From a virus, in IMG/VR virus record IMGVR_UViG_3300044799_000410, positions 1-59,895 of that record: DNA of 59,895 nt. The stretch is one strand, 5' to 3'. The position numbers and the translations under genes were made by a program. The notes below the pieces were generated by a model. That model worked only from the letters and a program-made list of their open reading frames with translations, ran no database searches and was not told the DNA's origin. Numbering within the stretch: the stretch's first letter is position 1; the number at the start of each line of letters is the position of its first letter. Positions 1 to 59,895 of the stretch are shown here, piece by piece.

Positions 1-127
1 CGATTTTCTGGGTGGGGGCGTAGAGTATTCTGATTTGTTCCCCTTCTATGGAGAATGGCAACACGGCGGAGCACAAACTACCCACAATAATCCCTGCATA
101 CGCGACGCGCCGGCTGCTGCAGAATTC
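1..127. repeat. Terminal direct repeat, left copy (assembly overlap)
   Basis: The first 127 bases are identical to the last 127 (59769-59895). 127 is a common maximum k-mer length in de Bruijn assemblers, so this is best read as the overlap of a circular contig and not as a biological terminal repeat. The tail gene begun at 57019 continues in frame through the join to a stop at 212-214, which supports a real circle. A circular map can reflect terminal redundancy or cohesive ends in the virion. Confidence 0.95.
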
Positions 128-214
128 GTGGTAACTGTTATAGCTTCCGATAGTATCCCTGTTCCATGGGTTGTGAGTCTCGGCCCGCTTGTTATATATA
201 ACGTGTGCCTATGA
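1..214 (+). CDS. Tail tip protein, C-terminal part (continued from 57019)
   Basis: This is the 3' end of the large tail gene that starts at 57019 and crosses the circular join. In this window its codons start at base 2 and end at TGA 212-214; bases 2-127 duplicate the right end. Joining both pieces gives a protein of about 987 residues. The last residues form a short hydrophobic beta-rich tail. The stop overlaps the start of the next gene (ATGA at 211-214), so the fibre gene is probably translated by coupling. Confidence 0.85.
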   Translation, partial: DFLGGGVEYSDLFPFYGEWQHGGAQTTHNNPCIRDAPAAAEFVVTVIASDSIPVPWVVSLGPLVIYNVCL

Positions 215-2070
215 AGATAACCAGTGTTGTAGCCAAGCGGTTTGGGAACTACCAAACGAAGCCATCTGTTCTTTATGGCGTTATTGGTGACCTTTCAACT
301 AGCATTATAGAAGTGCCAAACAAAACATCAATGATTTATGTGACGCTTGAGCATTCTGGAATAGTTCTTCCTAACATTCTAAACGTTCGCGTACCTAATC
401 TATTAGGTACGCGAGTTAAGATCGGCTTTGACCCGATTACCTTCCCTGGTATCTTACAAGTTTTGGGGATACGGGATCTATATTATAAGGATGTTGATAA
501 CCCAGGGATTGGACCTGTCTGGCATCATAAGCAGCATGAATGGCCAAATCCAGATGCTGTCTACTCTCGGGGCGAACAACTTCTTCCGTCTATGTATTAT
601 CCTATCGCCGGTACGTTGACCGCAGGTATTTACCCTAACGCATACCGTCTAAGTACAGGCTGGAAGGTTGTTGACCAGATAACTATTGTCAGTCTAGCAG
701 CTAGTGTAGCATCCATTACCAGTGGGAACGCTATGTGTGCTCTTATCGTTGTAGATGATAGTGGTACTTTTGTGGCTCGGCCTGGTGCCCTTGTAGCAGA
801 ACAAGCATCCCCATTCATCTCAGCATATATGATGCTAACCGATGCCGATATTCCAGAGCCCGTGGCCGGAGACCATACAATCTGTGGAGTTAAATTATAC
901 TACGGCCAAACTACTCTACGCTGTAATGGCAACGTTAACGATTTCATCGACCTACGTTTTTCCGGTGCAAGTGGTGGTGGTAGTGGAGGACACATAATTA
1001 TGGACGAGGGGGAAGCACTTCCTGCCGAACCCAATCTTGACTTTGCTGGGGACGGGGTTACTGTTACAGATGTTCCAGGCGACAGTAAGTCTCTTGTGAC
1101 AATTCCAGGCAGTGCAGGAGATGTTACTGGCCCAGACACCAACACGGATAACTATATTCCGCAGTGGGATGGGGCAGATTCCAAGGCATTGAAGGATGGT
1201 CTGTTACTCGTCACCAGCGTAGGAAGTCCGGGAGATGATACGAGTATTGCCACCGAGAAAGCCATACGCACAGCGATTGCTGCAATCATTGCGGCTGCCG
1301 ATGCATGGGTTTTCGTAGGGGTAATAAATTGTTCTGGGAATCCTGACTATCCAGCGGCAGATTGTGGGCACACTTATCGAGTATCGGTGGCTGGGAAGAT
1401 TGGTGGAGTATCTGGCCCGAATGTTGAAGTTGCCGATATACTGCTATGCACTCATGATGGGACGGCCTCAGGGAATCACGCCACCGTAGGATCATATTGG
1501 GAAATCATCCAGGCAAATATCGATGGCGCAGTCATCGGACCGGTTTCTGCTACAGATGGTCATCTGGCTCTCTTTGATGGGGCATCGGGAAAACTTATCA
1601 AGGATGGGGGGGCGCCTAGTGGTGGGGACGTTGTTGGCCCTGCGGGTGCGACAAGTGGTCATCTTGCCACGTATGATGGAGCTACTGGTAAATTAATCAA
1701 GGATGGAGGCGCTATCCCATCAACGGTACGTATGCTCGTCTTTACCGTTGAGAACCTATTGACTATTGGTACTGGTGTAGTTCGTATCTACAACAAATCG
1801 GGGGCAGCGATAACTATTTCTCAGGTATTCATTGCAGTTAATACTGCGCCGACTGGATCGACAATTATCGTGGATATTGATAAGAATGGGACTACCATTT
1901 TCACAAACCAAGCGAACCGCCCGGTGATCAATGCTAGCGCTTTCACCGGTTTTTCGACAAGTATTGATGTTCCTGCTTTAGCCGATGGTGATTACCTGAC
2001 CTCAGATATAGATCAGATAGGAAGTACCATCGCTGGCGCTAATCTAACCGTTCATGTGATCTATAGTTAG
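211..2070 (+). CDS. Tail fibre or receptor-binding protein with internal repeats
   Basis: A 619-residue virion protein. I chose ATG 211 over an upstream GTG at 205 because it forms an ATGA overlap with the tail-tip gene. A Gly/Ser-rich linker near residues 249-257 separates an N-terminal beta-rich part (likely tail attachment) from a distal part carrying three related segments of roughly 28 residues. Each begins with a G-D/A-V-x-G-P motif and ends in a K-D-G motif, typical of modular phage fibres. The C-terminal ~120 residues are beta-rich and may bind the receptor or drive trimerisation. Role is inferred from position between tail tip and lysis genes and from repeat structure. Confidence 0.75.
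   Translation: MKITSVVAKRFGNYQTKPSVLYGVIGDLSTSIIEVPNKTSMIYVTLEHSGIVLPNILNVRVPNLLGTRVKIGFDPITFPGILQVLGIRDLYYKDVDNPGIGPVWHHKQHEWPNPDAVYSRGEQLLPSMYYPIAGTLTAGIYPNAYRLSTGWKVVDQITIVSLAASVASITSGNAMCALIVVDDSGTFVARPGALVAEQASPFISAYMMLTDADIPEPVAGDHTICGVKLYYGQTTLRCNGNVNDFIDLRFSGASGGGSGGHIIMDEGEALPAEPNLDFAGDGVTVTDVPGDSKSLVTIPGSAGDVTGPDTNTDNYIPQWDGADSKALKDGLLLVTSVGSPGDDTSIATEKAIRTAIAAIIAAADAWVFVGVINCSGNPDYPAADCGHTYRVSVAGKIGGVSGPNVEVADILLCTHDGTASGNHATVGSYWEIIQANIDGAVIGPVSATDGHLALFDGASGKLIKDGGAPSGGDVVGPAGATSGHLATYDGATGKLIKDGGAIPSTVRMLVFTVENLLTIGTGVVRIYNKSGAAITISQVFIAVNTAPTGSTIIVDIDKNGTTIFTNQANRPVINASAFTGFSTSIDVPALADGDYLTSDIDQIGSTIAGANLTVHVIYS
1117..1710 (+). repeat. Three repeat modules within the tail fibre gene
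   Basis: Approximate units 1117-1200, 1525-1611 and 1621-1710. Each encodes a VxGP segment, a T-D/S-G-H-L or similar segment, a phrase of the form F/Y-D-G-A-S/T-G-K and a K-D-G ending. Units two and three are nearly adjacent and very similar; unit one is more diverged and lies 325 bp upstream. Such modules in fibres are usually shaft or domain repeats and can recombine. Confidence 0.7.
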
Positions 2071-2079
2071 GAGAACAAA

Positions 2080-3090
2080 ATGACTCGATTGTATACAGAC
2101 GGTGCAGAGAGTGGCGATACTCTTAGATTAAATATTTCGTATACTACTGCTTCTACTGCTGCTAAACGGACTGGATCATATTCGTATCGTACAGATAATA
2201 TAACTCCGTCTGTCAAAGTCTTGCCATCTACGGCCTCGGAGTTATATATTCGGGTTGCCGGTCTTGTACCCACCAACGATACTGGAGACCGCGGTGAAAG
2301 ACAGCCCATCATTTGGAGAGCGGCAGACAATACACAACTTGGTGCGATCCGAATTATTAACGGTCTTTCTTCGATAAAAGCATATGTGGGAGGTACTGTG
2401 GTTGCCACGGCAACCGGTTGTTCAATTCTTGCAAATGAATGGCATGTTTATGAAGTACATATTCTATGTTCAACCAATCCGGCAGTTGGGAAAATTCAGA
2501 TAAAATTCGATGGTACGTTGGTTCTTGATTTCACCGGCAATACGGGTACTGCTGGTGTGACCATTGCACAGTTTGCTTTTACAACCGGCTATGGAGGCAG
2601 TGGTGCTGAAGATGATATTGCCGTCAATGATACGGTTGGCGCAGTTGATAATTCCTGGTGTGGGGATGGTGGCGTGCTGGCAGCTTTGGTGCCAATGACA
2701 GGGGCAGCCACATATTCAGATTTGATCGCCAGCACCGGAAATGCCTGGGCCTGTGTGGACGAGATCCCTGCCAATAGCACCGATTACGTCTACGAGTCTA
2801 CGGTGAATAAGAAATCTACTTATATCATGGTTGATTTAGTTGGATTGCCCTCAGGGGCTTCTATTCCAAGAGTATGGGTGGAGTTAGACGCTCTGGAGAC
2901 CTCGGCAGCCGGAGACAAGATCGCCACATTCCTGCGTAGTGGTGCGACAGATGCGCAGGGAGCAGACCAAAGTCTAACGATTGCCTATGCACGTTACATA
3001 TCTGCCGAATACCTGACGGATCCACAGGATGCGGCTGCCTGGACATTAGCCAAAGTAAATGCACTCGAAGCTGGAGCGATTGTGAGGTAG
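2080..3090 (+). CDS. Virion protein with lectin-like (laminin G/ConA-like) fold
   Basis: A 336-residue protein with a clear GGAG ribosome-binding site before ATG 2080. Residues about 1-190 alternate beta-strands in the manner of laminin-G/concanavalin-like jelly rolls, including an E-W-H-x-Y-E-V stretch, then F-D-G-T-L-V-L and a D-D-I-A-V ending that match the usual strand order. The C-terminal part is a second beta-rich domain. Placed between the fibre and the lysis genes it probably decorates the tail tip and binds host surface glycans. The fold is inferred by eye; a glycan-binding role is not proven. Confidence 0.6.
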   Translation: MTRLYTDGAESGDTLRLNISYTTASTAAKRTGSYSYRTDNITPSVKVLPSTASELYIRVAGLVPTNDTGDRGERQPIIWRAADNTQLGAIRIINGLSSIKAYVGGTVVATATGCSILANEWHVYEVHILCSTNPAVGKIQIKFDGTLVLDFTGNTGTAGVTIAQFAFTTGYGGSGAEDDIAVNDTVGAVDNSWCGDGGVLAALVPMTGAATYSDLIASTGNAWACVDEIPANSTDYVYESTVNKKSTYIMVDLVGLPSGASIPRVWVELDALETSAAGDKIATFLRSGATDAQGADQSLTIAYARYISAEYLTDPQDAAAWTLAKVNALEAGAIVR

Positions 3091-3094
3091 AAGT

Positions 3095-3307
3095 ATGTCT
3101 GACCGTAGAGTTACTCAAGTTCTTACGGATGTTGAATATGCTACTCCTACCAACGTCAGACAAGCTACACAAGTGTTGGCGATGGTAGAATATAAAACTC
3201 CTACCAATTTCCGACAGATTACTCAAGTGCTGATTCAAGTTGAGTACTCCCGGCCATACTTTTCCACTACCCTCCGAAAACTCGGGCCTCCTGCGCAAAC
3301 TGTTTAG
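3095..3307 (+). CDS. Small protein of three tandem repeats
   Basis: A 70-residue protein with no function I recognise. About the first 55 residues are three copies of a unit of about 19 residues with the pattern R-x-x-T/A-Q-V-L-x-x-V-E-Y-x-T/R-P. Repeats are conserved at the protein level, which argues for a real gene. It sits 4 bases after the lectin-like gene and within the tail-fibre/lysis operon; a virion role, perhaps beta-strand addition to a fibre, is possible but is inference. Confidence 0.6.
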   Translation: MSDRRVTQVLTDVEYATPTNVRQATQVLAMVEYKTPTNFRQITQVLIQVEYSRPYFSTTLRKLGPPAQTV

Positions 3308-3327
3308 AAATCGCTATAAGATAAACA

Positions 3328-4125
3328 ATGAAGATTACCAACGAAGGCATAAAGAGATTTATGCAGGCAGTCCGTGCCGAAATAGAATGCCACCGGAGGA
3401 CGGTCAATTTGTGGTTCCTGGCCAGTTTGATCGCCCTGATCGCGGTTTTGCTGATTGGCTCACTGCAATTGCGCGTTGCCAGTTTGCGGTTCCAGCCAGT
3501 TCCGGTCGTGGATTACCAAGCAACAATGAACCGGGAAGGCGTGTTAACTGCCGCCCCACAGATAGCAGAGACACTGCGAGCGGAATATAAAACCTCTACA
3601 CCCACATCAACACTTAGTCCTACCATCACGCCAACTCTGGTATCCACTGCCCCCGTCTCTGATGGATATTTCTGGCATGGCAAGTATTGGATCCCTGGTG
3701 TGATGTCCTACAAAACTTTGCGTTTATCAATGCCGGATTTAACAATTGGGATAGCGGTTTCTTATGCTCCCGGTGTGATGGAGGAAGTTGCACGTAACAC
3801 AGGCCGCCTCTACGACGGATATGCGGGGGCTGTGGCTTTGGAGTTATGCGCCGATGTTGAAGATTCGGTCTGGCTTCGACGTCCTGGGCATGATTGGGAA
3901 GGGCCGTTTCTGGTGATTGACTGCGCCAGACCCGAAGATCTATACGGCAATATAGTCTACGATGGAATTGTAGTAGAAGTAGACTACAATACAGCAGTCC
4001 GATGGGATTCTCTTATCACTCTCGGGATAGTGGTGTCCAAATTGCCACCGGGACAGATTGCTGGAGAACCAAGAGATTTCAGGCTGTGGTTCTTGCAGCA
4101 CGTGGAGTTTGAGGAGCAGCCATGA
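3328..4125 (+). CDS. Membrane-anchored double-psi beta-barrel-like protein
   Basis: 265 residues. A hydrophobic segment near residues 26-46, preceded by basic residues, looks like a single membrane anchor. A Ser/Thr/Pro-rich linker follows near 88-110, then a compact C-terminal domain whose pattern (G-V-M-E-x-V-A-R-N, D-G-Y-A-G, P-G-H-D-W-E-G-P-F-L-V, V-E-V-D-Y-x-T-A) resembles RlpA/DPBB-like domains. It overlaps the lysin gene by ATGA and starts the lysis block, so a role in envelope disruption, anchoring or spanin-like function is plausible. No ribosome-binding site is obvious before ATG 3328. Confidence 0.55.
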   Translation: MKITNEGIKRFMQAVRAEIECHRRTVNLWFLASLIALIAVLLIGSLQLRVASLRFQPVPVVDYQATMNREGVLTAAPQIAETLRAEYKTSTPTSTLSPTITPTLVSTAPVSDGYFWHGKYWIPGVMSYKTLRLSMPDLTIGIAVSYAPGVMEEVARNTGRLYDGYAGAVALELCADVEDSVWLRRPGHDWEGPFLVIDCARPEDLYGNIVYDGIVVEVDYNTAVRWDSLITLGIVVSKLPPGQIAGEPRDFRLWFLQHVEFEEQP

Positions 4126-5087
4126 ATTACATGCTAGACACATCTCTCTATGATTGTCGTCGGTATGTGTGGCCGACTGGTTATATCTATGATCTTCCCA
4201 TTAACTGGAAAGCTGGGGAAGCCATTGGCCTAACCTGTGCTATGATAAAGGCTGGGGAAGCGCTGCATGAGGATCCTGCCTTTCGGATGAATTGGAAAGG
4301 CGCGCAGGGACGGCCCAGGGAGGCGTACTGGTTCTTCCGCCAAAATGTCAATGCCATTGTTCAGGCGCAAAAATTTCTGTCCATCATCTTGGATGACTGG
4401 ACTGAAAGCGACTTGGCAACCGCAGATTGGGAAACAACGGATGGGATAGATCTCCCCAGTTGTCTCAGAAATGGCGGGTCATTTCTGTACGAAGTCGAGA
4501 AAATCCTGGGCAAACCTCCCGCAATCTGCACCTTCCCTGCCTACTGGAAAGCGATGGGCGGAGAAACTGCAACCAGTTTCAAGCATTACCCATTGCACGT
4601 ATCACAGTGGCCACTCGACAACTGGATCGCAAACCTCAAATTACCACCCTATTCTTTTAATAAACAAAGACTCGCCGACTTCAAAGCACGCATCGAGTCA
4701 GGCAATCTGAAACCGATGAATCTTCTTCCGTGGGGGAACGATATAACCGTCTGGCAATTCACCGCCAGAGCGTGGACGAAAGACATACCTGGTCATCCGG
4801 CAATCAAACTTGTCGCTGACATGAATGTGATACTCAAACCATGGTGGACTGGTATCGTTCCCCCACCTATTATTCCTCCTGTGATTCCCTCAAAGACATA
4901 TTTTGTCAACATTGGCGCGGCGAATGTACGCGCTGGGCCGAGTTCTGCAAACGTCATTCTGGGAACTATCGCAAAAAATACGAGGGTGATGGTGGATATA
5001 ACTACAGGCGAATACTCTCACTTCCTCCCTCAGCCACCGTACCTCGTGGGCGCATGGATATACAGTCGATTCCTGACACCAGTATAG
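4122..5087 (+). CDS. Endolysin: GH25 muramidase with C-terminal SH3-like domain
   Basis: 321 residues. The N-terminal ~230 residues match glycoside hydrolase family 25 lysozymes: an early Asp (D6) in strand one, a D-x-E motif at D102/E104, an F-x-Y-E-V-E-K-I-L-G segment, and late strand residues around V-W-Q-F. GH25 enzymes cut the beta-1,4 bond between N-acetylmuramic acid and N-acetylglucosamine. A Pro-rich linker (about 247-257) leads to an SH3b-like wall-binding domain with an N-V-R-A-G-P-S motif. No signal peptide is seen, fitting holin-dependent release. Start ATG overlaps the previous stop (ATGA). Confidence 0.85.
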   Translation: MNYMLDTSLYDCRRYVWPTGYIYDLPINWKAGEAIGLTCAMIKAGEALHEDPAFRMNWKGAQGRPREAYWFFRQNVNAIVQAQKFLSIILDDWTESDLATADWETTDGIDLPSCLRNGGSFLYEVEKILGKPPAICTFPAYWKAMGGETATSFKHYPLHVSQWPLDNWIANLKLPPYSFNKQRLADFKARIESGNLKPMNLLPWGNDITVWQFTARAWTKDIPGHPAIKLVADMNVILKPWWTGIVPPPIIPPVIPSKTYFVNIGAANVRAGPSSANVILGTIAKNTRVMVDITTGEYSHFLPQPPYLVGAWIYSRFLTPV

Positions 5088-5096
5088 GAGCACATT

Positions 5097-5324
5097 ATGA
5101 CAACCCAATTATCAAGAATTGAAGGTTTACTAACAGAGAATCTCACGAAGATCGAGGCCAGAGTCACTGCTGTCGAAATAGACAATGGCAAGTTGGGGGT
5201 GACTGTTGCGTCGAACTGCGTTGAGATAATGGCTCTTAGGAAGGCTAACGTTGTATGGTCCTCCGTAAACTCAGTCCTTATCATCATAGGTGGAATCATC
5301 ATGTTGGTTTTGAGAGGAAGCTAG
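5097..5324 (+). CDS. XhlA-like small membrane protein, holin partner
   Basis: 75 residues with a good TAGGAG ribosome-binding site. The N-terminal ~45 residues are amphipathic and likely coiled coil; the last ~20 residues form one hydrophobic helix ending in R-G-S. This is the layout of hemolysin XhlA-family proteins, which accompany holins in lysis cassettes. It lies between the GH25 lysin and the multi-span holin. Confidence 0.65.
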   Translation: MTTQLSRIEGLLTENLTKIEARVTAVEIDNGKLGVTVASNCVEIMALRKANVVWSSVNSVLIIIGGIIMLVLRGS

Positions 5325-5379
5325 TTTATCAACCGGCGCTAGCACAGACCGGATTTAGGATTTAGAAAAGGAGTGTAAG

Positions 5380-5727
5380 ATGTTAGACACATTTGTTGCC
5401 CTCACTATCCAGTTCGTCTCCCTGTTGGGAGTGGCTGCGCTAGTCGCGGTCCTCGTGAACACGCTGAAGGTCGTCGGTGTGATCAAGGATGGTACTGCTG
5501 CCTACTGGGCCTCGGGCCTCGGTTTGGCCGCATTCGTAACCGTGGCCGTATTGGGCATCTTCCGGCCAGATCTGTCGTTGGTCTTTCTGGATCAGGCTGC
5601 CCTTAAGATTGCTACCGTTCTGACGTTCATCCTGGGGTTCATTACGCAAATTGCCGCAGCCCCCTTGTTCCACAGAGCCTTGAGCGCTGGTAGCATTCCC
5701 GTCATCGGCAAAACATTCAGTTCTTGA
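5380..5727 (+). CDS. Holin
   Basis: 115 residues with three hydrophobic segments (about 8-30, 43-63 and 74-98) and an AAAAGGAG ribosome-binding site. Small size, three predicted spans and position after the lysin and XhlA-like genes fit a holin that forms inner-membrane lesions to release the lysin. Family cannot be named by eye. It is the last gene of the late operon and is followed by a strong terminator. Confidence 0.65.
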   Translation: MLDTFVALTIQFVSLLGVAALVAVLVNTLKVVGVIKDGTAAYWASGLGLAAFVTVAVLGIFRPDLSLVFLDQAALKIATVLTFILGFITQIAAAPLFHRALSAGSIPVIGKTFSS

Positions 5728-5791
5728 AGTAACCAATCCAGAGTATAATTGGCTTCTCCTCAGTTTGACCCTGGCTGGTCCCCAGGCCAAA

Positions 5792-5821
5792 GGTCCCTCA
5801 TTCCAGATGAGGGACCTTTTT
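5792..5821 (+). terminator. Rho-independent terminator after the holin gene
   Basis: A perfect 10-bp stem (5792-5801 with 5807-5816), a 5-base loop and a run of five T. It closes the late tail/lysis operon and isolates it from the non-coding DNA downstream. Confidence 0.9.
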
Positions 5822-5845
5822 GATCTTCGAGTCTATTCTTTATCA

Positions 5846-6113
5846 TCATATTAAATGATATGTATATATAGTAGTCGTAGTAGGGCCTGTGGATAAGTGG
5901 AAAACTTTTTTGCGCCCACGAAAATTCCCAATATCTGGCTTCTCCTTTCTTTTGTCCCCCTTCTATGGCGGGGGTTTGGTTAGAAGTTCTCCACAGGCGA
6001 ACTGTGGAGGAAATTCTAATAACCTGTGTAAAGTATTGAAAAATGATATTTAATGATATTTCATTGATATATGTGTGGTAAACGTGTGGTGAACTATGTG
6101 GTAAAATTGTTAT
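5846..6113. other. Candidate replication origin
   Basis: Non-coding AT-rich DNA between a terminator and the nuclease gene. It holds a perfect DnaA box (TGTGGATAA at 5888-5896), a one-mismatch box (TTCTCCACA at 5987-5995) that forms an inverted repeat with 6002-6009, two tandem copies of AATGATATTT (6042-6061), an ATCAT/ATGAT palindrome near 5846-5862, and three 11-bp direct repeats (6073-6105). DnaA boxes, an AT-rich unwinding-like stretch and iterons together are the classical layout of a replication origin. Function is inferred. Confidence 0.5.
6073..6105 (+). repeat. Three tandem 11-bp iteron-like repeats
   Basis: GTGTGGTAAAC (6073-6083), GTGTGGTGAAC (6084-6094) and TATGTGGTAAA (6095-6105) lie back to back just before the nuclease gene. 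The third merges into an extended -10 box (TGGTAAAAT, 6099-6107). They could bind a replication initiator or a regulator of the downstream gene. Confidence 0.6.
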
Positions 6114-6557
6114 ATGGACGAAACATCGATTGAGGCTCTTGTTTTTAAACGAGTAATAGGATTATTGCAAGAGTTGGGACCCGTAATTATGTCTCATCTC
6201 CAAACTATAGGCGTTCTTGGAGAGCTTTTAGTTTATCAACATCTTCTTAAAATAAAGAACGATTCTATTCATATTCAATATCCAACACAAGATTCAAGTT
6301 ATGACATTCTTTTTGGTGACGAAAGAATTGAAGTAAAAACAGCCTTACAAAACGATAATGAAAGTTATTGCATAATTATTAGAAAAAACAAAGATAAGTT
6401 TGATCATCCTTTGTTTGACAGGCTTATTGTTGTACTTTTGGAATCTCCAATGGCTAAACCCGTTTTTATAGAAATAGATCAAGATAGTGCTTTGAATCAC
6501 ACTGGGTTTAATTCTGATTTGGAGGGATTCAAGAAGAGGTTCAAGGTTCTGGACTAA
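6114..6557 (+). CDS. Predicted PD-(D/E)XK-fold nuclease-like protein
   Basis: 147 residues. The pattern G-E-L-L-V-Y near residue 36, Y-D-I-L-F near 64 and I-E-V-K-T near 73 gives an E...D...ExK arrangement like the active site of restriction-like nucleases. The C-terminal part (I-I-R-K-N-K-D-K...D-R-L-I-V-V-L) matches strands that follow the core in such folds. No ribosome-binding site precedes ATG; an extended -10 box ends 6 bases before it, suggesting leaderless translation. It is alone on the + strand next to the candidate origin and its stop overlaps the stop of the convergent - strand operon. Substrate unknown. Confidence 0.5.
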   Translation: MDETSIEALVFKRVIGLLQELGPVIMSHLQTIGVLGELLVYQHLLKIKNDSIHIQYPTQDSSYDILFGDERIEVKTALQNDNESYCIIIRKNKDKFDHPLFDRLIVVLLESPMAKPVFIEIDQDSALNHTGFNSDLEGFKKRFKVLD

Positions 6558-6946
6558 TTTTTTCCCCTTCTTTCCGGTGAAATTTCTGCCGTTCTTTTCT
6601 GAAAGGCGTTCAATGATTGTCCTTGGGGATCTGGAAGTGATTCGAAGGCCTCCTTATATCTCTGCCAGCCAGTTTCGGTGATAAACCAGGGATTGAGCCA
6701 ATCCACGCAACGTATTTTATGATCCTTCGCCATTTGGTAGGCTATTTCTGGAGGCCAATCATAGGGCGGACCTCCAAAAACCGTCATGATACAAGGTGGC
6801 AATTTGTCTGAGAATTGTTCCAGCAACAGTCTCTTCTTGGTCGGGAGACTGGCCACCAATTGCCGCATCTCATACGCCCAGGCATACCAATTCCCTCGAA
6901 TGCGTTCCAGTTCTGCCTTGTCATGAATTATTCTGAGTCGAGGCAT
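6554..6946 (-). CDS. Hypothetical protein
   Basis: 130 residues, last gene of the long - strand operon. Trp-, Pro- and Arg-rich with no motif I recognise; residues about 1-45 are likely helical. It overlaps the 3' end of the preceding gene by 26 bases and its stop overlaps that of the convergent nuclease gene. Soluble, no signal peptide or membrane segment. Confidence 0.6.
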   Translation of the reverse strand: MPRLRIIHDKAELERIRGNWYAWAYEMRQLVASLPTKKRLLLEQFSDKLPPCIMTVFGGPPYDWPPEIAYQMAKDHKIRCVDWLNPWFITETGWQRYKEAFESLPDPQGQSLNAFQKRTAEISPERRGKN

Positions 6947-7397
6947 TTTTGATCCCAGTTATTTGTTTCGCCGCCAATTTTCCCATCCGGTTATAAGAGA
7001 GAGATTTAACCGGTTTGGTAATCTCGTGTGCCGCCAAAAATGCGACCACTTCATCCATCTGTCTTGGATCAAAATGCACCTGACGCCGTGATTGTGGCAC
7101 CTTCTGATGACAGGTCGGACAAATAGGAGAGAATCCTAAACGGATCCTGGTTGATCTTCTGGCTGGTTCGTAATTTTGATCAATAATTTTTTTCGCCAAT
7201 CCGGGAGATGGCGAACCATCCGGTCCAATAATCTTGGTTCTTTTGGCCACATCTTGCCATTTCAGTTTTAGGTCATAACGTAAATGCTGCCCTTCCGCAG
7301 CCCTTTTTGCAACTTCGGTTGATTGGAGTATGACCATAAAATTAGGTATTTTCGCAATTTTGGCGTTTTCAGGTAGTACGGGTCGCAATAATGACAT
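6921..7397 (-). CDS. Hypothetical protein with CPxCH zinc motif
   Basis: 158 residues. A central helical segment (L-K-W-Q-D-V-A-K-R-T...G-L-A-K-K-I-I) resembles a helix-turn-helix, followed by basic residues and a C-P-T-C-H motif near residue 104 that could be half a zinc site. The pattern recalls small phage DNA-binding proteins that combine an HTH with a short Cys motif. AAGGATAG precedes ATG 7397. DNA binding is inferred. Confidence 0.55.
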   Translation of the reverse strand: MSLLRPVLPENAKIAKIPNFMVILQSTEVAKRAAEGQHLRYDLKLKWQDVAKRTKIIGPDGSPSPGLAKKIIDQNYEPARRSTRIRLGFSPICPTCHQKVPQSRRQVHFDPRQMDEVVAFLAAHEITKPVKSLSYNRMGKLAAKQITGIKNASTQNNS

Positions 7398-7438
7398 GGG
7401 TCTATCCTTGACCTTTTACAAGTCGTAAAGAGGTATTT

Positions 7439-7837
7439 TTAAGGTCTCGTGGAATTTTGATGAGAAACTTTTTGGTCGATTTTAGCCTGTTTTTCCATTG
7501 TAATTTTCCGAATTTCGACAATTGAAAAAACATGGATCCATTTTCCCCATCCATCATCTTCAATGAAAATAGAAGGCGTCGGTGCCCAATAAGGCCAACC
7601 ATCATACATTCCGATCTTGATAACTTTTCCCCATCCAGATCTGGGAGACCCTCCATAATCAGTCGCTTCATATTTTCCTGGGCTCGCTTCGAGGATATGC
7701 AAGTATTCGATATTCCTGGCCAGGATTTTGGGATTCATTGATCCTCCATGATCCCAATCGTGGATTTGGAAATTGTAGGTCCAGTCGATTTTTCCCAGAT
7801 ATTCTCCGACCCGACAGACTTGCATATAAGTTTTCAT
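7439..7837 (-). CDS. Hypothetical protein
   Basis: 132 residues from ATG 7837, chosen because it makes an ATGA overlap with the upstream gene; an in-frame ATG at 7888 would overlap it by 55 bases. Rich in Trp, Tyr and Gly (D-W-D-H-G-G, G-W-G-K-V-I-K-I, G-W-P-Y-W-A-P) and predicted mostly beta. I do not recognise the family. Confidence 0.6.
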   Translation of the reverse strand: MKTYMQVCRVGEYLGKIDWTYNFQIHDWDHGGSMNPKILARNIEYLHILEASPGKYEATDYGGSPRSGWGKVIKIGMYDGWPYWAPTPSIFIEDDGWGKWIHVFSIVEIRKITMEKQAKIDQKVSHQNSTRP

Positions 7838-8259
7838 GGCTTTGCCTTTTCCGAAACGTCCGGTAAATCCGGGACCTTTTCTTCCCACACCTCCACCTCA
7901 TCTTCATATTCAGTGCCATCATAAGAGAATATCTCTTGATGGGGAACGAATCCTTTTGCTTCCAGAATGGCCTGCATCCTGGGAAGAGGTGTGGGGATGG
8001 CTATTCTGTAACCTTTCTCCTTGATAGCCCTGAATAAAGCCGACAAATTCCCTTGTCCCTGGTTAATAGAAATGATTGCAGAGATTAAGATCCGGTTTCC
8101 CTTCTTCCAGAGATAGGATCCAGGCAGATTAATATTATCGCTGCCGGCGAATTTATCGCTGGTAAATCCGATTGACTTACCGAAAGGACTATCCAATTTG
8201 ATCATCCCATTATTGAAGGAATGCCGGCCACGTGATGAAGTTCTAGTCATTTGTACCAA
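7834..8259 (-). CDS. GNAT-like acetyltransferase-fold protein
   Basis: 141 residues. Residues about 48-108 follow the GNAT core: a strand, then a Q-G-Q-G-N-L phosphate-loop-like turn, a helix, the strand R-I-A-I-P-T-P, a helix and a G-F-V ending. In GNAT enzymes the Q/R-x-x-G-x-G/A loop binds acetyl-CoA. The acidic C-terminal tail (D/E-rich) is extra. Two possible ATGs, 8259 and 8250; both overlap the upstream gene slightly. A role as protein or small-molecule acetyltransferase is inferred. Confidence 0.45.
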   Translation of the reverse strand: MVQMTRTSSRGRHSFNNGMIKLDSPFGKSIGFTSDKFAGSDNINLPGSYLWKKGNRILISAIISINQGQGNLSALFRAIKEKGYRIAIPTPLPRMQAILEAKGFVPHQEIFSYDGTEYEDEVEVWEEKVPDLPDVSEKAKP

Positions 8260-9026
8260 TCCGCCGGGAATTCCCGAATACGTAGATCTTCCGGGAAGTC
8301 ATCCAAATTTTCAAGTTTTGTCGGTCCTCCGAGTTGTTTAGAAAACCAACTAATACCGGAAACCTCTTGTTTTACCCGTCGCATGAGATCCACCGAGACC
8401 GGTTTCTTTCCGGCTCCAGATTGTCCACCAAAAACAACCCATGAAAAGTATCCTTTCACTCCTCTTAAATCAATATATTCTAAAGCTGGTTCATACGAAA
8501 TGAAAGGTAATTTGGGCCAACCCCAATATTTCATCATCTCAGCTAGGCGGATGCGCGTTATTCTGGATGTAATACTTATTCCTGGAACCAAGTTTTTCGG
8601 CCATAGACCCCGTGTCTCCAGATATTGAGCGAACTGAACCATGCGGTTTGCATGTTTCGTCGGCCATAAATACAGGTGGGGTGTGTCCCGCACGACGGTA
8701 ATCACCTCCTGGAGAAGATAATCGAAATCCGCCAAAATAGCATCGGACATATCCGATATAAAGACGATCCGCGGCAGTCTGTTAAGCCAGGGCTTGTCAA
8801 TCCGATTCTTTCCACGCAGATCAGGCCAATTTCTACAAACTTTCATCCGGCCAGGTTTCAGATCTACTTCTGGAGATTGGAAGGATATATCAGGGTGCCA
8901 GCGAGACCACATGATCCCAGCATAACATTCGTGTATGCCGGTCTTGTCATTCCAGAGTTCACAACCGATACATCGTTCGGTGGGATTTATTGAAGAATCA
9001 CACCAATTTACGCCGGAATCTTTCAT
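8247..9026 (-). CDS. DUF5131 family (phage Gp37/Gp68) protein
   Basis: 259 residues. N-terminal W-C-D-S-S-I-N-P-T followed by C-x2-C-x11-C (C19, C22, C34) with C-Y-A, then R-I-V-F-I-S-D-M-S-D and a late V-V-F-G-G-Q-S-G segment are hallmarks of the Gp37/Gp68 family. Family members have a barrel related to radical SAM enzymes and are frequent in phages, but no reaction is established. The spaced cysteines could hold metal or an iron-sulfur cluster. It is followed by a GNAT-like gene with a 13-base overlap. Confidence 0.75.
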   Translation of the reverse strand: MKDSGVNWCDSSINPTERCIGCELWNDKTGIHECYAGIMWSRWHPDISFQSPEVDLKPGRMKVCRNWPDLRGKNRIDKPWLNRLPRIVFISDMSDAILADFDYLLQEVITVVRDTPHLYLWPTKHANRMVQFAQYLETRGLWPKNLVPGISITSRITRIRLAEMMKYWGWPKLPFISYEPALEYIDLRGVKGYFSWVVFGGQSGAGKKPVSVDLMRRVKQEVSGISWFSKQLGGPTKLENLDDFPEDLRIREFPADWYK

Positions 9027-9029
9027 GGA

Positions 9030-9692
9030 CTATATTCTTCTTATGGTGATGGAGGGTTCGCCATACTTGCGAGCCTGTTCTAGTTGCGGGACAAGAGCGA
9101 TCATTCCGTCCAACATGTCGTTATTCCAAGAGACGCGGCCCTTGACATAGACGGCCATGTAATATTGACCTTTGACGGTAACCCCAACATCTTTAGTTGC
9201 GACCTTGATCTCCTCGGTCAATTTCTTGATATTATCGTCCACAACCTCGGCCTTGCCCGCAAATTCCGCTTCTATTTCGGCGCGGCGTTGCTGGAGGGCG
9301 TCATAAACGCCCTTTGTTTCCGCCTCCACTTTGGCTTGGATTTCGGCCTTTGCGGTCTGAATTTGCTGGCGGACTTCGGCGTCTTGTTCTGCCCGTTTTG
9401 CGTTCACTTCGGCCCGTTGCCGATCAATTTCTGCGAGCGCGACTTTGATTTCTTCTGGGACAACAATCTTCGCCAAGTTCACTTCGGCTTCTTTCTGCTG
9501 TGCTTCAAAGGCAGGAATAAACGACATCTCAGCTTCGCCCATTTGCTTCATCCCGTTTTTGACAATTGTTTCAACTTCGGCAGGGATTTTAACTTCTTCG
9601 AGCAAGGCGTGTTTTTCGGATTCCAGCAGGTCCCGCCGCGCTTGATAATCTGCAAGTGTATCGAGCATGGTTTTAATATCGGTTTCGTTCAT
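9030..9692 (-). CDS. Coiled-coil protein of unknown function
   Basis: 220 residues. Residues about 1-165 are Ala/Glu/Gln/Lys-rich heptads, almost certainly a long coiled coil. The C-terminal 50 residues form a conserved-looking domain (V-T-V-K-G-Q-Y-Y-M-A-V-Y, then G-R-V-S-W-N and G-E-P-S-I-T-I-R). This combination recalls the Gam-like and related recombination-region proteins of phages, but I cannot assign it. It lies just downstream of the large recombination-region gene, with a TAAGATG junction. Confidence 0.55.
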   Translation of the reverse strand: MNETDIKTMLDTLADYQARRDLLESEKHALLEEVKIPAEVETIVKNGMKQMGEAEMSFIPAFEAQQKEAEVNLAKIVVPEEIKVALAEIDRQRAEVNAKRAEQDAEVRQQIQTAKAEIQAKVEAETKGVYDALQQRRAEIEAEFAGKAEVVDDNIKKLTEEIKVATKDVGVTVKGQYYMAVYVKGRVSWNNDMLDGMIALVPQLEQARKYGEPSITIRRI

Positions 9693-9693
9693 C

Positions 9694-11121
9694 TTATTCT
9701 TCCATTCCTGGTAGAACGGTTTGTCCCTTGGCGATCTGTTCCGCTTCCCAGACGGCCTTGAGTTCCCGGACGGCCATAGGATCAGGAGTATAACTTCCTC
9801 CCGTATCTTTTACGGGCTTGAGCCAATCAAGCATGGCGAGAATCTGAGGTCCGGTCATCTTCTTCGAGCTATCTACACCCCACAGGAACATTAAACAGGA
9901 ACGGCGAATCTTGGCGGCATCCGGATCCGGTGCAAAAGTATACTCCATCATGGACACCATAAGACCGACTTGACCAGGATTCGCTTCGCCTTTTTTATTG
10001 GATGCCTTTCGGACCAACATGGAACGGAGGGTTAACGGGATAAGTGGACGTTCAATTTGGGTGCCTTCCGTTGGAGGTGGTGGTGGCTCCACTAGACCTG
10101 CCGGCTGCTTGGGGAGTTCTCCTGGGCCTGCTGATTGCTGGGGCGGCTCCCCAACCGGAATAGGAGTAGGAGTTTTGTCCCGGACCTGCACGTCATAAAC
10201 ACCTGTGGTCTCTGGAGGAGCAAATCTACCTTCGTCCTCATGTTCACCTTCCAGTTCATCTTGATCAGGATTGAAGACTCCTTCAACCGTGGCTGGTAGC
10301 ATTGCCCTTGAGAGAAATTCGCCGGTGAGAGCATTCTTCGACATGCGTGCGAAGGCGTGTTTTACCCAATCAGGATCTGCCTTGATGTTAATCAGCCATT
10401 GTTTGACCCGTGAGGCTGTCCCATCTTCATGATTCCAGGTAATCTCCTTTTGTGAGCGATAGATTACGAAAGGAACGCCGCCAGCATTGCCACCATTGAT
10501 GAGATCGGCAATTGTCTGGATGCCGGCCAACTGGAGTTTGATATTCTGGCAGTCATACCAGGAGGTTGTTTTCAGGATGAACTGAACAAGTTCTCCAGCA
10601 TTGACCATATCCTCCAAAACGAGACGGAGTCGCCCACTGCACCTTACGGTCAACTCAAAATGTTTATTGCCTCGCTCGTATTTTATGATCTCTTTCGGCA
10701 GGAATTTTTTGAATGGCTGTCCATCTTTCACCAGGAATTTATTGCCATCGAGTGGGTCTTTCAGATAAATGTAATGGTCATCGTCGGCCAATCCCAAACG
10801 CCGGCCGGATTGGTAAATTTCATTCCCGTAATCCCAGGCCGCCCAAACGGATGTGGCCGGAACTACGGCACGTAATTCAAGTACCTCATAACCGTCCCTG
10901 ACCAGGTACTTTTCAGGATAGTTGACAAGTTGTTTGGCATGGGTTACGTGGAATGCGGCTTTGACAGTATCCGTTCCAGGAAGGAAATGTACCCTCATCT
11001 TCTGGCCGAGATCCTTCCCCATTACTTCGATCTCCTTATCTCCCTTCATGATTCTGTATTTCGGGGTCCCTTTCCGAATGTTAGCCACTTCCGGGAAGGC
11101 CATATCTTGTTTGCGAGACAT
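9694..11121 (-). CDS. Possible recombination directionality factor-like protein
   Basis: 475 residues from ATG 11121, which has GGAG eight bases upstream and follows the previous stop directly; an in-frame ATG 36 bases earlier lacks these. Residues about 160-280 (R-L-R-L-V-L-E-D-M, I-L-K-T-T-S-W-Y-D, G-V-P-F-V-I-Y, K-Q-W-L-I-N-I-K) resemble the Gp3-like recombination directionality factor family. A Pro-rich linker with P-P-P-P-P near 350 precedes a helical C-terminal domain ending in L-P-G-M-E-E. If correct it would act with a recombinase, yet none is visible here, so another recombination role is possible. Confidence 0.4.
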   Translation of the reverse strand: MSRKQDMAFPEVANIRKGTPKYRIMKGDKEIEVMGKDLGQKMRVHFLPGTDTVKAAFHVTHAKQLVNYPEKYLVRDGYEVLELRAVVPATSVWAAWDYGNEIYQSGRRLGLADDDHYIYLKDPLDGNKFLVKDGQPFKKFLPKEIIKYERGNKHFELTVRCSGRLRLVLEDMVNAGELVQFILKTTSWYDCQNIKLQLAGIQTIADLINGGNAGGVPFVIYRSQKEITWNHEDGTASRVKQWLINIKADPDWVKHAFARMSKNALTGEFLSRAMLPATVEGVFNPDQDELEGEHEDEGRFAPPETTGVYDVQVRDKTPTPIPVGEPPQQSAGPGELPKQPAGLVEPPPPPTEGTQIERPLIPLTLRSMLVRKASNKKGEANPGQVGLMVSMMEYTFAPDPDAAKIRRSCLMFLWGVDSSKKMTGPQILAMLDWLKPVKDTGGSYTPDPMAVRELKAVWEAEQIAKGQTVLPGMEE

Positions 11122-11122
11122 A

Positions 11123-11458
11123 TTATTCTCCTTCTGCTTTTTTAATCCTGGCTCCAAATGATTTGAGCAATTCAGTCACAGTGAGTCCGGTGCGCTTTTC
11201 ATCGGGGTGCAGCCAGGGGAGTGCATCCCGAAGTGCGTCTAAAGCAAGTTGATATTGGTGATCATTATTCCAGATGTACCATTCGACAAATTTTCGCGAG
11301 ATGAAACCGGGACCGGTATTTTTGCATTCAATGCAGTAGACGTTCACGATCTGCGGATTTTCCTTATCTTCCTGCCTGTAATTCAATTCTCCCCAGCAAG
11401 CAGCACAAAGGTAATCCCGTTTCATGTCATGCGCAGACCAATAGCTCATTATAGTCAT
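11123..11458 (-). CDS. Small zinc-ribbon protein
   Basis: 111 residues with two Cys pairs, C-A-A-C near residue 18 and C-I-E-C near 42, an arrangement for one zinc ion. The C-terminal half is helical. One of many such small proteins in this operon. Function unknown; nucleic-acid or protein binding is likely. Confidence 0.6.
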   Translation of the reverse strand: MTIMSYWSAHDMKRDYLCAACWGELNYRQEDKENPQIVNVYCIECKNTGPGFISRKFVEWYIWNNDHQYQLALDALRDALPWLHPDEKRTGLTVTELLKSFGARIKKAEGE

Positions 11459-11473
11459 GGTTCATTTCCGAAA

Positions 11474-11794
11474 TCAGAAGTCATCGTTTTCTTTGGCTGT
11501 CTCCTCGGCTTTCTCCTCAGAATGTTCTTTGAGGGTAATTTCCCAAAAAGCCATCCACTTTTTAGCTTTCTCGTTTATGGGTTCAATATCCTTTTCAGTG
11601 ATGCGGACTCCACATGATCTACAATAGAGTTGGGAGATATTCAATCTTCCATGGCGCATTCGGAGGGTAGATAGGAAAACATAGTTTCCGCAGACCGTGT
11701 GCCGGATAATTGCATCTCCTTTGACCTTTTCAAGACCAGTTGCATCACCATCGGATTTTGGATTTTGATTATGATCATCCATTAATAAAACCAT
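11474..11794 (-). CDS. Small zinc-binding protein
   Basis: About 106 residues. H-T-V-C-G and C-R-S-C-G motifs (near residues 33 and 58) could bind one zinc ion. The C-terminus is acidic and helical. The start is uncertain: ATG 11794 lies just after the methyltransferase stop and a second ATG is at 11782; neither has a clear ribosome-binding site, so coupling is likely. Confidence 0.5.
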   Translation of the reverse strand: MVLLMDDHNQNPKSDGDATGLEKVKGDAIIRHTVCGNYVFLSTLRMRHGRLNISQLYCRSCGVRITEKDIEPINEKAKKWMAFWEITLKEHSEEKAEETAKENDDF

Positions 11795-11797
11795 CAA

Positions 11798-12898
11798 TCA
11801 AAAGAGGGTCGTCTGGATATTAGGAGATAACCACATACATTCTATGGTCGGCTTTGCATGTCCTGCTCGACTGCTCCTCGAGACAAAGCGCCAATCCTTA
11901 TATAACATCAAATAGAGATCTGATGAATAACCGCTGATGATGGCCATCCCCATAATATTATGCAGGGCATCGGCCAGCCTCACATGATCTTCTTCTGTTA
12001 TCTCATTCCGGTATTTGACACTCGAAGAACTGCGCGTTTTGATCAGGTAGGGAGGATCTGCATAGAATAATGTTGTGGATTTGTCAAAGTCACGGATGAG
12101 ATCGATGGCAGGTCTTTGTTCAATCGTCACTCCCTGCATTCGTTTTGAAAAGGCAGCAATATTTTCCGAGAAGTTCATCCAATCATTTGCGCCGGTGACT
12201 CCACTCTGGCTATTGCGCCTTATTCGGAAACCGGCGTGGGCTCTGGTGATCCCGTCGGATCCATGGCTGGCGAATGATCGGAAAATGATTCGTCTGGAGT
12301 TCTCTATCGGGTCCGGGCTGACTTCATAGGCCAAATCAAATTCTTTCCTGGAATAAGGTGTCAGAGCCAATAGTCTGGCTAATTCTGCGGCCTGCTGTGG
12401 GTCCCGCAGAACACGAAATACATCGCAAATCTCACCGTCAATATCATTATAAACCTCACCTTGTGAACGTGGTTTTGCCATGAGAACACTGCCGGCACCA
12501 CCATAAAGGTCTACGAAAAGCTGGTGAGCCGGAAAATGGGAAACAACCCAACGGCGGATGGCAAACTTTCCACCGGGGTAACGCATTATCGGACGCTTGA
12601 TCTTGGAAGTCTCTCCGTTTTTAGAACGGCATAATTTCTTCTTGAGCTGATTCTCATTTTCTTGGAATCGTTCAGTAATAATACGTTTTCCTATTTTGAT
12701 GCAATGACGACATTCCAGATATTCACTGATGATGTCATTGCCGCACCATTGGAAAACTGCCTGGGAAGATATTCTGGCCCCGCACATAGATCGTCCATCC
12801 ATGTGAAGATGCACAGGACCGCCTCGTTTTTCACCTGGAACGCCATAATAACCCGTGAAAATCTTGTTCCACTTTGCTATCTTGAATTGTGTTGTCAT
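11798..12898 (-). CDS. Adenine DNA methyltransferase (D12/Dam class) with zinc-ribbon N-terminus
   Basis: 366 residues from ATG 12898 (GGAG eight bases upstream, right after the C5 methyltransferase stop). Residues about 100 onwards are a D12-class N6-adenine methyltransferase: R-Y-P-G-G-K at the SAM site, D-L-Y-G-G-A-G-S, N-D-I-D-G-E, and the catalytic D-P-P-Y motif. D12 enzymes transfer methyl from S-adenosylmethionine to adenine N6. The first ~95 residues are an extra domain with Cys pairs (C-G-A-R and C-R-H-C) likely to bind zinc. Probably protects phage DNA from restriction. Confidence 0.85.
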   Translation of the reverse strand: MTTQFKIAKWNKIFTGYYGVPGEKRGGPVHLHMDGRSMCGARISSQAVFQWCGNDIISEYLECRHCIKIGKRIITERFQENENQLKKKLCRSKNGETSKIKRPIMRYPGGKFAIRRWVVSHFPAHQLFVDLYGGAGSVLMAKPRSQGEVYNDIDGEICDVFRVLRDPQQAAELARLLALTPYSRKEFDLAYEVSPDPIENSRRIIFRSFASHGSDGITRAHAGFRIRRNSQSGVTGANDWMNFSENIAAFSKRMQGVTIEQRPAIDLIRDFDKSTTLFYADPPYLIKTRSSSSVKYRNEITEEDHVRLADALHNIMGMAIISGYSSDLYLMLYKDWRFVSRSSRAGHAKPTIECMWLSPNIQTTLF

Positions 12899-12911
12899 CT
12901 GATTGCTCCGA

Positions 12912-13775
12912 TCAAAACATCTGTTCCTGTATAAGATCATCTGGGACGTTCTCCTCTTTGATGGCTGTTCGCATATCGCTGCGCTTCCTTCCTTTGACCA
13001 TTGCCCCACAGCCGGCACTGGTCAGCAGAGTGCGTTTCAGCATATCCGCGTCGCCAAAATTACCCTTTTCCAACATCTGGACAAATACGTCGAGTACGGG
13101 TAGGCCCTCAGGTGTAAGCATGTTGATTATACCGGGGACGTTTTCAAAGATTATTGTCCTGGGTTGAATTTCCAGCACGAGTCGGGCAAACTCGAATACC
13201 AGACTATTACGGGGATCCATCACATTGCGTTTACCAGCCATACTGAAACCCTGGCAGGGCGGTGAACCCATCACCACGTCAATCTCACCGACCTTCTTTC
13301 CGACTTCTTCCAGGATGCGTTTCCCGGTCAACTTGCGCACGTCGCCGACGATAAAAACGCCTACACCAGGCATGTCGGGATGACCCCGAATCCAGCCGCC
13401 CCCGGTGGTAAAGGCATGGCTGATCGTTTTCTTCTTGTCGTCTACCTTCATCTGTTTGCGCAGTTCCTTCTCCATTCTGGCTTTATCATCTGGCTCCAGA
13501 AATACAAAACGCATTGGGTAGGCACCGAGATTATGAGTATATGTGATTGCGGCAATTACATCATTATCCACGCCTGCCAGGATTTGAATCCCAGATTGCA
13601 TAGATCCCAAACTAAATCCGCCACAACCCGCAAATAGATCAATGCCTACCGGCCTGGGTTTGGGGATGGCGCTTTTGGGAATCAATATGCCATCTTTTAT
13701 TACCCAGTCAGAGGATGAAAATGTACCTTTAGTTTCTTGCTCCACTGGCAAGCGCAGGATAGGAGATATTAGCAT
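12912..13775 (-). CDS. C5-cytosine DNA methyltransferase, short form
   Basis: 287 residues. Motif I (D-L-F-A-G-C-G-G, about 46-53), motif IV with catalytic Cys174 (S-P-P-C-Q-G-F-S) and motif VI (F-E-N-V-P-G, 210-215) are intact. Only about 72 residues follow motif VI, where complete enzymes have the target-recognition domain and motifs VIII-X including the G-N-S/Q-x-x segment. It therefore looks truncated or split; no other open reading frame nearby supplies the missing part. It is followed closely by the D12 methyltransferase. Whether it is active is unclear. Confidence 0.75.
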   Translation of the reverse strand: MLISPILRLPVEQETKGTFSSSDWVIKDGILIPKSAIPKPRPVGIDLFAGCGGFSLGSMQSGIQILAGVDNDVIAAITYTHNLGAYPMRFVFLEPDDKARMEKELRKQMKVDDKKKTISHAFTTGGGWIRGHPDMPGVGVFIVGDVRKLTGKRILEEVGKKVGEIDVVMGSPPCQGFSMAGKRNVMDPRNSLVFEFARLVLEIQPRTIIFENVPGIINMLTPEGLPVLDVFVQMLEKGNFGDADMLKRTLLTSAGCGAMVKGRKRSDMRTAIKEENVPDDLIQEQMF

Positions 13776-14117
13776 TTATGTTTTTGCCTTGTTCTTTTCG
13801 GGAATGTCAACTGTTTGGTCTGGTAGATGCAATTGTTGGTTTTGGGGCTTCTCGAAATCATAGACAATAGTGCAGTGGCCATCCTTTTCTTTTTTCTTAA
13901 TCATCTCCAGATGATACGCGAAATCGGTTTCAAAGTGTTCCCAGCATTCTTGCGAGAATCCAGATAAAACAACTGATCCGCAACCCGGACATTCCCAAGA
14001 ATCGGCGGACCAAATCTTATAGGGACGGGGTGGATCATTGAACATCTCTACCAAATAAACATCATTACTTTTGACGCGGAATTCTGTCTGACAATGAACA
14101 CAAATTAATTTATTCAT
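13776..14117 (-). CDS. Small zinc-ribbon protein
   Basis: 113 residues from ATG 14117, which has AAGGAA upstream and overlaps the previous stop by 8 bases; the longer ORF start at 14207 would overlap far more. C-V-H-C near residue 6 and C-P-G-C near 44 form a likely four-Cys zinc ribbon. The rest is charged with no known domain. Its stop is adjacent to the start of the C5 methyltransferase. Confidence 0.55.
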   Translation of the reverse strand: MNKLICVHCQTEFRVKSNDVYLVEMFNDPPRPYKIWSADSWECPGCGSVVLSGFSQECWEHFETDFAYHLEMIKKKEKDGHCTIVYDFEKPQNQQLHLPDQTVDIPEKNKAKT

Positions 14118-14568
14118 GGTATTTCCTTCCACAGAATGGACAATATGTGACGAAAACAGTAATCGGTTTTCCTCGCTTCTTGGTTGTATCGTCTTTTGTT
14201 GTTGCAATGACCAACCGTGGTGGTAGAACTTGGCCTGTTTGCATATTTATAGTTACGGGAACCTCAAGAATAGTATTGGTATTGTTTTTGCGAAGTATCT
14301 CATTGGTTCTTTCGATGCAATTACAAGCGGGGATTTCTCCCAATCTCTTGGAAGCCTCCCCGATCTTCGCCAGCAAGTCACCAGCAAGGAATGGATATTC
14401 TTCCTTGCATGAAATTATATAAGCCTCAATGGCTGGAATAGCAAAAATATCATGAGTTAGATCTAAAACAAAATATTCGCAACCATCATGTTTTTCACCA
14501 GGCGCATCTCTACCGTCCCTGCGCTTCACGATAAACTTATCTATCAAACCTTTCGTTTTATCGCCCAT
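14110..14568 (-). CDS. Conserved-type phage protein with C-terminal zinc motif
   Basis: 152 residues. The N-terminal pattern (K-F-x-V-x-R-R-D-G-R-D-A-P-G-x-K-H-D-G-C-x-Y-F-V-L-D-L) is one I have seen in phage proteins of unknown function. The end has C-P-F-C-G-R-K-Y, half a zinc site. No enzymatic motif is evident. Confidence 0.6.
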   Translation of the reverse strand: MGDKTKGLIDKFIVKRRDGRDAPGEKHDGCEYFVLDLTHDIFAIPAIEAYIISCKEEYPFLAGDLLAKIGEASKRLGEIPACNCIERTNEILRKNNTNTILEVPVTINMQTGQVLPPRLVIATTKDDTTKKRGKPITVFVTYCPFCGRKYHE

Positions 14569-14592
14569 CGGAATCTCCTTTTGGAGCGGATA

Positions 14593-14868
14593 TTAGCCCG
14601 CCTCCTGTAATAATAGACTGGTTTCATTGACCATAACCCAATATTTGTGATTGGGGATGGTTGCACGCTTTAGAATATTGGCAACTTCCATACTCAACCC
14701 TAACATGGGAACATATTGCCGTAGGAGAGATTTGGGAATTCCCGATTTTAGGGCATTCCTACCTGTTTCCTGGCTATTCCAACCAAACGGATTACAATGC
14801 AGTCCATAGAGGCGGCGGTATGGATTTTTGCGCCAATCAAGGTTGACAAAAAATCTCATTTCCATCAT
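14593..14868 (-). CDS. Hypothetical protein
   Basis: 91 residues filling the gap between the HerA-like gene and the next gene. AGGAT lies a few bases before ATG 14868, and a second start two codons on is possible. Basic N-terminus with Trp/Tyr/Arg, then a helical part. I do not recognise it; kept because spacing, strand and ribosome-binding site fit the operon. Confidence 0.45.
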   Translation of the reverse strand: MMEMRFFVNLDWRKNPYRRLYGLHCNPFGWNSQETGRNALKSGIPKSLLRQYVPMLGLSMEVANILKRATIPNHKYWVMVNETSLLLQEAG

Positions 14869-14874
14869 TTTATC

Positions 14875-16623
14875 CTATCCAAACAAATTATCATTGGCCT
14901 TGACTCGTGAGGGGGCTGTGACTACCACCAATTTTCGCGCCGATAATCGTTGCAGGTAGGTATCCCGGCTGGAACGTGCATATCCTGTTTCATTGCTGAT
15001 ATTTTCCCGCTCGACCTCCTTCGGATATTCATTGCAAATCACCTGTAGGATCTTCGCCTCCCCGCCATGCAACTTGTTCAGCCAATATTCCCGGAGTTCA
15101 TCACCGGTCGGAAGTTGCTGAAAGTTCGGACCAAGAGCCTCGGTGCCGGCAACAGTGATATAAACCGGTCCCCCGAATGGAGTAAAGGTAACGAAACCTT
15201 TTGTCACCAGCCTCTGTAGATAGGTATCCCTACTGGACCGTTTGTAGCCGGTAAGGATTGTCAACTGTTCACGGGTGACGCCCTCTGGATATTGGGCGCA
15301 CGCCGTTAGGATCTTCACTTCGCCGACCGGCAACCTCCCATTCGCGGCATATTTCCAGTCATCTGTATCGGGTCGGACTGCATTCTCTCTCCTGATTGGA
15401 TCAGCCGGCAATCTGATCTGAATGTTTTGGGTGGGAGGAAGGGGTCTGGTCACTTTCCTGGCTTGGGAAATTTGTTCTAATAAAACTCGCGAGGCGGCTA
15501 TCCACTCTGTGCCTTTTTCTCCCATTGTGGCCAACAAAGCACGTGTGGTTGTCACCAATTCTGTACCTTTTTCTCCCATTACGGTGGCCACACTTTCCAG
15601 TCTATCCAGATCCGCTTGCTGAAATACGGGGATCTCGACCAATCTCTCCTCGACCTGTGGAACGGTAACGGTCGGGCGAATAGACAATTCTTTTTTTAGG
15701 ACGCCAATTTGTTTCCTCAATTCGGCCTCGTTCATGGCCTTCTGTTCGGCTTCCTTGGGGAGATCTGATAATTTGGGTAGTAGAGATCTGATCTTTTCTG
15801 GAGACGGCGGAGGTGTCAAGGCAGATTTTGTGTCTCCAGGTTCGGGATGAGTAGTCGTGATCGCTCCCACTTTTACCAAGATGCGTTCTTTGCTGATCGC
15901 ACGTCCGAGTGCGAAGAAGTTGCCTGGTTCAATCACTTTCACTTCATTATAGAATAATTTTGCCTCTGGTCCTGAAATGCCTAATGCGTCGGCTGCCCGT
16001 TTCAAGTCAATGTCAATGAATGTCTGGCCGATCAAAACATTAGTCAGTTCGGCCGCGGCATCCTTACGCAACTTACCAAGACGCTGGGTGGCAAGGATAG
16101 CGCAGAATCCACGTTTTCGCCCTCGTGTGCATAATGCAATAATGGACTCGCTGGATTCTGACTCTCCCGATCCTTTCTCCGGCGCGAAGGCATGTGCCTC
16201 ATCGACAATCACCAATAGGGGATGCCAAAGTTCTTTCGGGGAATCGATCAATGCTTCCAAGAATAGGCGAACCCAGCGGTGCCTCTCGGCACTTTTCATC
16301 TCATAAAGATCACAGACGGCTGAGGTATTCAACTCCAGCAGCCGATGAGCCAACATCTGTGCTGAACGCGTGTCGGCTGGCGTGTCACCGCCTTTTCCGA
16401 CCAGAATAAAATCGAATCTCTCCCGCAGCGTGGCAAATTCGCCTTCTGGGTCAATAATAATGGTCTGGATAGCGCCGGCAGCCTGCTCGACAATGCGCCG
16501 GATGGTGTAACTTTTTCCACCGCCCGAATTCGCCTGTATGAGTAGTCTGGTCTTGAGCAAGGTATCCAAGTCGATATAAATATCCGATGATCTGTTACTT
16601 TTCCCAAGATTTATTTTGGTCAT
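14875..16623 (-). CDS. HerA/FtsK-superfamily ATPase with duplicated C-terminal repeat
   Basis: 582 residues from ATG 16623 (GAGAGGGA upstream, just after the previous stop). Walker A (S-G-G-G-K-S, about 33-38) and Walker B (L-L-V-I-V-D-E-A-H, 136-144) with a Q-R-L sensor place it in the HerA/DUF87 motor family, which pumps double-stranded DNA, often with a nuclease. A Glu/Lys-rich helical region (about 300-370) links to two related winged-helix-like modules sharing G-Y-x-R-S-S-R-D-T-Y-L-Q-R-L. This is the only helicase-like motor I recognise apart from the terminase, so it probably serves replication or recombination. Confidence 0.75.
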   Translation of the reverse strand: MTKINLGKSNRSSDIYIDLDTLLKTRLLIQANSGGGKSYTIRRIVEQAAGAIQTIIIDPEGEFATLRERFDFILVGKGGDTPADTRSAQMLAHRLLELNTSAVCDLYEMKSAERHRWVRLFLEALIDSPKELWHPLLVIVDEAHAFAPEKGSGESESSESIIALCTRGRKRGFCAILATQRLGKLRKDAAAELTNVLIGQTFIDIDLKRAADALGISGPEAKLFYNEVKVIEPGNFFALGRAISKERILVKVGAITTTHPEPGDTKSALTPPPSPEKIRSLLPKLSDLPKEAEQKAMNEAELRKQIGVLKKELSIRPTVTVPQVEERLVEIPVFQQADLDRLESVATVMGEKGTELVTTTRALLATMGEKGTEWIAASRVLLEQISQARKVTRPLPPTQNIQIRLPADPIRRENAVRPDTDDWKYAANGRLPVGEVKILTACAQYPEGVTREQLTILTGYKRSSRDTYLQRLVTKGFVTFTPFGGPVYITVAGTEALGPNFQQLPTGDELREYWLNKLHGGEAKILQVICNEYPKEVERENISNETGYARSSRDTYLQRLSARKLVVVTAPSRVKANDNLFG

Positions 16624-16636
16624 TGCTCTATCCCTC

Positions 16637-17089
16637 TCAATTGATTTCGTCCATGCCGCTGGCCTGGACCTCATCTTTGAGTTTAACTTCCCATGTCTCA
16701 CCGCATGAACAGGTGATGGTGACCGTCCCCGTTATTTGGTACATGTGCTTCATGTAGCGCATTGACGTGATCGGATTCCCGTTCCGGTCAGTGTTCTTAT
16801 AATAATCTTCGGTTTCCCAGGAGCATTCCACGCTCAATTCATATTCCTCCCGATCTTCCTGTTTCTCATCTGATTCATGAGCGGCCAGATGTTCGACTGC
16901 CTCAGGGGAAGTTTCCTCGAGGAAATTGAAGGTGGTTTCTTTCATCTCGCCGGAGCATTCTGCGCAGACCAGGACCAGCCGGACTTCGGCCTCCACCAAT
17001 CCCTCATTGCTGACGCTGAGAGACTGTTCCTCGGGCTCCTGGACTTCCAGGCCAACGAATTTATTGCAATTAGGACATCGGTTACTCAT
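16637..17089 (-). CDS. Zinc-ribbon protein
   Basis: 150 residues. C-P-N-C near residue 5, C-A-E-C near 42 and C-S-C near 130 suggest one or two zinc sites separated by an acidic beta-rich region. ATG 17089 overlaps the stop of the preceding repressor-like gene (ATGAGTAA), indicating coupling. The layout resembles small phage zinc proteins of unknown role. Confidence 0.6.
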   Translation of the reverse strand: MSNRCPNCNKFVGLEVQEPEEQSLSVSNEGLVEAEVRLVLVCAECSGEMKETTFNFLEETSPEAVEHLAAHESDEKQEDREEYELSVECSWETEDYYKNTDRNGNPITSMRYMKHMYQITGTVTITCSCGETWEVKLKDEVQASGMDEIN

Positions 17090-17264
17090 TTTTATTTTCC
17101 CGTGTTATTAGATTGTGTCTTTCTAGGTATTCAATAAGTGCCTCCCGTTGTAACGCGGCAGCAGTCACCTTTACAAAACGATTGCTTTGGCGCTCCGCTT
17201 CTTTCTTGAATATCTCAAGAATTTCTTCTGGAACTTTGATGTTTATCAAACCCTTCATCGCCAT
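17082..17264 (-). CDS. Ribbon-helix-helix (Arc/CopG-like) regulator
   Basis: 60 residues from ATG 17264, with AGGAGA five bases upstream; a longer ORF from 17357 would run through the promoter. A single beta-strand (L-I-N-I-K-V-P-E-E) followed by two helices is the ribbon-helix-helix shape of dimeric DNA-binding regulators. It is the first gene of the - strand early operon and lies beside a 7-bp inverted repeat overlapping both divergent promoters, so it probably controls them and its own expression. Inference from fold and position. Confidence 0.6.
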   Translation of the reverse strand: MAMKGLINIKVPEEILEIFKKEAERQSNRFVKVTAAALQREALIEYLERHNLITRENKNE

Positions 17265-17272
17265 ATCGTCTC

Positions 17273-17298
17273 CTATACTATGCTTGACGGCAGTATAG
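17273..17298. promoter_or_regulatory. Inverted repeat, likely operator
   Basis: CTATACT (17273-17279) and AGTATAG (17292-17298) form a 7-bp perfect inverted repeat with a 12-bp spacer. It covers the -10 box of the - promoter and the -35 box of the + promoter, so one bound protein could block both. Confidence 0.6.
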
Positions 17299-17312
17299 TA
17301 TGTCGCTATAAT
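17284..17312 (+). promoter_or_regulatory. Sigma70-type promoter for the 17326 operon
   Basis: On the + strand: TTGACG (17284-17289), 17-bp spacer, TATAAT (17307-17312). The expected start, near 17319, leaves a leader of only about 7 bases that contains AAGGA before ATG 17326. Confidence 0.8.
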
Positions 17313-17320
17313 TTTGTCAA
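17292..17320 (-). promoter_or_regulatory. Sigma70-type promoter for the - strand early operon
   Basis: On the - strand: TTGACA (17320-17315), 17-bp spacer, TATACT (17297-17292). Near-consensus. It drives the operon from 17264 down to about 6554 and interleaves with a divergent promoter. Confidence 0.8.
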
Positions 17321-17325
17321 GGATA

Positions 17326-18057
17326 ATGGCTATCATTTTCAAAAACTCGCAGATCAAGAAGGAAGATTTGGCTTTATGGTATGATTATCAAATCGAGATT
17401 GGCCAAAAATTAGGAATCAAAATGTTGCCCGATGATGATTATGTTATCCTTGACCAACTGTTCATGAACAGGGACAAGAACTCATTTTCGATAGGGTTCG
17501 AGGGAAATAAAATACTCAATCGTTGGATGCTGACAGATCGCTTTTCCCAAGAGAACGATAGAGTGCCATTGCGTACTGTGTTGACGGCTCTTCTGGATGA
17601 ATTGGCTGGCTATGATCTGGATGGGACTCCGCATCCAGGAAGATATACAAGATTTTATGCCTCGGTCGAATCGGCCCGTGACAGAATCGCCACCTATATT
17701 CGAGTCACTAGGTTCTTTGATGCTGACCGCTGCGCAGAATTGCCGCAATTCCCACAACCGGTCACATTTAGCGTGCTGTCAGCCTGCCTGGTGGGAGGAG
17801 AATGGCCGTATGCGGATGACGAAAAAACAATGGAACGGCTCTTGTGGTCTCTTGAAAACCGAGCCAATCCCACGCAGATTTATGACCACTTCCTCGGGCG
17901 CGAGGGGGAAACGGCTGAGACGAAAATCCTACGACGCCTGGTGAAGATATGCGAGAAATATCTTGCACTTTCCGAAAAAGTTCGGGGAGATTCTTCTGAA
18001 CTAGCCAAACAAATAAGGGCGATCCTGAGGTATATCCAGCATGGTGAAACAAGATAA
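17326..18057 (+). CDS. Hypothetical protein of a divergent three-gene operon
   Basis: 243 residues from ATG 17326 (AAGGA just upstream). I do not recognise the family. It is mostly helical with several Arg/Asp-rich stretches, no signal peptide and no membrane segment. It shares a strong promoter with a nuclease-like gene, which its 3' end overlaps by 17 bases, and a zinc-finger gene. An early phage function such as host takeover or DNA processing with the nuclease is possible. Confidence 0.6.
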   Translation: MAIIFKNSQIKKEDLALWYDYQIEIGQKLGIKMLPDDDYVILDQLFMNRDKNSFSIGFEGNKILNRWMLTDRFSQENDRVPLRTVLTALLDELAGYDLDGTPHPGRYTRFYASVESARDRIATYIRVTRFFDADRCAELPQFPQPVTFSVLSACLVGGEWPYADDEKTMERLLWSLENRANPTQIYDHFLGREGETAETKILRRLVKICEKYLALSEKVRGDSSELAKQIRAILRYIQHGETR

Positions 18058-18376
18058 AAAAGCGATTTTTCTCTATTACTGGCGCGCTGTCGCGCCTGGA
18101 GAAGCTGAACCAGTCCCTGAATATCGGTTTTCAACGCGCAGATGGAGGTTCGATTATGCCTGGCTGGACCAGAAGGTGGCCATAGAGATTGAAGGAGGGG
18201 TATTTGTTCGAGGCGCACATACACGAGGTGCCCATTACACCTCTGACCTCGAAAAGTATAATGCTGCCACGGCTCTGGATTGGCGAGTATTCCGGTTTAC
18301 CCCGGATATGTTACAGGATAATCCTGATCAGTGTATTGGTATGGTTCGGGATGCTCTCTACGGACGCTGCGAATAA
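18041..18376 (+). CDS. Predicted endonuclease (Vsr/DUF559-like fold)
   Basis: 111 residues. Y-R-F-S-T-R-R-W-R-F-D-Y-A-W, then V-A-I-E-I-E-G-G near residues 47-54, H-T-R-G and D-L-E-K-Y-N-A-A followed by W-R-V-F-R-F-T match the small phage endonuclease family related to Vsr and DUF559 (PD-(D/E)XK fold). The catalytic pattern is F-D...E-I-E-G-G. Such enzymes are often Holliday-junction or nicking nucleases. It sits mid-operon, coupled to the following gene through TAATG. Confidence 0.65.
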   Translation: MVKQDKKAIFLYYWRAVAPGEAEPVPEYRFSTRRWRFDYAWLDQKVAIEIEGGVFVRGAHTRGAHYTSDLEKYNAATALDWRVFRFTPDMLQDNPDQCIGMVRDALYGRCE

Positions 18377-18717
18377 TGGTTAATATCATGTCGGACGCTG
18401 TAATGATGTTTGATGACGAAGAACGCTTTTGTCCTTGCGGCGATCCTCTACCTCCCTCCAAAAAGGGAGGGCGGCGGAAGTGGTGTGATAAATGCCGGAA
18501 GGATGGAAGCGCAGAGGCGCACCGTCGCGCTGGGCGGGCATATTACCATAAGTGTAAGCGTCGAAAGAATAAGATCCAAGATTCCCGCGTCTTACTCTCT
18601 CGGATCAGTGATGAATATCTACGACTTAAACTGGCTGGTCGAATTAAAAAGCCCTCCAATGAATACAATATATTCCATGATAAACAGGTCTATGAAAGTG
18701 ATAATCATATTAAATAA
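18376..18717 (+). CDS. Small zinc-finger protein
   Basis: 113 residues from ATG 18376, which overlaps the preceding stop as TAATG. C-P-C-G-D and C-D-K-C (near residues 16 and 35) make one likely zinc site with a basic loop (K-K-G-G-R-R-K-W). The C-terminal part is basic and helical, suggesting nucleic-acid binding. Its stop touches the terminator of the opposite strand. Confidence 0.6.
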   Translation: MVNIMSDAVMMFDDEERFCPCGDPLPPSKKGGRRKWCDKCRKDGSAEAHRRAGRAYYHKCKRRKNKIQDSRVLLSRISDEYLRLKLAGRIKKPSNEYNIFHDKQVYESDNHIK

Positions 18718-18738
18718 AAAAACCGCCTTTCGGCAGTT
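18716..18738 (-). terminator. Rho-independent terminator downstream of the tRNA
   Basis: Read on the - strand: 7-bp stem with one G-U pair, a GAAA tetraloop and seven T. On the + strand the same bases have a mismatch and no T tract, so it works mainly for - strand transcripts, closing the tRNA/accessory operon. Confidence 0.8.
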
Positions 18739-18759
18739 ATTTCTATTGGTCTACTGGCC

Positions 18760-18795
18760 CCGAGGTTCTATGCAGTTTTACCCTATGAGCCTCGG
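18760..18795 (-). repeat. Inverted repeat between tRNA and terminator
   Basis: CCGAGG at 18760-18765 and CCTCGG at 18790-18795 could form a hairpin in the 3' trailer of the tRNA transcript. It might aid 3' processing or be part of a small RNA; nothing more can be said. Confidence 0.4.
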
Positions 18796-18825
18796 CAACA
18801 GTCTCTTCGATTCTTTGGTTCAGAG

Positions 18826-18898
18826 TTGCGGGGATGAGATTCGAACTCACACCCTCCTGGTTATGAGCCAAGCGAGCGGCCATTCGCTCTGCCCCGCG
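18826..18898 (-). tRNA. tRNA-Met(CAT), initiator type (tRNA-fMet)
   Basis: 73 nt that fold as a full cloverleaf: acceptor CGCGGGG with CCCCGCA, D stem GAGC/GCTC, anticodon loop CTCATAA (anticodon at 18875-18873), T loop TTCGAAT, discriminator A; CCA is not encoded. Position 1 is C and 72 is A, an unpaired end that is the hallmark of bacterial initiator tRNA, and pair 11-24 is A-U, another initiator trait. The acceptor is identical to that of E. coli tRNA-fMet. Departures: C at position 8 in place of U, and two, not three, G-C pairs at the base of the anticodon stem. Confidence 0.9.
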
Positions 18899-18904
18899 CA
18901 GAGG

Positions 18905-18913
18905 ATTATAACA
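18905..18913 (-). promoter_or_regulatory. Extended -10 promoter for the tRNA
   Basis: On the - strand TGTTATAAT spans 18913-18905. Six bases separate it from nucleotide 1 of the tRNA, so transcription should start at or one base before the mature 5' end. No good -35 box is seen. Confidence 0.6.
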
Positions 18914-18950
18914 TGATCTTATTAGGAAAATTGGGAAATTCCTAAAATTC

Positions 18951-19274
18951 CTAATCACGGGTAGTCTGGTAAACCGCGTTGAGTAGAGTGCGGGTCAAAT
19001 GGCTGGGATGATCTGTAGCCTCTAAACGGCCCATCAATGTAATATCCGCATGTTCGGAGGCTTCCAGGGCTTTCTGTACGGCATCCAGCAATATCGGAGC
19101 GGCTTTGATCAGACGAGCATTGGCCGTCAGTTCCTCTATGGTCGGCTCATTATTCTCGTCATATAAATTTTCTGCGATTGCACAGATCACATCATTGCGC
19201 TGTGCAGTGATAGAGATTTTGCCCGAATGCGCCTGGTCTACTTTCCACGGGCCGGGTGTATGCTTCGTTTCCAC
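18951..19274 (-). CDS. HTPGPW-type small phage protein
   Basis: 107 residues from GTG 19274 with AGGAG upstream. H-T-P-G-P-W near residue 5, I-T-A-Q-R-N and A-N-A-R-L-I-K-A-A-P-I-L-L are the signature of a widespread small phage protein family of unknown function. A longer paralogue is encoded at 25181. It is the last protein gene before the tRNA. Confidence 0.7.
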   Translation of the reverse strand: METKHTPGPWKVDQAHSGKISITAQRNDVICAIAENLYDENNEPTIEELTANARLIKAAPILLDAVQKALEASEHADITLMGRLEATDHPSHLTRTLLNAVYQTTRD

Positions 19275-19341
19275 AATAATCTCCTATCGATGGTCTTACC
19301 GCCTACCAGCAGGGCAAAAAGGCGCGCTGAATCGGATGGAT

Positions 19342-19704
19342 TTACAATTTGACTTTACGGCGGTAGCGTTGGGTGTCCTGCCGAAAGAGTTCCTGAGCCC
19401 GTTTATCAGACTGGTTTGTTTGATCCTTCCAGGAACGTACCATTCCCGCTTCCAGATCGGCCCTGGTTGGGACATGCAGACTGTCCAGGATAGTACCAAA
19501 GTTACGGCGGCGGGTCGCGTCCTCGCGGGTGAACGTCATCAACTTGATTGCCAATTCAGCAATCAGACTACGCAGTTCTGCCTCATCCCATTCTTCGGGG
19601 AATTCCTCGTGGGCGATACCGTAGGAAATGGCATTGGATATCGCGCGACATAGGAAGGTCACCAGGAGGATTTTTTTGCCTTTTTCGTTGATTTTGTTTG
19701 TCAT
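19342..19704 (-). CDS. Hypothetical protein
   Basis: 120 residues, good AAAGGAG ribosome-binding site. Helical, with an acidic middle and a basic Arg-rich end. No recognised motif. Confidence 0.55.
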   Translation of the reverse strand: MTNKINEKGKKILLVTFLCRAISNAISYGIAHEEFPEEWDEAELRSLIAELAIKLMTFTREDATRRRNFGTILDSLHVPTRADLEAGMVRSWKDQTNQSDKRAQELFRQDTQRYRRKVKL

Positions 19705-19716
19705 TGGTAACTCCTT

Positions 19717-19974
19717 TCACAAGTCAAACTCTGTCTCGAATGGGCCATAGGGTAACCTGGCAATAACGCGCCACTTGAAGTCCTGATACCCATCTGCCTT
19801 TCCGGTTAGTTCCAATATGATCGCCAGGGCGAGTTGCGCTGGACCTGAACCACCATATCCCCAATTGAAACCATCCGGGGAATGGTTGCGAAGTTTTTGG
19901 CTTGGGCCGGGACTGAGGCGATTCCCGTCTAGCCATACGTTGCGGCTTTCGTCGCCTTTTAGGGTATGTTTCAT
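19717..19974 (-). CDS. DUF6166-like protein
   Basis: 85 residues from ATG 19974 (AAAGGAAT upstream). The segment G-F-N-W-G-Y-G-G-S-G-P-A-Q-L-A-L-A-I-I-L matches the conserved core of DUF6166 proteins, found in phages and plasmids with unknown role. Confidence 0.65.
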   Translation of the reverse strand: MKHTLKGDESRNVWLDGNRLSPGPSQKLRNHSPDGFNWGYGGSGPAQLALAIILELTGKADGYQDFKWRVIARLPYGPFETEFDL

Positions 19975-20067
19975 TGAGATTCCTTTCCGTGGGCGGGAAT
20001 TTAACCCACCCACTAAATATTCAGATGCACACTTTCCCGGTAAGTGTGAAAGTGTGAAGTTGATTTC

Positions 20068-20334
20068 TTACTTTTTCTTACCGCTCGTGTCATCTTTGCC
20101 GCCAGATTGCTTTGTGTCACCCAATTCCTCCGGGCAGAGGTCAAAGATTTTCTTTCTCTGTTCATCAGATAATGGGGGATTTTGAGGGCCGACGATGATT
20201 TCTTCAAGGGCATCTGGCTTCGTTTGAGGTGTGGCCACCTCCGAGGAGGATACTTCGCCTATGGAGCCTCCACAAAAGCTACAGACGGTTTTCTCCTCCC
20301 CAAATTGTCCACAGAATGGGCATTTGATCGTCAT
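20068..20334 (-). CDS. Small zinc-ribbon protein
   Basis: 88 residues from ATG 20334 with GGAGG four bases upstream. C-P-F-C-G and C-S-F-C-G close to the N-terminus make a four-Cys zinc ribbon; the rest is a low-complexity acidic then Lys-rich tail. Confidence 0.6.
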   Translation of the reverse strand: MTIKCPFCGQFGEEKTVCSFCGGSIGEVSSSEVATPQTKPDALEEIIVGPQNPPLSDEQRKKIFDLCPEELGDTKQSGGKDDTSGKKK

Positions 20335-20347
20335 GGAGCCTCCAGGG

Positions 20348-21433
20348 TCACCCACTGGCAAGTTGCATCAACTTGCCAGCTTTCGTCTCAAGATCAACGC
20401 GGATGTCAGTGTGGGGGATGCTGCGGGCGTAGGCAGTGATGCCATTGATGATGTCCCAAATGGAGCGGACTTTACCTTCCTGAGCAACGGCAGTCTGGAT
20501 AGAGGCCGCTGCATCAGATTTGGTGAAACCACGCTCGCGCAGCCACTCCTCCACCGTCTGGTCTTGCTTGTTGGGGATTTCGGTGATTTGGGCTTTCTTG
20601 ACCGCATCCACGATCTTGGCCGTGCTCTCGTTTGCGTACCGTTCGAGGTAACGGCGGCCCTCATAGCCAAACCGGTCGGGAGCCCCGCCCGTGTGCCGGA
20701 TACGCAGTTCACGCACGTCCGTCATGCCCCAAATGATCCGGTTATCGCAAACATAGCGGTACAGGAAGGTACACAGGCCGAATACCGCCGAGCCGACTTC
20801 CGAGTTCCACGTGATGAAACCACGGAAGAGGATTTCATTGCCGACTTCAATCGGATTGGCCGGGTCAACCAGGAAAATAAACACATCCCGGTCGGAGGCG
20901 TACAGGGTGGTCGCGCGCAGAGGATTAGTCGCGCTGTAGGAGGCGACGGGCACTTTCCAGCGGTCGTCCTGATTGACACGTTCGACCGCTTCGACCACCT
21001 GGGCGTCCCAAATGCGGCCATAGGAAGCGGAGGTGATTGCTCGCAGGGCCTCGTTTCCATTTGATTGCGCCAGCATCAGCGCGTCCTCGCGGACAGGGGC
21101 GTGCTCCAGCCCCCACTGGAGATTGATCGCCGCCAGTTCCGGGGGCAATTTGCGCAGATAGGAAGCGGGGGCGCCGGCGTAGGAGGACAATTGTCCGAAT
21201 GCCCAATTCGTCGGGACCAGGTTGACTGTTTCACCCCGGATCGGGTCATACGTTTGTACTGCCAGACCCTCATTGAAGTTCATGGGCAGGACACGCAGAT
21301 CGCTCACCCGAGGCGTGCCAGTCCAAGACTGTACCCTACGGGTAGCGACTGCTTCTTTCAGGGCAGAAAGGGTCAGAAACCGCTGGTCGTCGGGCCTTGC
21401 GGCCCATTGTTGGGATACAATTGAGGAATTCAT
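20348..21433 (-). CDS. DUF932 domain protein
   Basis: 361 residues from ATG 21433, which makes an ATGA overlap with the upstream gene. The pattern (F-G-Q-L-S-S-Y-A-G-A-P, then I-T-S-A-S-Y-G-R-I-W-D, G-F-I-T-W-N-S-E-V-G and R-Y-V-C-D-N-R-I-I-W-G) is that of DUF932, common in phages and plasmids and carried near recombination genes. No activity is established for the family. Full length for the family by eye. Confidence 0.75.
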   Translation of the reverse strand: MNSSIVSQQWAARPDDQRFLTLSALKEAVATRRVQSWTGTPRVSDLRVLPMNFNEGLAVQTYDPIRGETVNLVPTNWAFGQLSSYAGAPASYLRKLPPELAAINLQWGLEHAPVREDALMLAQSNGNEALRAITSASYGRIWDAQVVEAVERVNQDDRWKVPVASYSATNPLRATTLYASDRDVFIFLVDPANPIEVGNEILFRGFITWNSEVGSAVFGLCTFLYRYVCDNRIIWGMTDVRELRIRHTGGAPDRFGYEGRRYLERYANESTAKIVDAVKKAQITEIPNKQDQTVEEWLRERGFTKSDAAASIQTAVAQEGKVRSIWDIINGITAYARSIPHTDIRVDLETKAGKLMQLASG

Positions 21434-21798
21434 TGTCTTGCTTTCCCTCCCATACGAGGCCTGGGAGCGGCGCATAGTTCCTGCTCTGGCGTTTTGGGAA
21501 CGTCCGAAATAACCAGGTCAGGATATTCGGCTAATACTTCTGCGGGTACATTCTTGCCCTGTTGCAGGGCTTTGATGACCTCGGCCCGGTGGTCGACGTC
21601 CATCAGATCGGGCAGGTCTGCTATGTATTCGAGTACGCCATAGACATGACCGACTGGGCATCCAATTTCGCGCGCGATGGCCCGCCTCTCTTTTTCCTCG
21701 GCGGTTATGAGATTCCTGCATTTCTTTCGGAAGCGTTTTTCCTTCTCAAATTCTTTCCTGGTCATTTGCCAGGTTTTCTTCTTGCCATAGGGTGACAT
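21430..21798 (-). CDS. Hypothetical protein
   Basis: 122 residues, very basic helical N-terminus (K/R/E-rich), then V-I-K-A-L-Q-Q-G-K-N-V-P-A-E-V-L-A-E-Y-P-D-L, a phrase often seen near the end of phage and plasmid accessory proteins that handle nucleic acid. Function unknown. Coupled to the DUF932 gene. Confidence 0.55.
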   Translation of the reverse strand: MSPYGKKKTWQMTRKEFEKEKRFRKKCRNLITAEEKERRAIAREIGCPVGHVYGVLEYIADLPDLMDVDHRAEVIKALQQGKNVPAEVLAEYPDLVISDVPKTPEQELCAAPRPRMGGKARQ

Positions 21799-21822
21799 GG
21801 ACGACTCCTTTCGAGATCAGGA

Positions 21823-22098
21823 TCATAGTTCGATCTGCAAATAATGTCTGCTCCACGGACAGGAGACAGATTTTGCCCCGTAAGGGCCACGGACGGTCAA
21901 GATGCCGACCAGAGTTCGTCCCCCATTGACAGCCATTGTCGCAGTCAGATCACCGCTTATAGTGTAACCTATTGGCTTGCCTCCCCACGGTTTCAGCCAG
22001 GTTACACGGATATGTTCTTTCAAGTAAGGATTGTTCGGCCCAATTGTCCATAGGCCGCCTCCTCCATTTGTGATTGCGGCTTGCTTCATCGCTCCCAT
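21823..22098 (-). CDS. Hypothetical protein
   Basis: 91 residues, ATG 22098 preceded by AAGGTGA that overlaps the end of the upstream gene. Gly-, Thr- and Trp-rich, predicted beta. Not recognised. Confidence 0.5.
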   Translation of the reverse strand: MGAMKQAAITNGGGGLWTIGPNNPYLKEHIRVTWLKPWGGKPIGYTISGDLTATMAVNGGRTLVGILTVRGPYGAKSVSCPWSRHYLQIEL

Positions 22099-22101
22099 AA
22101 G

Positions 22102-22317
22102 TCACCTTCCTTTTTTGGGAATGGTTCTGATAACCTGCGCGGTCGGGATGATGCCGCCAGATCGCGCTGGGCCGTCCTTCTTCCGGCGATTCCCGGTCAT
22201 TCCGGGCGGGTCAGGGAAGCGATACGTCTCGATGATCTCCAGGGTCTCTCCTTGATCATGGACGGCACGTGAGACAAGTTCGCCTCTTCCATAGATTGGA
22301 TGGATATAAGTTTTCAT
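22102..22317 (-). CDS. Hypothetical protein
   Basis: 71 residues, ATG 22317 overlapping the previous stop as ATGA. Starts with an I-H-P-I-Y-G-R-G-E-L-V segment suggestive of a small beta-barrel, and ends basic. Not recognised. Confidence 0.5.
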   Translation of the reverse strand: MKTYIHPIYGRGELVSRAVHDQGETLEIIETYRFPDPPGMTGNRRKKDGPARSGGIIPTAQVIRTIPKKGR

Positions 22318-22478
22318 GCGTTATTTACCTCCTTTACGCGCTGGAACGGCTCGCGAGCCGTCCCAGAAACGCGCTGATTCATGCTGGAAATCATAGCCTC
22401 AGCCCTCTCAAGGATGGCCGCTTTGCCTGGATCCTCGCCAAACAAGTAATTGGTTCGCGTCTGTAACCGTCTTACCAC
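22314..22478 (-). CDS. Small hypothetical protein
   Basis: 54 residues starting at GTG 22478 directly after an in-frame TAG; the stop overlaps the next start (ATGA at 22317-22314). Arg/Gln-rich, helical. Coupling and lack of other genes in the gap support it, but the start and reality are not certain. Confidence 0.45.
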   Translation of the reverse strand: MVRRLQTRTNYLFGEDPGKAAILERAEAMISSMNQRVSGTAREPFQRVKEVNNA

Positions 22479-22494
22479 CTAGCCAGGATTGAAT

Positions 22495-22668
22495 CTATGG
22501 CAAGGCATGTTCAGGAGGGTTTGCTTCAAATGTCCGCCCGCAATTTGAGCAGGTCACCATATCCAGGGCTTCGATCTCCTTATTGAGCAGTTCGCAATGT
22601 GGGCATATCCATTCGTAGCCGGAAGCGACCAGGTCGACAAGTTCATTCTGTGCTGTTTTGCTGTTCAT
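22495..22668 (-). CDS. Small zinc-ribbon protein
   Basis: 57 residues from ATG 22668. I-C-P-H-C and C-S-N-C-G-R make a classical four-Cys zinc ribbon after a short helical start. Fits the gap and strand of the operon. Role unknown. Confidence 0.6.
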   Translation of the reverse strand: MNSKTAQNELVDLVASGYEWICPHCELLNKEIEALDMVTCSNCGRTFEANPPEHALP

Positions 22669-22705
22669 GAAGTATTCTCCATTTTCTCTGCGTAACCATG
22701 CGCGT

Positions 22706-22711
22706 TATAAT
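22706..22711 (+). promoter_or_regulatory. -10 box for the HNH gene
   Basis: TATAAT lies 6 bases before ATG 22718, so the expected transcript starts at the ATG. No ribosome-binding site and no clear -35 box. Confidence 0.45.
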
Positions 22712-22717
22712 GTGGTT

Positions 22718-23302
22718 ATGGATATGAAAAAATGTTCTAAATGTGGTAATGTTTTGCCATTGACCTCCTTTTATAAAGCCAAAGAAATGAAGTCAGGTTA
22801 TCGTAGTAATTGCAAAAAATGTGATCTTGTCTACAACAGGACAAGACCAGTTCGTATTAAAACAGAACCTCAGCGACTTCGGAAAAATAAATATATGAGA
22901 TTGCATCTTGCCGAAAAGCGAGCTAATGATTCCAATTATCTTGAAAATAAAAGGGCGCGTGATCGGCAATATAGAATGACAGATAAAGGAAAGGCTTCTA
23001 GTATTCGTTCTAAAGCTAATCGAAGAAAGCATATAGGGCATCATATTCTTTCTGGTGGGGATTGGAACATTATTCTTAGAATCTTTGGCAATATGTGCGT
23101 ATATTGTGGAAGTGGCGAAGAAATTACTGCCGACCATTTCATTCCCATTTCTAAAGGCGGTCAAACCACATTGGATAATATTGTTCCGGCTTGTCATTCG
23201 TGTAATTCTAGTAAACAAGATAAAAATCCAAAAGAATGGTGTGATAATTATGACAGCATTTCCGGGTTACTTGATACCATGCGCAGCCCGGCTAAAAGCT
23301 AA
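22718..23302 (+). CDS. HNH homing endonuclease
   Basis: 194 residues. An N-terminal zinc motif (C-S-K-C, C-K-K-C) is followed by a basic linker and an HNH domain: C-V-Y-C-G, A-D-H-F-I-P-I-S-K-G-G, N-I-V-P-A-C-H-S-C-N-S-S-K. The gene is more AT-rich than its neighbours and is the only + strand gene inside a - strand operon, with its own -10 box, all signs of a free-standing mobile endonuclease. Its stop overlaps that of the convergent clamp-like gene. A second possible ATG lies at 22724. Confidence 0.85.
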   Translation: MDMKKCSKCGNVLPLTSFYKAKEMKSGYRSNCKKCDLVYNRTRPVRIKTEPQRLRKNKYMRLHLAEKRANDSNYLENKRARDRQYRMTDKGKASSIRSKANRRKHIGHHILSGGDWNIILRIFGNMCVYCGSGEEITADHFIPISKGGQTTLDNIVPACHSCNSSKQDKNPKEWCDNYDSISGLLDTMRSPAKS

Positions 23303-24318
23303 TTTTGCTGGGCAATCAATGCTTCGCGGCATATCCCATCGGTCAGGTAGACGTATGATTTCCCCGCGCCGACGAGTATCCATGTTTTGTCCGTTGGCTT
23401 GTCTATTGCTTCCTCCAGATATTTTGGATTGAGAATTACATCAACGTCTGCCCCGGAGTGATAATAACCAGAGATAATCTTGCCGGTGGACATGGTTTCA
23501 TCATCACTATATTGTGATACTTCAAAGGCATATTCAATGTTGCCATTGAAAGACAGATGCAGGGAGGATTTCATCTTCTTTGCACGGTTACAGACCTTCA
23601 AGAGATCACGTAAAGCAGCCGCGCTGAGGTGGACGATTGTATTCTGTGCCCGCCGTGCTGAGGCGAGCAGGGTTTCAACCTGCTCCCGCCGCGGATACTC
23701 GCGCTGTTCCAAATCACGCCGGTAATGAATACGGTAGCCATCGGTGGCGATATTTCCTCCGACTTTCCCGAAGTCAGGCCGCACTGGGTCTTTGGATACG
23801 GCGCGCTGTAGCCAGGGATCAGGAATATATCGCGGCTCGACTGGTTCGGCCTGCCAGGCGGCGACTGTCTGTACATGAGCCACGCGTGGCACATGAGCCG
23901 CGCGCGCCACATCTTCAACCGGTTTGGCGCGTAGGAAGGCTTTCCAGGAGTCATGCGTGGTACAGGATGTGCCAGGTGCAGATTCCCACAGATAATATCC
24001 GGTGCAGATGATTGCTCTGCCCATGATCGCGCTGTTGGAATTATTCTGATATAGGGTATTCTTGCTGGGGGTGAGAATGAAAGAGGATTCCCCGCCATGA
24101 GCCGCGCGCGGCACCCGCAGACGAAGCAGGTCGATGAAAGTAGCCGCATGGACGGCAGAAATCCCGCCGTCGAAGCTGATACGGTCGGCCGGCTTTTCCT
24201 TGTCCGCCTTGAGCGCTTTATTGAGTGTCCCAATGGCGGCCAACATGGAGAGAGGTAGAAACTCAATTGCGCCTCCCTCACGCGGTCGGTATCCGGTGCT
24301 AAATGGAATGATGGTCAT
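23299..24318 (-). CDS. Possible DNA sliding clamp (DnaN)-like protein
   Basis: 339 residues from ATG 24318 with GGAAGG upstream. The C-terminal ~115 residues (H-L-S-A-A-A-L-R-D-L-L, a central S-F-N-G-N-I-E-Y-A-F-E-V, then I-L-N-P-K-Y-L-E-E-A-I and a late Y-L-T-D-G-I-C-R-E-A-L-I) follow the order of beta-clamp domains, including the N-P-K-Y-L phrase typical of them. The N-terminal half is less clear. Two copies of a GC-rich palindrome are embedded, adding A-R-A-A-H and P-R-V-A-H peptides near the middle, plus one more upstream. A processivity role would suit a phage using host polymerase; assignment is tentative. Confidence 0.4.
   Translation of the reverse strand: MTIIPFSTGYRPREGGAIEFLPLSMLAAIGTLNKALKADKEKPADRISFDGGISAVHAATFIDLLRLRVPRAAHGGESSFILTPSKNTLYQNNSNSAIMGRAIICTGYYLWESAPGTSCTTHDSWKAFLRAKPVEDVARAAHVPRVAHVQTVAAWQAEPVEPRYIPDPWLQRAVSKDPVRPDFGKVGGNIATDGYRIHYRRDLEQREYPRREQVETLLASARRAQNTIVHLSAAALRDLLKVCNRAKKMKSSLHLSFNGNIEYAFEVSQYSDDETMSTGKIISGYYHSGADVDVILNPKYLEEAIDKPTDKTWILVGAGKSYVYLTDGICREALIAQQN
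23877..23910. repeat. GC palindrome, two tandem copies
   Basis: GAGCCACGCGTGGCAC (23877-23892) and GAGCCGCGCGCGCCAC (23895-23910) sit 18 bp apart inside the clamp-like gene. The first has a perfect 12-bp palindromic core. Confidence 0.75.
24099..24114. repeat. GC palindrome copy
   Basis: GAGCCGCGCGCGGCAC with perfect 12-bp core (24101-24112), in frame inside the clamp-like gene where it encodes V-P-R-A-A-H. Confidence 0.8.
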
Positions 24319-24459
24319 ACTATTCCTTCCTTTCTTGGAATTTTGAATCCCGAAGGACATCGGGACGATGAAACGGGGGATATATCGGTCTCTGCCGATT
24401 GTCACGCCTGGGGCAAAGGGGCGGCGTTCCTGGCCTTCAATTGTCGCGCTAGACAAGCG

Positions 24460-24768
24460 TCAAGCGTCTTTTACTTCGATACCGGGGAATGCCAGCTCGA
24501 ACGATACGGCGTCCACATCGTCGAGCTTTTCGTACAGTTCGATGGCCTCATCGCGGGAGAGGGATATAAGGGTATCGCGTTCCCCTTGCCATTGAGTCAA
24601 ATTGACCTCGAAGTATGCGCCGCCAGGCGTGCGATAGAGAAACGTATTACGCCCGGATCGCTCGAAGTTGTGACCGTCCCAGTACGCATTATCTGCGATT
24701 AGGGTAGCGGTTTTGACGGAGTAACGCTTCCTGTCGATGATTCTGACAAAATCTGATGGTGCTTTCAT
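24460..24768 (-). CDS. Conserved-type phage/plasmid protein
   Basis: 102 residues from ATG 24768; the longer ORF start is out in non-coding DNA. The pattern (R-I-I-D-x-K-R-Y-S-V-K-T-A-T-L-I-A, then F-L-Y-R-T-P-G-G-A-Y-F-E-V and L-S-R-D-E-A-I-E-L-Y-E) is that of a small family found on mobile elements, with unknown function. Confidence 0.65.
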   Translation of the reverse strand: MKAPSDFVRIIDRKRYSVKTATLIADNAYWDGHNFERSGRNTFLYRTPGGAYFEVNLTQWQGERDTLISLSRDEAIELYEKLDDVDAVSFELAFPGIEVKDA

Positions 24769-24850
24769 GATGATAGTACCTTTCTGCTGGACTATGCCAA
24801 CGGCGAGAAGGCCCGGACTATGCCGGGGGGTGGAACTTGTGCCGCCCATT

Positions 24851-24883
24851 CTGCCCCCGTGCCACACAAGGGCACGGGGGCAG
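24851..24883. repeat. Perfect 13-bp hairpin in an intergenic gap
   Basis: CTGCCCCCGTGCC (24851-24863) and its exact complement (24871-24883) flank a 7-base loop. There is no T tract on either strand, so it is not a standard terminator. It lies between two - strand genes and may stabilise or attenuate the mRNA. Confidence 0.7.
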
Positions 24884-24892
24884 GCGGGGAAG

Positions 24893-25177
24893 TCAAATAT
24901 TGAGCCACCAGGGAACGTCATTATATCCCTCGTAAAGGTTGACCGGGTCCTCCAGGGGATCGCCCGGTTGCTTATCCTGTGGGACCTCCGGTAATTCTTC
25001 CCGTGAGCCGCGCGCGGCACCTGTCAGAATGGGAAGGGGCGCAACGGGTACACCTTGAGAGACTGCCAGCCTACGGCGGCGTTCTACTTTTGCCGCGTAG
25101 CGACTGCTCCCGGTCGGTATGCCGTCCGGGTTCTTGCCTTGCTTCTGTTCACGTGTGGGGCGTGGTTTCCGTGGCAT
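24893..25177 (-). CDS. Hypothetical protein carrying a palindrome copy
   Basis: 94 residues, GGAAGG ribosome-binding site before ATG 25177. Arg/Lys-rich N-terminus, Pro-rich middle, ending N-V-P-W-W-L-like aromatic residues. The palindrome at 25005-25020 is embedded and encodes G-A-A-R-G-S. Not recognised. Confidence 0.5.
   Translation of the reverse strand: MPRKPRPTREQKQGKNPDGIPTGSSRYAAKVERRRRLAVSQGVPVAPLPILTGAARGSREELPEVPQDKQPGDPLEDPVNLYEGYNDVPWWLNI
25005..25020. repeat. GC palindrome copy
   Basis: GAGCCGCGCGCGGCAC, identical to the copies at 24099 and 30986, inside the 24893 gene. Confidence 0.8.
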
Positions 25178-25180
25178 TGG

Positions 25181-25888
25181 TTACCTTCCTTCTACAAGGC
25201 GATTGTAAACGGCGCAGGCTTCAATATACTCTTGCGCAGCCTGCTCCGCGGCCGCCTCGGACTCGTCATCGTTCTTTGACTTTTCCAGGGCGTAGACTTC
25301 GGACTCGACATAGGGCAGGATTGCACCAAGTTTTTCCAGCAATTCCGGCGCGGCGGCGATCAGGCGGGCATTTGCGGCGAGTTCTTCAAGGGTAGGTTCG
25401 TTTTCCTCATCATACATCCCCGTCACGACGTTGCAGGGTTCGCCATTGCGTTGCGCTGTAATGTGAGTATCGCCGAATAAATCGTCAACATCCCACGGGC
25501 CGGGGGTGTGGGTGGGGACTTTCGAGGTATACACACACTTGACCGGCTGCCCGTCGATCACGTCCAGGGGATTCGCATCACAGCGAATCCAATACGCCCC
25601 GCTGCGTGAGGCGCGCGCGCCACCTTGTTCTAGCAGGGCGTAGACGCGACCGGGGAGACCAGTCAAACTCCGGGTGTGCATTTCGTCGGCTGTGTCCCTG
25701 TAGTGCTTTGCGCTGATGCGTGCCTGCTCGATTTCATCGGCGGTCGCATAGTGTGCCGCCGCGAGCTCATACCCGCCAACGACTCCCATCGATTCATCCC
25801 CATTGAAGTACGCCAACATTGCCATTGTGAGATTATTCAGGGCGGTGTTCTTGTCTGTGGCTTGTTCGTCGAATTCGGTTTGTGTCAT
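25181..25888 (-). CDS. Long HTPGPW-type protein
   Basis: 235 residues. The C-terminal half repeats the HTPGPW signature (H-T-P-G-P-W-D-V, H-I-T-A-Q-R-N-G, A-N-A-R-L-I-A-A-A-P-E-L-L) of the 18951 gene, here fused to a ~125-residue helical N-terminal domain. A palindrome copy lies at the domain boundary (25608-25623) and encodes G-A-R-A-S-R. The C-terminus is a Glu/Ala-rich helix. Function unknown. Confidence 0.65.
   Translation of the reverse strand: MTQTEFDEQATDKNTALNNLTMAMLAYFNGDESMGVVGGYELAAAHYATADEIEQARISAKHYRDTADEMHTRSLTGLPGRVYALLEQGGARASRSGAYWIRCDANPLDVIDGQPVKCVYTSKVPTHTPGPWDVDDLFGDTHITAQRNGEPCNVVTGMYDEENEPTLEELAANARLIAAAPELLEKLGAILPYVESEVYALEKSKNDDESEAAAEQAAQEYIEACAVYNRLVEGR
25608..25623. 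repeat. GC palindrome variant
   Basis: GAGGCGCGCGCGCCAC with 12-bp perfect core GGCGCGCGCGCC (25610-25621), inside the 25181 gene. Confidence 0.65.
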
Positions 25889-26097
25889 GGGTTTACCTTT
25901 CGAATCATCAGGTTATAGAATTCTGGACATGAAAGGGGCACTATCCCTTTCGTTTTACAATCTTTGAGGTACGGCCAATAATCCTCGACCAGGAAGGCTG
26001 TAGCCGGCCAAAAACCGCTACCCGTTGAAAGTAGCAGGGGTTGCTGTGTGCCTCGTGGGTGTCTCTTTGACCATTTCACGTGTTGATCGTAGGACAT
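25885..26097 (-). CDS. Hypothetical protein
   Basis: 70 residues, ATG 26097; its stop overlaps the next start. Basic start, Trp/Tyr-rich middle, one C-P pair. Not recognised. Confidence 0.5.
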   Translation of the reverse strand: MSYDQHVKWSKRHPRGTQQPLLLSTGSGFWPATAFLVEDYWPYLKDCKTKGIVPLSCPEFYNLMIRKVNP

Positions 26098-26429
26098 GAT
26101 GCCGCTTTCAGAATGTCACGCGCTGCGCTGATTTTCGGCGCTGCCTCCAGATAGTAAGCGGGGAGGCCGCGCGAGTTTAGTATTGAGGCCATAGCCTCGG
26201 CGTGGGTCGTCATTGCCTCCAGGGTCTCGACCAGGGCGGCGTGAGTGTTACAGGCACGAGTCATAAACTCCGCTGTCTCTCTGGTTTCCTTTCCGGTCAA
26301 ATGGTCTACCTCTCCGAGGGTTGCGACGTGACAATTACGCGCGTCTCGGATGTTGGCGGTAGTCCAGTCAGCGTATCCGTGGTAATTTTCCTGCATTGGT
26401 TGAATAGTATATGGGGTAGGACTGTGCAT
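26076..26429 (-). CDS. Phage protein related to the HTPGPW group
   Basis: 117 residues, AAGGAG before ATG 26429. D-A-R-N-C-H-V-A-T-L-G-E-V-D, then F-M-T-R-A-C-N-T-H-A-A-L-V-E-T-L-E-A-M are phrases from small phage proteins that share the A-C-N-x-H-x-x-L motif. It probably belongs with the two HTPGPW proteins. Unknown role. Confidence 0.6.
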   Translation of the reverse strand: MHSPTPYTIQPMQENYHGYADWTTANIRDARNCHVATLGEVDHLTGKETRETAEFMTRACNTHAALVETLEAMTTHAEAMASILNSRGLPAYYLEAAPKISAARDILKAASCPTINT

Positions 26430-26569
26430 AATTGACTCCTTCGTGTTACTCCACGATGGTTACCGTGGAGCGGATGAGCCCGGAAATGTGCCGCGCGCGG
26501 CTCCTGACCGGGACTAACATACTGGCGAAGAGGGCCGCCCATTCGATCACGATATAATATCGTTTTCAT
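26306..26569 (-). CDS. Doubtful small ORF carrying a palindrome copy
   Basis: 87 residues starting at ATG 26569, which makes an ATGA overlap with the upstream stop. About the first 46 codons occupy otherwise non-coding DNA and include the palindrome as E-P-R-A-A-H; the rest overlaps the 26076 gene out of frame. Coupling favours translation, overlap argues against it. Confidence 0.3.
   Translation of the reverse strand: MKTILYRDRMGGPLRQYVSPGQEPRAAHFRAHPLHGNHRGVTRRSQLCTVLPHILFNQCRKITTDTLTGLPPTSETRVIVTSQPSER
26488..26503. repeat. GC palindrome copy, reverse flank
   Basis: GTGCCGCGCGCGGCTC, the inverse orientation of the 24099 copy, in the gap before the 26076 gene. Confidence 0.75.
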
Positions 26570-27054
26570 TGTGGCACATCCCCGGTCAAATACTTCTCAA
26601 GGACAAGAACGCTGTTATGGATGTGATTGTCTCGCGTGGCGTCCTCTTCACACGCCTCATAATCTTTTTCTTCATCGGCTCGCAGATAGGCAACCACGGC
26701 CTCCAGGGAGATTTCTTCTCGCGGAGTCGGAGGCGGGCGAAGGCCCGGCATGATTGCTTTGACTTGAGCAAGGAAGAAGTCGACCAATCCTTGCTTGTCA
26801 AGCCACCACTGGATAAACCCTTCGTTATTCACAACGGCCACCCGCTGAATTTGCTCATGATATAGCAAGTCAGCAGCCCAGTCTTTCGCGGCCTCGTGAA
26901 ATTCGGTCATCCCCTCGTTTTTCCAGCCCGTACCGTCATCATATACGACGCGGTATCGAAGGGGCGGTTCGGGGGGCAAGCATCCGATTTCTTTTACATT
27001 ATCGAAGGGCAATTCTGGTTTGCACGTTGGGGGATATGCTGTACTCATGGTCAA
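26566..27054 (-). CDS. Hypothetical protein
   Basis: 162 residues, ATG 27054 overlapping the ArdC-like stop as ATGA, with CAGGAGG upstream. Pro-rich start, Trp-rich middle (D-W-A-A-D-L-L, I-Q-W-W-L-D), acidic end (E-E-K-D-Y-E-A-C-E-E-D). Not recognised. Confidence 0.55.
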   Translation of the reverse strand: MTMSTAYPPTCKPELPFDNVKEIGCLPPEPPLRYRVVYDDGTGWKNEGMTEFHEAAKDWAADLLYHEQIQRVAVVNNEGFIQWWLDKQGLVDFFLAQVKAIMPGLRPPPTPREEISLEAVVAYLRADEEKDYEACEEDATRDNHIHNSVLVLEKYLTGDVPQ

Positions 27055-27833
27055 AAGCCTCCTGATAATTCCGGGGATAGACTCCCGGCTTCTTGGGGGA
27101 ATATCAGATTCAATACTTGGTCGATGTGGTGTCCCGCTTTCATGATGGACTTGAGAGGGTCATCTGAAAACATCTTAAGATATTGCCACGTTGTGCCCGT
27201 ATAGTCGTAACCGTAAAGAGTCGCTAATACACAAGCGGTAAATTCGGCGACAGTCTCTTTATATGAGGTCGACCGGGTTTTATAGTCCGGGTCTGTTTTC
27301 TCGTGCGCAGCGTGTGCGAGTTCGTGCCAGAATACCCGCGGGTCATCTGTACCCAGGTTTAGCTTATCCTTGCCATAATCCCCCAGGCGGTCAGGTGCGA
27401 CGGGCTCGAAAGAGACGGATATACCCAGGCGGGCGGCTACATCATACAGGGGCGGGAGTTCTCGCGGCGTCATATCATCCGGGAGGGGTTCGCCCTCGGT
27501 CGTGTCAATGGGGAATACTGCGACCGGAAAGAATCCGATTAACTTGCTTTTCCCCTCGATGCTTTTGTCATCCTTGACCATACGAGGGGCCCATATAAAG
27601 ATTCCATGTGTCCCGGTTTTGACTTGTCGTTTTACTTCCTGCCAGGCATGAAATCCGCGAGCGTTCAGCGTGCGAGCCTGGACATAGGCGAGCATTTTAT
27701 TGCCCATCGACCAAGAGGCGGAAGGCCATGAGGCCGGAATCTGGAAGGCGATTATCTTGACAAGTTCGGACAATTCGCCAGTCTCAAATTTACGGACAAC
27801 CTCCTGCATTGCCCTGTCTGCTTTTGGAGTCAT
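27051..27833 (-). CDS. ardC: ArdC-like antirestriction protein
   Basis: 260 residues. The N-terminal ~120 residues fit the ArdC single-strand-DNA-binding domain (S-W-S-M-G-N-K-M-L, A-R-G-F-H-A-W, G-T-H-G-I-F-I-W-A-P). The C-terminal domain has a zinc-protease motif H-E-L-A-H (about 170-174) with a downstream E-T-V-A-E-F helix, as in zincin-like ArdC C-termini. ArdC proteins protect incoming DNA from type I and II restriction. Full-length by eye. AGGAGG lies 9 bases before ATG 27833, after a repeated hairpin leader. Confidence 0.8.
   Translation of the reverse strand: MTPKADRAMQEVVRKFETGELSELVKIIAFQIPASWPSASWSMGNKMLAYVQARTLNARGFHAWQEVKRQVKTGTHGIFIWAPRMVKDDKSIEGKSKLIGFFPVAVFPIDTTEGEPLPDDMTPRELPPLYDVAARLGISVSFEPVAPDRLGDYGKDKLNLGTDDPRVFWHELAHAAHEKTDPDYKTRSTSYKETVAEFTACVLATLYGYDYTGTTWQYLKMFSDDPLKSIMKAGHHIDQVLNLIFPQEAGSLSPELSGGF
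27058..27091 (-). promoter_or_regulatory. Repeated hairpin + ribosome-site leader, copy 1
   Basis: On the - strand a CCGGG/CCCGG hairpin with 8-base loop is followed by CAGGAGG, upstream of the 27054 gene and inside the end of the ArdC-like gene. Closely similar to 27843-27877. Confidence 0.5.
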
Positions 27834-27842
27834 CGTTTGCTA

Positions 27843-27877
27843 CCTCCTGAATGATTCCGGGGGTGGATTCCCGGCTT
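27843..27877 (-). promoter_or_regulatory. Repeated hairpin + ribosome-site leader, copy 2
   Basis: Same layout as copy 1 (CCGGG hairpin, 8-base loop, then CAGGAGG), upstream of the ArdC-like gene. Confidence 0.5.
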
Positions 27878-27881
27878 GCGG

Positions 27882-28097
27882 TTAGAACGTGTAATCGTTT
27901 TCAATGATAGGTACGCCGCATAACGAGGTAAAACGGCGCGTCGTTTTCTGAACTGCTAGCCGCTCGATTCTCACCAGGGAGGAATCGGTCAGGGTATACA
28001 CAGCTTGCGATTGTCTCCGGTCTGTAATGGTGATCGCTATTCGTTGTCCTGTTCTTTGTGCGCCCGTGGTTCGCTGTGTTCTGATTTTCCGTATCAT
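27882..28097 (-). CDS. Small hypothetical protein
   Basis: 71 residues from ATG 28097, which follows a very strong ribosome site (GGAGGTGAT). Arg- and Thr-rich beta-like sequence with no known motif. Spacing and ribosome site support translation. Confidence 0.5.
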   Translation of the reverse strand: MIRKIRTQRTTGAQRTGQRIAITITDRRQSQAVYTLTDSSLVRIERLAVQKTTRRFTSLCGVPIIENDYTF

Positions 28098-28104
28098 GGG
28101 AATC

Positions 28105-28140
28105 ACCTCCAGTATAGTTCCGGGAACGGGTATGCACCCG
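28105..28140 (-). promoter_or_regulatory. Repeated leader, diverged copy 3
   Basis: A GGGT/ACCC hairpin, then CCCGGAACTATACTGGAGG, which matches the right half of the other two leaders; upstream of ATG 28097. Confidence 0.4.
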
Positions 28141-28141
28141 A

Positions 28142-28342
28142 TTAGTAGTCTATCCCGGCCTCACGTGCATCAGCGCATGAGTCGCAGATATAACCGCTAC
28201 TATCCCCAGTCATAGGACGTTTGGCGTATCGCCACGCCCATACATTGCCACGGGTGGGTAATTTCCGCCTGCATTGCGCACACTTCCAAGCCGGGGGTAT
28301 AGTGTACTTAACATTATCGGAAATCTTCGGGTTGGTAGTCAT
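28142..28342 (-). CDS. Small zinc-finger protein
   Basis: 66 residues from ATG 28342 with GGAGA upstream. C-A-Q-C and C-D-S-C motifs give a zinc site with a basic, Trp/Arg-rich loop between. First gene of the - strand accessory operon. Confidence 0.55.
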   Translation of the reverse strand: MTTNPKISDNVKYTIPPAWKCAQCRRKLPTRGNVWAWRYAKRPMTGDSSGYICDSCADAREAGIDY

Positions 28343-28981
28343 GGGGGATGGTCTCCAGTCTAAAACCGTCTCACAGTGTCCCCGTCTAGGTCGTATGGGT
28401 ATCAGGGCACATGGGCGGATTGTCCTAGTCATGCCAGCCGGGGTAATCGTCCGTCACCGGCCAGCCTAAAGCATAGGCAGGCGGGGGATAGTCTCCCAGC
28501 CTGCCTGTATCATCCTTCTTTCAACCCCTCGGCGCGTCAGTCTCACATCCTGCCGCAACCGCTGATTATCTCATAGGTACACACTGTCGCCGCTCGTACT
28601 CTCGTGGCTCTATGAGCCACACCGGAAGTACGTGTCAGTACACTGCCCCCTGTCCGCCTGCCCACGGTATCCGGCTATCCCGTTACATCCATAGAGGGAT
28701 ATTTGCCGTCTGCGTACTCGTGTGTGCTACTAGTCCGTCACTAGCTCCGGGCCGTTCGCCGCCTGGTATCGTCATCCATCGTGCGGCGTAAGGTCTACGC
28801 GTCGCCCGGTCTACCCCCCGCCCGCTTCGCTTCGCTGGTCAGTTGTGCCGGGGCAGACTGCCCCGACCCCCGCTTCCAATGTAGCACGCCAGGGGAGGCA
28901 GTAACATTGCATTATCGTTGCAAAAGCGGCGACAAAATGGAGGGCCTTTGTCATATCTTCCAGGTGGTATAATCCCGGTCA
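28343..28981. other. 639-bp non-coding, hairpin-rich divergent region
   Basis: No convincing gene. It separates the - strand accessory operon from the + strand terminase operon. Stable inverted repeats: AGGCAGGC/GCCTGCCT (28475-28482 and 28499-28506), GTGGCTC/GAGCCAC with 3-base loop (28604-28620) and CGGGGCA/TGCCCCG with 3-base loop (28849-28865). Position next to the small terminase gene suggests a pac or cos site, or a structured RNA. No clear - strand promoter was found. Confidence 0.5.
28965..28973 (+). promoter_or_regulatory. Extended -10 promoter for the terminase operon
   Basis: TGGTATAAT, eight bases before ATG 28982; the predicted transcript has at most 1-2 leader bases and no ribosome site. 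Confidence 0.55.
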
Positions 28982-29731
28982 ATGACCTCTCTCTTACCTT
29001 CCCCCGCCGCTCTTGATCGACCAGTCGAGCAGACAATTACTATCCAGGACTTGCCCCCAAAACAAGCGGCGTTCCTTGTCGCTTATCTTGCTTGTCTCAA
29101 TGCGACCAGGGCTTACATGCAGGTATATCCAGATACCACATACGACGGCGCGCGCGCCTCGGCGGCTGCGCTCTTAGCAAATCTTAACATACGTGCCATA
29201 CTTCGGGCAGAACTCGACAAGCGGGCGATGGAGGTTGAAGAGATTATCGACCGGCTGGGAGAGATGGCAAGGGCGGACGCGTCCGAGTTCATCATCCTTG
29301 CCGAGGAACCAATCAGAGACAACAAGGGGGCAATAGTCATGAAGGATGGGCAGCCTCTCACGCATCAGGTTACACATATAGATGAGGAGATGCTAAAGAA
29401 GCGGGGGTATTTGGTCAAGGCGATCACCCCGGCTCGTGGTGGGGGGCTTCGTATCGAGATGTATAGCGCAAAGGATGCCCTCGATACCCTCGCCAGAATA
29501 AGGCGGCTTGTCCAGGACGCCCCACCTGGGCCTCCAGTCGAGGAGCATATACACATTTACCTGCCTGATAATCAACGTGACGCGCCCCAGGACGTGATCG
29601 AGGGGACGGTCAAGGACGCCCCGCCCGCTTTGCCTGCCAATAACAGCCCACAGGACGAGCCAGGAGAGGCGCAAGGGGAGGACAAGGGCATAGATACCCC
29701 CCCAATCAAGGGCGATATGCCTATTATATAG
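28982..29731 (+). CDS. terS: Terminase small subunit
   Basis: 249 residues. L-P-P-K-Q-A-A-F-L near residue 24, then N-A-T-R-A-Y, Y-D-G-A-R-A-S-A-A-A-L-L-A-N-L and the following helices match Terminase_2-type small subunits with an N-terminal DNA-binding helical domain. The C-terminal 70 residues are a Pro/Asp-rich tail. It binds the packaging site and recruits the large subunit; here that gene is 8 kb downstream, an unusually large separation filled by accessory genes. No ribosome-binding site. Confidence 0.8.
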   Translation: MTSLLPSPAALDRPVEQTITIQDLPPKQAAFLVAYLACLNATRAYMQVYPDTTYDGARASAAALLANLNIRAILRAELDKRAMEVEEIIDRLGEMARADASEFIILAEEPIRDNKGAIVMKDGQPLTHQVTHIDEEMLKKRGYLVKAITPARGGGLRIEMYSAKDALDTLARIRRLVQDAPPGPPVEEHIHIYLPDNQRDAPQDVIEGTVKDAPPALPANNSPQDEPGEAQGEDKGIDTPPIKGDMPII

Positions 29732-29910
29732 GCTTTGTTTGTGGTAAGTGCAATTACCGAAACCATACCGATTGCGTCCGATTAGCCAATTAGCCCCGGC
29801 GCATAGACGGCGGGCGGCGGCCCACCCCGAGGGGCATGTGCTAAAAGATATACTTTGGATCGAGTCCCTTCTCTCAAAATTAAAAAACAAGATTTGAACG
29901 AATTCTCTTG

Positions 29911-29919
29911 TGGTAAGAT
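29911..29919 (+). promoter_or_regulatory. Extended -10 promoter
   Basis: TGGTAAGAT ends 6 bases before ATG 29926, placing the likely transcription start on the A of ATG. No ribosome site present. The gap 29732-29910 holds nothing else I can identify. Confidence 0.5.
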
Positions 29920-29925
29920 TGTCGC

Positions 29926-30696
29926 ATGAAAGTCTTATCACTTGGTTGGGGTGTGCAATCATTCACATTGGCAGCAATGGTTGCACTGGGAGATCTTGAA
30001 CCGATTGACGCGGCAATTCACGCAGACACTACCCATGAGAGCAGTTTGACTTACGCCTTCGCGAAACGATGGACGGACTGGCTGGAATCAAAGACACTCC
30101 TTACGCCTGGTGTAAAGGTTGTCACGGTAATCAGCAAGGATGCACAGACCATCAAACAAGTCGTTTCTCAGTGGACCGACATACCGGCTTTTACTTTCAA
30201 TGGGAGAACCAAAGGGCAACTGAGAAGGCAATGCACCCACCAGTGGAAGATTGTTGCTATTCGCCGCTGGTTGCAAGCGAACCGGAACGGGGAACCTATA
30301 GAGCAATGGATTGGGATAAGCACGGATGAAGTCGTGCGAATGAGACCGTCAGATGTGAAATATATCACTCACCGCTGGCCATTGATCGAAAAAGGGATGA
30401 GCCGGCATGATTGTGAATCCTGGCTGAAATCCCGCTGGCTTGAAATTCCGTCTAAATCTGCCTGCACGTTCTGCCCGTATCATAGTGTTGCAGAATGGCG
30501 CATGATAAAATCCATACCGCAAGATTGGGCAGAAGCCGTTGAGGTTGATTGCGCAATCCGTAAAGTTCGTCCCCCCTATGATTTGTTCGTCCACCCGGCC
30601 CGTGTCCCACTCACCCAGGTTGATTTGAGAACAGAGGAGCAAAAAGGTCAGATGAGACTATGGGATGAAGAATGTTCCGGTCTTTGTGGGTTGTAA
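29926..30696 (+). CDS. PAPS-reductase-like / adenine nucleotide alpha-hydrolase protein
   Basis: 256 residues. A PP-loop-like start (S-L-G-W-G-V-Q-S), H-A-D-T-T-H-E and T-Y-A-F fit the PAPS reductase/ATP pyrophosphatase-type fold that adenylates substrates. A Cys pair in C-T-F-C-P-Y-H near residue 180 and R-R-Q-C-T-H-Q-W-K near 101 could hold a metal or cluster. Relatives occur in many phages and some act on nucleic-acid or sulfur chemistry, but no reaction can be assigned. Likely translated from a leaderless mRNA. Confidence 0.65.
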   Translation: MKVLSLGWGVQSFTLAAMVALGDLEPIDAAIHADTTHESSLTYAFAKRWTDWLESKTLLTPGVKVVTVISKDAQTIKQVVSQWTDIPAFTFNGRTKGQLRRQCTHQWKIVAIRRWLQANRNGEPIEQWIGISTDEVVRMRPSDVKYITHRWPLIEKGMSRHDCESWLKSRWLEIPSKSACTFCPYHSVAEWRMIKSIPQDWAEAVEVDCAIRKVRPPYDLFVHPARVPLTQVDLRTEEQKGQMRLWDEECSGLCGL

Positions 30697-30720
30697 GTCT
30701 GGAGTAAGTCTGACTTTCCC

Positions 30721-30748
30721 TTGACAGGTGGGCAATTTCGGGTATACT
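30721..30748 (+). promoter_or_regulatory. Sigma70-type promoter
   Basis: TTGACA (30721-30726), 16-bp spacer, TATACT (30743-30748), ending 6 bases before ATG 30755. The transcript should begin at the ATG. Confidence 0.75.
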
Positions 30749-30754
30749 GAAATC

Positions 30755-31012
30755 ATGGCCTGGTCGGGAGGTATTGCGGAATGGATAGAGGGAGACACGG
30801 CGTACTTGTCCGTTGTGTTTAGCTGGAATCTGCCAAGCGCCTACCAAAGGGCGGTCTGGTACAAAACGCAGGGGTATAAGGTTCGAGCGGGGGGACCGGG
30901 ACTGTTTGTAAAATCCAATCGAAAATACATGGAGGGGGTGGCCAGCGTGGAATGGCCGGACATGGTCGATTCGGGCAGGGAGCCTGAGCCGCGCGCGGCA
31001 CATGAAGCATAA
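30755..31012 (+). CDS. Truncated radical-SAM-family N-terminal remnant
   Basis: 85 residues. The start (G-G-I-A-E-W-I-E-G-D-T-A-Y-L-S, then A-V-W-Y-K-T-Q-G-Y-K-V-R-A-G-G-P) resembles the beginning of a phage radical SAM family whose full members continue to a C-x3-C-x2-C-like cluster. That cluster is absent: the protein ends about residue 75 with E-P-R-A-A-H-E-A, encoded by a palindrome copy, then a stop. It keeps a strong promoter, so it may be recently broken or repurposed. Family call is from memory. Confidence 0.5.
   Translation: MAWSGGIAEWIEGDTAYLSVVFSWNLPSAYQRAVWYKTQGYKVRAGGPGLFVKSNRKYMEGVASVEWPDMVDSGREPEPRAAHEA
30986..31001. repeat. GC palindrome copy at a gene end
   Basis: GAGCCGCGCGCGGCAC, followed at once by ATG 31002 of the next gene. 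It supplies the last codons of the truncated gene. Confidence 0.8.
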
Positions 31013-31259
31013 GAAGAAGATGAATGGCATGAGTCCGACCAAGAAACACTATCTGCACAAACATAAATCCACCTGGAAACCTCCCAAGTCGGATATGACA
31101 CCTGCTCAATTCCATCGTGACCAACGGGATAAGGTGCAGCGGGCATCGGCCAAACATTGGCTGCGTCTGGAGTTGTACGAGTGTCCTGACTGCCATGCAC
31201 CGAAGGGAAAATTCGGATACTGCACGAAGGACCGGCGCTGGGCGGTGCGCAAGATATGA
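31002..31259 (+). CDS. Small basic zinc-motif protein
   Basis: 85 residues. ATG 31002 lies on the edge of the palindrome and overlaps the preceding stop by 11 bases. Very Lys/His-rich N-terminus; C-P-D-C-H and a later C form a possible zinc site. Probably binds nucleic acid. Confidence 0.55.
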   Translation: MKHKKKMNGMSPTKKHYLHKHKSTWKPPKSDMTPAQFHRDQRDKVQRASAKHWLRLELYECPDCHAPKGKFGYCTKDRRWAVRKI

Positions 31260-31858
31260 AAAACGGACGAGCTATGAAAGGACATCGGAGAGCAATTATT
31301 GCCATTGACCCATCTCCAATTGCTAAACGCCCTCCTCGAGGAGGGTGGGATGTTAGTTGTATTTGTGGATGGCAAGGTGGTAACTGGAAAAATAGTTCCT
31401 TAGTACGAGTTGCCTACAGAAAGCATATTGATTATCAGATTGACCAATGCCTCATCCGGTGTAAACGTTGTGGCATCGAAAAACCCATCTCTCAAATGAG
31501 GCCAGATTACAGATATGTTTGCCTGAGTTGTTTTTCGAAATTGGGCGACGAATGGCAACAAAAGCATCCCATTGCAACAGCAAGGCACAAAAGAAATCAT
31601 CATCTCCTGAAAAAGTTTGGGATTACACTTGAGGAGGCGGAACAAATTCTATTTAAACAGGGTAATCTTTGTGCAATTTGTAAAGATCCAATTGAAGATA
31701 AACGTGGATTTTATCCCCATGTTGACCATGATCATTTGACTGGTAGGATACGCGGAATTTTATGCTTCAGATGTAATGCCGGTTTGGGTGCTTTCAAAGA
31801 CGATCCACGGCGACTTTTGGCAGCAATTCAATATTTGTCACAGGAGAAAATTCAATGA
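31256..31858 (+). CDS. Endonuclease VII-like (T4 gp49 family) Holliday-junction nuclease
   Basis: 200 residues. C-A-I-C then V-D-H-D-H-L-T-G-R-I-R-G-I-L-C and C-N-A-G-L-G match the Endonuclease_7 domain (zinc site plus catalytic D/H). An N-terminal zinc-like region (C-I-C-G, C-K-R-C-G, C-L-S-C) is extra. T4 endonuclease VII resolves branched DNA before packaging; similar domains also act as mobile nucleases. More AT-rich than its neighbours. Start coupled by ATGA. Confidence 0.8.
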   Translation: MKNGRAMKGHRRAIIAIDPSPIAKRPPRGGWDVSCICGWQGGNWKNSSLVRVAYRKHIDYQIDQCLIRCKRCGIEKPISQMRPDYRYVCLSCFSKLGDEWQQKHPIATARHKRNHHLLKKFGITLEEAEQILFKQGNLCAICKDPIEDKRGFYPHVDHDHLTGRIRGILCFRCNAGLGAFKDDPRRLLAAIQYLSQEKIQ

Positions 31859-32340
31859 AGGCCCTAACCCTTACTCAACCGTGGGCAACATTAGTGGCAA
31901 TCGGCGCGAAAAAAATTGAGACTCGTTCCTGGCTTATCTCCTACCGGGGTCCACTGGCCATCCATGCGGCGAAAGGATTCCCGAAGTATGCTCGTGAGAT
32001 ATTTTTCAATCCCGTCTTTCAGGGAGTCCTGATACCTGCTGGCTACAGAAAGCTGGCCGACCTACCGCTGGGAGAGGTAGTTGCCACGTGTGAATTGACT
32101 GATGTGGCCAAGATTGTGCCAGGTGTAGATTTACCTCTTGGTAATGAATGGAACTTTGGAGATTATTCCTACGGACGGTTCATGTGGACTCTTGAAGATG
32201 TTTTTGCTTTGATCAGGCCGGTGCCGGCAAAGGGTGCCTTGAGGCTGTGGGAATGGGATGAGGCAAGTGTGGAATGGACCTGGCAACTCAAGAGTGATGG
32301 TGAGAAACATCGGACGGTCGTGCCGTTGATTGGAAAGTAG
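31855..32340 (+). CDS. ASCH domain protein
   Basis: 161 residues. M-K-A-L-T-L-T-Q-P-W-A, I-E-T-R-S-W and R-G-P-L-A-I-H-A-A-K are the signature of ASCH domains, beta-barrels that bind RNA or modified nucleotides. ATGA overlap with the previous gene. Exact ligand unknown. Confidence 0.75.
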   Translation: MKALTLTQPWATLVAIGAKKIETRSWLISYRGPLAIHAAKGFPKYAREIFFNPVFQGVLIPAGYRKLADLPLGEVVATCELTDVAKIVPGVDLPLGNEWNFGDYSYGRFMWTLEDVFALIRPVPAKGALRLWEWDEASVEWTWQLKSDGEKHRTVVPLIGK

Positions 32341-32345
32341 GAAAA

Positions 32346-32810
32346 ATGACAGATTTAGGTTCATGGGATAGGAAGATCTCGACTCGTACAAAAAGGCGCA
32401 TAGATGATATTGCCAGGCTCGGAAAACAATTGGATGAATTGATCGTCGCCAATGCGGACCTGGGTGAGTTTGTCGTCCTCGCCGCAGAATACGATGCTTG
32501 CGGTTTACATCATCTTCCTGGACCATTGCGTGAGAAAATAGGAGTTGCCCGGGTTGTCTCTCTGAGGGTATCTGTTCCAGATGATGCGGATGTACGCATT
32601 CTGCGTTATCTTGATGAACGGCCTCATTCTAACCGAATAGATATTGCTGGGGACCTGGGTGGCATCTCAGAATCTACCTTGCGTCCCATTCTACAGAATC
32701 TTATTGACCGGTGGTTGGTCAAGGGATCGAAGGCGAGATATTCCTTGACCGAGTTGGGTAGGGACGTTCTGTCAAAGAGCGATGAACCAACGGACGCGAT
32801 TTTGAAGTGA
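32346..32810 (+). CDS. Winged-helix protein
   Basis: 154 residues. Helical N-terminal half; C-terminal part (V-R-I-L-R-Y-L-D-E-R, I-A-G-D-L-G, I-L-Q-N-L-I-D-R-W-L-V, Y-S-L-T-E-L-G-R-D-V-L) is a MarR/PadR-like winged helix. Probable transcription regulator. TAGGA lies before ATG 32346. Confidence 0.6.
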   Translation: MTDLGSWDRKISTRTKRRIDDIARLGKQLDELIVANADLGEFVVLAAEYDACGLHHLPGPLREKIGVARVVSLRVSVPDDADVRILRYLDERPHSNRIDIAGDLGGISESTLRPILQNLIDRWLVKGSKARYSLTELGRDVLSKSDEPTDAILK

Positions 32811-32844
32811 ATGCCGACATAACTATGCGCATTAGGTTAAAGCG

Positions 32845-33081
32845 ATGAATGATAAACGAGAAAAATTTCAAAAAATAATGCCAGAAATAGAAAAGTTTCT
32901 GGAAACATATATAACAACCATTCCATTCAATTTACAAACGGCAGAAATCATATTGAAAGCATTCTCAACGGAATTGGGAATAAAAGACCTGATCAATCAA
33001 GATGAATATTTTGGGATGATGATAGCCACTATCCTGATCGAAAAGATGGCGAAAATAATCACAGGACTTTCTGTACCATAA
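32845..33081 (+). CDS. Hypothetical protein
   Basis: 78 residues, entirely helical, AT-rich codons. No motif recognised; weak start context. Confidence 0.45.
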   Translation: MNDKREKFQKIMPEIEKFLETYITTIPFNLQTAEIILKAFSTELGIKDLINQDEYFGMMIATILIEKMAKIITGLSVP

Positions 33082-33167
33082 TTGAGATAGAAATAAACGA
33101 GCACAAAATTTCGTCATTCCTCTGTGATACCATTCTCGAAAACATAGGAATCTAATCAGAGAAAATT

Positions 33168-33935
33168 ATGTTCGCTTTACATAATGGCGATTGCCTCGAA
33201 TATATGAAAACTCTACCTTGCGCAAGCATTGATTGCATTGCGACTGATCCTCCCTACAATGTCAGTGTTGAAGGTGCCAGAATTGTCCGTGGTTCTGGAA
33301 CAATTTATAAAGGTCCAGATATAAATTTGGATTTTGGAGAATGGGATAGAAATAAAATTGGTTGGAAGGACTTTATTGACCGGTTTGTAGAATTACTTAC
33401 TCCTAATGGCGTGTTAATTATGTTTTATGACAAACTTTATCTTGGGTCAATTGGAATCTATTTACAAGAAAAATATGGATTTCAAGTTAGGCATATTGGA
33501 GCAATGGTAAAGAAAAATCCTGCTCCTCAAGGACGCCGCGTGAAATGGCAAAATGGTCTTGAACAATTTTTGATCGCAACCAAAAATAAGGGCGAGGGGC
33601 ATCATTTTAATTATAGATTGGGTCAATCGCCTGACTATTTTATGACCGACGTGAATTATAAACACTCACACCCGACACAGAAACCTTTAGAAATTATGAG
33701 TTGGCTTATTCGATATTGGAGTTTTGAGGGTGATACTATTCTGGATCCTTTCATGGGAAGTGGTACAACAGGGGTAGCATGTATTAAATATAATCGCAAT
33801 TTTTTAGGTTGTGAAATCTCCCCCGAATATTTTGAGATCGCTAAAGATTATATAGAAAAGGCCAATTTACAACCACCACTTCATGAATATTCTAAGAAAA
33901 ATGGAGATTCTCCTTCACAACCGGATTTATGGTAA
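33168..33935 (+). CDS. Site-specific DNA methyltransferase (DPPY class)
   Basis: 255 residues. D-P-P-Y-N (27-31, motif IV) comes early and D-P-F-M-G-S-G-T-T-G (motif I) late, the order of beta-class N6-adenine/N4-cytosine methyltransferases, with H-P-T-Q-K-P before it. Likely adenine-N6 by the D-P-P-Y motif. AT-rich codons suggest recent gain. No strong ribosome site. Target sequence unknown. Confidence 0.85.
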   Translation: MFALHNGDCLEYMKTLPCASIDCIATDPPYNVSVEGARIVRGSGTIYKGPDINLDFGEWDRNKIGWKDFIDRFVELLTPNGVLIMFYDKLYLGSIGIYLQEKYGFQVRHIGAMVKKNPAPQGRRVKWQNGLEQFLIATKNKGEGHHFNYRLGQSPDYFMTDVNYKHSHPTQKPLEIMSWLIRYWSFEGDTILDPFMGSGTTGVACIKYNRNFLGCEISPEYFEIAKDYIEKANLQPPLHEYSKKNGDSPSQPDLW

Positions 33936-33981
33936 TGTCGAAAACCGATCTCGCAAAAACATATTCATTGAAAGGAAACTC

Positions 33982-34359
33982 ATGATGGGAAAGCGCCAAC
34001 ATTCCAGATGGGGCAATTGCCCTTCCTGTAGAAAGATGGTAAAGATTTATGATGACGGACATACGTCTGTGCATTATATACTTGGCAACGAGCCTTGCCG
34101 GAATGATAAATTGTCTTTTCCCAGGCTGAAACCGTTTAGCCAGATGACCCTCAAGGAATTGCAGAATTATCATGCCTTCGCCCGCTATGACATGTTTACA
34201 CATGGCGGCGAGAAATTCCCAGCCGGCACAGAGTTTGAAATCTTATTTAAGCACGGAACTCTTACCCTAATAGCTCTCGATGGAAGATGGATTAGACACG
34301 TGTCATTCTCCAGTCTGAATTTTGATCATATACCGGAATCAAAAGAGGTGAAATCATGA
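33982..34359 (+). CDS. Small protein with N-terminal zinc motif
   Basis: 125 residues from ATG 33982 (AAAGGAAA upstream). C-P-S-C near residue 12 with a later H and C could bind zinc. Beta-rich C-terminus (G-T-E-F-E-I-L-F, G-R-W-I-R-H-V). Unknown function. Confidence 0.5.
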   Translation: MMGKRQHSRWGNCPSCRKMVKIYDDGHTSVHYILGNEPCRNDKLSFPRLKPFSQMTLKELQNYHAFARYDMFTHGGEKFPAGTEFEILFKHGTLTLIALDGRWIRHVSFSSLNFDHIPESKEVKS

Positions 34360-34535
34360 TGCCAATGAATACATCCAGTTTCGTAATCATGGGGATTGTT
34401 ATCTTGATATTGCTCATTCTTTGGGGAGCAATGATTTATGCAGACTGTTTGGCAAATGCAAAAACCCACTCTGTGGAGGAATGGGAAAGATCAGTCCGCA
34501 AAGCCGCGAAGGAATGGGATCGGTATTACAAATAA
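34356..34535 (+). CDS. Small single-span membrane protein
   Basis: 59 residues; ATG 34356 overlaps the previous stop as ATGA. A hydrophobic helix (about 9-29) then a charged tail. Too short for most gene callers but well coupled. Function unknown. Confidence 0.55.
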   Translation: MMPMNTSSFVIMGIVILILLILWGAMIYADCLANAKTHSVEEWERSVRKAAKEWDRYYK

Positions 34536-34555
34536 TATAGAATAGAGAAAACACC

Positions 34556-34834
34556 ATGAAAAAAATCACCCCGCGACGCGGTCGACCTCCAGAAGAATAT
34601 CCGATCCATTTCAAGAAATTTCGCGCTTCTTTGCCAGAATGGAAAGAGTTCCTTTCCATGTTGACTGGGAACGCGCGGAGAGATTTCCTTTTATTACTGG
34701 ATGCACTACGGTTATTCAAAAAACCTTTGGCACCGGTGAACATCTATTGCACTTGTGATCCTCCCATGCCTATCGAGTTTGACGAACTTGGAAATAAAGT
34801 TTGCTCCTATTGCCGAAAGAGGTTGAAATGCTAA
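34556..34834 (+). CDS. Small zinc-binding protein
   Basis: 92 residues. Basic start (P-R-R-G-R-P-P), then C-T-C and C-S-Y-C near the end forming a likely zinc site. Confidence 0.55.
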   Translation: MKKITPRRGRPPEEYPIHFKKFRASLPEWKEFLSMLTGNARRDFLLLLDALRLFKKPLAPVNIYCTCDPPMPIEFDELGNKVCSYCRKRLKC

Positions 34835-35106
34835 AAAGATTTAGAGGTGAACGAAAGAGAAGGTGGATCTGGCTTTGGTTGAGACGGATGATATCGCGTA
34901 TCCGCCGTTCTCTGATGACTGCCAATGATCGGATGATTGCCTGGTTGTTTGAGATCGAAAGATACTTTTTAGAACGGTATGCCGGTCAGGATATGGAACA
35001 GAAAAACCAAGAAGCTCGTGGAATATGCTCATGTAAGGGTTTCCATGGTTACAAAGTGGTAAAGGGCGAATTGGTCTGTAAGGTTTGTGGCAGGGTGCGA
35101 AAATGA
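34828..35106 (+). CDS. Small basic zinc-binding protein
   Basis: 92 residues from ATG 34828 (7-base overlap with the previous gene). Very Arg/Trp-rich N-terminal helix, then C-S-C and C-K-V-C-G. Likely nucleic-acid binding. Confidence 0.55.
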   Translation: MLKRFRGERKRRWIWLWLRRMISRIRRSLMTANDRMIAWLFEIERYFLERYAGQDMEQKNQEARGICSCKGFHGYKVVKGELVCKVCGRVRK

Positions 35107-35585
35107 AAGTGACCGAAGCACATCTCCAGGCCGTCCTCATGCGCTGGTTGATGGTTAAGAAACATCATGTCGGTATCATCCCTAACAGCAACCAATTCTT
35201 TTTTTGGGAAGCTGATCTGATTTCGATTACTGCTTCTGGATTGGTTCATGAGTTTGAGATCAAGTTGAACATCTACGATTACAAGGCGGATGCGCAAAAG
35301 CGTAAACACAACTGGATTGGTGATGCGTCACATACACCGGCTTATTTCTGGTATGTGACCTATGACTTTGAGATCGAACCGCCCCCCAAAGCGGGTTGGA
35401 TTCTCATCAGTAGACTAGGAGATCAATGGCCTCTTGAAGTGAAGGTCCCGGCCCCACGCCTGAACTCATGGAAAATAGATGAATATCGTCAACGTCAGAT
35501 GACGCGGATTTTATCCTGGCATCTTTGTCGTTCGTATGTCAAACTATATTTGAAATGTGGCGAGGATGTAAATGCGTCTTTTTGA
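35103..35585 (+). CDS. MmcB-like / PD-(D/E)XK nuclease-fold protein
   Basis: 160 residues from ATG 35103 (ATGA overlap). F-F-W-E-A-D-L-I-S-I then E-F-E-I-K-L give an E-A-D...E-x-K pattern like nuclease-fold DNA-repair proteins of the MmcB type. P-A-Y-F-W-Y-V follows as in the core sheet. Nuclease activity is inferred. Confidence 0.5.
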   Translation: MKVTEAHLQAVLMRWLMVKKHHVGIIPNSNQFFFWEADLISITASGLVHEFEIKLNIYDYKADAQKRKHNWIGDASHTPAYFWYVTYDFEIEPPPKAGWILISRLGDQWPLEVKVPAPRLNSWKIDEYRQRQMTRILSWHLCRSYVKLYLKCGEDVNASF

Positions 35586-35898
35586 GATGGCCCAATTGAA
35601 AGAGGCGATCAAGTTTGCGGAGGAAGGTGGCCAGGCCCTGCACCTGCACACATTCAACTCCGGCCATTTCCTTTTCCGGCGCTATCCAGTCATATCCCAT
35701 CTGTTCGATATGGATAAAGATCGTCTGGTGGAGACTGCTAGGAGTCTTGGTGTGAACGTGATCAAGATCGAGCGCGAAGGTGAGCGTGGCCAACATATTG
35801 ACCTATGTGCGGGTCCGTTGGAACGGGCCAAAAAACTTGCAATCATTCACCCAGGACAAGAACATCTGGGAGATAATACTTTTCAAAAGGAGAAATAA
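35572..35898 (+). CDS. Possible DUF4031-like protein
   Basis: 108 residues. H-T-F-N-S-G-H-F, S-H-L-F-D-M-D and A-R-S-L-G-V-N resemble DUF4031 patterns. ATG 35572 overlaps the previous gene by 14 bases. Unknown role. Confidence 0.4.
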   Translation: MRLFEMAQLKEAIKFAEEGGQALHLHTFNSGHFLFRRYPVISHLFDMDKDRLVETARSLGVNVIKIEREGERGQHIDLCAGPLERAKKLAIIHPGQEHLGDNTFQKEK

Positions 35899-35899
35899 A

Positions 35900-36352
35900 A
35901 TGTCTGACAAAAGATTTTTTCCCATCCAACACTTTTTCGACAAGCAAAAAGCGGCCGGCGGAACCATAAATCCTCTCGGTCCCGGAGATCTTGAACTTCT
36001 AAATATTTTAGAGGATGAATTAAAAGAATTTGCCTTTCATCCCGGCCTGGCGATCCCAAAGATTGATAAGATTATTTTTCGTGACCGGGTGACACTCGTG
36101 TTTTGGGCAGATGGTATGATGACGCGTTCGACCCGCGCACTCGAGGATAATACTTTCGATCCTCTCATTGGCATCGGGCAATGTCTACTCAAGAAGGCGT
36201 TCCGCAAAAAGTATATTCTGAGGATGATCAAGAAGGCCGATAAGCAAGGAACGAGTCCGGCCATGATTGCCACCTTTTTCCAGCGACTCAAAGACCAAGA
36301 AGATGAGAAACAGAGAAGGCTGGAAGTGAAGAAAAGGAAAAGTAAAAAGTGA
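35900..36352 (+). CDS. Conserved-type phage protein
   Basis: 150 residues from ATG 35900 with AAAAGGAG upstream. I-I-F-R-D-R-V-T-L-V-F-W-A-D-G, then N-T-F-D-P-L-I-G-I-G-Q-C-L-L-K-K-A match a small phage family of the type v-x-W-x-D-G-T-x-T ... F-D-P-E-x-G. The end is Lys-rich. Unknown function. Confidence 0.5.
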   Translation: MSDKRFFPIQHFFDKQKAAGGTINPLGPGDLELLNILEDELKEFAFHPGLAIPKIDKIIFRDRVTLVFWADGMMTRSTRALEDNTFDPLIGIGQCLLKKAFRKKYILRMIKKADKQGTSPAMIATFFQRLKDQEDEKQRRLEVKKRKSKK

Positions 36353-36474
36353 AAAGAATAAACCTAGACAACTTCATCGCCCCTTTGTTGCTTACCCTGG
36401 CGGCGCAAAAATATCATTGCATCGAAGAATGTGGTTTCAAGACGACCAATCGTTTTGAATTCTCCGGCCATTGA
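36349..36474 (+). CDS. Very small ORF
   Basis: 41 residues starting at GTG 36349, overlapping the previous stop as GTGA. Contains C-I-E-E-C. Coupling supports it; size makes it uncertain. Confidence 0.4.
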   Translation: MKRINLDNFIAPLLLTLAAQKYHCIEECGFKTTNRFEFSGH

Positions 36475-36513
36475 TCAAAATGTCAGAAAAGGAAAACACA
36501 AAAAGAAGCGAAT

Positions 36514-37002
36514 CTATGAAATGCCATGGTTGAGATTCGAACATTCTTTCCAAAATTTTTCGCATCGTTCAATATGTGCTTCTGAAAATCTGTATCGAGT
36601 AAATTCCATTTCTTTTCCCCATCTGTTACGCATTTTTGTTTTCACGGCCACTTTTTCTGGATTGTTTCTCATCTCTCTAAACGCCATCACTTTTTTGGCA
36701 ACAGGACTTTTTATTCTGAGATATGGAAGAAGAATTGTAAGGATTTTCACGGCTTTCTTATCGGATGCCTGATAGCAAAAAAGAGGACGACCCTTGTGAG
36801 AATGAGATTTCTCGGCATAATAATTTCCGCCAAGATTCTCTGCGATGAACTTTATCGCCGATTCGTCTACCATCCGAATTTGTATACGTTCTTGGTAGGT
36901 TGGATTAACTCGACCATTCTTGAGGGTTGTTATACGTTTTATGCCAATATAACTTTCACCATCAACAATTCCAGCGATGTAAGCTAATTCGATTTCATTC
37001 AT
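36514..37002 (-). CDS. LAGLIDADG homing endonuclease, single-motif
   Basis: 162 residues from ATG 37002. Y-I-A-G-I-V-D-G-E-S-Y-I-G-I is the LAGLIDADG motif with catalytic Asp and the next strand; one motif means it acts as a homodimer. Antisense to its neighbours and next to a DNA methyltransferase. AT-rich. A free-standing mobile endonuclease. Confidence 0.8.
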   Translation of the reverse strand: MNEIELAYIAGIVDGESYIGIKRITTLKNGRVNPTYQERIQIRMVDESAIKFIAENLGGNYYAEKSHSHKGRPLFCYQASDKKAVKILTILLPYLRIKSPVAKKVMAFREMRNNPEKVAVKTKMRNRWGKEMEFTRYRFSEAHIERCEKFWKECSNLNHGIS

Positions 37003-37039
37003 AACAAACACCCATACAGTGAGATATAGTCATTATATC

Positions 37040-38047
37040 ATGAGTACCATAATAATCAGATCAAATGCTCTGAAAATACCAATAATGGATTGTTCGATTC
37101 AAAGTTGTATAACATCCCCTCCGTATTGGGGATTGAGATCATACGGCATAGGAATCGATAATGGCGAGTTGGGTATGGAACCAACGCCGCAGGAATATAT
37201 ATCTCACCTAGTGGAGGTATTTCGAGAAGTTCGACGAATTCTAAAAGACAATGGCACTCTTTGGCTCAATATCGGTGATAGTTATGCTGGATCTGGCGGG
37301 GCTGGAGATTGGTCCAGACGCAAGGCCGGTAAATACGCATACGCTGGACAACGTCCCAATGTAAATCGTGTCATTTCCAAAAAGAATTCAATGGGTGGTT
37401 TGAAACCAAAAGACATGGTGGGGATTCCATGGATGTTGGCCTTCGCGCTCCGCGACGATGGTTGGTATTTGCGTTCAGATATTATCTGGTACAAAACCAA
37501 TCCGAACCCCGAATCGGTAGAAGATAGACCAATAAAATCACATGAGTATGTGTTCTTGTTGTCTAAAACGCGGCGTTATTATTATGACAAGGATGCTGTG
37601 AAAGAACCCCATCAGGATAAGGCCGGACCTCCCGACCGTTTCAAAGGGCAGAGTGGAGTCAGTCGCGAAGAATATGAGGAAAGAAAATGGACAGATCGTA
37701 GTGATGGCCTGGCACGTCCACCGATGACCATGAAAAATCGCCAATATAACCCTCTCGGTCGTGACCTTCGTACCGTTTGGATTATTCCAACCCACCCATA
37801 TAGAGGCGCGCACTTTGCGACCTATCCCGAAGAGTTGGCCAGACGTTGCATTCTGGCCGGTAGTAAAATGGGAGATACAGTCTTAGATCCTTTCAATGGA
37901 GCCGGAACCACCGGTGTAGTGGCAATCAAATATGGCCGCAATTATATTGGTTGTGATCTCAATCCAGATTATATTCAGATGACCAAACGCCGATTTGCAA
38001 AGGTCCAGATCATTTTGCCGTTGCCAACTCCTGAGGTGAAGGAATGA
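37040..38047 (+). CDS. Site-specific DNA methyltransferase (SPPYW class)
   Basis: 335 residues from ATG 37040. S-P-P-Y-W-G-L-R (26-33, motif IV) and late D-P-F-N-G-A-G-T-T-G (motif I) define a beta-class enzyme; S-P-P-Y is typical of N4-cytosine methyltransferases. A central region with K-T-R-R-Y-Y-Y-D is typical of this subgroup. No ribosome site. Overlaps the large terminase start by 4 bases. Confidence 0.85.
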   Translation: MSTIIIRSNALKIPIMDCSIQSCITSPPYWGLRSYGIGIDNGELGMEPTPQEYISHLVEVFREVRRILKDNGTLWLNIGDSYAGSGGAGDWSRRKAGKYAYAGQRPNVNRVISKKNSMGGLKPKDMVGIPWMLAFALRDDGWYLRSDIIWYKTNPNPESVEDRPIKSHEYVFLLSKTRRYYYDKDAVKEPHQDKAGPPDRFKGQSGVSREEYEERKWTDRSDGLARPPMTMKNRQYNPLGRDLRTVWIIPTHPYRGAHFATYPEELARRCILAGSKMGDTVLDPFNGAGTTGVVAIKYGRNYIGCDLNPDYIQMTKRRFAKVQIILPLPTPEVKE

Positions 38048-39471
38048 ACGAACTTCGTCCTCAACCGAAACAAGTTCAATTTTTATCTTCGCCAGCCGAC
38101 ATAGCTGTCTTTGGCGGTGCAGCAGGTGGTGGAAAAAGTTGGGCTTTGTTGGCCGAACCTTGCCGGCACATTTCCAATAAGCGCTTTGGTGCAGTTCTCT
38201 TTCGTCGTACTACTCCAGAATTATTGAATGAAGGAGGTCTTTGGGATGAGGCGGGGAGAATATATCCATTCCTGGGGCTGGGGGCCACACCGAACGCCAA
38301 TAACTATTATTTTAAGTTTTCAAGTGGGGCAAAAATCAGTTTCCGTCATCTTCAATTTGAAGATGACGTGTATGCTTGGAGAAGTTCGCAGATCCCACTG
38401 ATCGAATTCGACCAGCTTGAAACCTTCACGGAAAATCAGTTTTTCTATATGCTAACCCGAAACAGGTCAACTTGCGGGGTAAAACCCTATGTGCGGGCCG
38501 CCTGTAACCCGCAGCCAGGTTGGTTGTGCGACTTCGAGCCGATCAAACACGGTTTCCTGGAATGGTGGATCGGGGATGATGGTTATGCCCTTCCAGAACG
38601 AAGTGGTGTCATCCGTTGGATGATCCGGCGCGACAACGAGATCTTATGGGCAGATTCCTATGATGAGAGTGTGAAATTATATGGTGTTCTCAATTTACCA
38701 AAGGACGATCCAAAACAGGTCCACCCTCTATCAGTCACTTTCATTCTATCTACTATTTTCGATAATCCAATCCTGCTGGAAAAAGATCCTCTTTATCTGG
38801 CCAAATTGATGGCGGAGGATTTCGTTACCCGTGAACGTTTGTTGGGTGATCCGGCTCGTGGGGGAAACTGGAGGGTGAAACCAGAGGCCGGCAAAATCTT
38901 CAACCGAGATTGGTTCAGTGTGATTAGTGAGGAGGAACTTCCTGCCTTCCCTTATTTTGAGGTCCGCTTTTGGGATCTGGCTGCCACAAAGAAAGAACTG
39001 AACAAAAAAGATCCAGACTTTACTGCCGGAATTAAGATGCGTTATTATCCGCATAATCATCTGTACATAATAATGGATTGTGTCGCAAAACAGATTGCTC
39101 CAGCAGATGCCGATAATTTGATGTATAAAACCGCTGAGGCGGATGGTCATCATTGCCGGGTAAGATGGGAGGAAGAAGGCGGGGCATCTGGGAAAAGAGA
39201 TTCCTATCATATCGTTACTATGTTGCGTGGATATGATGCTGAGGGCGTTCCTCCACACGGTGAAAAAACGGTAAGGGCCAAAGAACTTGCCTCCCAATCT
39301 AAAGCCGGGAATGTAAAACTTTTTTACAATCCTTTTTGGAATAATCTATGGCTCAACCACATGCACGGCCAACCCGATATGACACACGATGATATAATGG
39401 ACGCGTCAAGTGGCTCATTCAACGAACTTACAGCCAAGAAAAAGGTTGTAGGGACGTGGGGCTCAAGATAA
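38044..39471 (+). CDS. terL: Terminase large subunit
   Basis: 475 residues. Walker A (G-G-A-A-G-G-G-K-S, 24-32), a Walker-B-like L-I-E-F-D-Q-L-E, and a nuclease-domain R-F-W-D-L-A-A-T with a distal H-D-D-I-M-D-A match headful/cos large terminases (Terminase_6-like). It powers DNA packaging and cuts the concatemer. Start ATGA-type overlap with the methyltransferase gene. Confidence 0.9.
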   Translation: MNELRPQPKQVQFLSSPADIAVFGGAAGGGKSWALLAEPCRHISNKRFGAVLFRRTTPELLNEGGLWDEAGRIYPFLGLGATPNANNYYFKFSSGAKISFRHLQFEDDVYAWRSSQIPLIEFDQLETFTENQFFYMLTRNRSTCGVKPYVRAACNPQPGWLCDFEPIKHGFLEWWIGDDGYALPERSGVIRWMIRRDNEILWADSYDESVKLYGVLNLPKDDPKQVHPLSVTFILSTIFDNPILLEKDPLYLAKLMAEDFVTRERLLGDPARGGNWRVKPEAGKIFNRDWFSVISEEELPAFPYFEVRFWDLAATKKELNKKDPDFTAGIKMRYYPHNHLYIIMDCVAKQIAPADADNLMYKTAEADGHHCRVRWEEEGGASGKRDSYHIVTMLRGYDAEGVPPHGEKTVRAKELASQSKAGNVKLFYNPFWNNLWLNHMHGQPDMTHDDIMDASSGSFNELTAKKKVVGTWGSR

Positions 39472-39478
39472 GGGCACC

Positions 39479-40948
39479 ATGAAAAAAACTGATAGTAATG
39501 CCAGTACCAAAGTCAAGACCAATGCCAAGGTTGAAACTAAAAAGCAACCTTCTCTAAAATCAACTATGAATAAAGAGCAAATGGCTCTTTTTCAAAATGC
39601 ATCTCTGGTAAGTCGAGCGATGTTGGCTTCCAGATTAGGGCAACAATTCAATGGGGATAGAAACTTATACGATTCATTTGGATATGAAAGAAATCCAAAT
39701 TATGATATTTATCGGACTTTCTTCGACCGGATGGGATTGGCCACCCGGTGCGTGGAAATCTTTCCTGATGATACCTGGAGAAAACCACCCATCCTTGTGG
39801 ATGGAAAGGAACGTTCAGATACACCCAAGGATTCGGCATTCTTGAAAGGATGGCAGGAATTAGCCGACAAACTAAAGATTTGGCAAATATTTCGCCAAGT
39901 CGATGTGATGTGCGGCCTGGGGAAGTTTGCGGTTCTATTTTTGGGGGCACCTGGAAATTATGATACGCCTGCCAATGATAGCGCACTGGCTTTCTTGTCC
40001 GCCTATGATGAAAGCCAGGTTGCAATTTCTTCTTGGGTCAGACAGAATACCGATCCCCATTACGGAATGCCAGAAAAATACTCGATCAAATTCCAGGACT
40101 TTGATGAGGGTACGGTAGAATCCAAATTTGTTCACTATACACGTGTGATTCATGTTTCCGAGAACCGTTTAGGGTCACGTGTTTATGGCCGACCGAGATT
40201 GCAAACTGTTCTAAATAGATTATTTGATTTTGAGAAGGTGACCGGAGGAGCCGCAGAAGCCGCCTGGTTGAGTCTATTCAAAGGAATTATCATCTCTGCA
40301 AAAGAAGGGGCAGAAATGCCTGCTGAGGGTTCTCCAGAAATGGCCAACCTTGAAGCCGAGATGACCGCCTTTGCAAACCGAATGCAAAGATACCTAAGAC
40401 TCACCGCTGCGGACGTGAAAGATTTGGGGACCGATACAATTACCGTGCGCGATACTTACGACGTGTTGGCGGATGATCTGGCTGCCAGCCTGGGAATTCC
40501 TAAACGAATCCTATACGGATCTGAGCGTGGTGAATTGGCCTCTACTCAGGATCTGCGCCAATGGGCTGGAAGGATTACCTCTCGTCAGACGAACTTCGCT
40601 GAACCGGAAATCTTGAGACCATTCATATATTGGTGCATTATACATAAAATTCTTCCACCGCCAACCTCTGGACATGTTGACATCCATTGGCCAGAACTTT
40701 ATGAGTTGACAATGGGAGAAAAAGCTAAAATTGCCTTGGATGTGGGTGATGGGGCGTTCCGTGCTACAAATGGTGCCCCGGAGTTGGTTATCAGTCCAGA
40801 TGAATGGAGATCAATTATCGGATTGCCTCCACGATCAGAAGAAACGATAGCTGGCACAGAGATTCTGCCCACTCCCACCGGAACAGTAGGAAATCGACCG
40901 GGAAAAGACGAAACAGATGGCACCGTCGAAGCCAAACCCAAAGTATGA
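39479..40948 (+). CDS. Portal protein (DUF1073-like)
   Basis: 489 residues. A Lys/Thr-rich start, then D-R-M-G-L-A-T-R-C-V-E-I-F-P-D-D-T-W-R-K and G-R-P-R-L-Q-T-V-L-N-R-L-F-D-F-E-K, then the stem-like L-A-S-T-Q-D-L-R-Q-W fit DUF1073 portal proteins. It forms the ring at the head vertex for DNA entry. Normal length and position after TerL. Confidence 0.8.
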   Translation: MKKTDSNASTKVKTNAKVETKKQPSLKSTMNKEQMALFQNASLVSRAMLASRLGQQFNGDRNLYDSFGYERNPNYDIYRTFFDRMGLATRCVEIFPDDTWRKPPILVDGKERSDTPKDSAFLKGWQELADKLKIWQIFRQVDVMCGLGKFAVLFLGAPGNYDTPANDSALAFLSAYDESQVAISSWVRQNTDPHYGMPEKYSIKFQDFDEGTVESKFVHYTRVIHVSENRLGSRVYGRPRLQTVLNRLFDFEKVTGGAAEAAWLSLFKGIIISAKEGAEMPAEGSPEMANLEAEMTAFANRMQRYLRLTAADVKDLGTDTITVRDTYDVLADDLAASLGIPKRILYGSERGELASTQDLRQWAGRITSRQTNFAEPEILRPFIYWCIIHKILPPPTSGHVDIHWPELYELTMGEKAKIALDVGDGAFRATNGAPELVISPDEWRSIIGLPPRSEETIAGTEILPTPTGTVGNRPGKDETDGTVEAKPKV

Positions 40949-41720
40949 TTTGATATCTTCGGGTGAATCACCCACCACGCCATCACGCGACCAGGAAAGA
41001 AGGCCGTTACCATTGGCGAGGCCGCGTCGAAATAATCTAATTGCCCAGGGAGGAATCGTCACGGTACTATCACGTGACCAACTTGAGAATTGGTTGATCA
41101 CCCTCAGTGATGAAGAAAGACGGTCACTCAGGATACTTTGGGAGAAATACGTCCCCACAACCGGAACATTTGATCTATACCGTTTTACCAACGGAATACG
41201 AAATGAAATGCGCGAGCTCATGCAGAGATACATCACCAAACAGATCTCTTTGCAGGAATGGTATGACGAGTCTCGCCGTCTAATGAAACTCTCCTATATG
41301 GTAGCCATCGAAAAACAGGAAGAACCGGTCAATACAGAAATGATCCTGCTGGTCATCCTGGCTTTTTTCCTTTATCTGAACTCGACTGCGATTGGCATCA
41401 TGATGGGGACGACCGAAATCAATGGGAAACTTCTCACTCGTGCAAGCATGTACGGGGCAGCAATTTGGCCGATACAACACAATTACACTCTCACAGCAAG
41501 ACTTGCTCAGGCGTATGAATGTCGCCGAGTACTAGGACCAAACGAAAATCACTGTTATGCCGGCGAAAGACCGGGATGTATAGAACTGGCTCAGATGGGT
41601 TGGCTGCCGATAAGACAAATGTTGCCTCTAGGTTCTGCGCAATGCTTATCGAATTGCAGGTGTGATCTTCAATATCGAAAAACCCCGCCGATTACACTTT
41701 TATCTACACCAGAAGAATAG
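40917..41720 (+). CDS. MuF-like minor head protein
   Basis: 267 residues. The C-terminal ~70 residues (N-E-N-H-C-Y-A-G-E-R-P-G-C, G-W-L-P-I-R, G-S-A-Q-C-L-S-N-C-R-C-D) are the Cys-rich end of phage Mu gpF-like head morphogenesis proteins. A hydrophobic segment near 142-160 is present. The N-terminus is Pro/Arg-rich and overlaps the portal end by 32 bases. Confidence 0.75.
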   Translation: MAPSKPNPKYDLISSGESPTTPSRDQERRPLPLARPRRNNLIAQGGIVTVLSRDQLENWLITLSDEERRSLRILWEKYVPTTGTFDLYRFTNGIRNEMRELMQRYITKQISLQEWYDESRRLMKLSYMVAIEKQEEPVNTEMILLVILAFFLYLNSTAIGIMMGTTEINGKLLTRASMYGAAIWPIQHNYTLTARLAQAYECRRVLGPNENHCYAGERPGCIELAQMGWLPIRQMLPLGSAQCLSNCRCDLQYRKTPPITLLSTPEE

Positions 41721-41734
41721 AAAGGAAAATGATA

Positions 41735-42103
41735 ATGTCTTCAAAAAATGATCCGATGAAACTTAATAACATTGAGATCAAAATAGGCGAATGATTGGTT
41801 TATGTGACCAATATAAAGGATGCACCAGGATTTTCAGATATTCCATTTTCATTTCAGGCGACTATTCATAGAGTGATTTTTACGTCACGGGTCGCTAAAA
41901 GATATAGACTCGCTCTTGAGAGTACCCAAGATGGATTTTTGGGATTTGGATACGATCAGATAATCGGTTTAGGATATGGAGATTCTGTCAGGGAGTCGCT
42001 TAATAATTTGTCTGATGCGGTCGGACGATCAAAAACCCCCGATAAAACTACAGTTCTATTAGCCATTTCAAACGTTCTCGATCTTCTGGCAAATGAAACT
42101 TGA
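41735..42103 (+). pseudogene. Small gene interrupted by in-frame TGA
   Basis: ATG 41735 has AAAGGA upstream and opens a frame of 19 codons ending I-K-I-G-E, TGA (41792-41794), then continues in the same frame for 102 codons (L-V-Y-V-T-N-I-K-D-A-P...) to 42103. The downstream part could also start at TTG 41795. Reading TGA as Trp would give one sensible protein of 122 residues, so a one-base nonsense change (TGG to TGA), readthrough, or a short leader peptide are possible. Product not recognised. It overlaps the next gene by 11 bases. Confidence 0.55.
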
Positions 42104-43799
42104 TTTTTTTGCTACCCAAAAACATTACCTTGATCACCTCAAGAGCATTTGGGAGACTTTCCCTGCACGTAATCGTTTTTGGGTATCGCAGGAAATAGCC
42201 GAATATGCCGAAAAGGTATTGGGAGAAGTTTTTATCGGCCAACCTAAAGGAATCCGACCGGTTCTGGTAAGTTGTTATGGGGATATGGTTTCGATCATAA
42301 GAGATTCCCCGGAAGCAAAAGTTATTCTAATGGAACATGGTATTGGAATGACTTACGGAACGGCTGCCTACGCTGATGGTTATGGAAGGCGGGCGGCAGT
42401 TTCGATGTTCTTACTCCAGAGCCAATATGTGGCCAAGAAAATGGATTCGCGCCTGACGGCCCCCCGGTCCGTGATCGGGATCCCAAAATTGGATCCTTGG
42501 GTCGGAGAATTCAACCGGCCACATCCCATGCCCCAGCAACCAGTCCTGGGTCTGTCTTTTCACCATTCAAATTACTCGAACGTGCCAGAGGCACAAAATG
42601 CCTGGGAAATCTATGTAAAGATCCTACCAAAGTTAGCGAAAAAATATCACGTGATTGGGCATGGACATCCCCTCGAATTGAACAATTTCCGTCCGGTTTA
42701 TGAGAAAAACGGGATTGAATTCGTTGACAATTTTGAAGAAGTTATGAGGCGGGCAGATATATTGTTATTTGATTGCACATCCGCTGGATTTGAGTATCTT
42801 GTCACGGGTAAACCAGTCATCATTCTGAATTCCCCAAAATTCAGGAGAGACAAACAATGGGGAATCCGTTTTTGGGATTATTCTAATATTGGTCCAATGG
42901 TTGAAGGACCAGAGGAGTTATTGAAAACCATTGAAATGGTTATTCTGGACCCGGATAGATATAAGGAGCAACGCAAGAATGCAATTAAAAATCTCATCCC
43001 ATATATTGGAACATCTACACAAAAAGCGACAAAAGTTTTGATGGGTTTTTTGGCGATCATTCCTGACCCCGAACCAAAAATCAACATCTTAGATTGCAAC
43101 GACAGCGGGATTATTTATATATGTTTTGGGGAAAAGGCCAAAATGCAAGTATTGCAGAGCATCGTCTCGATGCGAGAACTTGGAATGAATTATCCGATCT
43201 GTGTCGTTGGAGATAGATATATTGATGGGACCTATCTCATTGAGTGGGATGGAGAGAATCCGTATGATAAATCCAGACCCAAGGGATTGCGATTTCTTGC
43301 CGGGAGAATAAAACCCTCTCTATATAAACTATCGCCCTTCAAAAAAACTCTTTATATCGATGCGGACACAAGATTTAGACAAAACATCCTTCCTGGTTTT
43401 GAATTTCTGAAAATATACGATATGGCAATGGCAGAAGAAAGGCAGACGTTAAGAGATTTGCATAACCCGGAAAGACATTCCGACTTTTTATGGTATCACG
43501 ATCCGGTCGAGGTAGAAGAAAGTATCAAAGAACTTGGGGATCCATCCATGGTATTTATGAACTCCGGGGTAATTTTCTTCCGAAAAAGCAGAAGATGCGA
43601 GAAACTATTTGAAGATTGGAAAACGGAGTGGTTGAGATACCAACAATGGGATGAGCAGATGGCATTATTGAGGGCGGCAAAGAGGAATTCAAATATAAAG
43701 ATCAAAAACCTTCCGGTTTCATGGAACTGTCCCTATGACAAGACGGATATTTTTATCTATCATCAATATGCAAGATGCTCCGCGAGGGAAAATGTCTAA
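42093..43799 (+). CDS. Two-domain glycosyltransferase (CDP-glycerol transferase-like + GT8-like)
   Basis: 568 residues. Residues about 1-310 resemble CDP-glycerol:poly(glycerophosphate)-type GT-B enzymes (M-E-H-G-I-G-M, V-I-G-H-G-H-P, F-E-Y-L-V-T-G-K-P-V-I). Residues about 330-568 form a GT-A domain with D-x-D at 423-425 (L-Y-I-D-A-D) and a late F-M-N-S-G-V-I-F-F, like GT8. First gene of the glycan cassette. It could build or modify a polyol-phosphate or sugar chain on virion or host. Specificity unknown. Confidence 0.7.
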   Translation: MKLDFFATQKHYLDHLKSIWETFPARNRFWVSQEIAEYAEKVLGEVFIGQPKGIRPVLVSCYGDMVSIIRDSPEAKVILMEHGIGMTYGTAAYADGYGRRAAVSMFLLQSQYVAKKMDSRLTAPRSVIGIPKLDPWVGEFNRPHPMPQQPVLGLSFHHSNYSNVPEAQNAWEIYVKILPKLAKKYHVIGHGHPLELNNFRPVYEKNGIEFVDNFEEVMRRADILLFDCTSAGFEYLVTGKPVIILNSPKFRRDKQWGIRFWDYSNIGPMVEGPEELLKTIEMVILDPDRYKEQRKNAIKNLIPYIGTSTQKATKVLMGFLAIIPDPEPKINILDCNDSGIIYICFGEKAKMQVLQSIVSMRELGMNYPICVVGDRYIDGTYLIEWDGENPYDKSRPKGLRFLAGRIKPSLYKLSPFKKTLYIDADTRFRQNILPGFEFLKIYDMAMAEERQTLRDLHNPERHSDFLWYHDPVEVEESIKELGDPSMVFMNSGVIFFRKSRRCEKLFEDWKTEWLRYQQWDEQMALLRAAKRNSNIKIKNLPVSWNCPYDKTDIFIYHQYARCSARENV

Positions 43800-44424
43800 C
43801 GAACTTGTAAATGATACCCTGATTCTCCAACACGTTTTTGGTAAACACGGAAGAATTATCGCGATGACAGTCCCACGAACCATTGAATATTGTCTCCAAC
43901 ATCATATTGACTATCAAATGGTTCTTTCGGATGTGGTAAGAGATGGAAATCATGTCCATTGGGCTCACACCTATTTGATACGCGATGCGATGATAAGAGG
44001 ATACAAAAACATCATTTATTGGGACGCGGATACCCTGATTGCCGACATGGGTATGGATATTAAAGAGGCAATTGTGGAAGATAAGATCGGTTCGGTATGG
44101 CACAACTTAAAAAAAGAGGACAAGGATCTCAGCCATTTCAATGTTGGAGCACTCTATTTTTCAAATACTCCTAAGACGCGAGAATTTATGGATAGATGGA
44201 TTGCCGGTTACCCTGGGACTTCCTGGTCTAGTTTTCCTCTTGTATTCGAGCAGGGAGTTTTTAATATTATTGGAGAGGAAATGGGAATAATCAACCGGCT
44301 TGATAATAAATGGAATGCGGAATGCGGAGTAAGTCCAAGCGATCATCCAGCAGTGTTTGGTTTTCATGGATTCCCCGATCTGTATAATAATATGAAGAAA
44401 AAACTGGAAAATTTGAATGATTGA
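43792..44424 (+). CDS. GT-A glycosyltransferase
   Basis: 210 residues from ATG 43792 (8-base overlap with the previous gene). I-I-Y-W-D-A-D-T-L with D-x-D at 78-80 and F-N-V-G-A-L-Y-F-S match nucleotide-sugar transferases of the GMA12/GT8-like type. Cytosolic, no membrane segment. Likely acts with the preceding enzyme. Confidence 0.7.
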   Translation: MSNELVNDTLILQHVFGKHGRIIAMTVPRTIEYCLQHHIDYQMVLSDVVRDGNHVHWAHTYLIRDAMIRGYKNIIYWDADTLIADMGMDIKEAIVEDKIGSVWHNLKKEDKDLSHFNVGALYFSNTPKTREFMDRWIAGYPGTSWSSFPLVFEQGVFNIIGEEMGIINRLDNKWNAECGVSPSDHPAVFGFHGFPDLYNNMKKKLENLND

Positions 44425-44998
44425 TGAATTGAAAGGTCTTTATCCAGGAGAAAAAATTTATATCGTTGGGAAAGGACCCAGTCTGGAATATCTCGATTCG
44501 TCTTATTTTGGGGTGGGTCCAATCATTACGATAAATGAATCGATATTATTGGTGCAGGAGTTCGGACTACAGAATCCTATTTACGCCATAAGAAAAGACC
44601 CGTGTTCAAGGGGAATTGGTTTAGGTCATGCCTGTCCGTTCATCTGTCCGCATAAAGATATTGTGCTTATTCTCCAATCCAACTGGTCAGAATGGTGTTT
44701 CCCAGAACACGAGAAGCGCGTTGTGGTCGATCCGGTCTTAGAATTGGGACTTAAATCTCAGAATGAAATGAGTATATTAATGTGTTTTGAGATAGCCAAA
44801 AGGATGGGTTGTGTTAAGTTCGGTTTTGTGTGTTGCGATTCTTTCATTGACGATAATAGAGTCTACGACATGCTATCCAGACAATCTATAGCTGATAGGC
44901 GATCTGGTTATTATGAATATGCAAGAAATAAATTATTGCCTTTATTAATCAATATTCCTCATGAGTTTATAATCCCGAAAGAATATGATGACAACTAG
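44417..44998 (+). CDS. DUF115/GT42-like protein
   Basis: 193 residues. Y-I-V-G-K-G-P-S-L-E-Y-L near residue 14 and I-T-I-N-E-S-I are the G-x-G-P-S-L/T-x-N-x pattern of DUF115 (motility-accessory-type) and sialyltransferase-like GT42 proteins that add nonulosonic or related sugars. Later C-C-D-S-F fits the second nucleotide-binding half. Overlaps both neighbours slightly. Confidence 0.55.
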   Translation: MIDELKGLYPGEKIYIVGKGPSLEYLDSSYFGVGPIITINESILLVQEFGLQNPIYAIRKDPCSRGIGLGHACPFICPHKDIVLILQSNWSEWCFPEHEKRVVVDPVLELGLKSQNEMSILMCFEIAKRMGCVKFGFVCCDSFIDDNRVYDMLSRQSIADRRSGYYEYARNKLLPLLINIPHEFIIPKEYDDN

Positions 44999-45530
44999 AC
45001 TAACCTTAATCCGGGACATAGCACACATCAATTCCCGGATAAAGACCAATGAAATGTTATTACTATATGATCTTGCATCGAAGGTCCCGGAGGGCGGAGA
45101 GATTGTCGAAATTGGTTCATGTTATGGGGCCTCGTCAGCCTGTCTTGGATTGGGATCACAAGATAAGGCGCGCATGACGCTAATTGATAATTTTATTCAT
45201 CATCCGGCAGGCAAGGCATCAGCGATATTGCTGGATAGCAATCTAAAAAGTGTCGGCCTGCGCAATTTTACGATCTTTAAGGTTGATTGCATGATTTTGA
45301 AGAATTGGCCACGATCGATCGATCTACTCCATATTGACGGCGCACACGATTATGATCATGTCTGGCACGATCTAACCATACTGGGATCACGTGCTCGAAC
45401 CGTCATCTGTCATGACTATACTGCCATCCCCGACGTGATGCGGGCGGTAAGTCAATTTCTGGTCGACTTTCCTTATAAAATTGATCGCATTGCGGAGACG
45501 ACGATCATTTTGCGAAGGACATTCCAATGA
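44985..45530 (+). CDS. SAM-dependent methyltransferase (Methyltransf_24-like)
   Basis: 181 residues. I-V-E-I-G-S-C-Y-G-A-S-S (SAM motif I), then L-I-D-N-F and L-L-H-I-D-G-A-H-D-Y are typical of the sugar/lipid O-methyltransferases of class 24. Position in the glycan cassette suggests a sugar substrate. ATGA overlap with the next gene. Confidence 0.7.
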   Translation: MMTTRLTLIRDIAHINSRIKTNEMLLLYDLASKVPEGGEIVEIGSCYGASSACLGLGSQDKARMTLIDNFIHHPAGKASAILLDSNLKSVGLRNFTIFKVDCMILKNWPRSIDLLHIDGAHDYDHVWHDLTILGSRARTVICHDYTAIPDVMRAVSQFLVDFPYKIDRIAETTIILRRTFQ

Positions 45531-46123
45531 CAGATCCACGAGTAGCCGAGTATGATGCTTATTACACCAGGAACCCCAATCAATGGAAGGATAATAGGCG
45601 CAACTCATTCGCGTTTGAGATTCTGGAAAACTACCTCGAACATCCTCCGAAAACATTCCTGGATGTTGGTTGCGGAAATGGCCACTCGGTCGAGTTTTTT
45701 GCAAAACGATGGCCCAAAACTCAATGCTGGGGATTGGACTTATCAGGTGTGGCAATAGAACTGGCGAAACGTAGATGTCCAGACTCTACGTTTATTTGTG
45801 TCTCCTTGGAAGAAGCGGTCTTGCCTAAATTTGATGTGGTAATGGTCCTAGGTGTCTTGGAACATTTTGAAGATTATGTTGGGATATTCGCTAAACTTCG
45901 TATGATCATGAATGGGATTTTATATGTTGAAGTTCCAAATTGTATTGCCTATCCATCAAGCGAAAAGATTGAGGGATTCCGTAGATTGAATCAAGGTAGC
46001 CATCAGATGGAGTGGCATTTGTATCGAGAAACCTGGGAGAAAAGACTAATCAGTGAATTCAAAATCATAAAGTCAATCATTGGTCCGAACATTTATTCTG
46101 AATTTATCTGGTTATTGAAATAA
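45527..46123 (+). CDS. SAM-dependent methyltransferase
   Basis: 198 residues. F-L-D-V-G-C-G-N-G-H-S motif I, G-L-D-L-S motif II, V-L-G-V-L-E-H-F-E motif, like class I small-molecule methyltransferases (25/23-like). Last gene of the cassette; could act on the same glycan. Confidence 0.75.
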   Translation: MTDPRVAEYDAYYTRNPNQWKDNRRNSFAFEILENYLEHPPKTFLDVGCGNGHSVEFFAKRWPKTQCWGLDLSGVAIELAKRRCPDSTFICVSLEEAVLPKFDVVMVLGVLEHFEDYVGIFAKLRMIMNGILYVEVPNCIAYPSSEKIEGFRRLNQGSHQMEWHLYRETWEKRLISEFKIIKSIIGPNIYSEFIWLLK

Positions 46124-46356
46124 GTTGGTGTTATAATTTTTTCGACATGCTCAATTCTCCTATTGTGACCACCGTCAATCCTTCCAAGACCACATTTCCT
46201 CCCATGGCGGTGGCCAAAGCCATACCACCGTTATTTTGCGAAGGCAACAGGCCGATATGGATGTTATTGCGACGTGGTTTTTTGATACCATTGCTGAGGA
46301 TGATCCGCGAGGCCTATACCCTTGATGAAACCAGAGTTTGAGAAGTAAAAACGGTG

Positions 46357-46362
46357 TATAAT
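46357..46362 (+). promoter_or_regulatory. Possible -10 box
   Basis: TATAAT with no good -35 box (TTGAGA is only 13 bp upstream). It would give a leader that includes the terminator at 46431. Confidence 0.35.
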
Positions 46363-46430
46363 GTAATTGATAACTGAATATTCCCTGGATAACCTGGTTT
46401 TCCCAGCACCCCACCCCAAGAGACTACGCA

Positions 46431-46464
46431 AAAGCCCGCCTTTTCCGGTGGGTTTTCGTTTTTT
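46431..46464 (+). terminator. Terminator/attenuator before the protease gene
   Basis: About a 10-bp stem (46431-46440 with 46447-46456, G-U pairs included), then TTTTCGTTTTTT. It ends right before the AGGAG of the protease gene, so it could separate two operons or act as an attenuator. Confidence 0.65.
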
Positions 46465-46473
46465 AGGAGAGTT

Positions 46474-48171
46474 GTGCCATATCCATCAGAACATGCAGCA
46501 CGTGTAAAGAATCCTGACGATTTCGAGAAGGACTCTTTTCGTCGCAAGGATATTGCGCCCGGTATTGCCATCATTATTGGGAAAGAAAAGAATGGCAATG
46601 GTTCGATGGTTACTCAGGCTTATCGCTTTGAGAAAACCAAGTTTACCGAGGCCGAGGCTAAGAAATGGCTCGAGGATCATAAAGTTAAATATATATCTTT
46701 TGAGCCAGCCACTTCCAATGTGAATGAAAAATTGACGACCAATACAGCTCGAAAAGAGATCGAGAACGAAAAGGAATATCTGGTCGTGCCTGGTGTGATC
46801 CTCCAGGAACAAGTCATGAATGATTACTTCGTGCCTGAGGATGAGATTGTCAAGTCATACAAAGCCTGGAATGGCAGGCCGGTAGTGATTTACCATCCGA
46901 AGAAAAATGAAGGTTCAGCCAATGTCCCTCCCACAGAGAGAGATGTGGTCGAGATCGGACGTTTTTATAACGCTAAGTGGGACCAGACTACCAAACAAGT
47001 AACTGGTGAATACTGGATTGAAGTGGCCGAGGCTGACAAATTTATCGAGGGGAAAGATGTTTTGAATGCCATCCACGCGAATAAAATCCTTGAGACTTCG
47101 ACAGGATACTTCGCGTTCGAGGATATGACTGGTGGAACCTTCAAAGAACGCCCTTATAGACTCGTCCATCGCGATCTCCAACCCGATCATATTGCCATTC
47201 TCCCCGGTAAAGTCGGGGCATGTTCCATCAAGGACGGTTGTGGTTGTAATCGAAATGAGGTCACGGAGGATTGTATGACCAATTGTCCATTCATCGCAAA
47301 CGTTTTATCAACGGCTCGTCATCCCACCTATAGCGGGACCGAGACTACTTCATGGGATGGTGTCACCAAAACCATCGAAGCCTATGTCGCCGGTTATGAA
47401 AAGGCACATAAGGTAAAAGATGTTCCGAGGAAGGTGGCTGATCTGCCATCTGCCGTCAAAACCTGGATTGCCAGTAAGACATTGCTCGGTGATCCAAAGG
47501 CGGACAATGAACGAGATCTGACGATGTTTCCAGTGGTCAATCCTGGAACCGACAATTTGAATGCCGGAGCACTGCGCGCCGTTCTGAGTGGCCGAGGGTC
47601 TGCGGCCCAAATATCGGCGAGTGCCCGTGATAGCGCCCAGAATATGGCGCGCAATTTACTCGAAAAAGAATTCCACAAGGAGGCAGGCATGAAGAAAAAT
47701 GATTTTGTCCAGTGGCTCAAGGACAAACTTCACCTCGAGGTGAAGGTGAATGAAGCCACCGGCGAGCAGGAGGAAACCTTCGAGATTCTCAAGGAACCCT
47801 TGGCTGCTACTCCAACGCCGGCACAGTTCACCGAAAATGAAGCAACCGCCCTCAAGTCTTTGGCAGGATCTGCCACAGCAATCCTGGCTGCGCTCAAGGA
47901 TATTCCGAAGGCGATTGCACTTGCGCAAAATGCCGAGACCCAGGCGAATGCACGCAAGACCGAAATGGTGGCGCTTATCAAGGCTAACCAGTCAAACCAG
48001 TTGACCGAGGAAGAGTTGAAAACTCTTACCCTTCCGGTCCTGGAGAAGATGAACGCCCAACTCAATATTGACTACACGGGTGCAGGGGGTGCCGGCAGGG
48101 TCATCGAGAAGGGCAAGGGGCTTGAAGTCAAGCCCGTCCTTTTGGCTAAACCAGCAGGAGGTGCATCATGA
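46474..48171 (+). CDS. Prohead protease (DUF2213-like) fused to scaffold
   Basis: 565 residues from GTG 46474, with TAGGAG upstream. Residues about 100-260 match DUF2213: Y-L-V-V-P-G-V-I-L, F-V-P-E-D-E-I, P-V-V-I-Y-H-P, L-E-T-S-T-G-Y-F, P-D-H-I-A-I-L-P, G-A-C-S-I-K-D-G-C-G. This family acts in head maturation. The N-terminal 90 residues are a separate small domain and the C-terminal ~180 are helical, Ala/Glu-rich scaffold-like. Just before decoration and capsid genes. Confidence 0.75.
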   Translation: MPYPSEHAARVKNPDDFEKDSFRRKDIAPGIAIIIGKEKNGNGSMVTQAYRFEKTKFTEAEAKKWLEDHKVKYISFEPATSNVNEKLTTNTARKEIENEKEYLVVPGVILQEQVMNDYFVPEDEIVKSYKAWNGRPVVIYHPKKNEGSANVPPTERDVVEIGRFYNAKWDQTTKQVTGEYWIEVAEADKFIEGKDVLNAIHANKILETSTGYFAFEDMTGGTFKERPYRLVHRDLQPDHIAILPGKVGACSIKDGCGCNRNEVTEDCMTNCPFIANVLSTARHPTYSGTETTSWDGVTKTIEAYVAGYEKAHKVKDVPRKVADLPSAVKTWIASKTLLGDPKADNERDLTMFPVVNPGTDNLNAGALRAVLSGRGSAAQISASARDSAQNMARNLLEKEFHKEAGMKKNDFVQWLKDKLHLEVKVNEATGEQEETFEILKEPLAATPTPAQFTENEATALKSLAGSATAILAALKDIPKAIALAQNAETQANARKTEMVALIKANQSNQLTEEELKTLTLPVLEKMNAQLNIDYTGAGGAGRVIEKGKGLEVKPVLLAKPAGGAS

Positions 48172-48593
48172 GTAACACAATCCTGATTGGACCTGCCGGT
48201 ATCCGCAAGGAACGTAAACGCAGTACCGTCGTTGTCGAGCCAGGAATGCTTCTGGCATATACGACCGCCTTGGCGGTCCTGCCACACTCCAGCGCAGCGG
48301 GTATGGCAAAACCGATGATGGTGGCCATCGAGGAACCGGAGAATTCCGGCCGCGACATCGATGATGGTTACGATGTCACCGGTGAGATCGTTCAGTGCGA
48401 TTTCCCGCTTCCGGGCCAGGATCGTTATATGTGGCTGGCTGCTGGCGAAACTGCCAGCAAGGGCAGCGACCTCAATAGCGACGGGGCCGGCGCGCTGCAG
48501 GTTGGATCTACCAACAAAGTAGCCACGGCGCTTGAGGCGGTCAACAACAGCGCAGGTTATGTACCTGTCCGCATCAAAGTGGAGGTGTGCTGA
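48168..48593 (+). CDS. Head decoration-like protein
   Basis: 141 residues, GGAGG before ATG 48168. Beta-rich with V-V-V-E-P-G-M-L-L and a D-V-T-G-E-I-V segment like capsid decoration or DUF2190-type proteins. Position between scaffold and capsid genes supports this. Confidence 0.55.
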   Translation: MSNTILIGPAGIRKERKRSTVVVEPGMLLAYTTALAVLPHSSAAGMAKPMMVAIEEPENSGRDIDDGYDVTGEIVQCDFPLPGQDRYMWLAAGETASKGSDLNSDGAGALQVGSTNKVATALEAVNNSAGYVPVRIKVEVC

Positions 48594-49633
48594 TGAACAA
48601 CCAACTTATTCTCCAACAGGGTTACATGAACCAGGGTGACATCCTGGACGTGTCTGCCCTACGCCCTTTCATCAATAAGAAGGGTGAAGCGGTTGTCCAT
48701 AACGGCGAGCGCGAGCGCGTCGTTCACAACGCCCTCCTGCGGCAATACGAATGGGAAACCATTGACGCTGCTGTTTTGGACGTAATGCGCCAACCCATCG
48801 TTGGCATTGCCGACCTGATCGCGGCCGGTCTGACCCGTCCTCTGGGCGGCTTGGGAACACTCACCTCGACCTATGAGCAGTTGAAAGACATGGATGATGC
48901 CGAAGTCACCATGAATATCACTGCCCAGAATGCTAACAAGGACAAGGTGGGCTTCGAGCCTCAATCCATTCCCGTTCCGATCATTTCGAAACCTTTCGAG
49001 ATCGACATCCGTATGCTGGAAGCCTCCCGGAAGATGGGCGAGACCCTGGATGTGACCATGACCCGCGTGGCTACGATCAAGGTACGGGACGCCCTGGAAA
49101 CCATTTTGTTCAATGGTTCGAGCCTCGTGGTCGGAACCATGTCCATCTATGGATACACCACGGCTCCCCACATCGATACCAAGACCGCCGCTGTCTATGG
49201 CGGTGGAGATTTTGGTACGGACACCAACGGTCACAAGACCCTCGTCGGAATGATGGCGGCTCTGGTGGCCAAGGGCTTCAATGGTCCATTCGGTGTCTAT
49301 GTTTCCACCACCCAATATTCTCAGTTGCAGGCATTGACCGGGACAAACAAGTCCGAAACGCAGTTGAGCGTCATCCTGCGCACCCTGGGCACCGCTCAAG
49401 GCGGTACCCTGCAATTCGTCAAGCGCGGTCCGAAACTGGCCGATGGGAAAACCGTCATGGTCCAGTTGACTTCCGAGGTGGTCGATCTGGCCGTTGGCCA
49501 GGATGTTGCAGCCATCTCCTGGGCTGAGTTCGGCGGGATGCTGACGCAGTTCCGGGTTCTGACCGCGGCTGTTCCTCGCATCAAGTTCGATAGCAACAAC
49601 GCCTGCGGCGTCGCCGTCGCGACCGCTTGCTAA
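48593..49633 (+). CDS. Major capsid protein
   Basis: 346 residues from ATG 48593 (TGATG overlap). R-Q-Y-E-W-E-T-I-D-A-A-V near residue 50, a central D-I-R-M-L-E-A-S-R-K and C-terminal beta-rich half fit HK97-fold capsid proteins of the encapsulin/DUF6260-like group. Codons are more GC-rich than most of the genome, as is usual for highly expressed genes. Followed by a hairpin. Confidence 0.8.
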   Translation: MNNQLILQQGYMNQGDILDVSALRPFINKKGEAVVHNGERERVVHNALLRQYEWETIDAAVLDVMRQPIVGIADLIAAGLTRPLGGLGTLTSTYEQLKDMDDAEVTMNITAQNANKDKVGFEPQSIPVPIISKPFEIDIRMLEASRKMGETLDVTMTRVATIKVRDALETILFNGSSLVVGTMSIYGYTTAPHIDTKTAAVYGGGDFGTDTNGHKTLVGMMAALVAKGFNGPFGVYVSTTQYSQLQALTGTNKSETQLSVILRTLGTAQGGTLQFVKRGPKLADGKTVMVQLTSEVVDLAVGQDVAAISWAEFGGMLTQFRVLTAAVPRIKFDSNNACGVAVATAC

Positions 49634-49636
49634 TGG

Positions 49637-49669
49637 ATTGGGCGGGCGCAAGTCCGCCCAATTTCTCTC
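49637..49669 (+). terminator. Hairpin after the capsid gene, weak terminator
   Basis: Nine-bp perfect stem (49637-49645 with 49654-49662) and TTCTCTC. May partly terminate transcripts and raise capsid mRNA relative to downstream tail genes. Confidence 0.6.
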
Positions 49670-50128
49670 ATGCCTTACTGCACCGTTGCCCAAGTTGGAG
49701 ATTTTGCCAGGACATGGGCCAGGAATGGATTGTTCGTAAATCCATCGGGAACTGATCCCGGAACGAACCCGACTTTATCTGCTGTGACGAGTTGGGTTGC
49801 AAACATCTCACATCAGATGGATCTGGCCCTGGCGCAGCATTTTTTGCAGACGCCTATTCCTGTCACCAATCTGACGGCCTATGGAGCCGTATCAATCTAT
49901 GTGGCTCAGGTCGTGGCAGATTTGGTCGCCGCCCATAGGGGTGAGGGCCGTCTGATGGCCGATAAATTTGTTGGAAAAGGCGTCTCCAGGATGGCCGTCA
50001 TCAATGCAGAGATAAACGACTGGATTGAACAGAATGTTGATGGCCTTGTAGCCAGTGGAGTAGCACAGATAGTCAATATTGCCAAGAAATATTCGGTGTC
50101 GGCTGGCTCTTTGTGGAAGTCAACGTGA
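49670..50128 (+). CDS. Head-tail connector protein
   Basis: 152 residues, helical, with Y-C-T-V-A-Q-V at the start and D-x-x-x-A-x-H-R-G-E near 84, as in gp6-type head-tail adaptors. No ribosome site other than the hairpin. Position supports the call. Confidence 0.6.
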   Translation: MPYCTVAQVGDFARTWARNGLFVNPSGTDPGTNPTLSAVTSWVANISHQMDLALAQHFLQTPIPVTNLTAYGAVSIYVAQVVADLVAAHRGEGRLMADKFVGKGVSRMAVINAEINDWIEQNVDGLVASGVAQIVNIAKKYSVSAGSLWKST

Positions 50129-50571
50129 ACATCGTTTCCAATATCCAGGATGCCATTGCCAAGGTAGTCGGATTTGCAACTGCCATCCCGGAAGCATTCG
50201 AGGTTGTTGGCGAGACTGTTGGAATCATACATTCACGAATGGCGGAGGAAGGATCGCCAATCTCCTATCCAGTAGATTGGGATAGCGAGAAACAGAGGGA
50301 AGCCTTTTTCGCTACTGGTGGTTTCGGAAAAGGCATTCCATACCAGCGCCAAGGAGTATATGAGGCTGGATGGAAGGAAGGACAAACTTCTGCCGGTTAC
50401 GAACTGGCGAATGCTCATCCAGCCGGAGCAATCGGCGGGACGCCAGAAGGATGGCAATCTCGAATTCACCGTGGACGTTGGAACAATCTGGCCACGGTAC
50501 TGACAACAGAACTCGGATCCTTGATCGGAAAGTTACTCGATAGATTGGCGTTTGCCTGGAGTTCTGCATGA
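50125..50571 (+). CDS. Neck/tail completion protein
   Basis: 148 residues from GTG 50125, which makes a GTGA overlap and has GGAAG five bases upstream; an in-frame GTG at 50113 is less likely. I-P-Y-Q-R-Q-G-V-Y-E-A-G-W is a phrase typical of gp10-like tail completion proteins. Confidence 0.55.
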   Translation: MNIVSNIQDAIAKVVGFATAIPEAFEVVGETVGIIHSRMAEEGSPISYPVDWDSEKQREAFFATGGFGKGIPYQRQGVYEAGWKEGQTSAGYELANAHPAGAIGGTPEGWQSRIHRGRWNNLATVLTTELGSLIGKLLDRLAFAWSSA

Positions 50572-51047
50572 CCACACCGATACCGAACTTTTACAAAGAA
50601 TGTGAGGATGGCGCAATTGCCCTACTCCAAACCTTGACCACTGACTTCATAAAAAAGTGGCAGGTTTCAAATAATAATGATGCCATTTTATTGGGTGGCG
50701 ATAAATTCGCCATCTTTACTCTAGGTGAATTTGACTTCACTCCTGAGGATAAAGAGGAAGGCAAAACAACCGAGTATGCAGATTGGATCCTCTATTTTGA
50801 TCTAATCCTCCGCTATGGCGAGGCAGATACGGCCAAAACAACTTTCAATGCACTGCGTAATGCCGTTATCTACTCATTCAAAACCAATCAGACACTAAAA
50901 AATACGCCTGGTGTCGAAAAAGTAAAAATCGGTACGAAAGGACCTCTCATGCAACTTCCAGGCAATGTCACCAAACCAGATTTTATTTATCAAACCATGC
51001 GCCTGGAAATCCACCAGTTGGTTTATTTCCTAGGAAGTGATGTATGA
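50568..51047 (+). CDS. Tail terminator-like protein
   Basis: 159 residues, ATGA overlap. Alternating beta and helix with W-I-L-Y-F-D-L-I-L-R-Y and a late F-I-Y-Q-T-M-R-L-E-I, as in proteins that cap tail tubes. Assigned by order and rough fold. Confidence 0.5.
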   Translation: MTTPIPNFYKECEDGAIALLQTLTTDFIKKWQVSNNNDAILLGGDKFAIFTLGEFDFTPEDKEEGKTTEYADWILYFDLILRYGEADTAKTTFNALRNAVIYSFKTNQTLKNTPGVEKVKIGTKGPLMQLPGNVTKPDFIYQTMRLEIHQLVYFLGSDV

Positions 51048-51268
51048 GTGGTCGTAAGAGAAGTTCAAAAGGAAAACTTCCGGTGGGAGCCGTCACAAAG
51101 ACGCTTACACCGATAAAAACAATGAAATGTCCGGTGCATGATTACCCAATCGAGGTGATCAGTGTGCCAGGTCGTCAATATGCAATCTGTAGTTGTCCCG
51201 TTCGAGATAAACATTCCGGGCGGGTAGTTTGGGAGCATTTGGATATTACTCCTCCCAAAAATAGTTGA
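51044..51268 (+). CDS. Small protein in the tail module
   Basis: 74 residues, ATGA overlap. Basic N-terminus; C-P-V-H and C-S-C form a possible zinc site. Unknown. Confidence 0.5.
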   Translation: MSGRKRSSKGKLPVGAVTKTLTPIKTMKCPVHDYPIEVISVPGRQYAICSCPVRDKHSGRVVWEHLDITPPKNS

Positions 51269-51283
51269 AAAGGAGTGTGAATT

Positions 51284-52111
51284 ATGGGCGCAGTCTCTGG
51301 TTTGCAATATGGAGTTGGGGCGCGTTTTGCGGCGATTATCCCCCTGGACGTGGACGGGAAACCGGATTTCACCACCCTCGCGGCGACAAATGCTTATAAC
51401 GGTTTGAACTTCCAGGGTTTCCATAGTTGGGAAGTACCTTCATTGGCTCGCACGAAGATCACCCACATGGATAACGATGGACCTGCCGTGGTGGACTTCC
51501 TGCCTCCAAAGGAAGGTGCGTCGGCCACTCTGAAAATCGGCGTCGATAATCAAGTTGTCAATGCCTTTTTGCAGGGTGTCAAAAAGGTGACTATCGGTGA
51601 AGCGACCGGTGTCCCTTATATCACCGACAAGATGGGATTCGAGCCTACCATTAGTCTTTTCCTGTACCAGCAATCCAAGGACAAGGCTACCCGTCTGCGA
51701 AGGTGGCGTTATGCCACCATTCCTAGTGCCCTGTGCATCCCGGATCCGGGTCCCTTTAACGAGAATGCCCAGGAACGCACTTATCAGTGCGCACTGAACA
51801 AATCCACCAAACAAATCTGGGGCGTGGAACTAACCGAGGCGATTGATGGTTGTCTCGAGGCGGCCTTGTTCGACTGGATGGCCGAGGGAATCCCGACACT
51901 TTTGTTCTGGAACGCGGACGGCATCGAAGATGAATTCCTGTTCGAGGTGGGCGGTGCAGCGGTGGCAGCCCTCTCCACGGCGAAGATCACTGTATGGGAT
52001 TGGGACGCCGGCACGCCCATCACCAGTGGCATCACCAAGACGACTGCCAAGATTACCTTTTCCTATCCTCCCACGACCGGGCATGTAATCGTCGCCCTGA
52101 TTGAGCGATAA
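51284..52111 (+). CDS. Major tail (tube) protein
   Basis: 275 residues, strong AAAAGGAG ribosome site, GC-rich codons. Beta-rich with a G-F-H-S-W-E-V-P and D-F-L-P-P-K-E-G pattern, position before the chaperone frameshift pair and tape measure; all fit the tail tube protein. Confidence 0.7.
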   Translation: MGAVSGLQYGVGARFAAIIPLDVDGKPDFTTLAATNAYNGLNFQGFHSWEVPSLARTKITHMDNDGPAVVDFLPPKEGASATLKIGVDNQVVNAFLQGVKKVTIGEATGVPYITDKMGFEPTISLFLYQQSKDKATRLRRWRYATIPSALCIPDPGPFNENAQERTYQCALNKSTKQIWGVELTEAIDGCLEAALFDWMAEGIPTLLFWNADGIEDEFLFEVGGAAVAALSTAKITVWDWDAGTPITSGITKTTAKITFSYPPTTGHVIVALIER

Positions 52112-52128
52112 CAGAATCGAGATATTGA

Positions 52129-52518
52129 ATGGAACTAAAAACTGCCGTGGTTACCTTCCGTGATGGCAGGAAATTGACCATCACGGAAGAAAATTGGCCT
52201 ATTGCTGCAAGAAAAGCAGAATTGGAATCCCTGGCCGATAAAACGCCAAATCCAGATGCTCAACGTTATCTGTTCGACCGAATGGCCTATCCTATGTTGG
52301 CTGCGGCAGCCTCGGGCGATGTCCCAACCGCAGAAGAAGCCTATCTTATGCCGACTATAGAACTCGATAAATGGCACAAGGCGGTCGAGGAAATAAATCC
52401 GCAATGGATCGCACAATTCGACGCGCAGAAGGTAGCCTTGGAAAAGATGAACAAGGTAGAGGCTAAAAAAACACTCAAAAAAAAAGGGAAGAAGCGGATG
52501 AAGTCTACGACCGGCTAA
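52129..52518 (+). CDS. Tail assembly chaperone (gpG-like)
   Basis: 129 residues, ending in a Lys-rich tail. Followed by a -1 frame extension reached through a run of nine A. Like lambda gpG it probably binds the tape measure and tube protein during tail assembly. Confidence 0.7.
   Translation: MELKTAVVTFRDGRKLTITEENWPIAARKAELESLADKTPNPDAQRYLFDRMAYPMLAAAASGDVPTAEEAYLMPTIELDKWHKAVEEINPQWIAQFDAQKVALEKMNKVEAKKTLKKKGKKRMKSTTG
52479..52485 (+). other. Programmed -1 frameshift site
   Basis: A-AAA-AAA in frame of the gpG-like gene, inside nine A followed by GGG. The -1 frame is open from here to 52772, giving a fused product of about 214 residues, as in lambda gpG-T. Confidence 0.75.
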
Positions 52519-52772
52519 TCCGCATGGTCGAGGGCGGGGATGAGGAAAACCTGCCCGATACACTCGATCTTACACTTGGGGAGATAGATAAGTATTGGGG
52601 ACATTGGTTACTCTGGCGTGCAACTGGACGCCGGGTAGATTATGATCATGCCCTATCGAATTTTCCTAAAGCCCTGTGGGATGTCTTTTTCTTACTTGAC
52701 AAACTACTTGGCATCATCGAGAAACAGAAGTTGAAACAGGAACAGGAACAGGATCAGACAAGCGATGGGTGA
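52485..52772 (+). CDS. Tail assembly chaperone C-terminal part (gpT-like), read by -1 shift
   Basis: 95 codons in the -1 frame, directly reachable from the slip site; an internal ATG at 52524 could give 82 residues alone but has no ribosome site. Trp/Tyr-rich helical with D-Y-D-H-A-L and a Gln/Glu-rich end. Overlaps the tape measure start by 8 bases. Confidence 0.7.
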   Translation, partial: REEADEVYDRLIRMVEGGDEENLPDTLDLTLGEIDKYWGHWLLWRATGRRVDYDHALSNFPKALWDVFFLLDKLLGIIEKQKLKQEQEQDQTSDG

Positions 52773-55548
52773 TAACTTCGATGTTCTCATCAGATTCCTG
52801 ACCAGTTATGAAGGCAAAGGCGCGCAACAGGCCATTGCCGATCTGAACGCTGTTAATCAGGCCCAGGGGGGCACAACTGCCAAATCAACCGATACTACTG
52901 CTGCATCCTTGCAGAATCTGCGTACACAGGTGCAAGGTGTTTCGACAGACACGAAAGTTGTTGTCGACCAATTCCAACAACTGAGAGACCTGGGATCAAC
53001 AATGGGGGCTGGAGGAGAAAAGGTAATCATCCCTCCGGTCGATTCTGCTTCATGGGAGAGATTCAATCAAATAACTGGACAAACTGTCGACCAACTCCAA
53101 TCATTACGACAGACTGGGGGTGAGTTCAAAGGTTTCACCGATGCAACCGAATTTGCTAATCAGAGTCTAGACGAACTCAACGCAAGATTTGAGAAGTTTG
53201 GACTGACTGGACAAGATGCGGGAGAAAAGGCAGCAAAAGGTCTGAACGTTATGGCCGAGACTTATCCCCATGCTGCCGCAGAAATAGATGCCCTAAATGA
53301 GGCCTTTCAACGCAGTCCAGCTCTGATCGAAAAACAGCAAAGGGCCGCTGTACAATCTGCCATCTCGCAACAGTGGGAATATCGCCGTCTGCAATATGCC
53401 GGACGTGCCATGACAGAAATCGCACAGACGTTCTTTGTGCCGTCTGTGGCGGTCCTTACAGGGGCGGTAGCATGGGCGCAGAACTATGTCAAGAACGCGA
53501 CAACGGCTAATCAGATTACAAGAGATTGGAAAAGCACGACAGACAGCCTGACATATTCGCAATCTCGCGTCGGAGCAGTCTTGGCAGAGGTCGAATTACC
53601 TGCCTTGCAGGAAATGGCCCGACTTTCAAACGCGGCGGCAGGATTTATCGAGAAGAATCCAGATCTTGTAAAAGGTGTGCTAACTGGTGCGGGAGTGGTA
53701 GCGGCGATTTCGGGAATGGCGCTTTTAGCAGCCAAGGGGATTAGATTGTATGCAGATGTTGGATATATTACGGCCACCAATGAGTTTTTCGCAGCACAGG
53801 CAGGATTTGGTATAAGTGTTCATGAATTCACCGCGGCTGTTGCGGCCAATAAGGGAATACCAACAGCCATACCGGTGGGGGGAACCGCGGCTGCGGTCGG
53901 CGGAGCAAGTCTAATATCGGTTCTCAGTACATTGCTGGCGGTTGTCGGTGGAATCGTTGCTGGCGGCGCAATCTATAATGCCATCAAGCCGACTGGTGCC
54001 CCAACTGCCCAACAAACTGCTGCTATGGCTGGAGTATTGTCGTCTGAGGGAGCCTATCAACTCATTCTAAAACATCTTGGGAAATTTGGCGAAGGAATAA
54101 ATGACGTTAATAAAATTATCAACAGTGTAGTTCTTGGCTGGACAGGAATAAAAGTTAATTGGGGGGCTGGGGCAGGAGCCGGAGCGATTCCCGCCGTTCC
54201 GTTTGAGCAAAAATCCTGGTTTCAAGATGCACTCAAGGCATGGCAGGATTATAGTACGCAAGTCACCTCTGCGACTACATCCTATAATAAACAACGTTTA
54301 TCGATAGAAATCAATTATGAAAAGCAACGCACGGAAACAGTTGCGAATTATGCCAAGCAAAGGGCTCAATCAGAGGCAAGTTACCAACTCGGTGTTTCAA
54401 GGTCATGGCGTGATTATTTGCAGAACGAAGGGGATATTGAACGGAAGTATTATGCAGATAGAACAAGGGCCGCCGCGGATACCGCCGAGGAACTTCTCAG
54501 AGCACAACAAGATAATCAACTCAGGTTGCAGCAAGCGTTAGAAGCCAATGCAACTGCCATGCAGGGATCACTGGAACAGCGCAATGCGCAAGCCTTGATA
54601 AAAGAGTACCAATTAAACGCTAGCCTGTTAGCCGCCGCCGCCGAGTATGGGACAGCGGCTTTGCGTGCTGAAGAAGATCACCAGATCGAAATGGCACGTG
54701 ATTTAGAGGACCACGAGAACAGGCAAAAAGATTTGCTGGAAACGCGCGACGGCCTAGCAATGATACGCGAGGACGAGCAGTACGAACTGGCACGAAAACG
54801 CAAAGAAGAAGATTATTTACTTGCATCAGAACGTCGCGACACAGACGCCGCAATAGCCGCACGAGATCGGGAGATTCAATTTGCCGAAGAGCGTGCTCAA
54901 CGTGCACGCGATTTCCAACAGAAAATGGCTGATAATGCAGTAGATCACGATACCGAGATGGCACAGGCTGCTGCTAACGAAGCAGATACCTTAGCAAAAC
55001 AACAAGCCGATTACAATGATCAAGAGAAGGCGCTCGCCGATTCTTATCACGAGCAACTTTCCACTTTGGAAAGATCTTTTAGGGACAGATTGAACACGAT
55101 TGATCAAGCCATCCTGGGCGATTATGCTGCGGTTCAGGCTACGGTAGCCAAAATGACTGCGGATTTCAGAGCATGGTTGATCACAATGGGATCTTCGCTT
55201 TTTACTAATGTACCTGTTCCAGCAAAGGATAGTGGCGGACCTATGTATCCTGGAAAAACCTACATCAATACCAGTGGAAAACTTGAATGGGCACTAAACC
55301 CCGCCGATACCGCCAGAATGATTTCGGGCGGTGGATCTGCCTACCGTTTTGCAGAACAATCTATCGGTGGCCAGTTATTTCAAGATCGCGTGCTCGCCGC
55401 CATGCTCAATATGAATAATCGAAGCAACCAATATTTAGACAATCGTATTCTCAAGTTTTATAATGTTCCTGAGGAATTGCGCGAAGCGATCAGACGTGAT
55501 GTGCATACTATCACACTGGAAGCTGTGAAAGAGGCGATGGAATCATGA
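52765..55548 (+). CDS. Tape measure protein
   Basis: 927 residues. Long helical Gln/Ala-rich regions, two hydrophobic segments (about 300-325 and 375-402), and coiled-coil Glu/Arg-rich repeats from about 490 to 790, as in siphovirus tape measures. At about 1.5 Angstrom per residue a tail near 140 nm is expected. The C-terminal 130 residues are a separate domain. Confidence 0.85.
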   Translation: MGDNFDVLIRFLTSYEGKGAQQAIADLNAVNQAQGGTTAKSTDTTAASLQNLRTQVQGVSTDTKVVVDQFQQLRDLGSTMGAGGEKVIIPPVDSASWERFNQITGQTVDQLQSLRQTGGEFKGFTDATEFANQSLDELNARFEKFGLTGQDAGEKAAKGLNVMAETYPHAAAEIDALNEAFQRSPALIEKQQRAAVQSAISQQWEYRRLQYAGRAMTEIAQTFFVPSVAVLTGAVAWAQNYVKNATTANQITRDWKSTTDSLTYSQSRVGAVLAEVELPALQEMARLSNAAAGFIEKNPDLVKGVLTGAGVVAAISGMALLAAKGIRLYADVGYITATNEFFAAQAGFGISVHEFTAAVAANKGIPTAIPVGGTAAAVGGASLISVLSTLLAVVGGIVAGGAIYNAIKPTGAPTAQQTAAMAGVLSSEGAYQLILKHLGKFGEGINDVNKIINSVVLGWTGIKVNWGAGAGAGAIPAVPFEQKSWFQDALKAWQDYSTQVTSATTSYNKQRLSIEINYEKQRTETVANYAKQRAQSEASYQLGVSRSWRDYLQNEGDIERKYYADRTRAAADTAEELLRAQQDNQLRLQQALEANATAMQGSLEQRNAQALIKEYQLNASLLAAAAEYGTAALRAEEDHQIEMARDLEDHENRQKDLLETRDGLAMIREDEQYELARKRKEEDYLLASERRDTDAAIAARDREIQFAEERAQRARDFQQKMADNAVDHDTEMAQAAANEADTLAKQQADYNDQEKALADSYHEQLSTLERSFRDRLNTIDQAILGDYAAVQATVAKMTADFRAWLITMGSSLFTNVPVPAKDSGGPMYPGKTYINTSGKLEWALNPADTARMISGGGSAYRFAEQSIGGQLFQDRVLAAMLNMNNRSNQYLDNRILKFYNVPEELREAIRRDVHTITLEAVKEAMES

Positions 55549-56027
55549 CAACTCGGTTTGGTTTTGAGATAGGCACCACTATTGCCGGCATGATTAACTT
55601 GGAGGAACTCACAATCGATGGAGGAGATGAAGGAATTTTTGCCTCACCTGTTACACCACCCAAATCCACTTTCTCTCCCTATGTAGAAGTAATAGAATTG
55701 GCAGATGGCAGTATGAGAGGGCGAGGCGCAGCGATTGCTTCCTGGCATTGGGATGTGATCCCCCGGACACAACGTGATCGACTACGAATGTTCTGCCCTG
55801 CGCCGGCCGTTTCTTCATCCGTCTACATCCGCACCTACACCAAGGACAATGCCCAAGAACTGAAATTATTCCATTGTAAAATGATCTGGCCTGTCACTGA
55901 TGAGGAAAGAAATGCTACCAGGGCCGTTGATTTCACCATCGAATTCAAACAACTTACCGGGTGTGATGGTCTATTGGACGTGACTCTCGGTACGCTTACA
56001 TTGGTCGGCACCGGGACTGTCGTATAA
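55545..56027 (+). CDS. Distal tail-like protein
   Basis: 160 residues, ATGA overlap with the tape measure. Beta-rich, with a W-H-W-D-V-I-P segment. Position after the tape measure suggests a distal tail or tail-hub protein. Family not recognised. Confidence 0.5.
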   Translation: MTTRFGFEIGTTIAGMINLEELTIDGGDEGIFASPVTPPKSTFSPYVEVIELADGSMRGRGAAIASWHWDVIPRTQRDRLRMFCPAPAVSSSVYIRTYTKDNAQELKLFHCKMIWPVTDEERNATRAVDFTIEFKQLTGCDGLLDVTLGTLTLVGTGTVV

Positions 56028-56037
56028 GGAGTCTCAA

Positions 56038-56616
56038 ATGGCTATTCCTACAAGTTTTATTCCCGAATATCCTGGCACGCGTTACGGAAGACTTATTATT
56101 ATTCGACGCGCAGAAAATATTGCTAGAGATAAGAGTATTCAAGCTGCATGGTTGTGTCAATGTGATTGTGGTAATCAAACTATCGTACGCGGACGCCAAT
56201 TGCGGTCAGGAAAAACTAAAAGTTGTGGATGTTTGAGAGATGAACGAGCCAGAGAAATGAATTCATTACCAAAAGGAATTTGTGGCCGCAATAGAGCAAT
56301 TTCCGTAATGCGAGCCAATGCTAAGAAGCGTGGGCATAAATGGGAACTAACCGACGAGCAAGTAATAACACTGATGGTCAAAGATTGCTATTATTGTGGA
56401 GCCAAACCATCATCAGTATCAAAGGGTACGAATGGAAATTTTATTTATAATGGCCTTGATCGGGTAGATAATAATGGTGGTTATACAACCGACAATATAG
56501 TGCCTTGCTGCATTTCATGCAACGAATCTAAGCGTACAAAAAGTGTAGGAGAATTTTTGGATTTGGTTGAAAGAATTTATATCCATTCGATATTGAAACG
56601 CAAAAAGGAAATCTAA
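56038..56616 (+). CDS. HNH endonuclease inserted in the tail module
   Basis: 192 residues, AAGGAG upstream. N-terminal zinc-like C-Q-C-D-C-G and C-G-C-L region, then C-Y-Y-C-G, L-D-R-V-D-N-N-G-G-Y and N-I-V-P-C-C-I-S-C-N-E-S-K, an HNH domain. AT-rich and lies between two virion genes, so probably a homing endonuclease. Confidence 0.8.
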   Translation: MAIPTSFIPEYPGTRYGRLIIIRRAENIARDKSIQAAWLCQCDCGNQTIVRGRQLRSGKTKSCGCLRDERAREMNSLPKGICGRNRAISVMRANAKKRGHKWELTDEQVITLMVKDCYYCGAKPSSVSKGTNGNFIYNGLDRVDNNGGYTTDNIVPCCISCNESKRTKSVGEFLDLVERIYIHSILKRKKEI

Positions 56617-56617
56617 A

Positions 56618-57022
56618 ATGACTTTACAACTCTCAACATTAGTACGAAATGCCAGGTTGAACGCAATCGAAACCGTCATCGGCGCTTCTGCCAAACTCGC
56701 TATCCGCACCGGTGCGCAACCGGCCAACTGTGCGGCTGCCAATTCGGGAAGTTTGCTAGCTACAATAACCCTTCCTGCCGATTGGATGGACGCAGCCGCA
56801 TCAGGCTCCAAAGCGAAATTAGGCACGTGGGAAGTGGTGGCAACAGGTGCTGGCATCGCTGCTCATTGGCGTCTATATGCCAACAATGGCACCACCTGCC
56901 ATGCACAGGGCACCGTCACGGTGACTGGTGGAGACGGAGACCTGACCCTGAACGACATTACCATCGAGATCGGTCAGACAGTCACGATTACTGGATCTAC
57001 TTTAACTGATTCGAACGCATGA
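56618..57022 (+). CDS. Virion-associated protein
   Basis: 134 residues, AAGGAAAT upstream, GC-rich codons. Begins T-L-Q-L-S-T-L-V-R-N-A-R and has an Ala/Gly/Thr-rich beta C-terminus. Stop overlaps the next start (ATGA). Likely part of the tail tip. Confidence 0.55.
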   Translation: MTLQLSTLVRNARLNAIETVIGASAKLAIRTGAQPANCAAANSGSLLATITLPADWMDAAASGSKAKLGTWEVVATGAGIAAHWRLYANNGTTCHAQGTVTVTGGDGDLTLNDITIEIGQTVTITGSTLTDSNA

Positions 57023-59895
57023 TAATCAACGCGGCTACTGCTAAAGAACTAGAGTACTTTAGAACTGACGGTCAACATAGTCAGTTGTATCTGGCTTTCC
57101 CCCAACCAGCAATAGTATTCAAGGCTCTGGTCAATAATGTCGCTATTAAAAACGACATGATTACCTCCATCCCGTATGATACAGTCACATTTGGCCTTTA
57201 CTCAAATATAATCCCTGACATGACTTTGTTGGTAGGCTCCGATGATGGAGAGTGCGACTTAGGGATCGCACGGATACGCAAGGTTCCTGTTGCGGAAGGG
57301 GTATTATATATCGGTGAAACATCCGAAGTGAAGTTTGCGGACAACATGTATCTGACAGTTATTGATGAATATGGATTGTGGCCACGCCACAAATATGTTC
57401 AGTCAGGTCCCACACATGTTGATTTTATGGATTTTGACATAGCATACACCGACCAGCATTCGCTACTGGATCCAGTGCCTGTATTAGGGCCTGACGTGGT
57501 ACTAGATTACCATGGAATCTTGGGGGAGGGCAACACCATATCTATCACCAGAGATGGTTCAGGATCATATTGCTTAGGATCATCCATTAAACCCGATCCT
57601 GACGGCCACGCGTGGACTGCACCAACTGCATCAGCCACCAGTGGACTGAATACTGCAACTCCTTCTTTCACATTTAACACTCCTGGTACACACCGCATAA
57701 CCGACGACGTTACGGCAGCGAACGGTAAACATTTTGTTGGCCGTCGGATCGTTATGGTATTTGATGATACCTTCCGGCCTGTTAGCGACTTCAAACTCTC
57801 TTCCTGCAGCGGCGATTTTACAGACGGTGGCTGGGAATTCAAAGTAACCATGTATGACAACGCTGCGCGAGGTTTGATTCGTGATCGCGCACAAGTGATC
57901 CTGTTCGCACGTGATTGGTATGGTGATACTGAAAAGAGCATCGGGCCTGTGTCGGGAAGTGAAAATATCATGGCCAGTGGTTGGATAGACAAAGAGGACT
58001 TGAATCTGGATATCAAAGGAGGAACGGCTAAGTTTACTGTTCATGGTCCTCATTACTGGCTCGGCAAAATGGAGGGTTTTATATCCGGCTTGCGTCACAG
58101 TGAAACTGCTCCAACCGAATGGAACTACATGCTAGACTTGACAGTCGATAAGGGCCTGTGGGATCTGCTTCATTGGAAAACTACCGCCACTGTAATGATG
58201 GACATCATATTGACCGGCGTTGTTCAGTTGATACCTACTATGGAATCAGTATCAATAGGTTCTTTATGGGAACAATTAACGGGTATGGCATACAGCACAA
58301 TGTTGGCTACAGCATGTTGCGACCGATATGGACGATTATTTGTCGAGATTAACGGTCAGTATGTCCCGAGAGACGAAAGAAACTTTACTAATGTGATGAC
58401 TGTTGAGGCATACGACCGTACAGGTGAGATAGAACTTGAGCATGTGACCGTTCAACCAGTCAGTCTGATCGACCTTTCAGGTGTGTGGTATGACGGGGTA
58501 ACTGGACATGCGGTAAGGGCACTGGCTCCTGGCCATATCATGGGCAGGTACGGTCAAGAAGAACCAGTCGACAAACTGATCCTAGCAGACCAGGGTCGTT
58601 GTAATGAACTGGCCGCGCTTGTCCTAGCTCAACGTAACAACGAATATCCTAAGATGAGCATTGTGCTAGCCAGTAACATGAGGCTGATAGATATATGTCC
58701 TCAACAGCAATTATACGTGGTCACGTCTACCGATTTAAACCCACGCGAAGTTATTGTTAGTAATAATATATTTGTAAGAAGTATATCATTTGTATTCGAC
58801 GACAAAAGTCAAAGTATATCGGTTGAGGTTGATGGGCAACCTGAGACTGTTGAAATCGTCAATGTAGTTCCAGGCGATATTCCCATTCCTCTCTATCCAC
58901 CTCCAATCCCGCCAATCCCTTGGGTGCCTCCACCATTCCCGCCAATCCTCCCACCTGTTCCGCCGATCCCGCCAATTCCTCCGCCAATCCCTCCGCCTCC
59001 TGGAGACTGTGTAGATTCAACAGGTGTAAATGGCCCGTTCACAGTTAGCTGGGACAGAGTCTGGATTGACGGAAACCCGGCGACCCCCGAGACCCGTAGC
59101 GCTCGGGCATGGTTTTCTTGTACTATTCGTTCGACAAGCGGTGCACTCTGGCCAACACGTCTCGAAATTACTGTTGGGAGCACAGGACCTGGCTATCAAC
59201 ACCTGCATATCTACGGTATCGATAAAAGTGAGGCGCGGATTGCTACCGGAACCCTTACCTTAGTTACATACACAGAAGATTACAAAACATTCTTCTTTGA
59301 TGCCACCTTCGACCTTGCCGGCCCCCTCACTGTTGCAGGGTTTGAATTGACAATTGATGAAGGATATGATACGGTCGGCGCAGAATTTGATTTGGACAAA
59401 CTGGTTGAATACCAACCTGTATCGGGCGTTTATATTGGCGGTACCGGGCAAGCTGAGATCACCGACGTAATGTCCCATACAGTAATGGCTTCGAACCAAA
59501 TTGTTTTTCGTTGGGGCGGATGGTCATTATCTCCAAGTGCTGGATGGACAGGGGACAATCACGATGTCTACTATCAAACACGCATTTTTGGTCAAATCAA
59601 GTTATATCTCAAGGCTGGACAAAAGTCTAAAATTTGGGCTTTTGTTGGTTTACAACCCGGAACTGATATAACTGCCATGAATGGCCCCATTATTCCCCTG
59701 GGTCCAGACTATGGCCCTGGCGTTGGGAACTGGGCATATTACCCCCATTTCAGTAACGAGGCTTTTTGCGATTTTCTGGGTGGGGGCGTAGAGTATTCTG
59801 ATTTGTTCCCCTTCTATGGAGAATGGCAACACGGCGGAGCACAAACTACCCACAATAATCCCTGCATACGCGACGCGCCGGCTGCTGCAGAATTC
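57019..59895 (+). CDS. Tail tip / central tail protein with Pro-rich hinge, N-terminal part
   Basis: 959 codons lie here; the gene goes on through the circular join to 214 (about 987 residues in all). Residues about 1-620 are a mixed beta/alpha hub-like region. A hinge of about 35 residues composed almost only of Pro and Ile/Pro repeats (around 625-660, bases 58891-59003) separates a C-terminal beta-rich domain with several Trp and Tyr, likely receptor-facing. Coupled to the previous gene through ATGA. Not listed by simple ORF callers because it has no stop before the window end. Confidence 0.75.
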   Translation, partial: MIINAATAKELEYFRTDGQHSQLYLAFPQPAIVFKALVNNVAIKNDMITSIPYDTVTFGLYSNIIPDMTLLVGSDDGECDLGIARIRKVPVAEGVLYIGETSEVKFADNMYLTVIDEYGLWPRHKYVQSGPTHVDFMDFDIAYTDQHSLLDPVPVLGPDVVLDYHGILGEGNTISITRDGSGSYCLGSSIKPDPDGHAWTAPTASATSGLNTATPSFTFNTPGTHRITDDVTAANGKHFVGRRIVMVFDDTFRPVSDFKLSSCSGDFTDGGWEFKVTMYDNAARGLIRDRAQVILFARDWYGDTEKSIGPVSGSENIMASGWIDKEDLNLDIKGGTAKFTVHGPHYWLGKMEGFISGLRHSETAPTEWNYMLDLTVDKGLWDLLHWKTTATVMMDIILTGVVQLIPTMESVSIGSLWEQLTGMAYSTMLATACCDRYGRLFVEINGQYVPRDERNFTNVMTVEAYDRTGEIELEHVTVQPVSLIDLSGVWYDGVTGHAVRALAPGHIMGRYGQEEPVDKLILADQGRCNELAALVLAQRNNEYPKMSIVLASNMRLIDICPQQQLYVVTSTDLNPREVIVSNNIFVRSISFVFDDKSQSISVEVDGQPETVEIVNVVPGDIPIPLYPPPIPPIPWVPPPFPPILPPVPPIPPIPPPIPPPPGDCVDSTGVNGPFTVSWDRVWIDGNPATPETRSARAWFSCTIRSTSGALWPTRLEITVGSTGPGYQHLHIYGIDKSEARIATGTLTLVTYTEDYKTFFFDATFDLAGPLTVAGFELTIDEGYDTVGAEFDLDKLVEYQPVSGVYIGGTGQAEITDVMSHTVMASNQIVFRWGGWSLSPSAGWTGDNHDVYYQTRIFGQIKLYLKAGQKSKIWAFVGLQPGTDITAMNGPIIPLGPDYGPGVGNWAYYPHFSNEAFCDFLGGGVEYSDLFPFYGEWQHGGAQTTHNNPCIRDAPAAAEF
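59769..59895. repeat. Terminal direct repeat, right copy (assembly overlap)
   Basis: Identical to bases 1-127. See the left copy. Confidence 0.95.

Follow-up and report, generated by a model that had tools for sequence, protein, structure and literature searches.

Gene order at the locus

The window, that is the whole stretch of DNA that was analysed, is a linear virus record of 59,895 bases. Five ORFs at 42093-46123 were found to be intact and co-directional, with neighbouring ORFs overlapping by 4-14 nt, so that the overlapping five-gene cassette described between the MuF and protease genes in an earlier note, made from the same DNA, was found to be present. The features of the cassette and its flanks were found in the following order (loci of relatives carry L numbers):

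39479..40948, + strand: portal (PF06381, 1.5e-27)
40917..41720, + strand: MuF-like head gene, upstream boundary of the cassette (phrog_24776; placed after the portal; homologues adjoin the portal in L138 and L151)
41795..42103, + strand: small ORF between the MuF-like gene and GT1 (weak phrog_28115)
42093..43799, + strand: GT1, TagF-like GT-B domain (~1-322; GT1N) fused to a GT8/GT77/glycogenin-like GT-A domain (~337-568, DADT motif; GT1C) (Pfam, profile, AF2/Foldseek)
43792..44424, + strand (listed ORF from 43735): GT2, GT34-like GT-A glycosyltransferase (PF05637; homologues adjoin GT1 in L122 and L125)
44417..44998, + strand: D115, small protein of DUF115/Maf/sialyltransferase fold with a GKGPSL motif (weak PF01973; AF2 and VIA-align)
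44985..45530, + strand: MT1, SAM methyltransferase, Methyltransf_24 (PF13578)
45527..46123, + strand: MT2, SAM methyltransferase, Methyltransf_25/11 (PF13649/PF08241; in L116 and L132, relatives occur as fusions with GT1C)
46431..46456, + strand: intrinsic-terminator-like hairpin 3′ of the cassette (consensus scan only)
46474..48171, + strand: DUF2213 head maturation protease, downstream boundary (PF09979; phrog_530)
48587..49633, + strand: major capsid protein (MCP), proposed main acceptor (homology to the L083 gene)

The upstream boundary gene is MuF-like only by position and motif, in line with its earlier naming, and it was found to give no Pfam match. The small ORF that follows it was found to overlap GT1 by 11 nt. 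The start of GT2 more likely lies at the ATG at 43792 (210 aa) than at 43735, as suggested by the lengths of the homologues and by the resulting 8-nt overlap.

The MCP of the window was found to share 45% identity with a gene of L083 that is placed after portal, MuF and protease genes. In L083, which contains related portal, protease and capsid genes, MuF was found to run straight into the protease without a cassette. The GC content of the cassette (0.416) was found to be lower than that of both flanks (0.464 and 0.528). The empty site in L083 and this difference in composition together argue that the cassette is an added module.

Family assignment and predicted folds of the enzymes

GT1 was found to contain PF04464 Glyphos_transf (8e-8) followed by PF03407 Nucleotid_trans (2e-6), each above its cut-off, and the N-terminal half scored 32.0 bits against PF04464 (curated cut-off 22.1). 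GT1N was found to match Cps3D (2.7e-6), and also TarL, in profile comparison. The AF2 model of GT1 (568 aa, pLDDT 87) contained two well-folded domains. The best solved match of the GT-B half in Foldseek was TagF (E 1.2e-10) and the GT-A half matched enzymes of the glycogenin/UGGT type. GT1 is a real fusion, as the earlier note had called it. GT2 was found to match PF05637 at 1.8e-5, barely above the cut-off.

D115 (193 aa) was found to score 14.3 bits (0.036) against PF01973, under the curated cut-off of 34.6, and its profile gave only chance nitrogenase matches against PDB sequences. Its predicted structure (pLDDT 91) was found to align with MptE/HPPK (Z 12.7 over 154 residues), with the Maf flagellin glycosyltransferase (Z 11.7) and with GT29/GT42 sialyltransferases (Z ~8-10). 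The earlier call of a DUF115/GT42-like protein is thus borne out by the fold, with a weak sequence match, and the fold fits a pterin diphosphokinase as well as a Maf protein or a sialyltransferase. The structure predictions that had been suggested were run on GT1 and D115 and returned TagF/glycogenin-like and MptE/Maf/sialyltransferase-like folds, respectively.

MT1 and MT2 were assigned by their domains to ordinary class I methyltransferase families. In NCBIfam, MT2 was found to give generic methyltransferase matches, all of them under the cut-off, and the other cassette proteins gave none. No match for GT2, D115 or the C-terminal half of GT1 was found in annotated phages. By sequence and fold, the cassette contains three to four glycosyltransferase domains followed by two SAM methyltransferases. 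No 19-residue window with hydropathy above 1.53 was found in any cassette protein, that is, no transmembrane segments were found.

Distribution of GT1N relatives

No relatives were found when viral contigs were scanned with the single GT1 sequence or with a two-sequence alignment, and Rctr41k_32 was the sole relative recovered by ordinary searches. The family was opened by a hand-made DNA pattern that encodes GIRFWDY, an invariant motif, and then by a 12-member alignment. GT1N was found in this way in at least 115 viral contigs, a census which is incomplete and biased towards members that keep the short conserved peptides used for recruitment. In species genomes, three clear matches were found among 84,980, one of which (L183) contained a capsid gene directly upstream, and a single remote match was found in plasmids. 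GT1N is rare outside viruses. A strictly viral distribution was considered and dropped, as L181 and L182 are cellular contigs without recognised phage neighbours. For D115, 33 relatives were found in viral contigs.

Conserved gene sets in relatives

The components of the relatives were labelled by profiles on all ORFs. L223 and L225 were found to contain GT1 (both halves)-MT1-D115-MT2 between a protease-capsid fusion and the adaptor gene. L106 contained GT1-MT1-D115, with MT2 from a separate labelling, in the slot between protease-MCP and adaptor genes. GT1-D115-MT2-MT1 was found behind MuF in L097 and L121, GT1 together with GT2 in L122 and L125, and D115/MT1 in L107. The phages with near-complete sets (GT1-MT1-D115-MT2) were found to have unrelated capsid, portal and terminase genes. 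In L176, the closest GT1N relative by the tree, GT1 and MT1 are flanked by a portal-like gene on one side and the protease on the other, and L138 and L151 carry GT1N and a GT11-methyltransferase protein in the interval from terminase to portal. The grouping of the five genes is not due to chance, since other phages, too, contain relatives of all five components side by side. Conservation in relatives had been set beforehand as a test, and the cassette was found to be widely conserved.

Fusions of glycosyltransferases with methyltransferases were found as GT1C with MT2 in L116 and L132, GT1C with MT1 in L149, and GT11 with a GT7C-like domain and a methyltransferase in L144. These fusions tie the methylation to the glycan and lend support to the methyl capping that had been proposed from the window. 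In about a dozen head operons GT1N was found to be accompanied by a further glycosyltransferase family, F15, which was found to be homologous to Firecracker gp35 (4e-18) and Che8 gp109 (2e-17), both encoded in loci for capsid glycosylation in mycobacteriophages (PMC12363180, PMC4351075). F15 was not found in the window.

Adjacency of GT1N to the capsid gene

Adjacency was scored in 71 dereplicated GT1N loci, the window being excluded, as an MCP upstream of GT1N within at most 200 bp on the same strand. An MCP was found directly upstream in 26 of the 71 loci against ~1.05 expected by random placement in the same loci, a comparison which is not a probability, as the loci are related and not phylogenetically independent. 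The MCP-adjacent loci contained three MCP sequence families, and this was the commonest arrangement of GT1N. Many other loci contained no recognised MCP beside GT1N, partly because of short contigs or unrecognised MCPs. Family F34 was considered as a capsid protein, was found to be minor-tail-like instead and was left out of the MCP count.

The GT1N tree was found to need 19 changes of capsid type, the minimum being 5, so that GT1N has moved between phage lineages while remaining beside capsid genes. L176, L138, L143, L144 and L151 were found to group with the window at a support of 100/99.

Proposed function and alternative explanations

The cassette is proposed, with a probability of about 0.75, to encode a cytosolic system by which the phage glycosylates and O-methylates virion proteins, the MCP being the most likely target. 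The soluble nature of the enzymes, the glycosyltransferase-methyltransferase fusions, the homology of F15 to proteins of capsid-glycosylation loci and the presence of an analogue in the same slot in Corndog argue for it. The virion glycosylation suggested in the earlier note is well supported, also by the conserved adjacency to the MCP.

Expression of the cassette would accompany that of the head genes, and its enzymes would work in the cytosol before or during assembly, with the MCP as the most likely acceptor and decoration or tail proteins as possible further ones. A GT-A domain or the Maf-like D115 may start the glycan on Ser/Thr, and the remaining GT-A domains may lengthen it. Using a nucleotide-activated host donor, the TagF-like domain could attach one more unit, either a sugar or a polyol-phosphate, and MT1/MT2 could O-methylate the glycan. 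The likely benefit would be a shielded or altered particle surface that gives protection, adsorption or escape from recognition. It is doubtful, though conceivable, that a methylated polymer resembling teichoic acid and containing polyol-phosphate is assembled on the capsid itself by the TagF-like domain. If so, these phages would wear a coat like a wall polymer, and the enzyme making it would come from a family found almost exclusively in viruses, where it accompanies capsid genes through unrelated tailed phages.

Some observations speak against virion glycosylation. The position in a late operon would also fit late action on another substrate, cellular TagF-like enzymes build wall polymers, D115 also fits the pterin diphosphokinase fold, and a few GT1N relatives (L181 and L182) lie in cellular contigs in which no phage genes were recognised.

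A late remodelling of the host surface, in which lipid-linked wall or O-antigen glycans would be modified for superinfection exclusion or release, had also been offered in the earlier note. GT1N is a member of the superfamily that includes the wall and capsule polymerases TagF, TarL and Cps3D, and genes in a late operon would be expressed late. However, nothing specific to such a role was found in the cassette: no flippase, membrane protein, polyprenyl-phosphate transferase or lipid-linked transferase was found in it by Pfam and hydropathy, and the membrane flippase with a membrane-bound glycosyltransferase that marks Gtr-type serotype conversion was likewise not found. GT1N was also found to track the capsid gene across phage lineages, and the co-occurring F15 belongs to capsid-glycosylation loci. 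Host-surface remodelling is considered unlikely.

The modified target could be a tail, receptor-binding or host protein instead of the capsid. The gene upstream of GT1N in L104 and L115 was found to encode a minor-tail-like protein (phrog_290), and mycobacteriophages glycosylate the tail tube as well (PMC12363180). Direct adjacency to the MCP is nevertheless the commonest arrangement, and such a target is regarded as very unlikely.

Hypermodification of DNA bases, in which the glycosyltransferases would act on modified bases of the phage DNA, is the least credible explanation and highly improbable: a CDP-glycerol glycerophosphotransferase of the Bacillus phage SP-15 lies in a cluster proposed for a hypermodified base (PMC5977210) and the window encodes DNA methyltransferases, one C5 type among them, but no gene of the thymidylate-synthase/hydroxymethylase family (PF00303) was found in the window, which is possibly a genome fragment, the family was absent in 24 of 26 relatives (present in 2), and the cassettes sit in head operons apart from replication or nucleotide genes. 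A TET/JBP search gave no match, and the control genomes gave none either.

For virion glycosylation, the evidence suggests a far wider spread in uncultured tailed phages than the few mycobacteriophages for which virion glycosylation by phage enzymes has so far been shown, by means of other enzymes, which form a modular set linked to the capsid gene. In PHROGs, no match was found for GT1 and D115 and no significant match for GT2, so that standard phage annotation misses the system. The capsid-linked TagF-like glycosyltransferase, the Maf-like protein and the glycosyltransferase-methyltransferase fusions provide targets for testing the role of glycans on particles.

Comparison with known systems

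Cellular TagF/TarL/Cps3D enzymes were found to share the fold and C-terminal motifs with GT1N; they are membrane-associated polymerases, whereas GT1N has a shorter chain, is joined to a GT-A domain and is located in phage head operons. The Maf/MptE DUF115 family shares the GxGPSL motif and, by predicted structure, the fold with D115, which differs in being a single domain of 193 aa with a sub-threshold sequence match.

Rctr41k (KX853513), an uncultured virus of a methane-oxidiser enrichment/methane bioreactor, was found to contain a single-domain GT1N relative with 43% identity (Rctr41k_32), placed behind the protease-MCP and adaptor genes and annotated as hypothetical. Unlike in the window, no GT1C, D115 or methyltransferase was recognised in Rctr41k, and glycosylation goes unmentioned in the paper on it (PMC5099504).

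Che8 (cluster F1) gp108-110 likewise contain glycosyltransferase and Methyltransf_24 domains, gp108 itself being a glycosyltransferase-methyltransferase fusion, and gp109 is the homologue of F15, the neighbour of GT1N in other phages. The Che8 genes lie near the right genome end, whereas the cassette of the window lies in the head operon. Glycans have been reported on Che8 and Corndog virions, and Corndog gp38 and Che8 gp110 have been named as essential for capsid glycosylation (Freeman 2023), both as cited in PMC12363180 and PMC11256854.

In mycobacteriophages of the Corndog cluster, the stretch from portal to protease encodes three glycosyltransferases and an O-methyltransferase, and the scarcity of capsid peptides in the virion proteome led the authors to propose a modification of the capsid by glycans and methyl groups (PMC4351075). 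Corndog gp35-38 and Firecracker gp33-36 (cluster O) occupy the same portal-cassette-protease-capsid slot as the cassette of the window. In both cases phage glycosyltransferases were found to share an operon with genes for virion structural proteins. Overlapping genes, four of them in Corndog/Firecracker, with several small glycosyltransferases and an O-methyltransferase are a further likeness. The glycosyltransferases of Corndog/Firecracker are GT25-like and GT2/GT7C-like, whereas those of the window are TagF-like, GT8-like, GT34-like and DUF115-like. MT1 was found to share only the Pfam family Methyltransf_24 with Firecracker gp33 and Che8 gp108, and the six window profiles (GT1N, GT1C, GT2, D115, MT1 and MT2) gave no match at E<=10 against seven Firecracker/Che8 proteins. 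The cassette of the window would work like that of Corndog but is no homologous copy, homology being found only via the F15 of relatives. The earlier statement that no phage system with this exact set had been described therefore holds for the exact enzymes but not for the kind of system. The functional kind is known from Corndog/Firecracker, and the enzymes of the window, judged by their families, are largely different.

Fused enzymes and possible surface domains beside the TagF-like domain

The cassette of one relative (contig L097) was found to contain a sulfotransferase domain and a methyltransferase in a single protein (6761-7990; PF00685 and PF13649), and glycan sulfation, as read from these domains, may occur in some of the cassette relatives. 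A tripartite enzyme consisting of a GT11 fucosyltransferase, a GT7C-like domain and a methyltransferase was found to adjoin GT1N, the TagF-like GT-B domain of the first cassette protein, in contig L144 (5311-7434).

The protease-capsid fusion proteins encoded 5′ of GT1N in contig L107 (2986-5637) and its relatives were found to contain an Ig-like domain (phrog_807), which was present in 12 of the 61 genes upstream of GT1N. This domain is possibly a glycan-bearing surface domain.

A possible control signal and other genes of the window

A strong terminator-like hairpin with a T tail was found at 46431-46456, between the cassette and the ribosome-binding site of the protease gene, and it could separate the protease and capsid genes from the cassette transcript.

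The window also contained three DNA methyltransferase genes, of the D12, C5 and SPPY-motif types, and a putative homing endonuclease frame lying on the opposite strand just 5′ of the last of them and terL.

11798-13018, D12 adenine-type DNA methyltransferase gene
12912-13775, C5 cytosine-type DNA methyltransferase gene, its start overlapping the preceding gene
36514-37011, (-) strand, LAGLIDADG-like homing endonuclease reading frame, recognised by eye
37019-38047, SPPY-motif DNA methyltransferase gene directly 5′ of terL, assigned by sequence reading only

GT1N homologues in other settings

In an Acidobacteria contig (L182, 358-3974), a GT1N homologue was found beside large proteins judged by eye to be ATP-grasp-like, with no phage genes recognised near it, and it possibly represents a cellular branch of the family. 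In a large T4-like phage (L162, 7408 onward, and L086), the TagF-like domain was found at the end of an 848-aa protein containing a GT2-like domain at its start, the gene of which adjoined genes judged by eye to be capsid-like and prohead protease-like.
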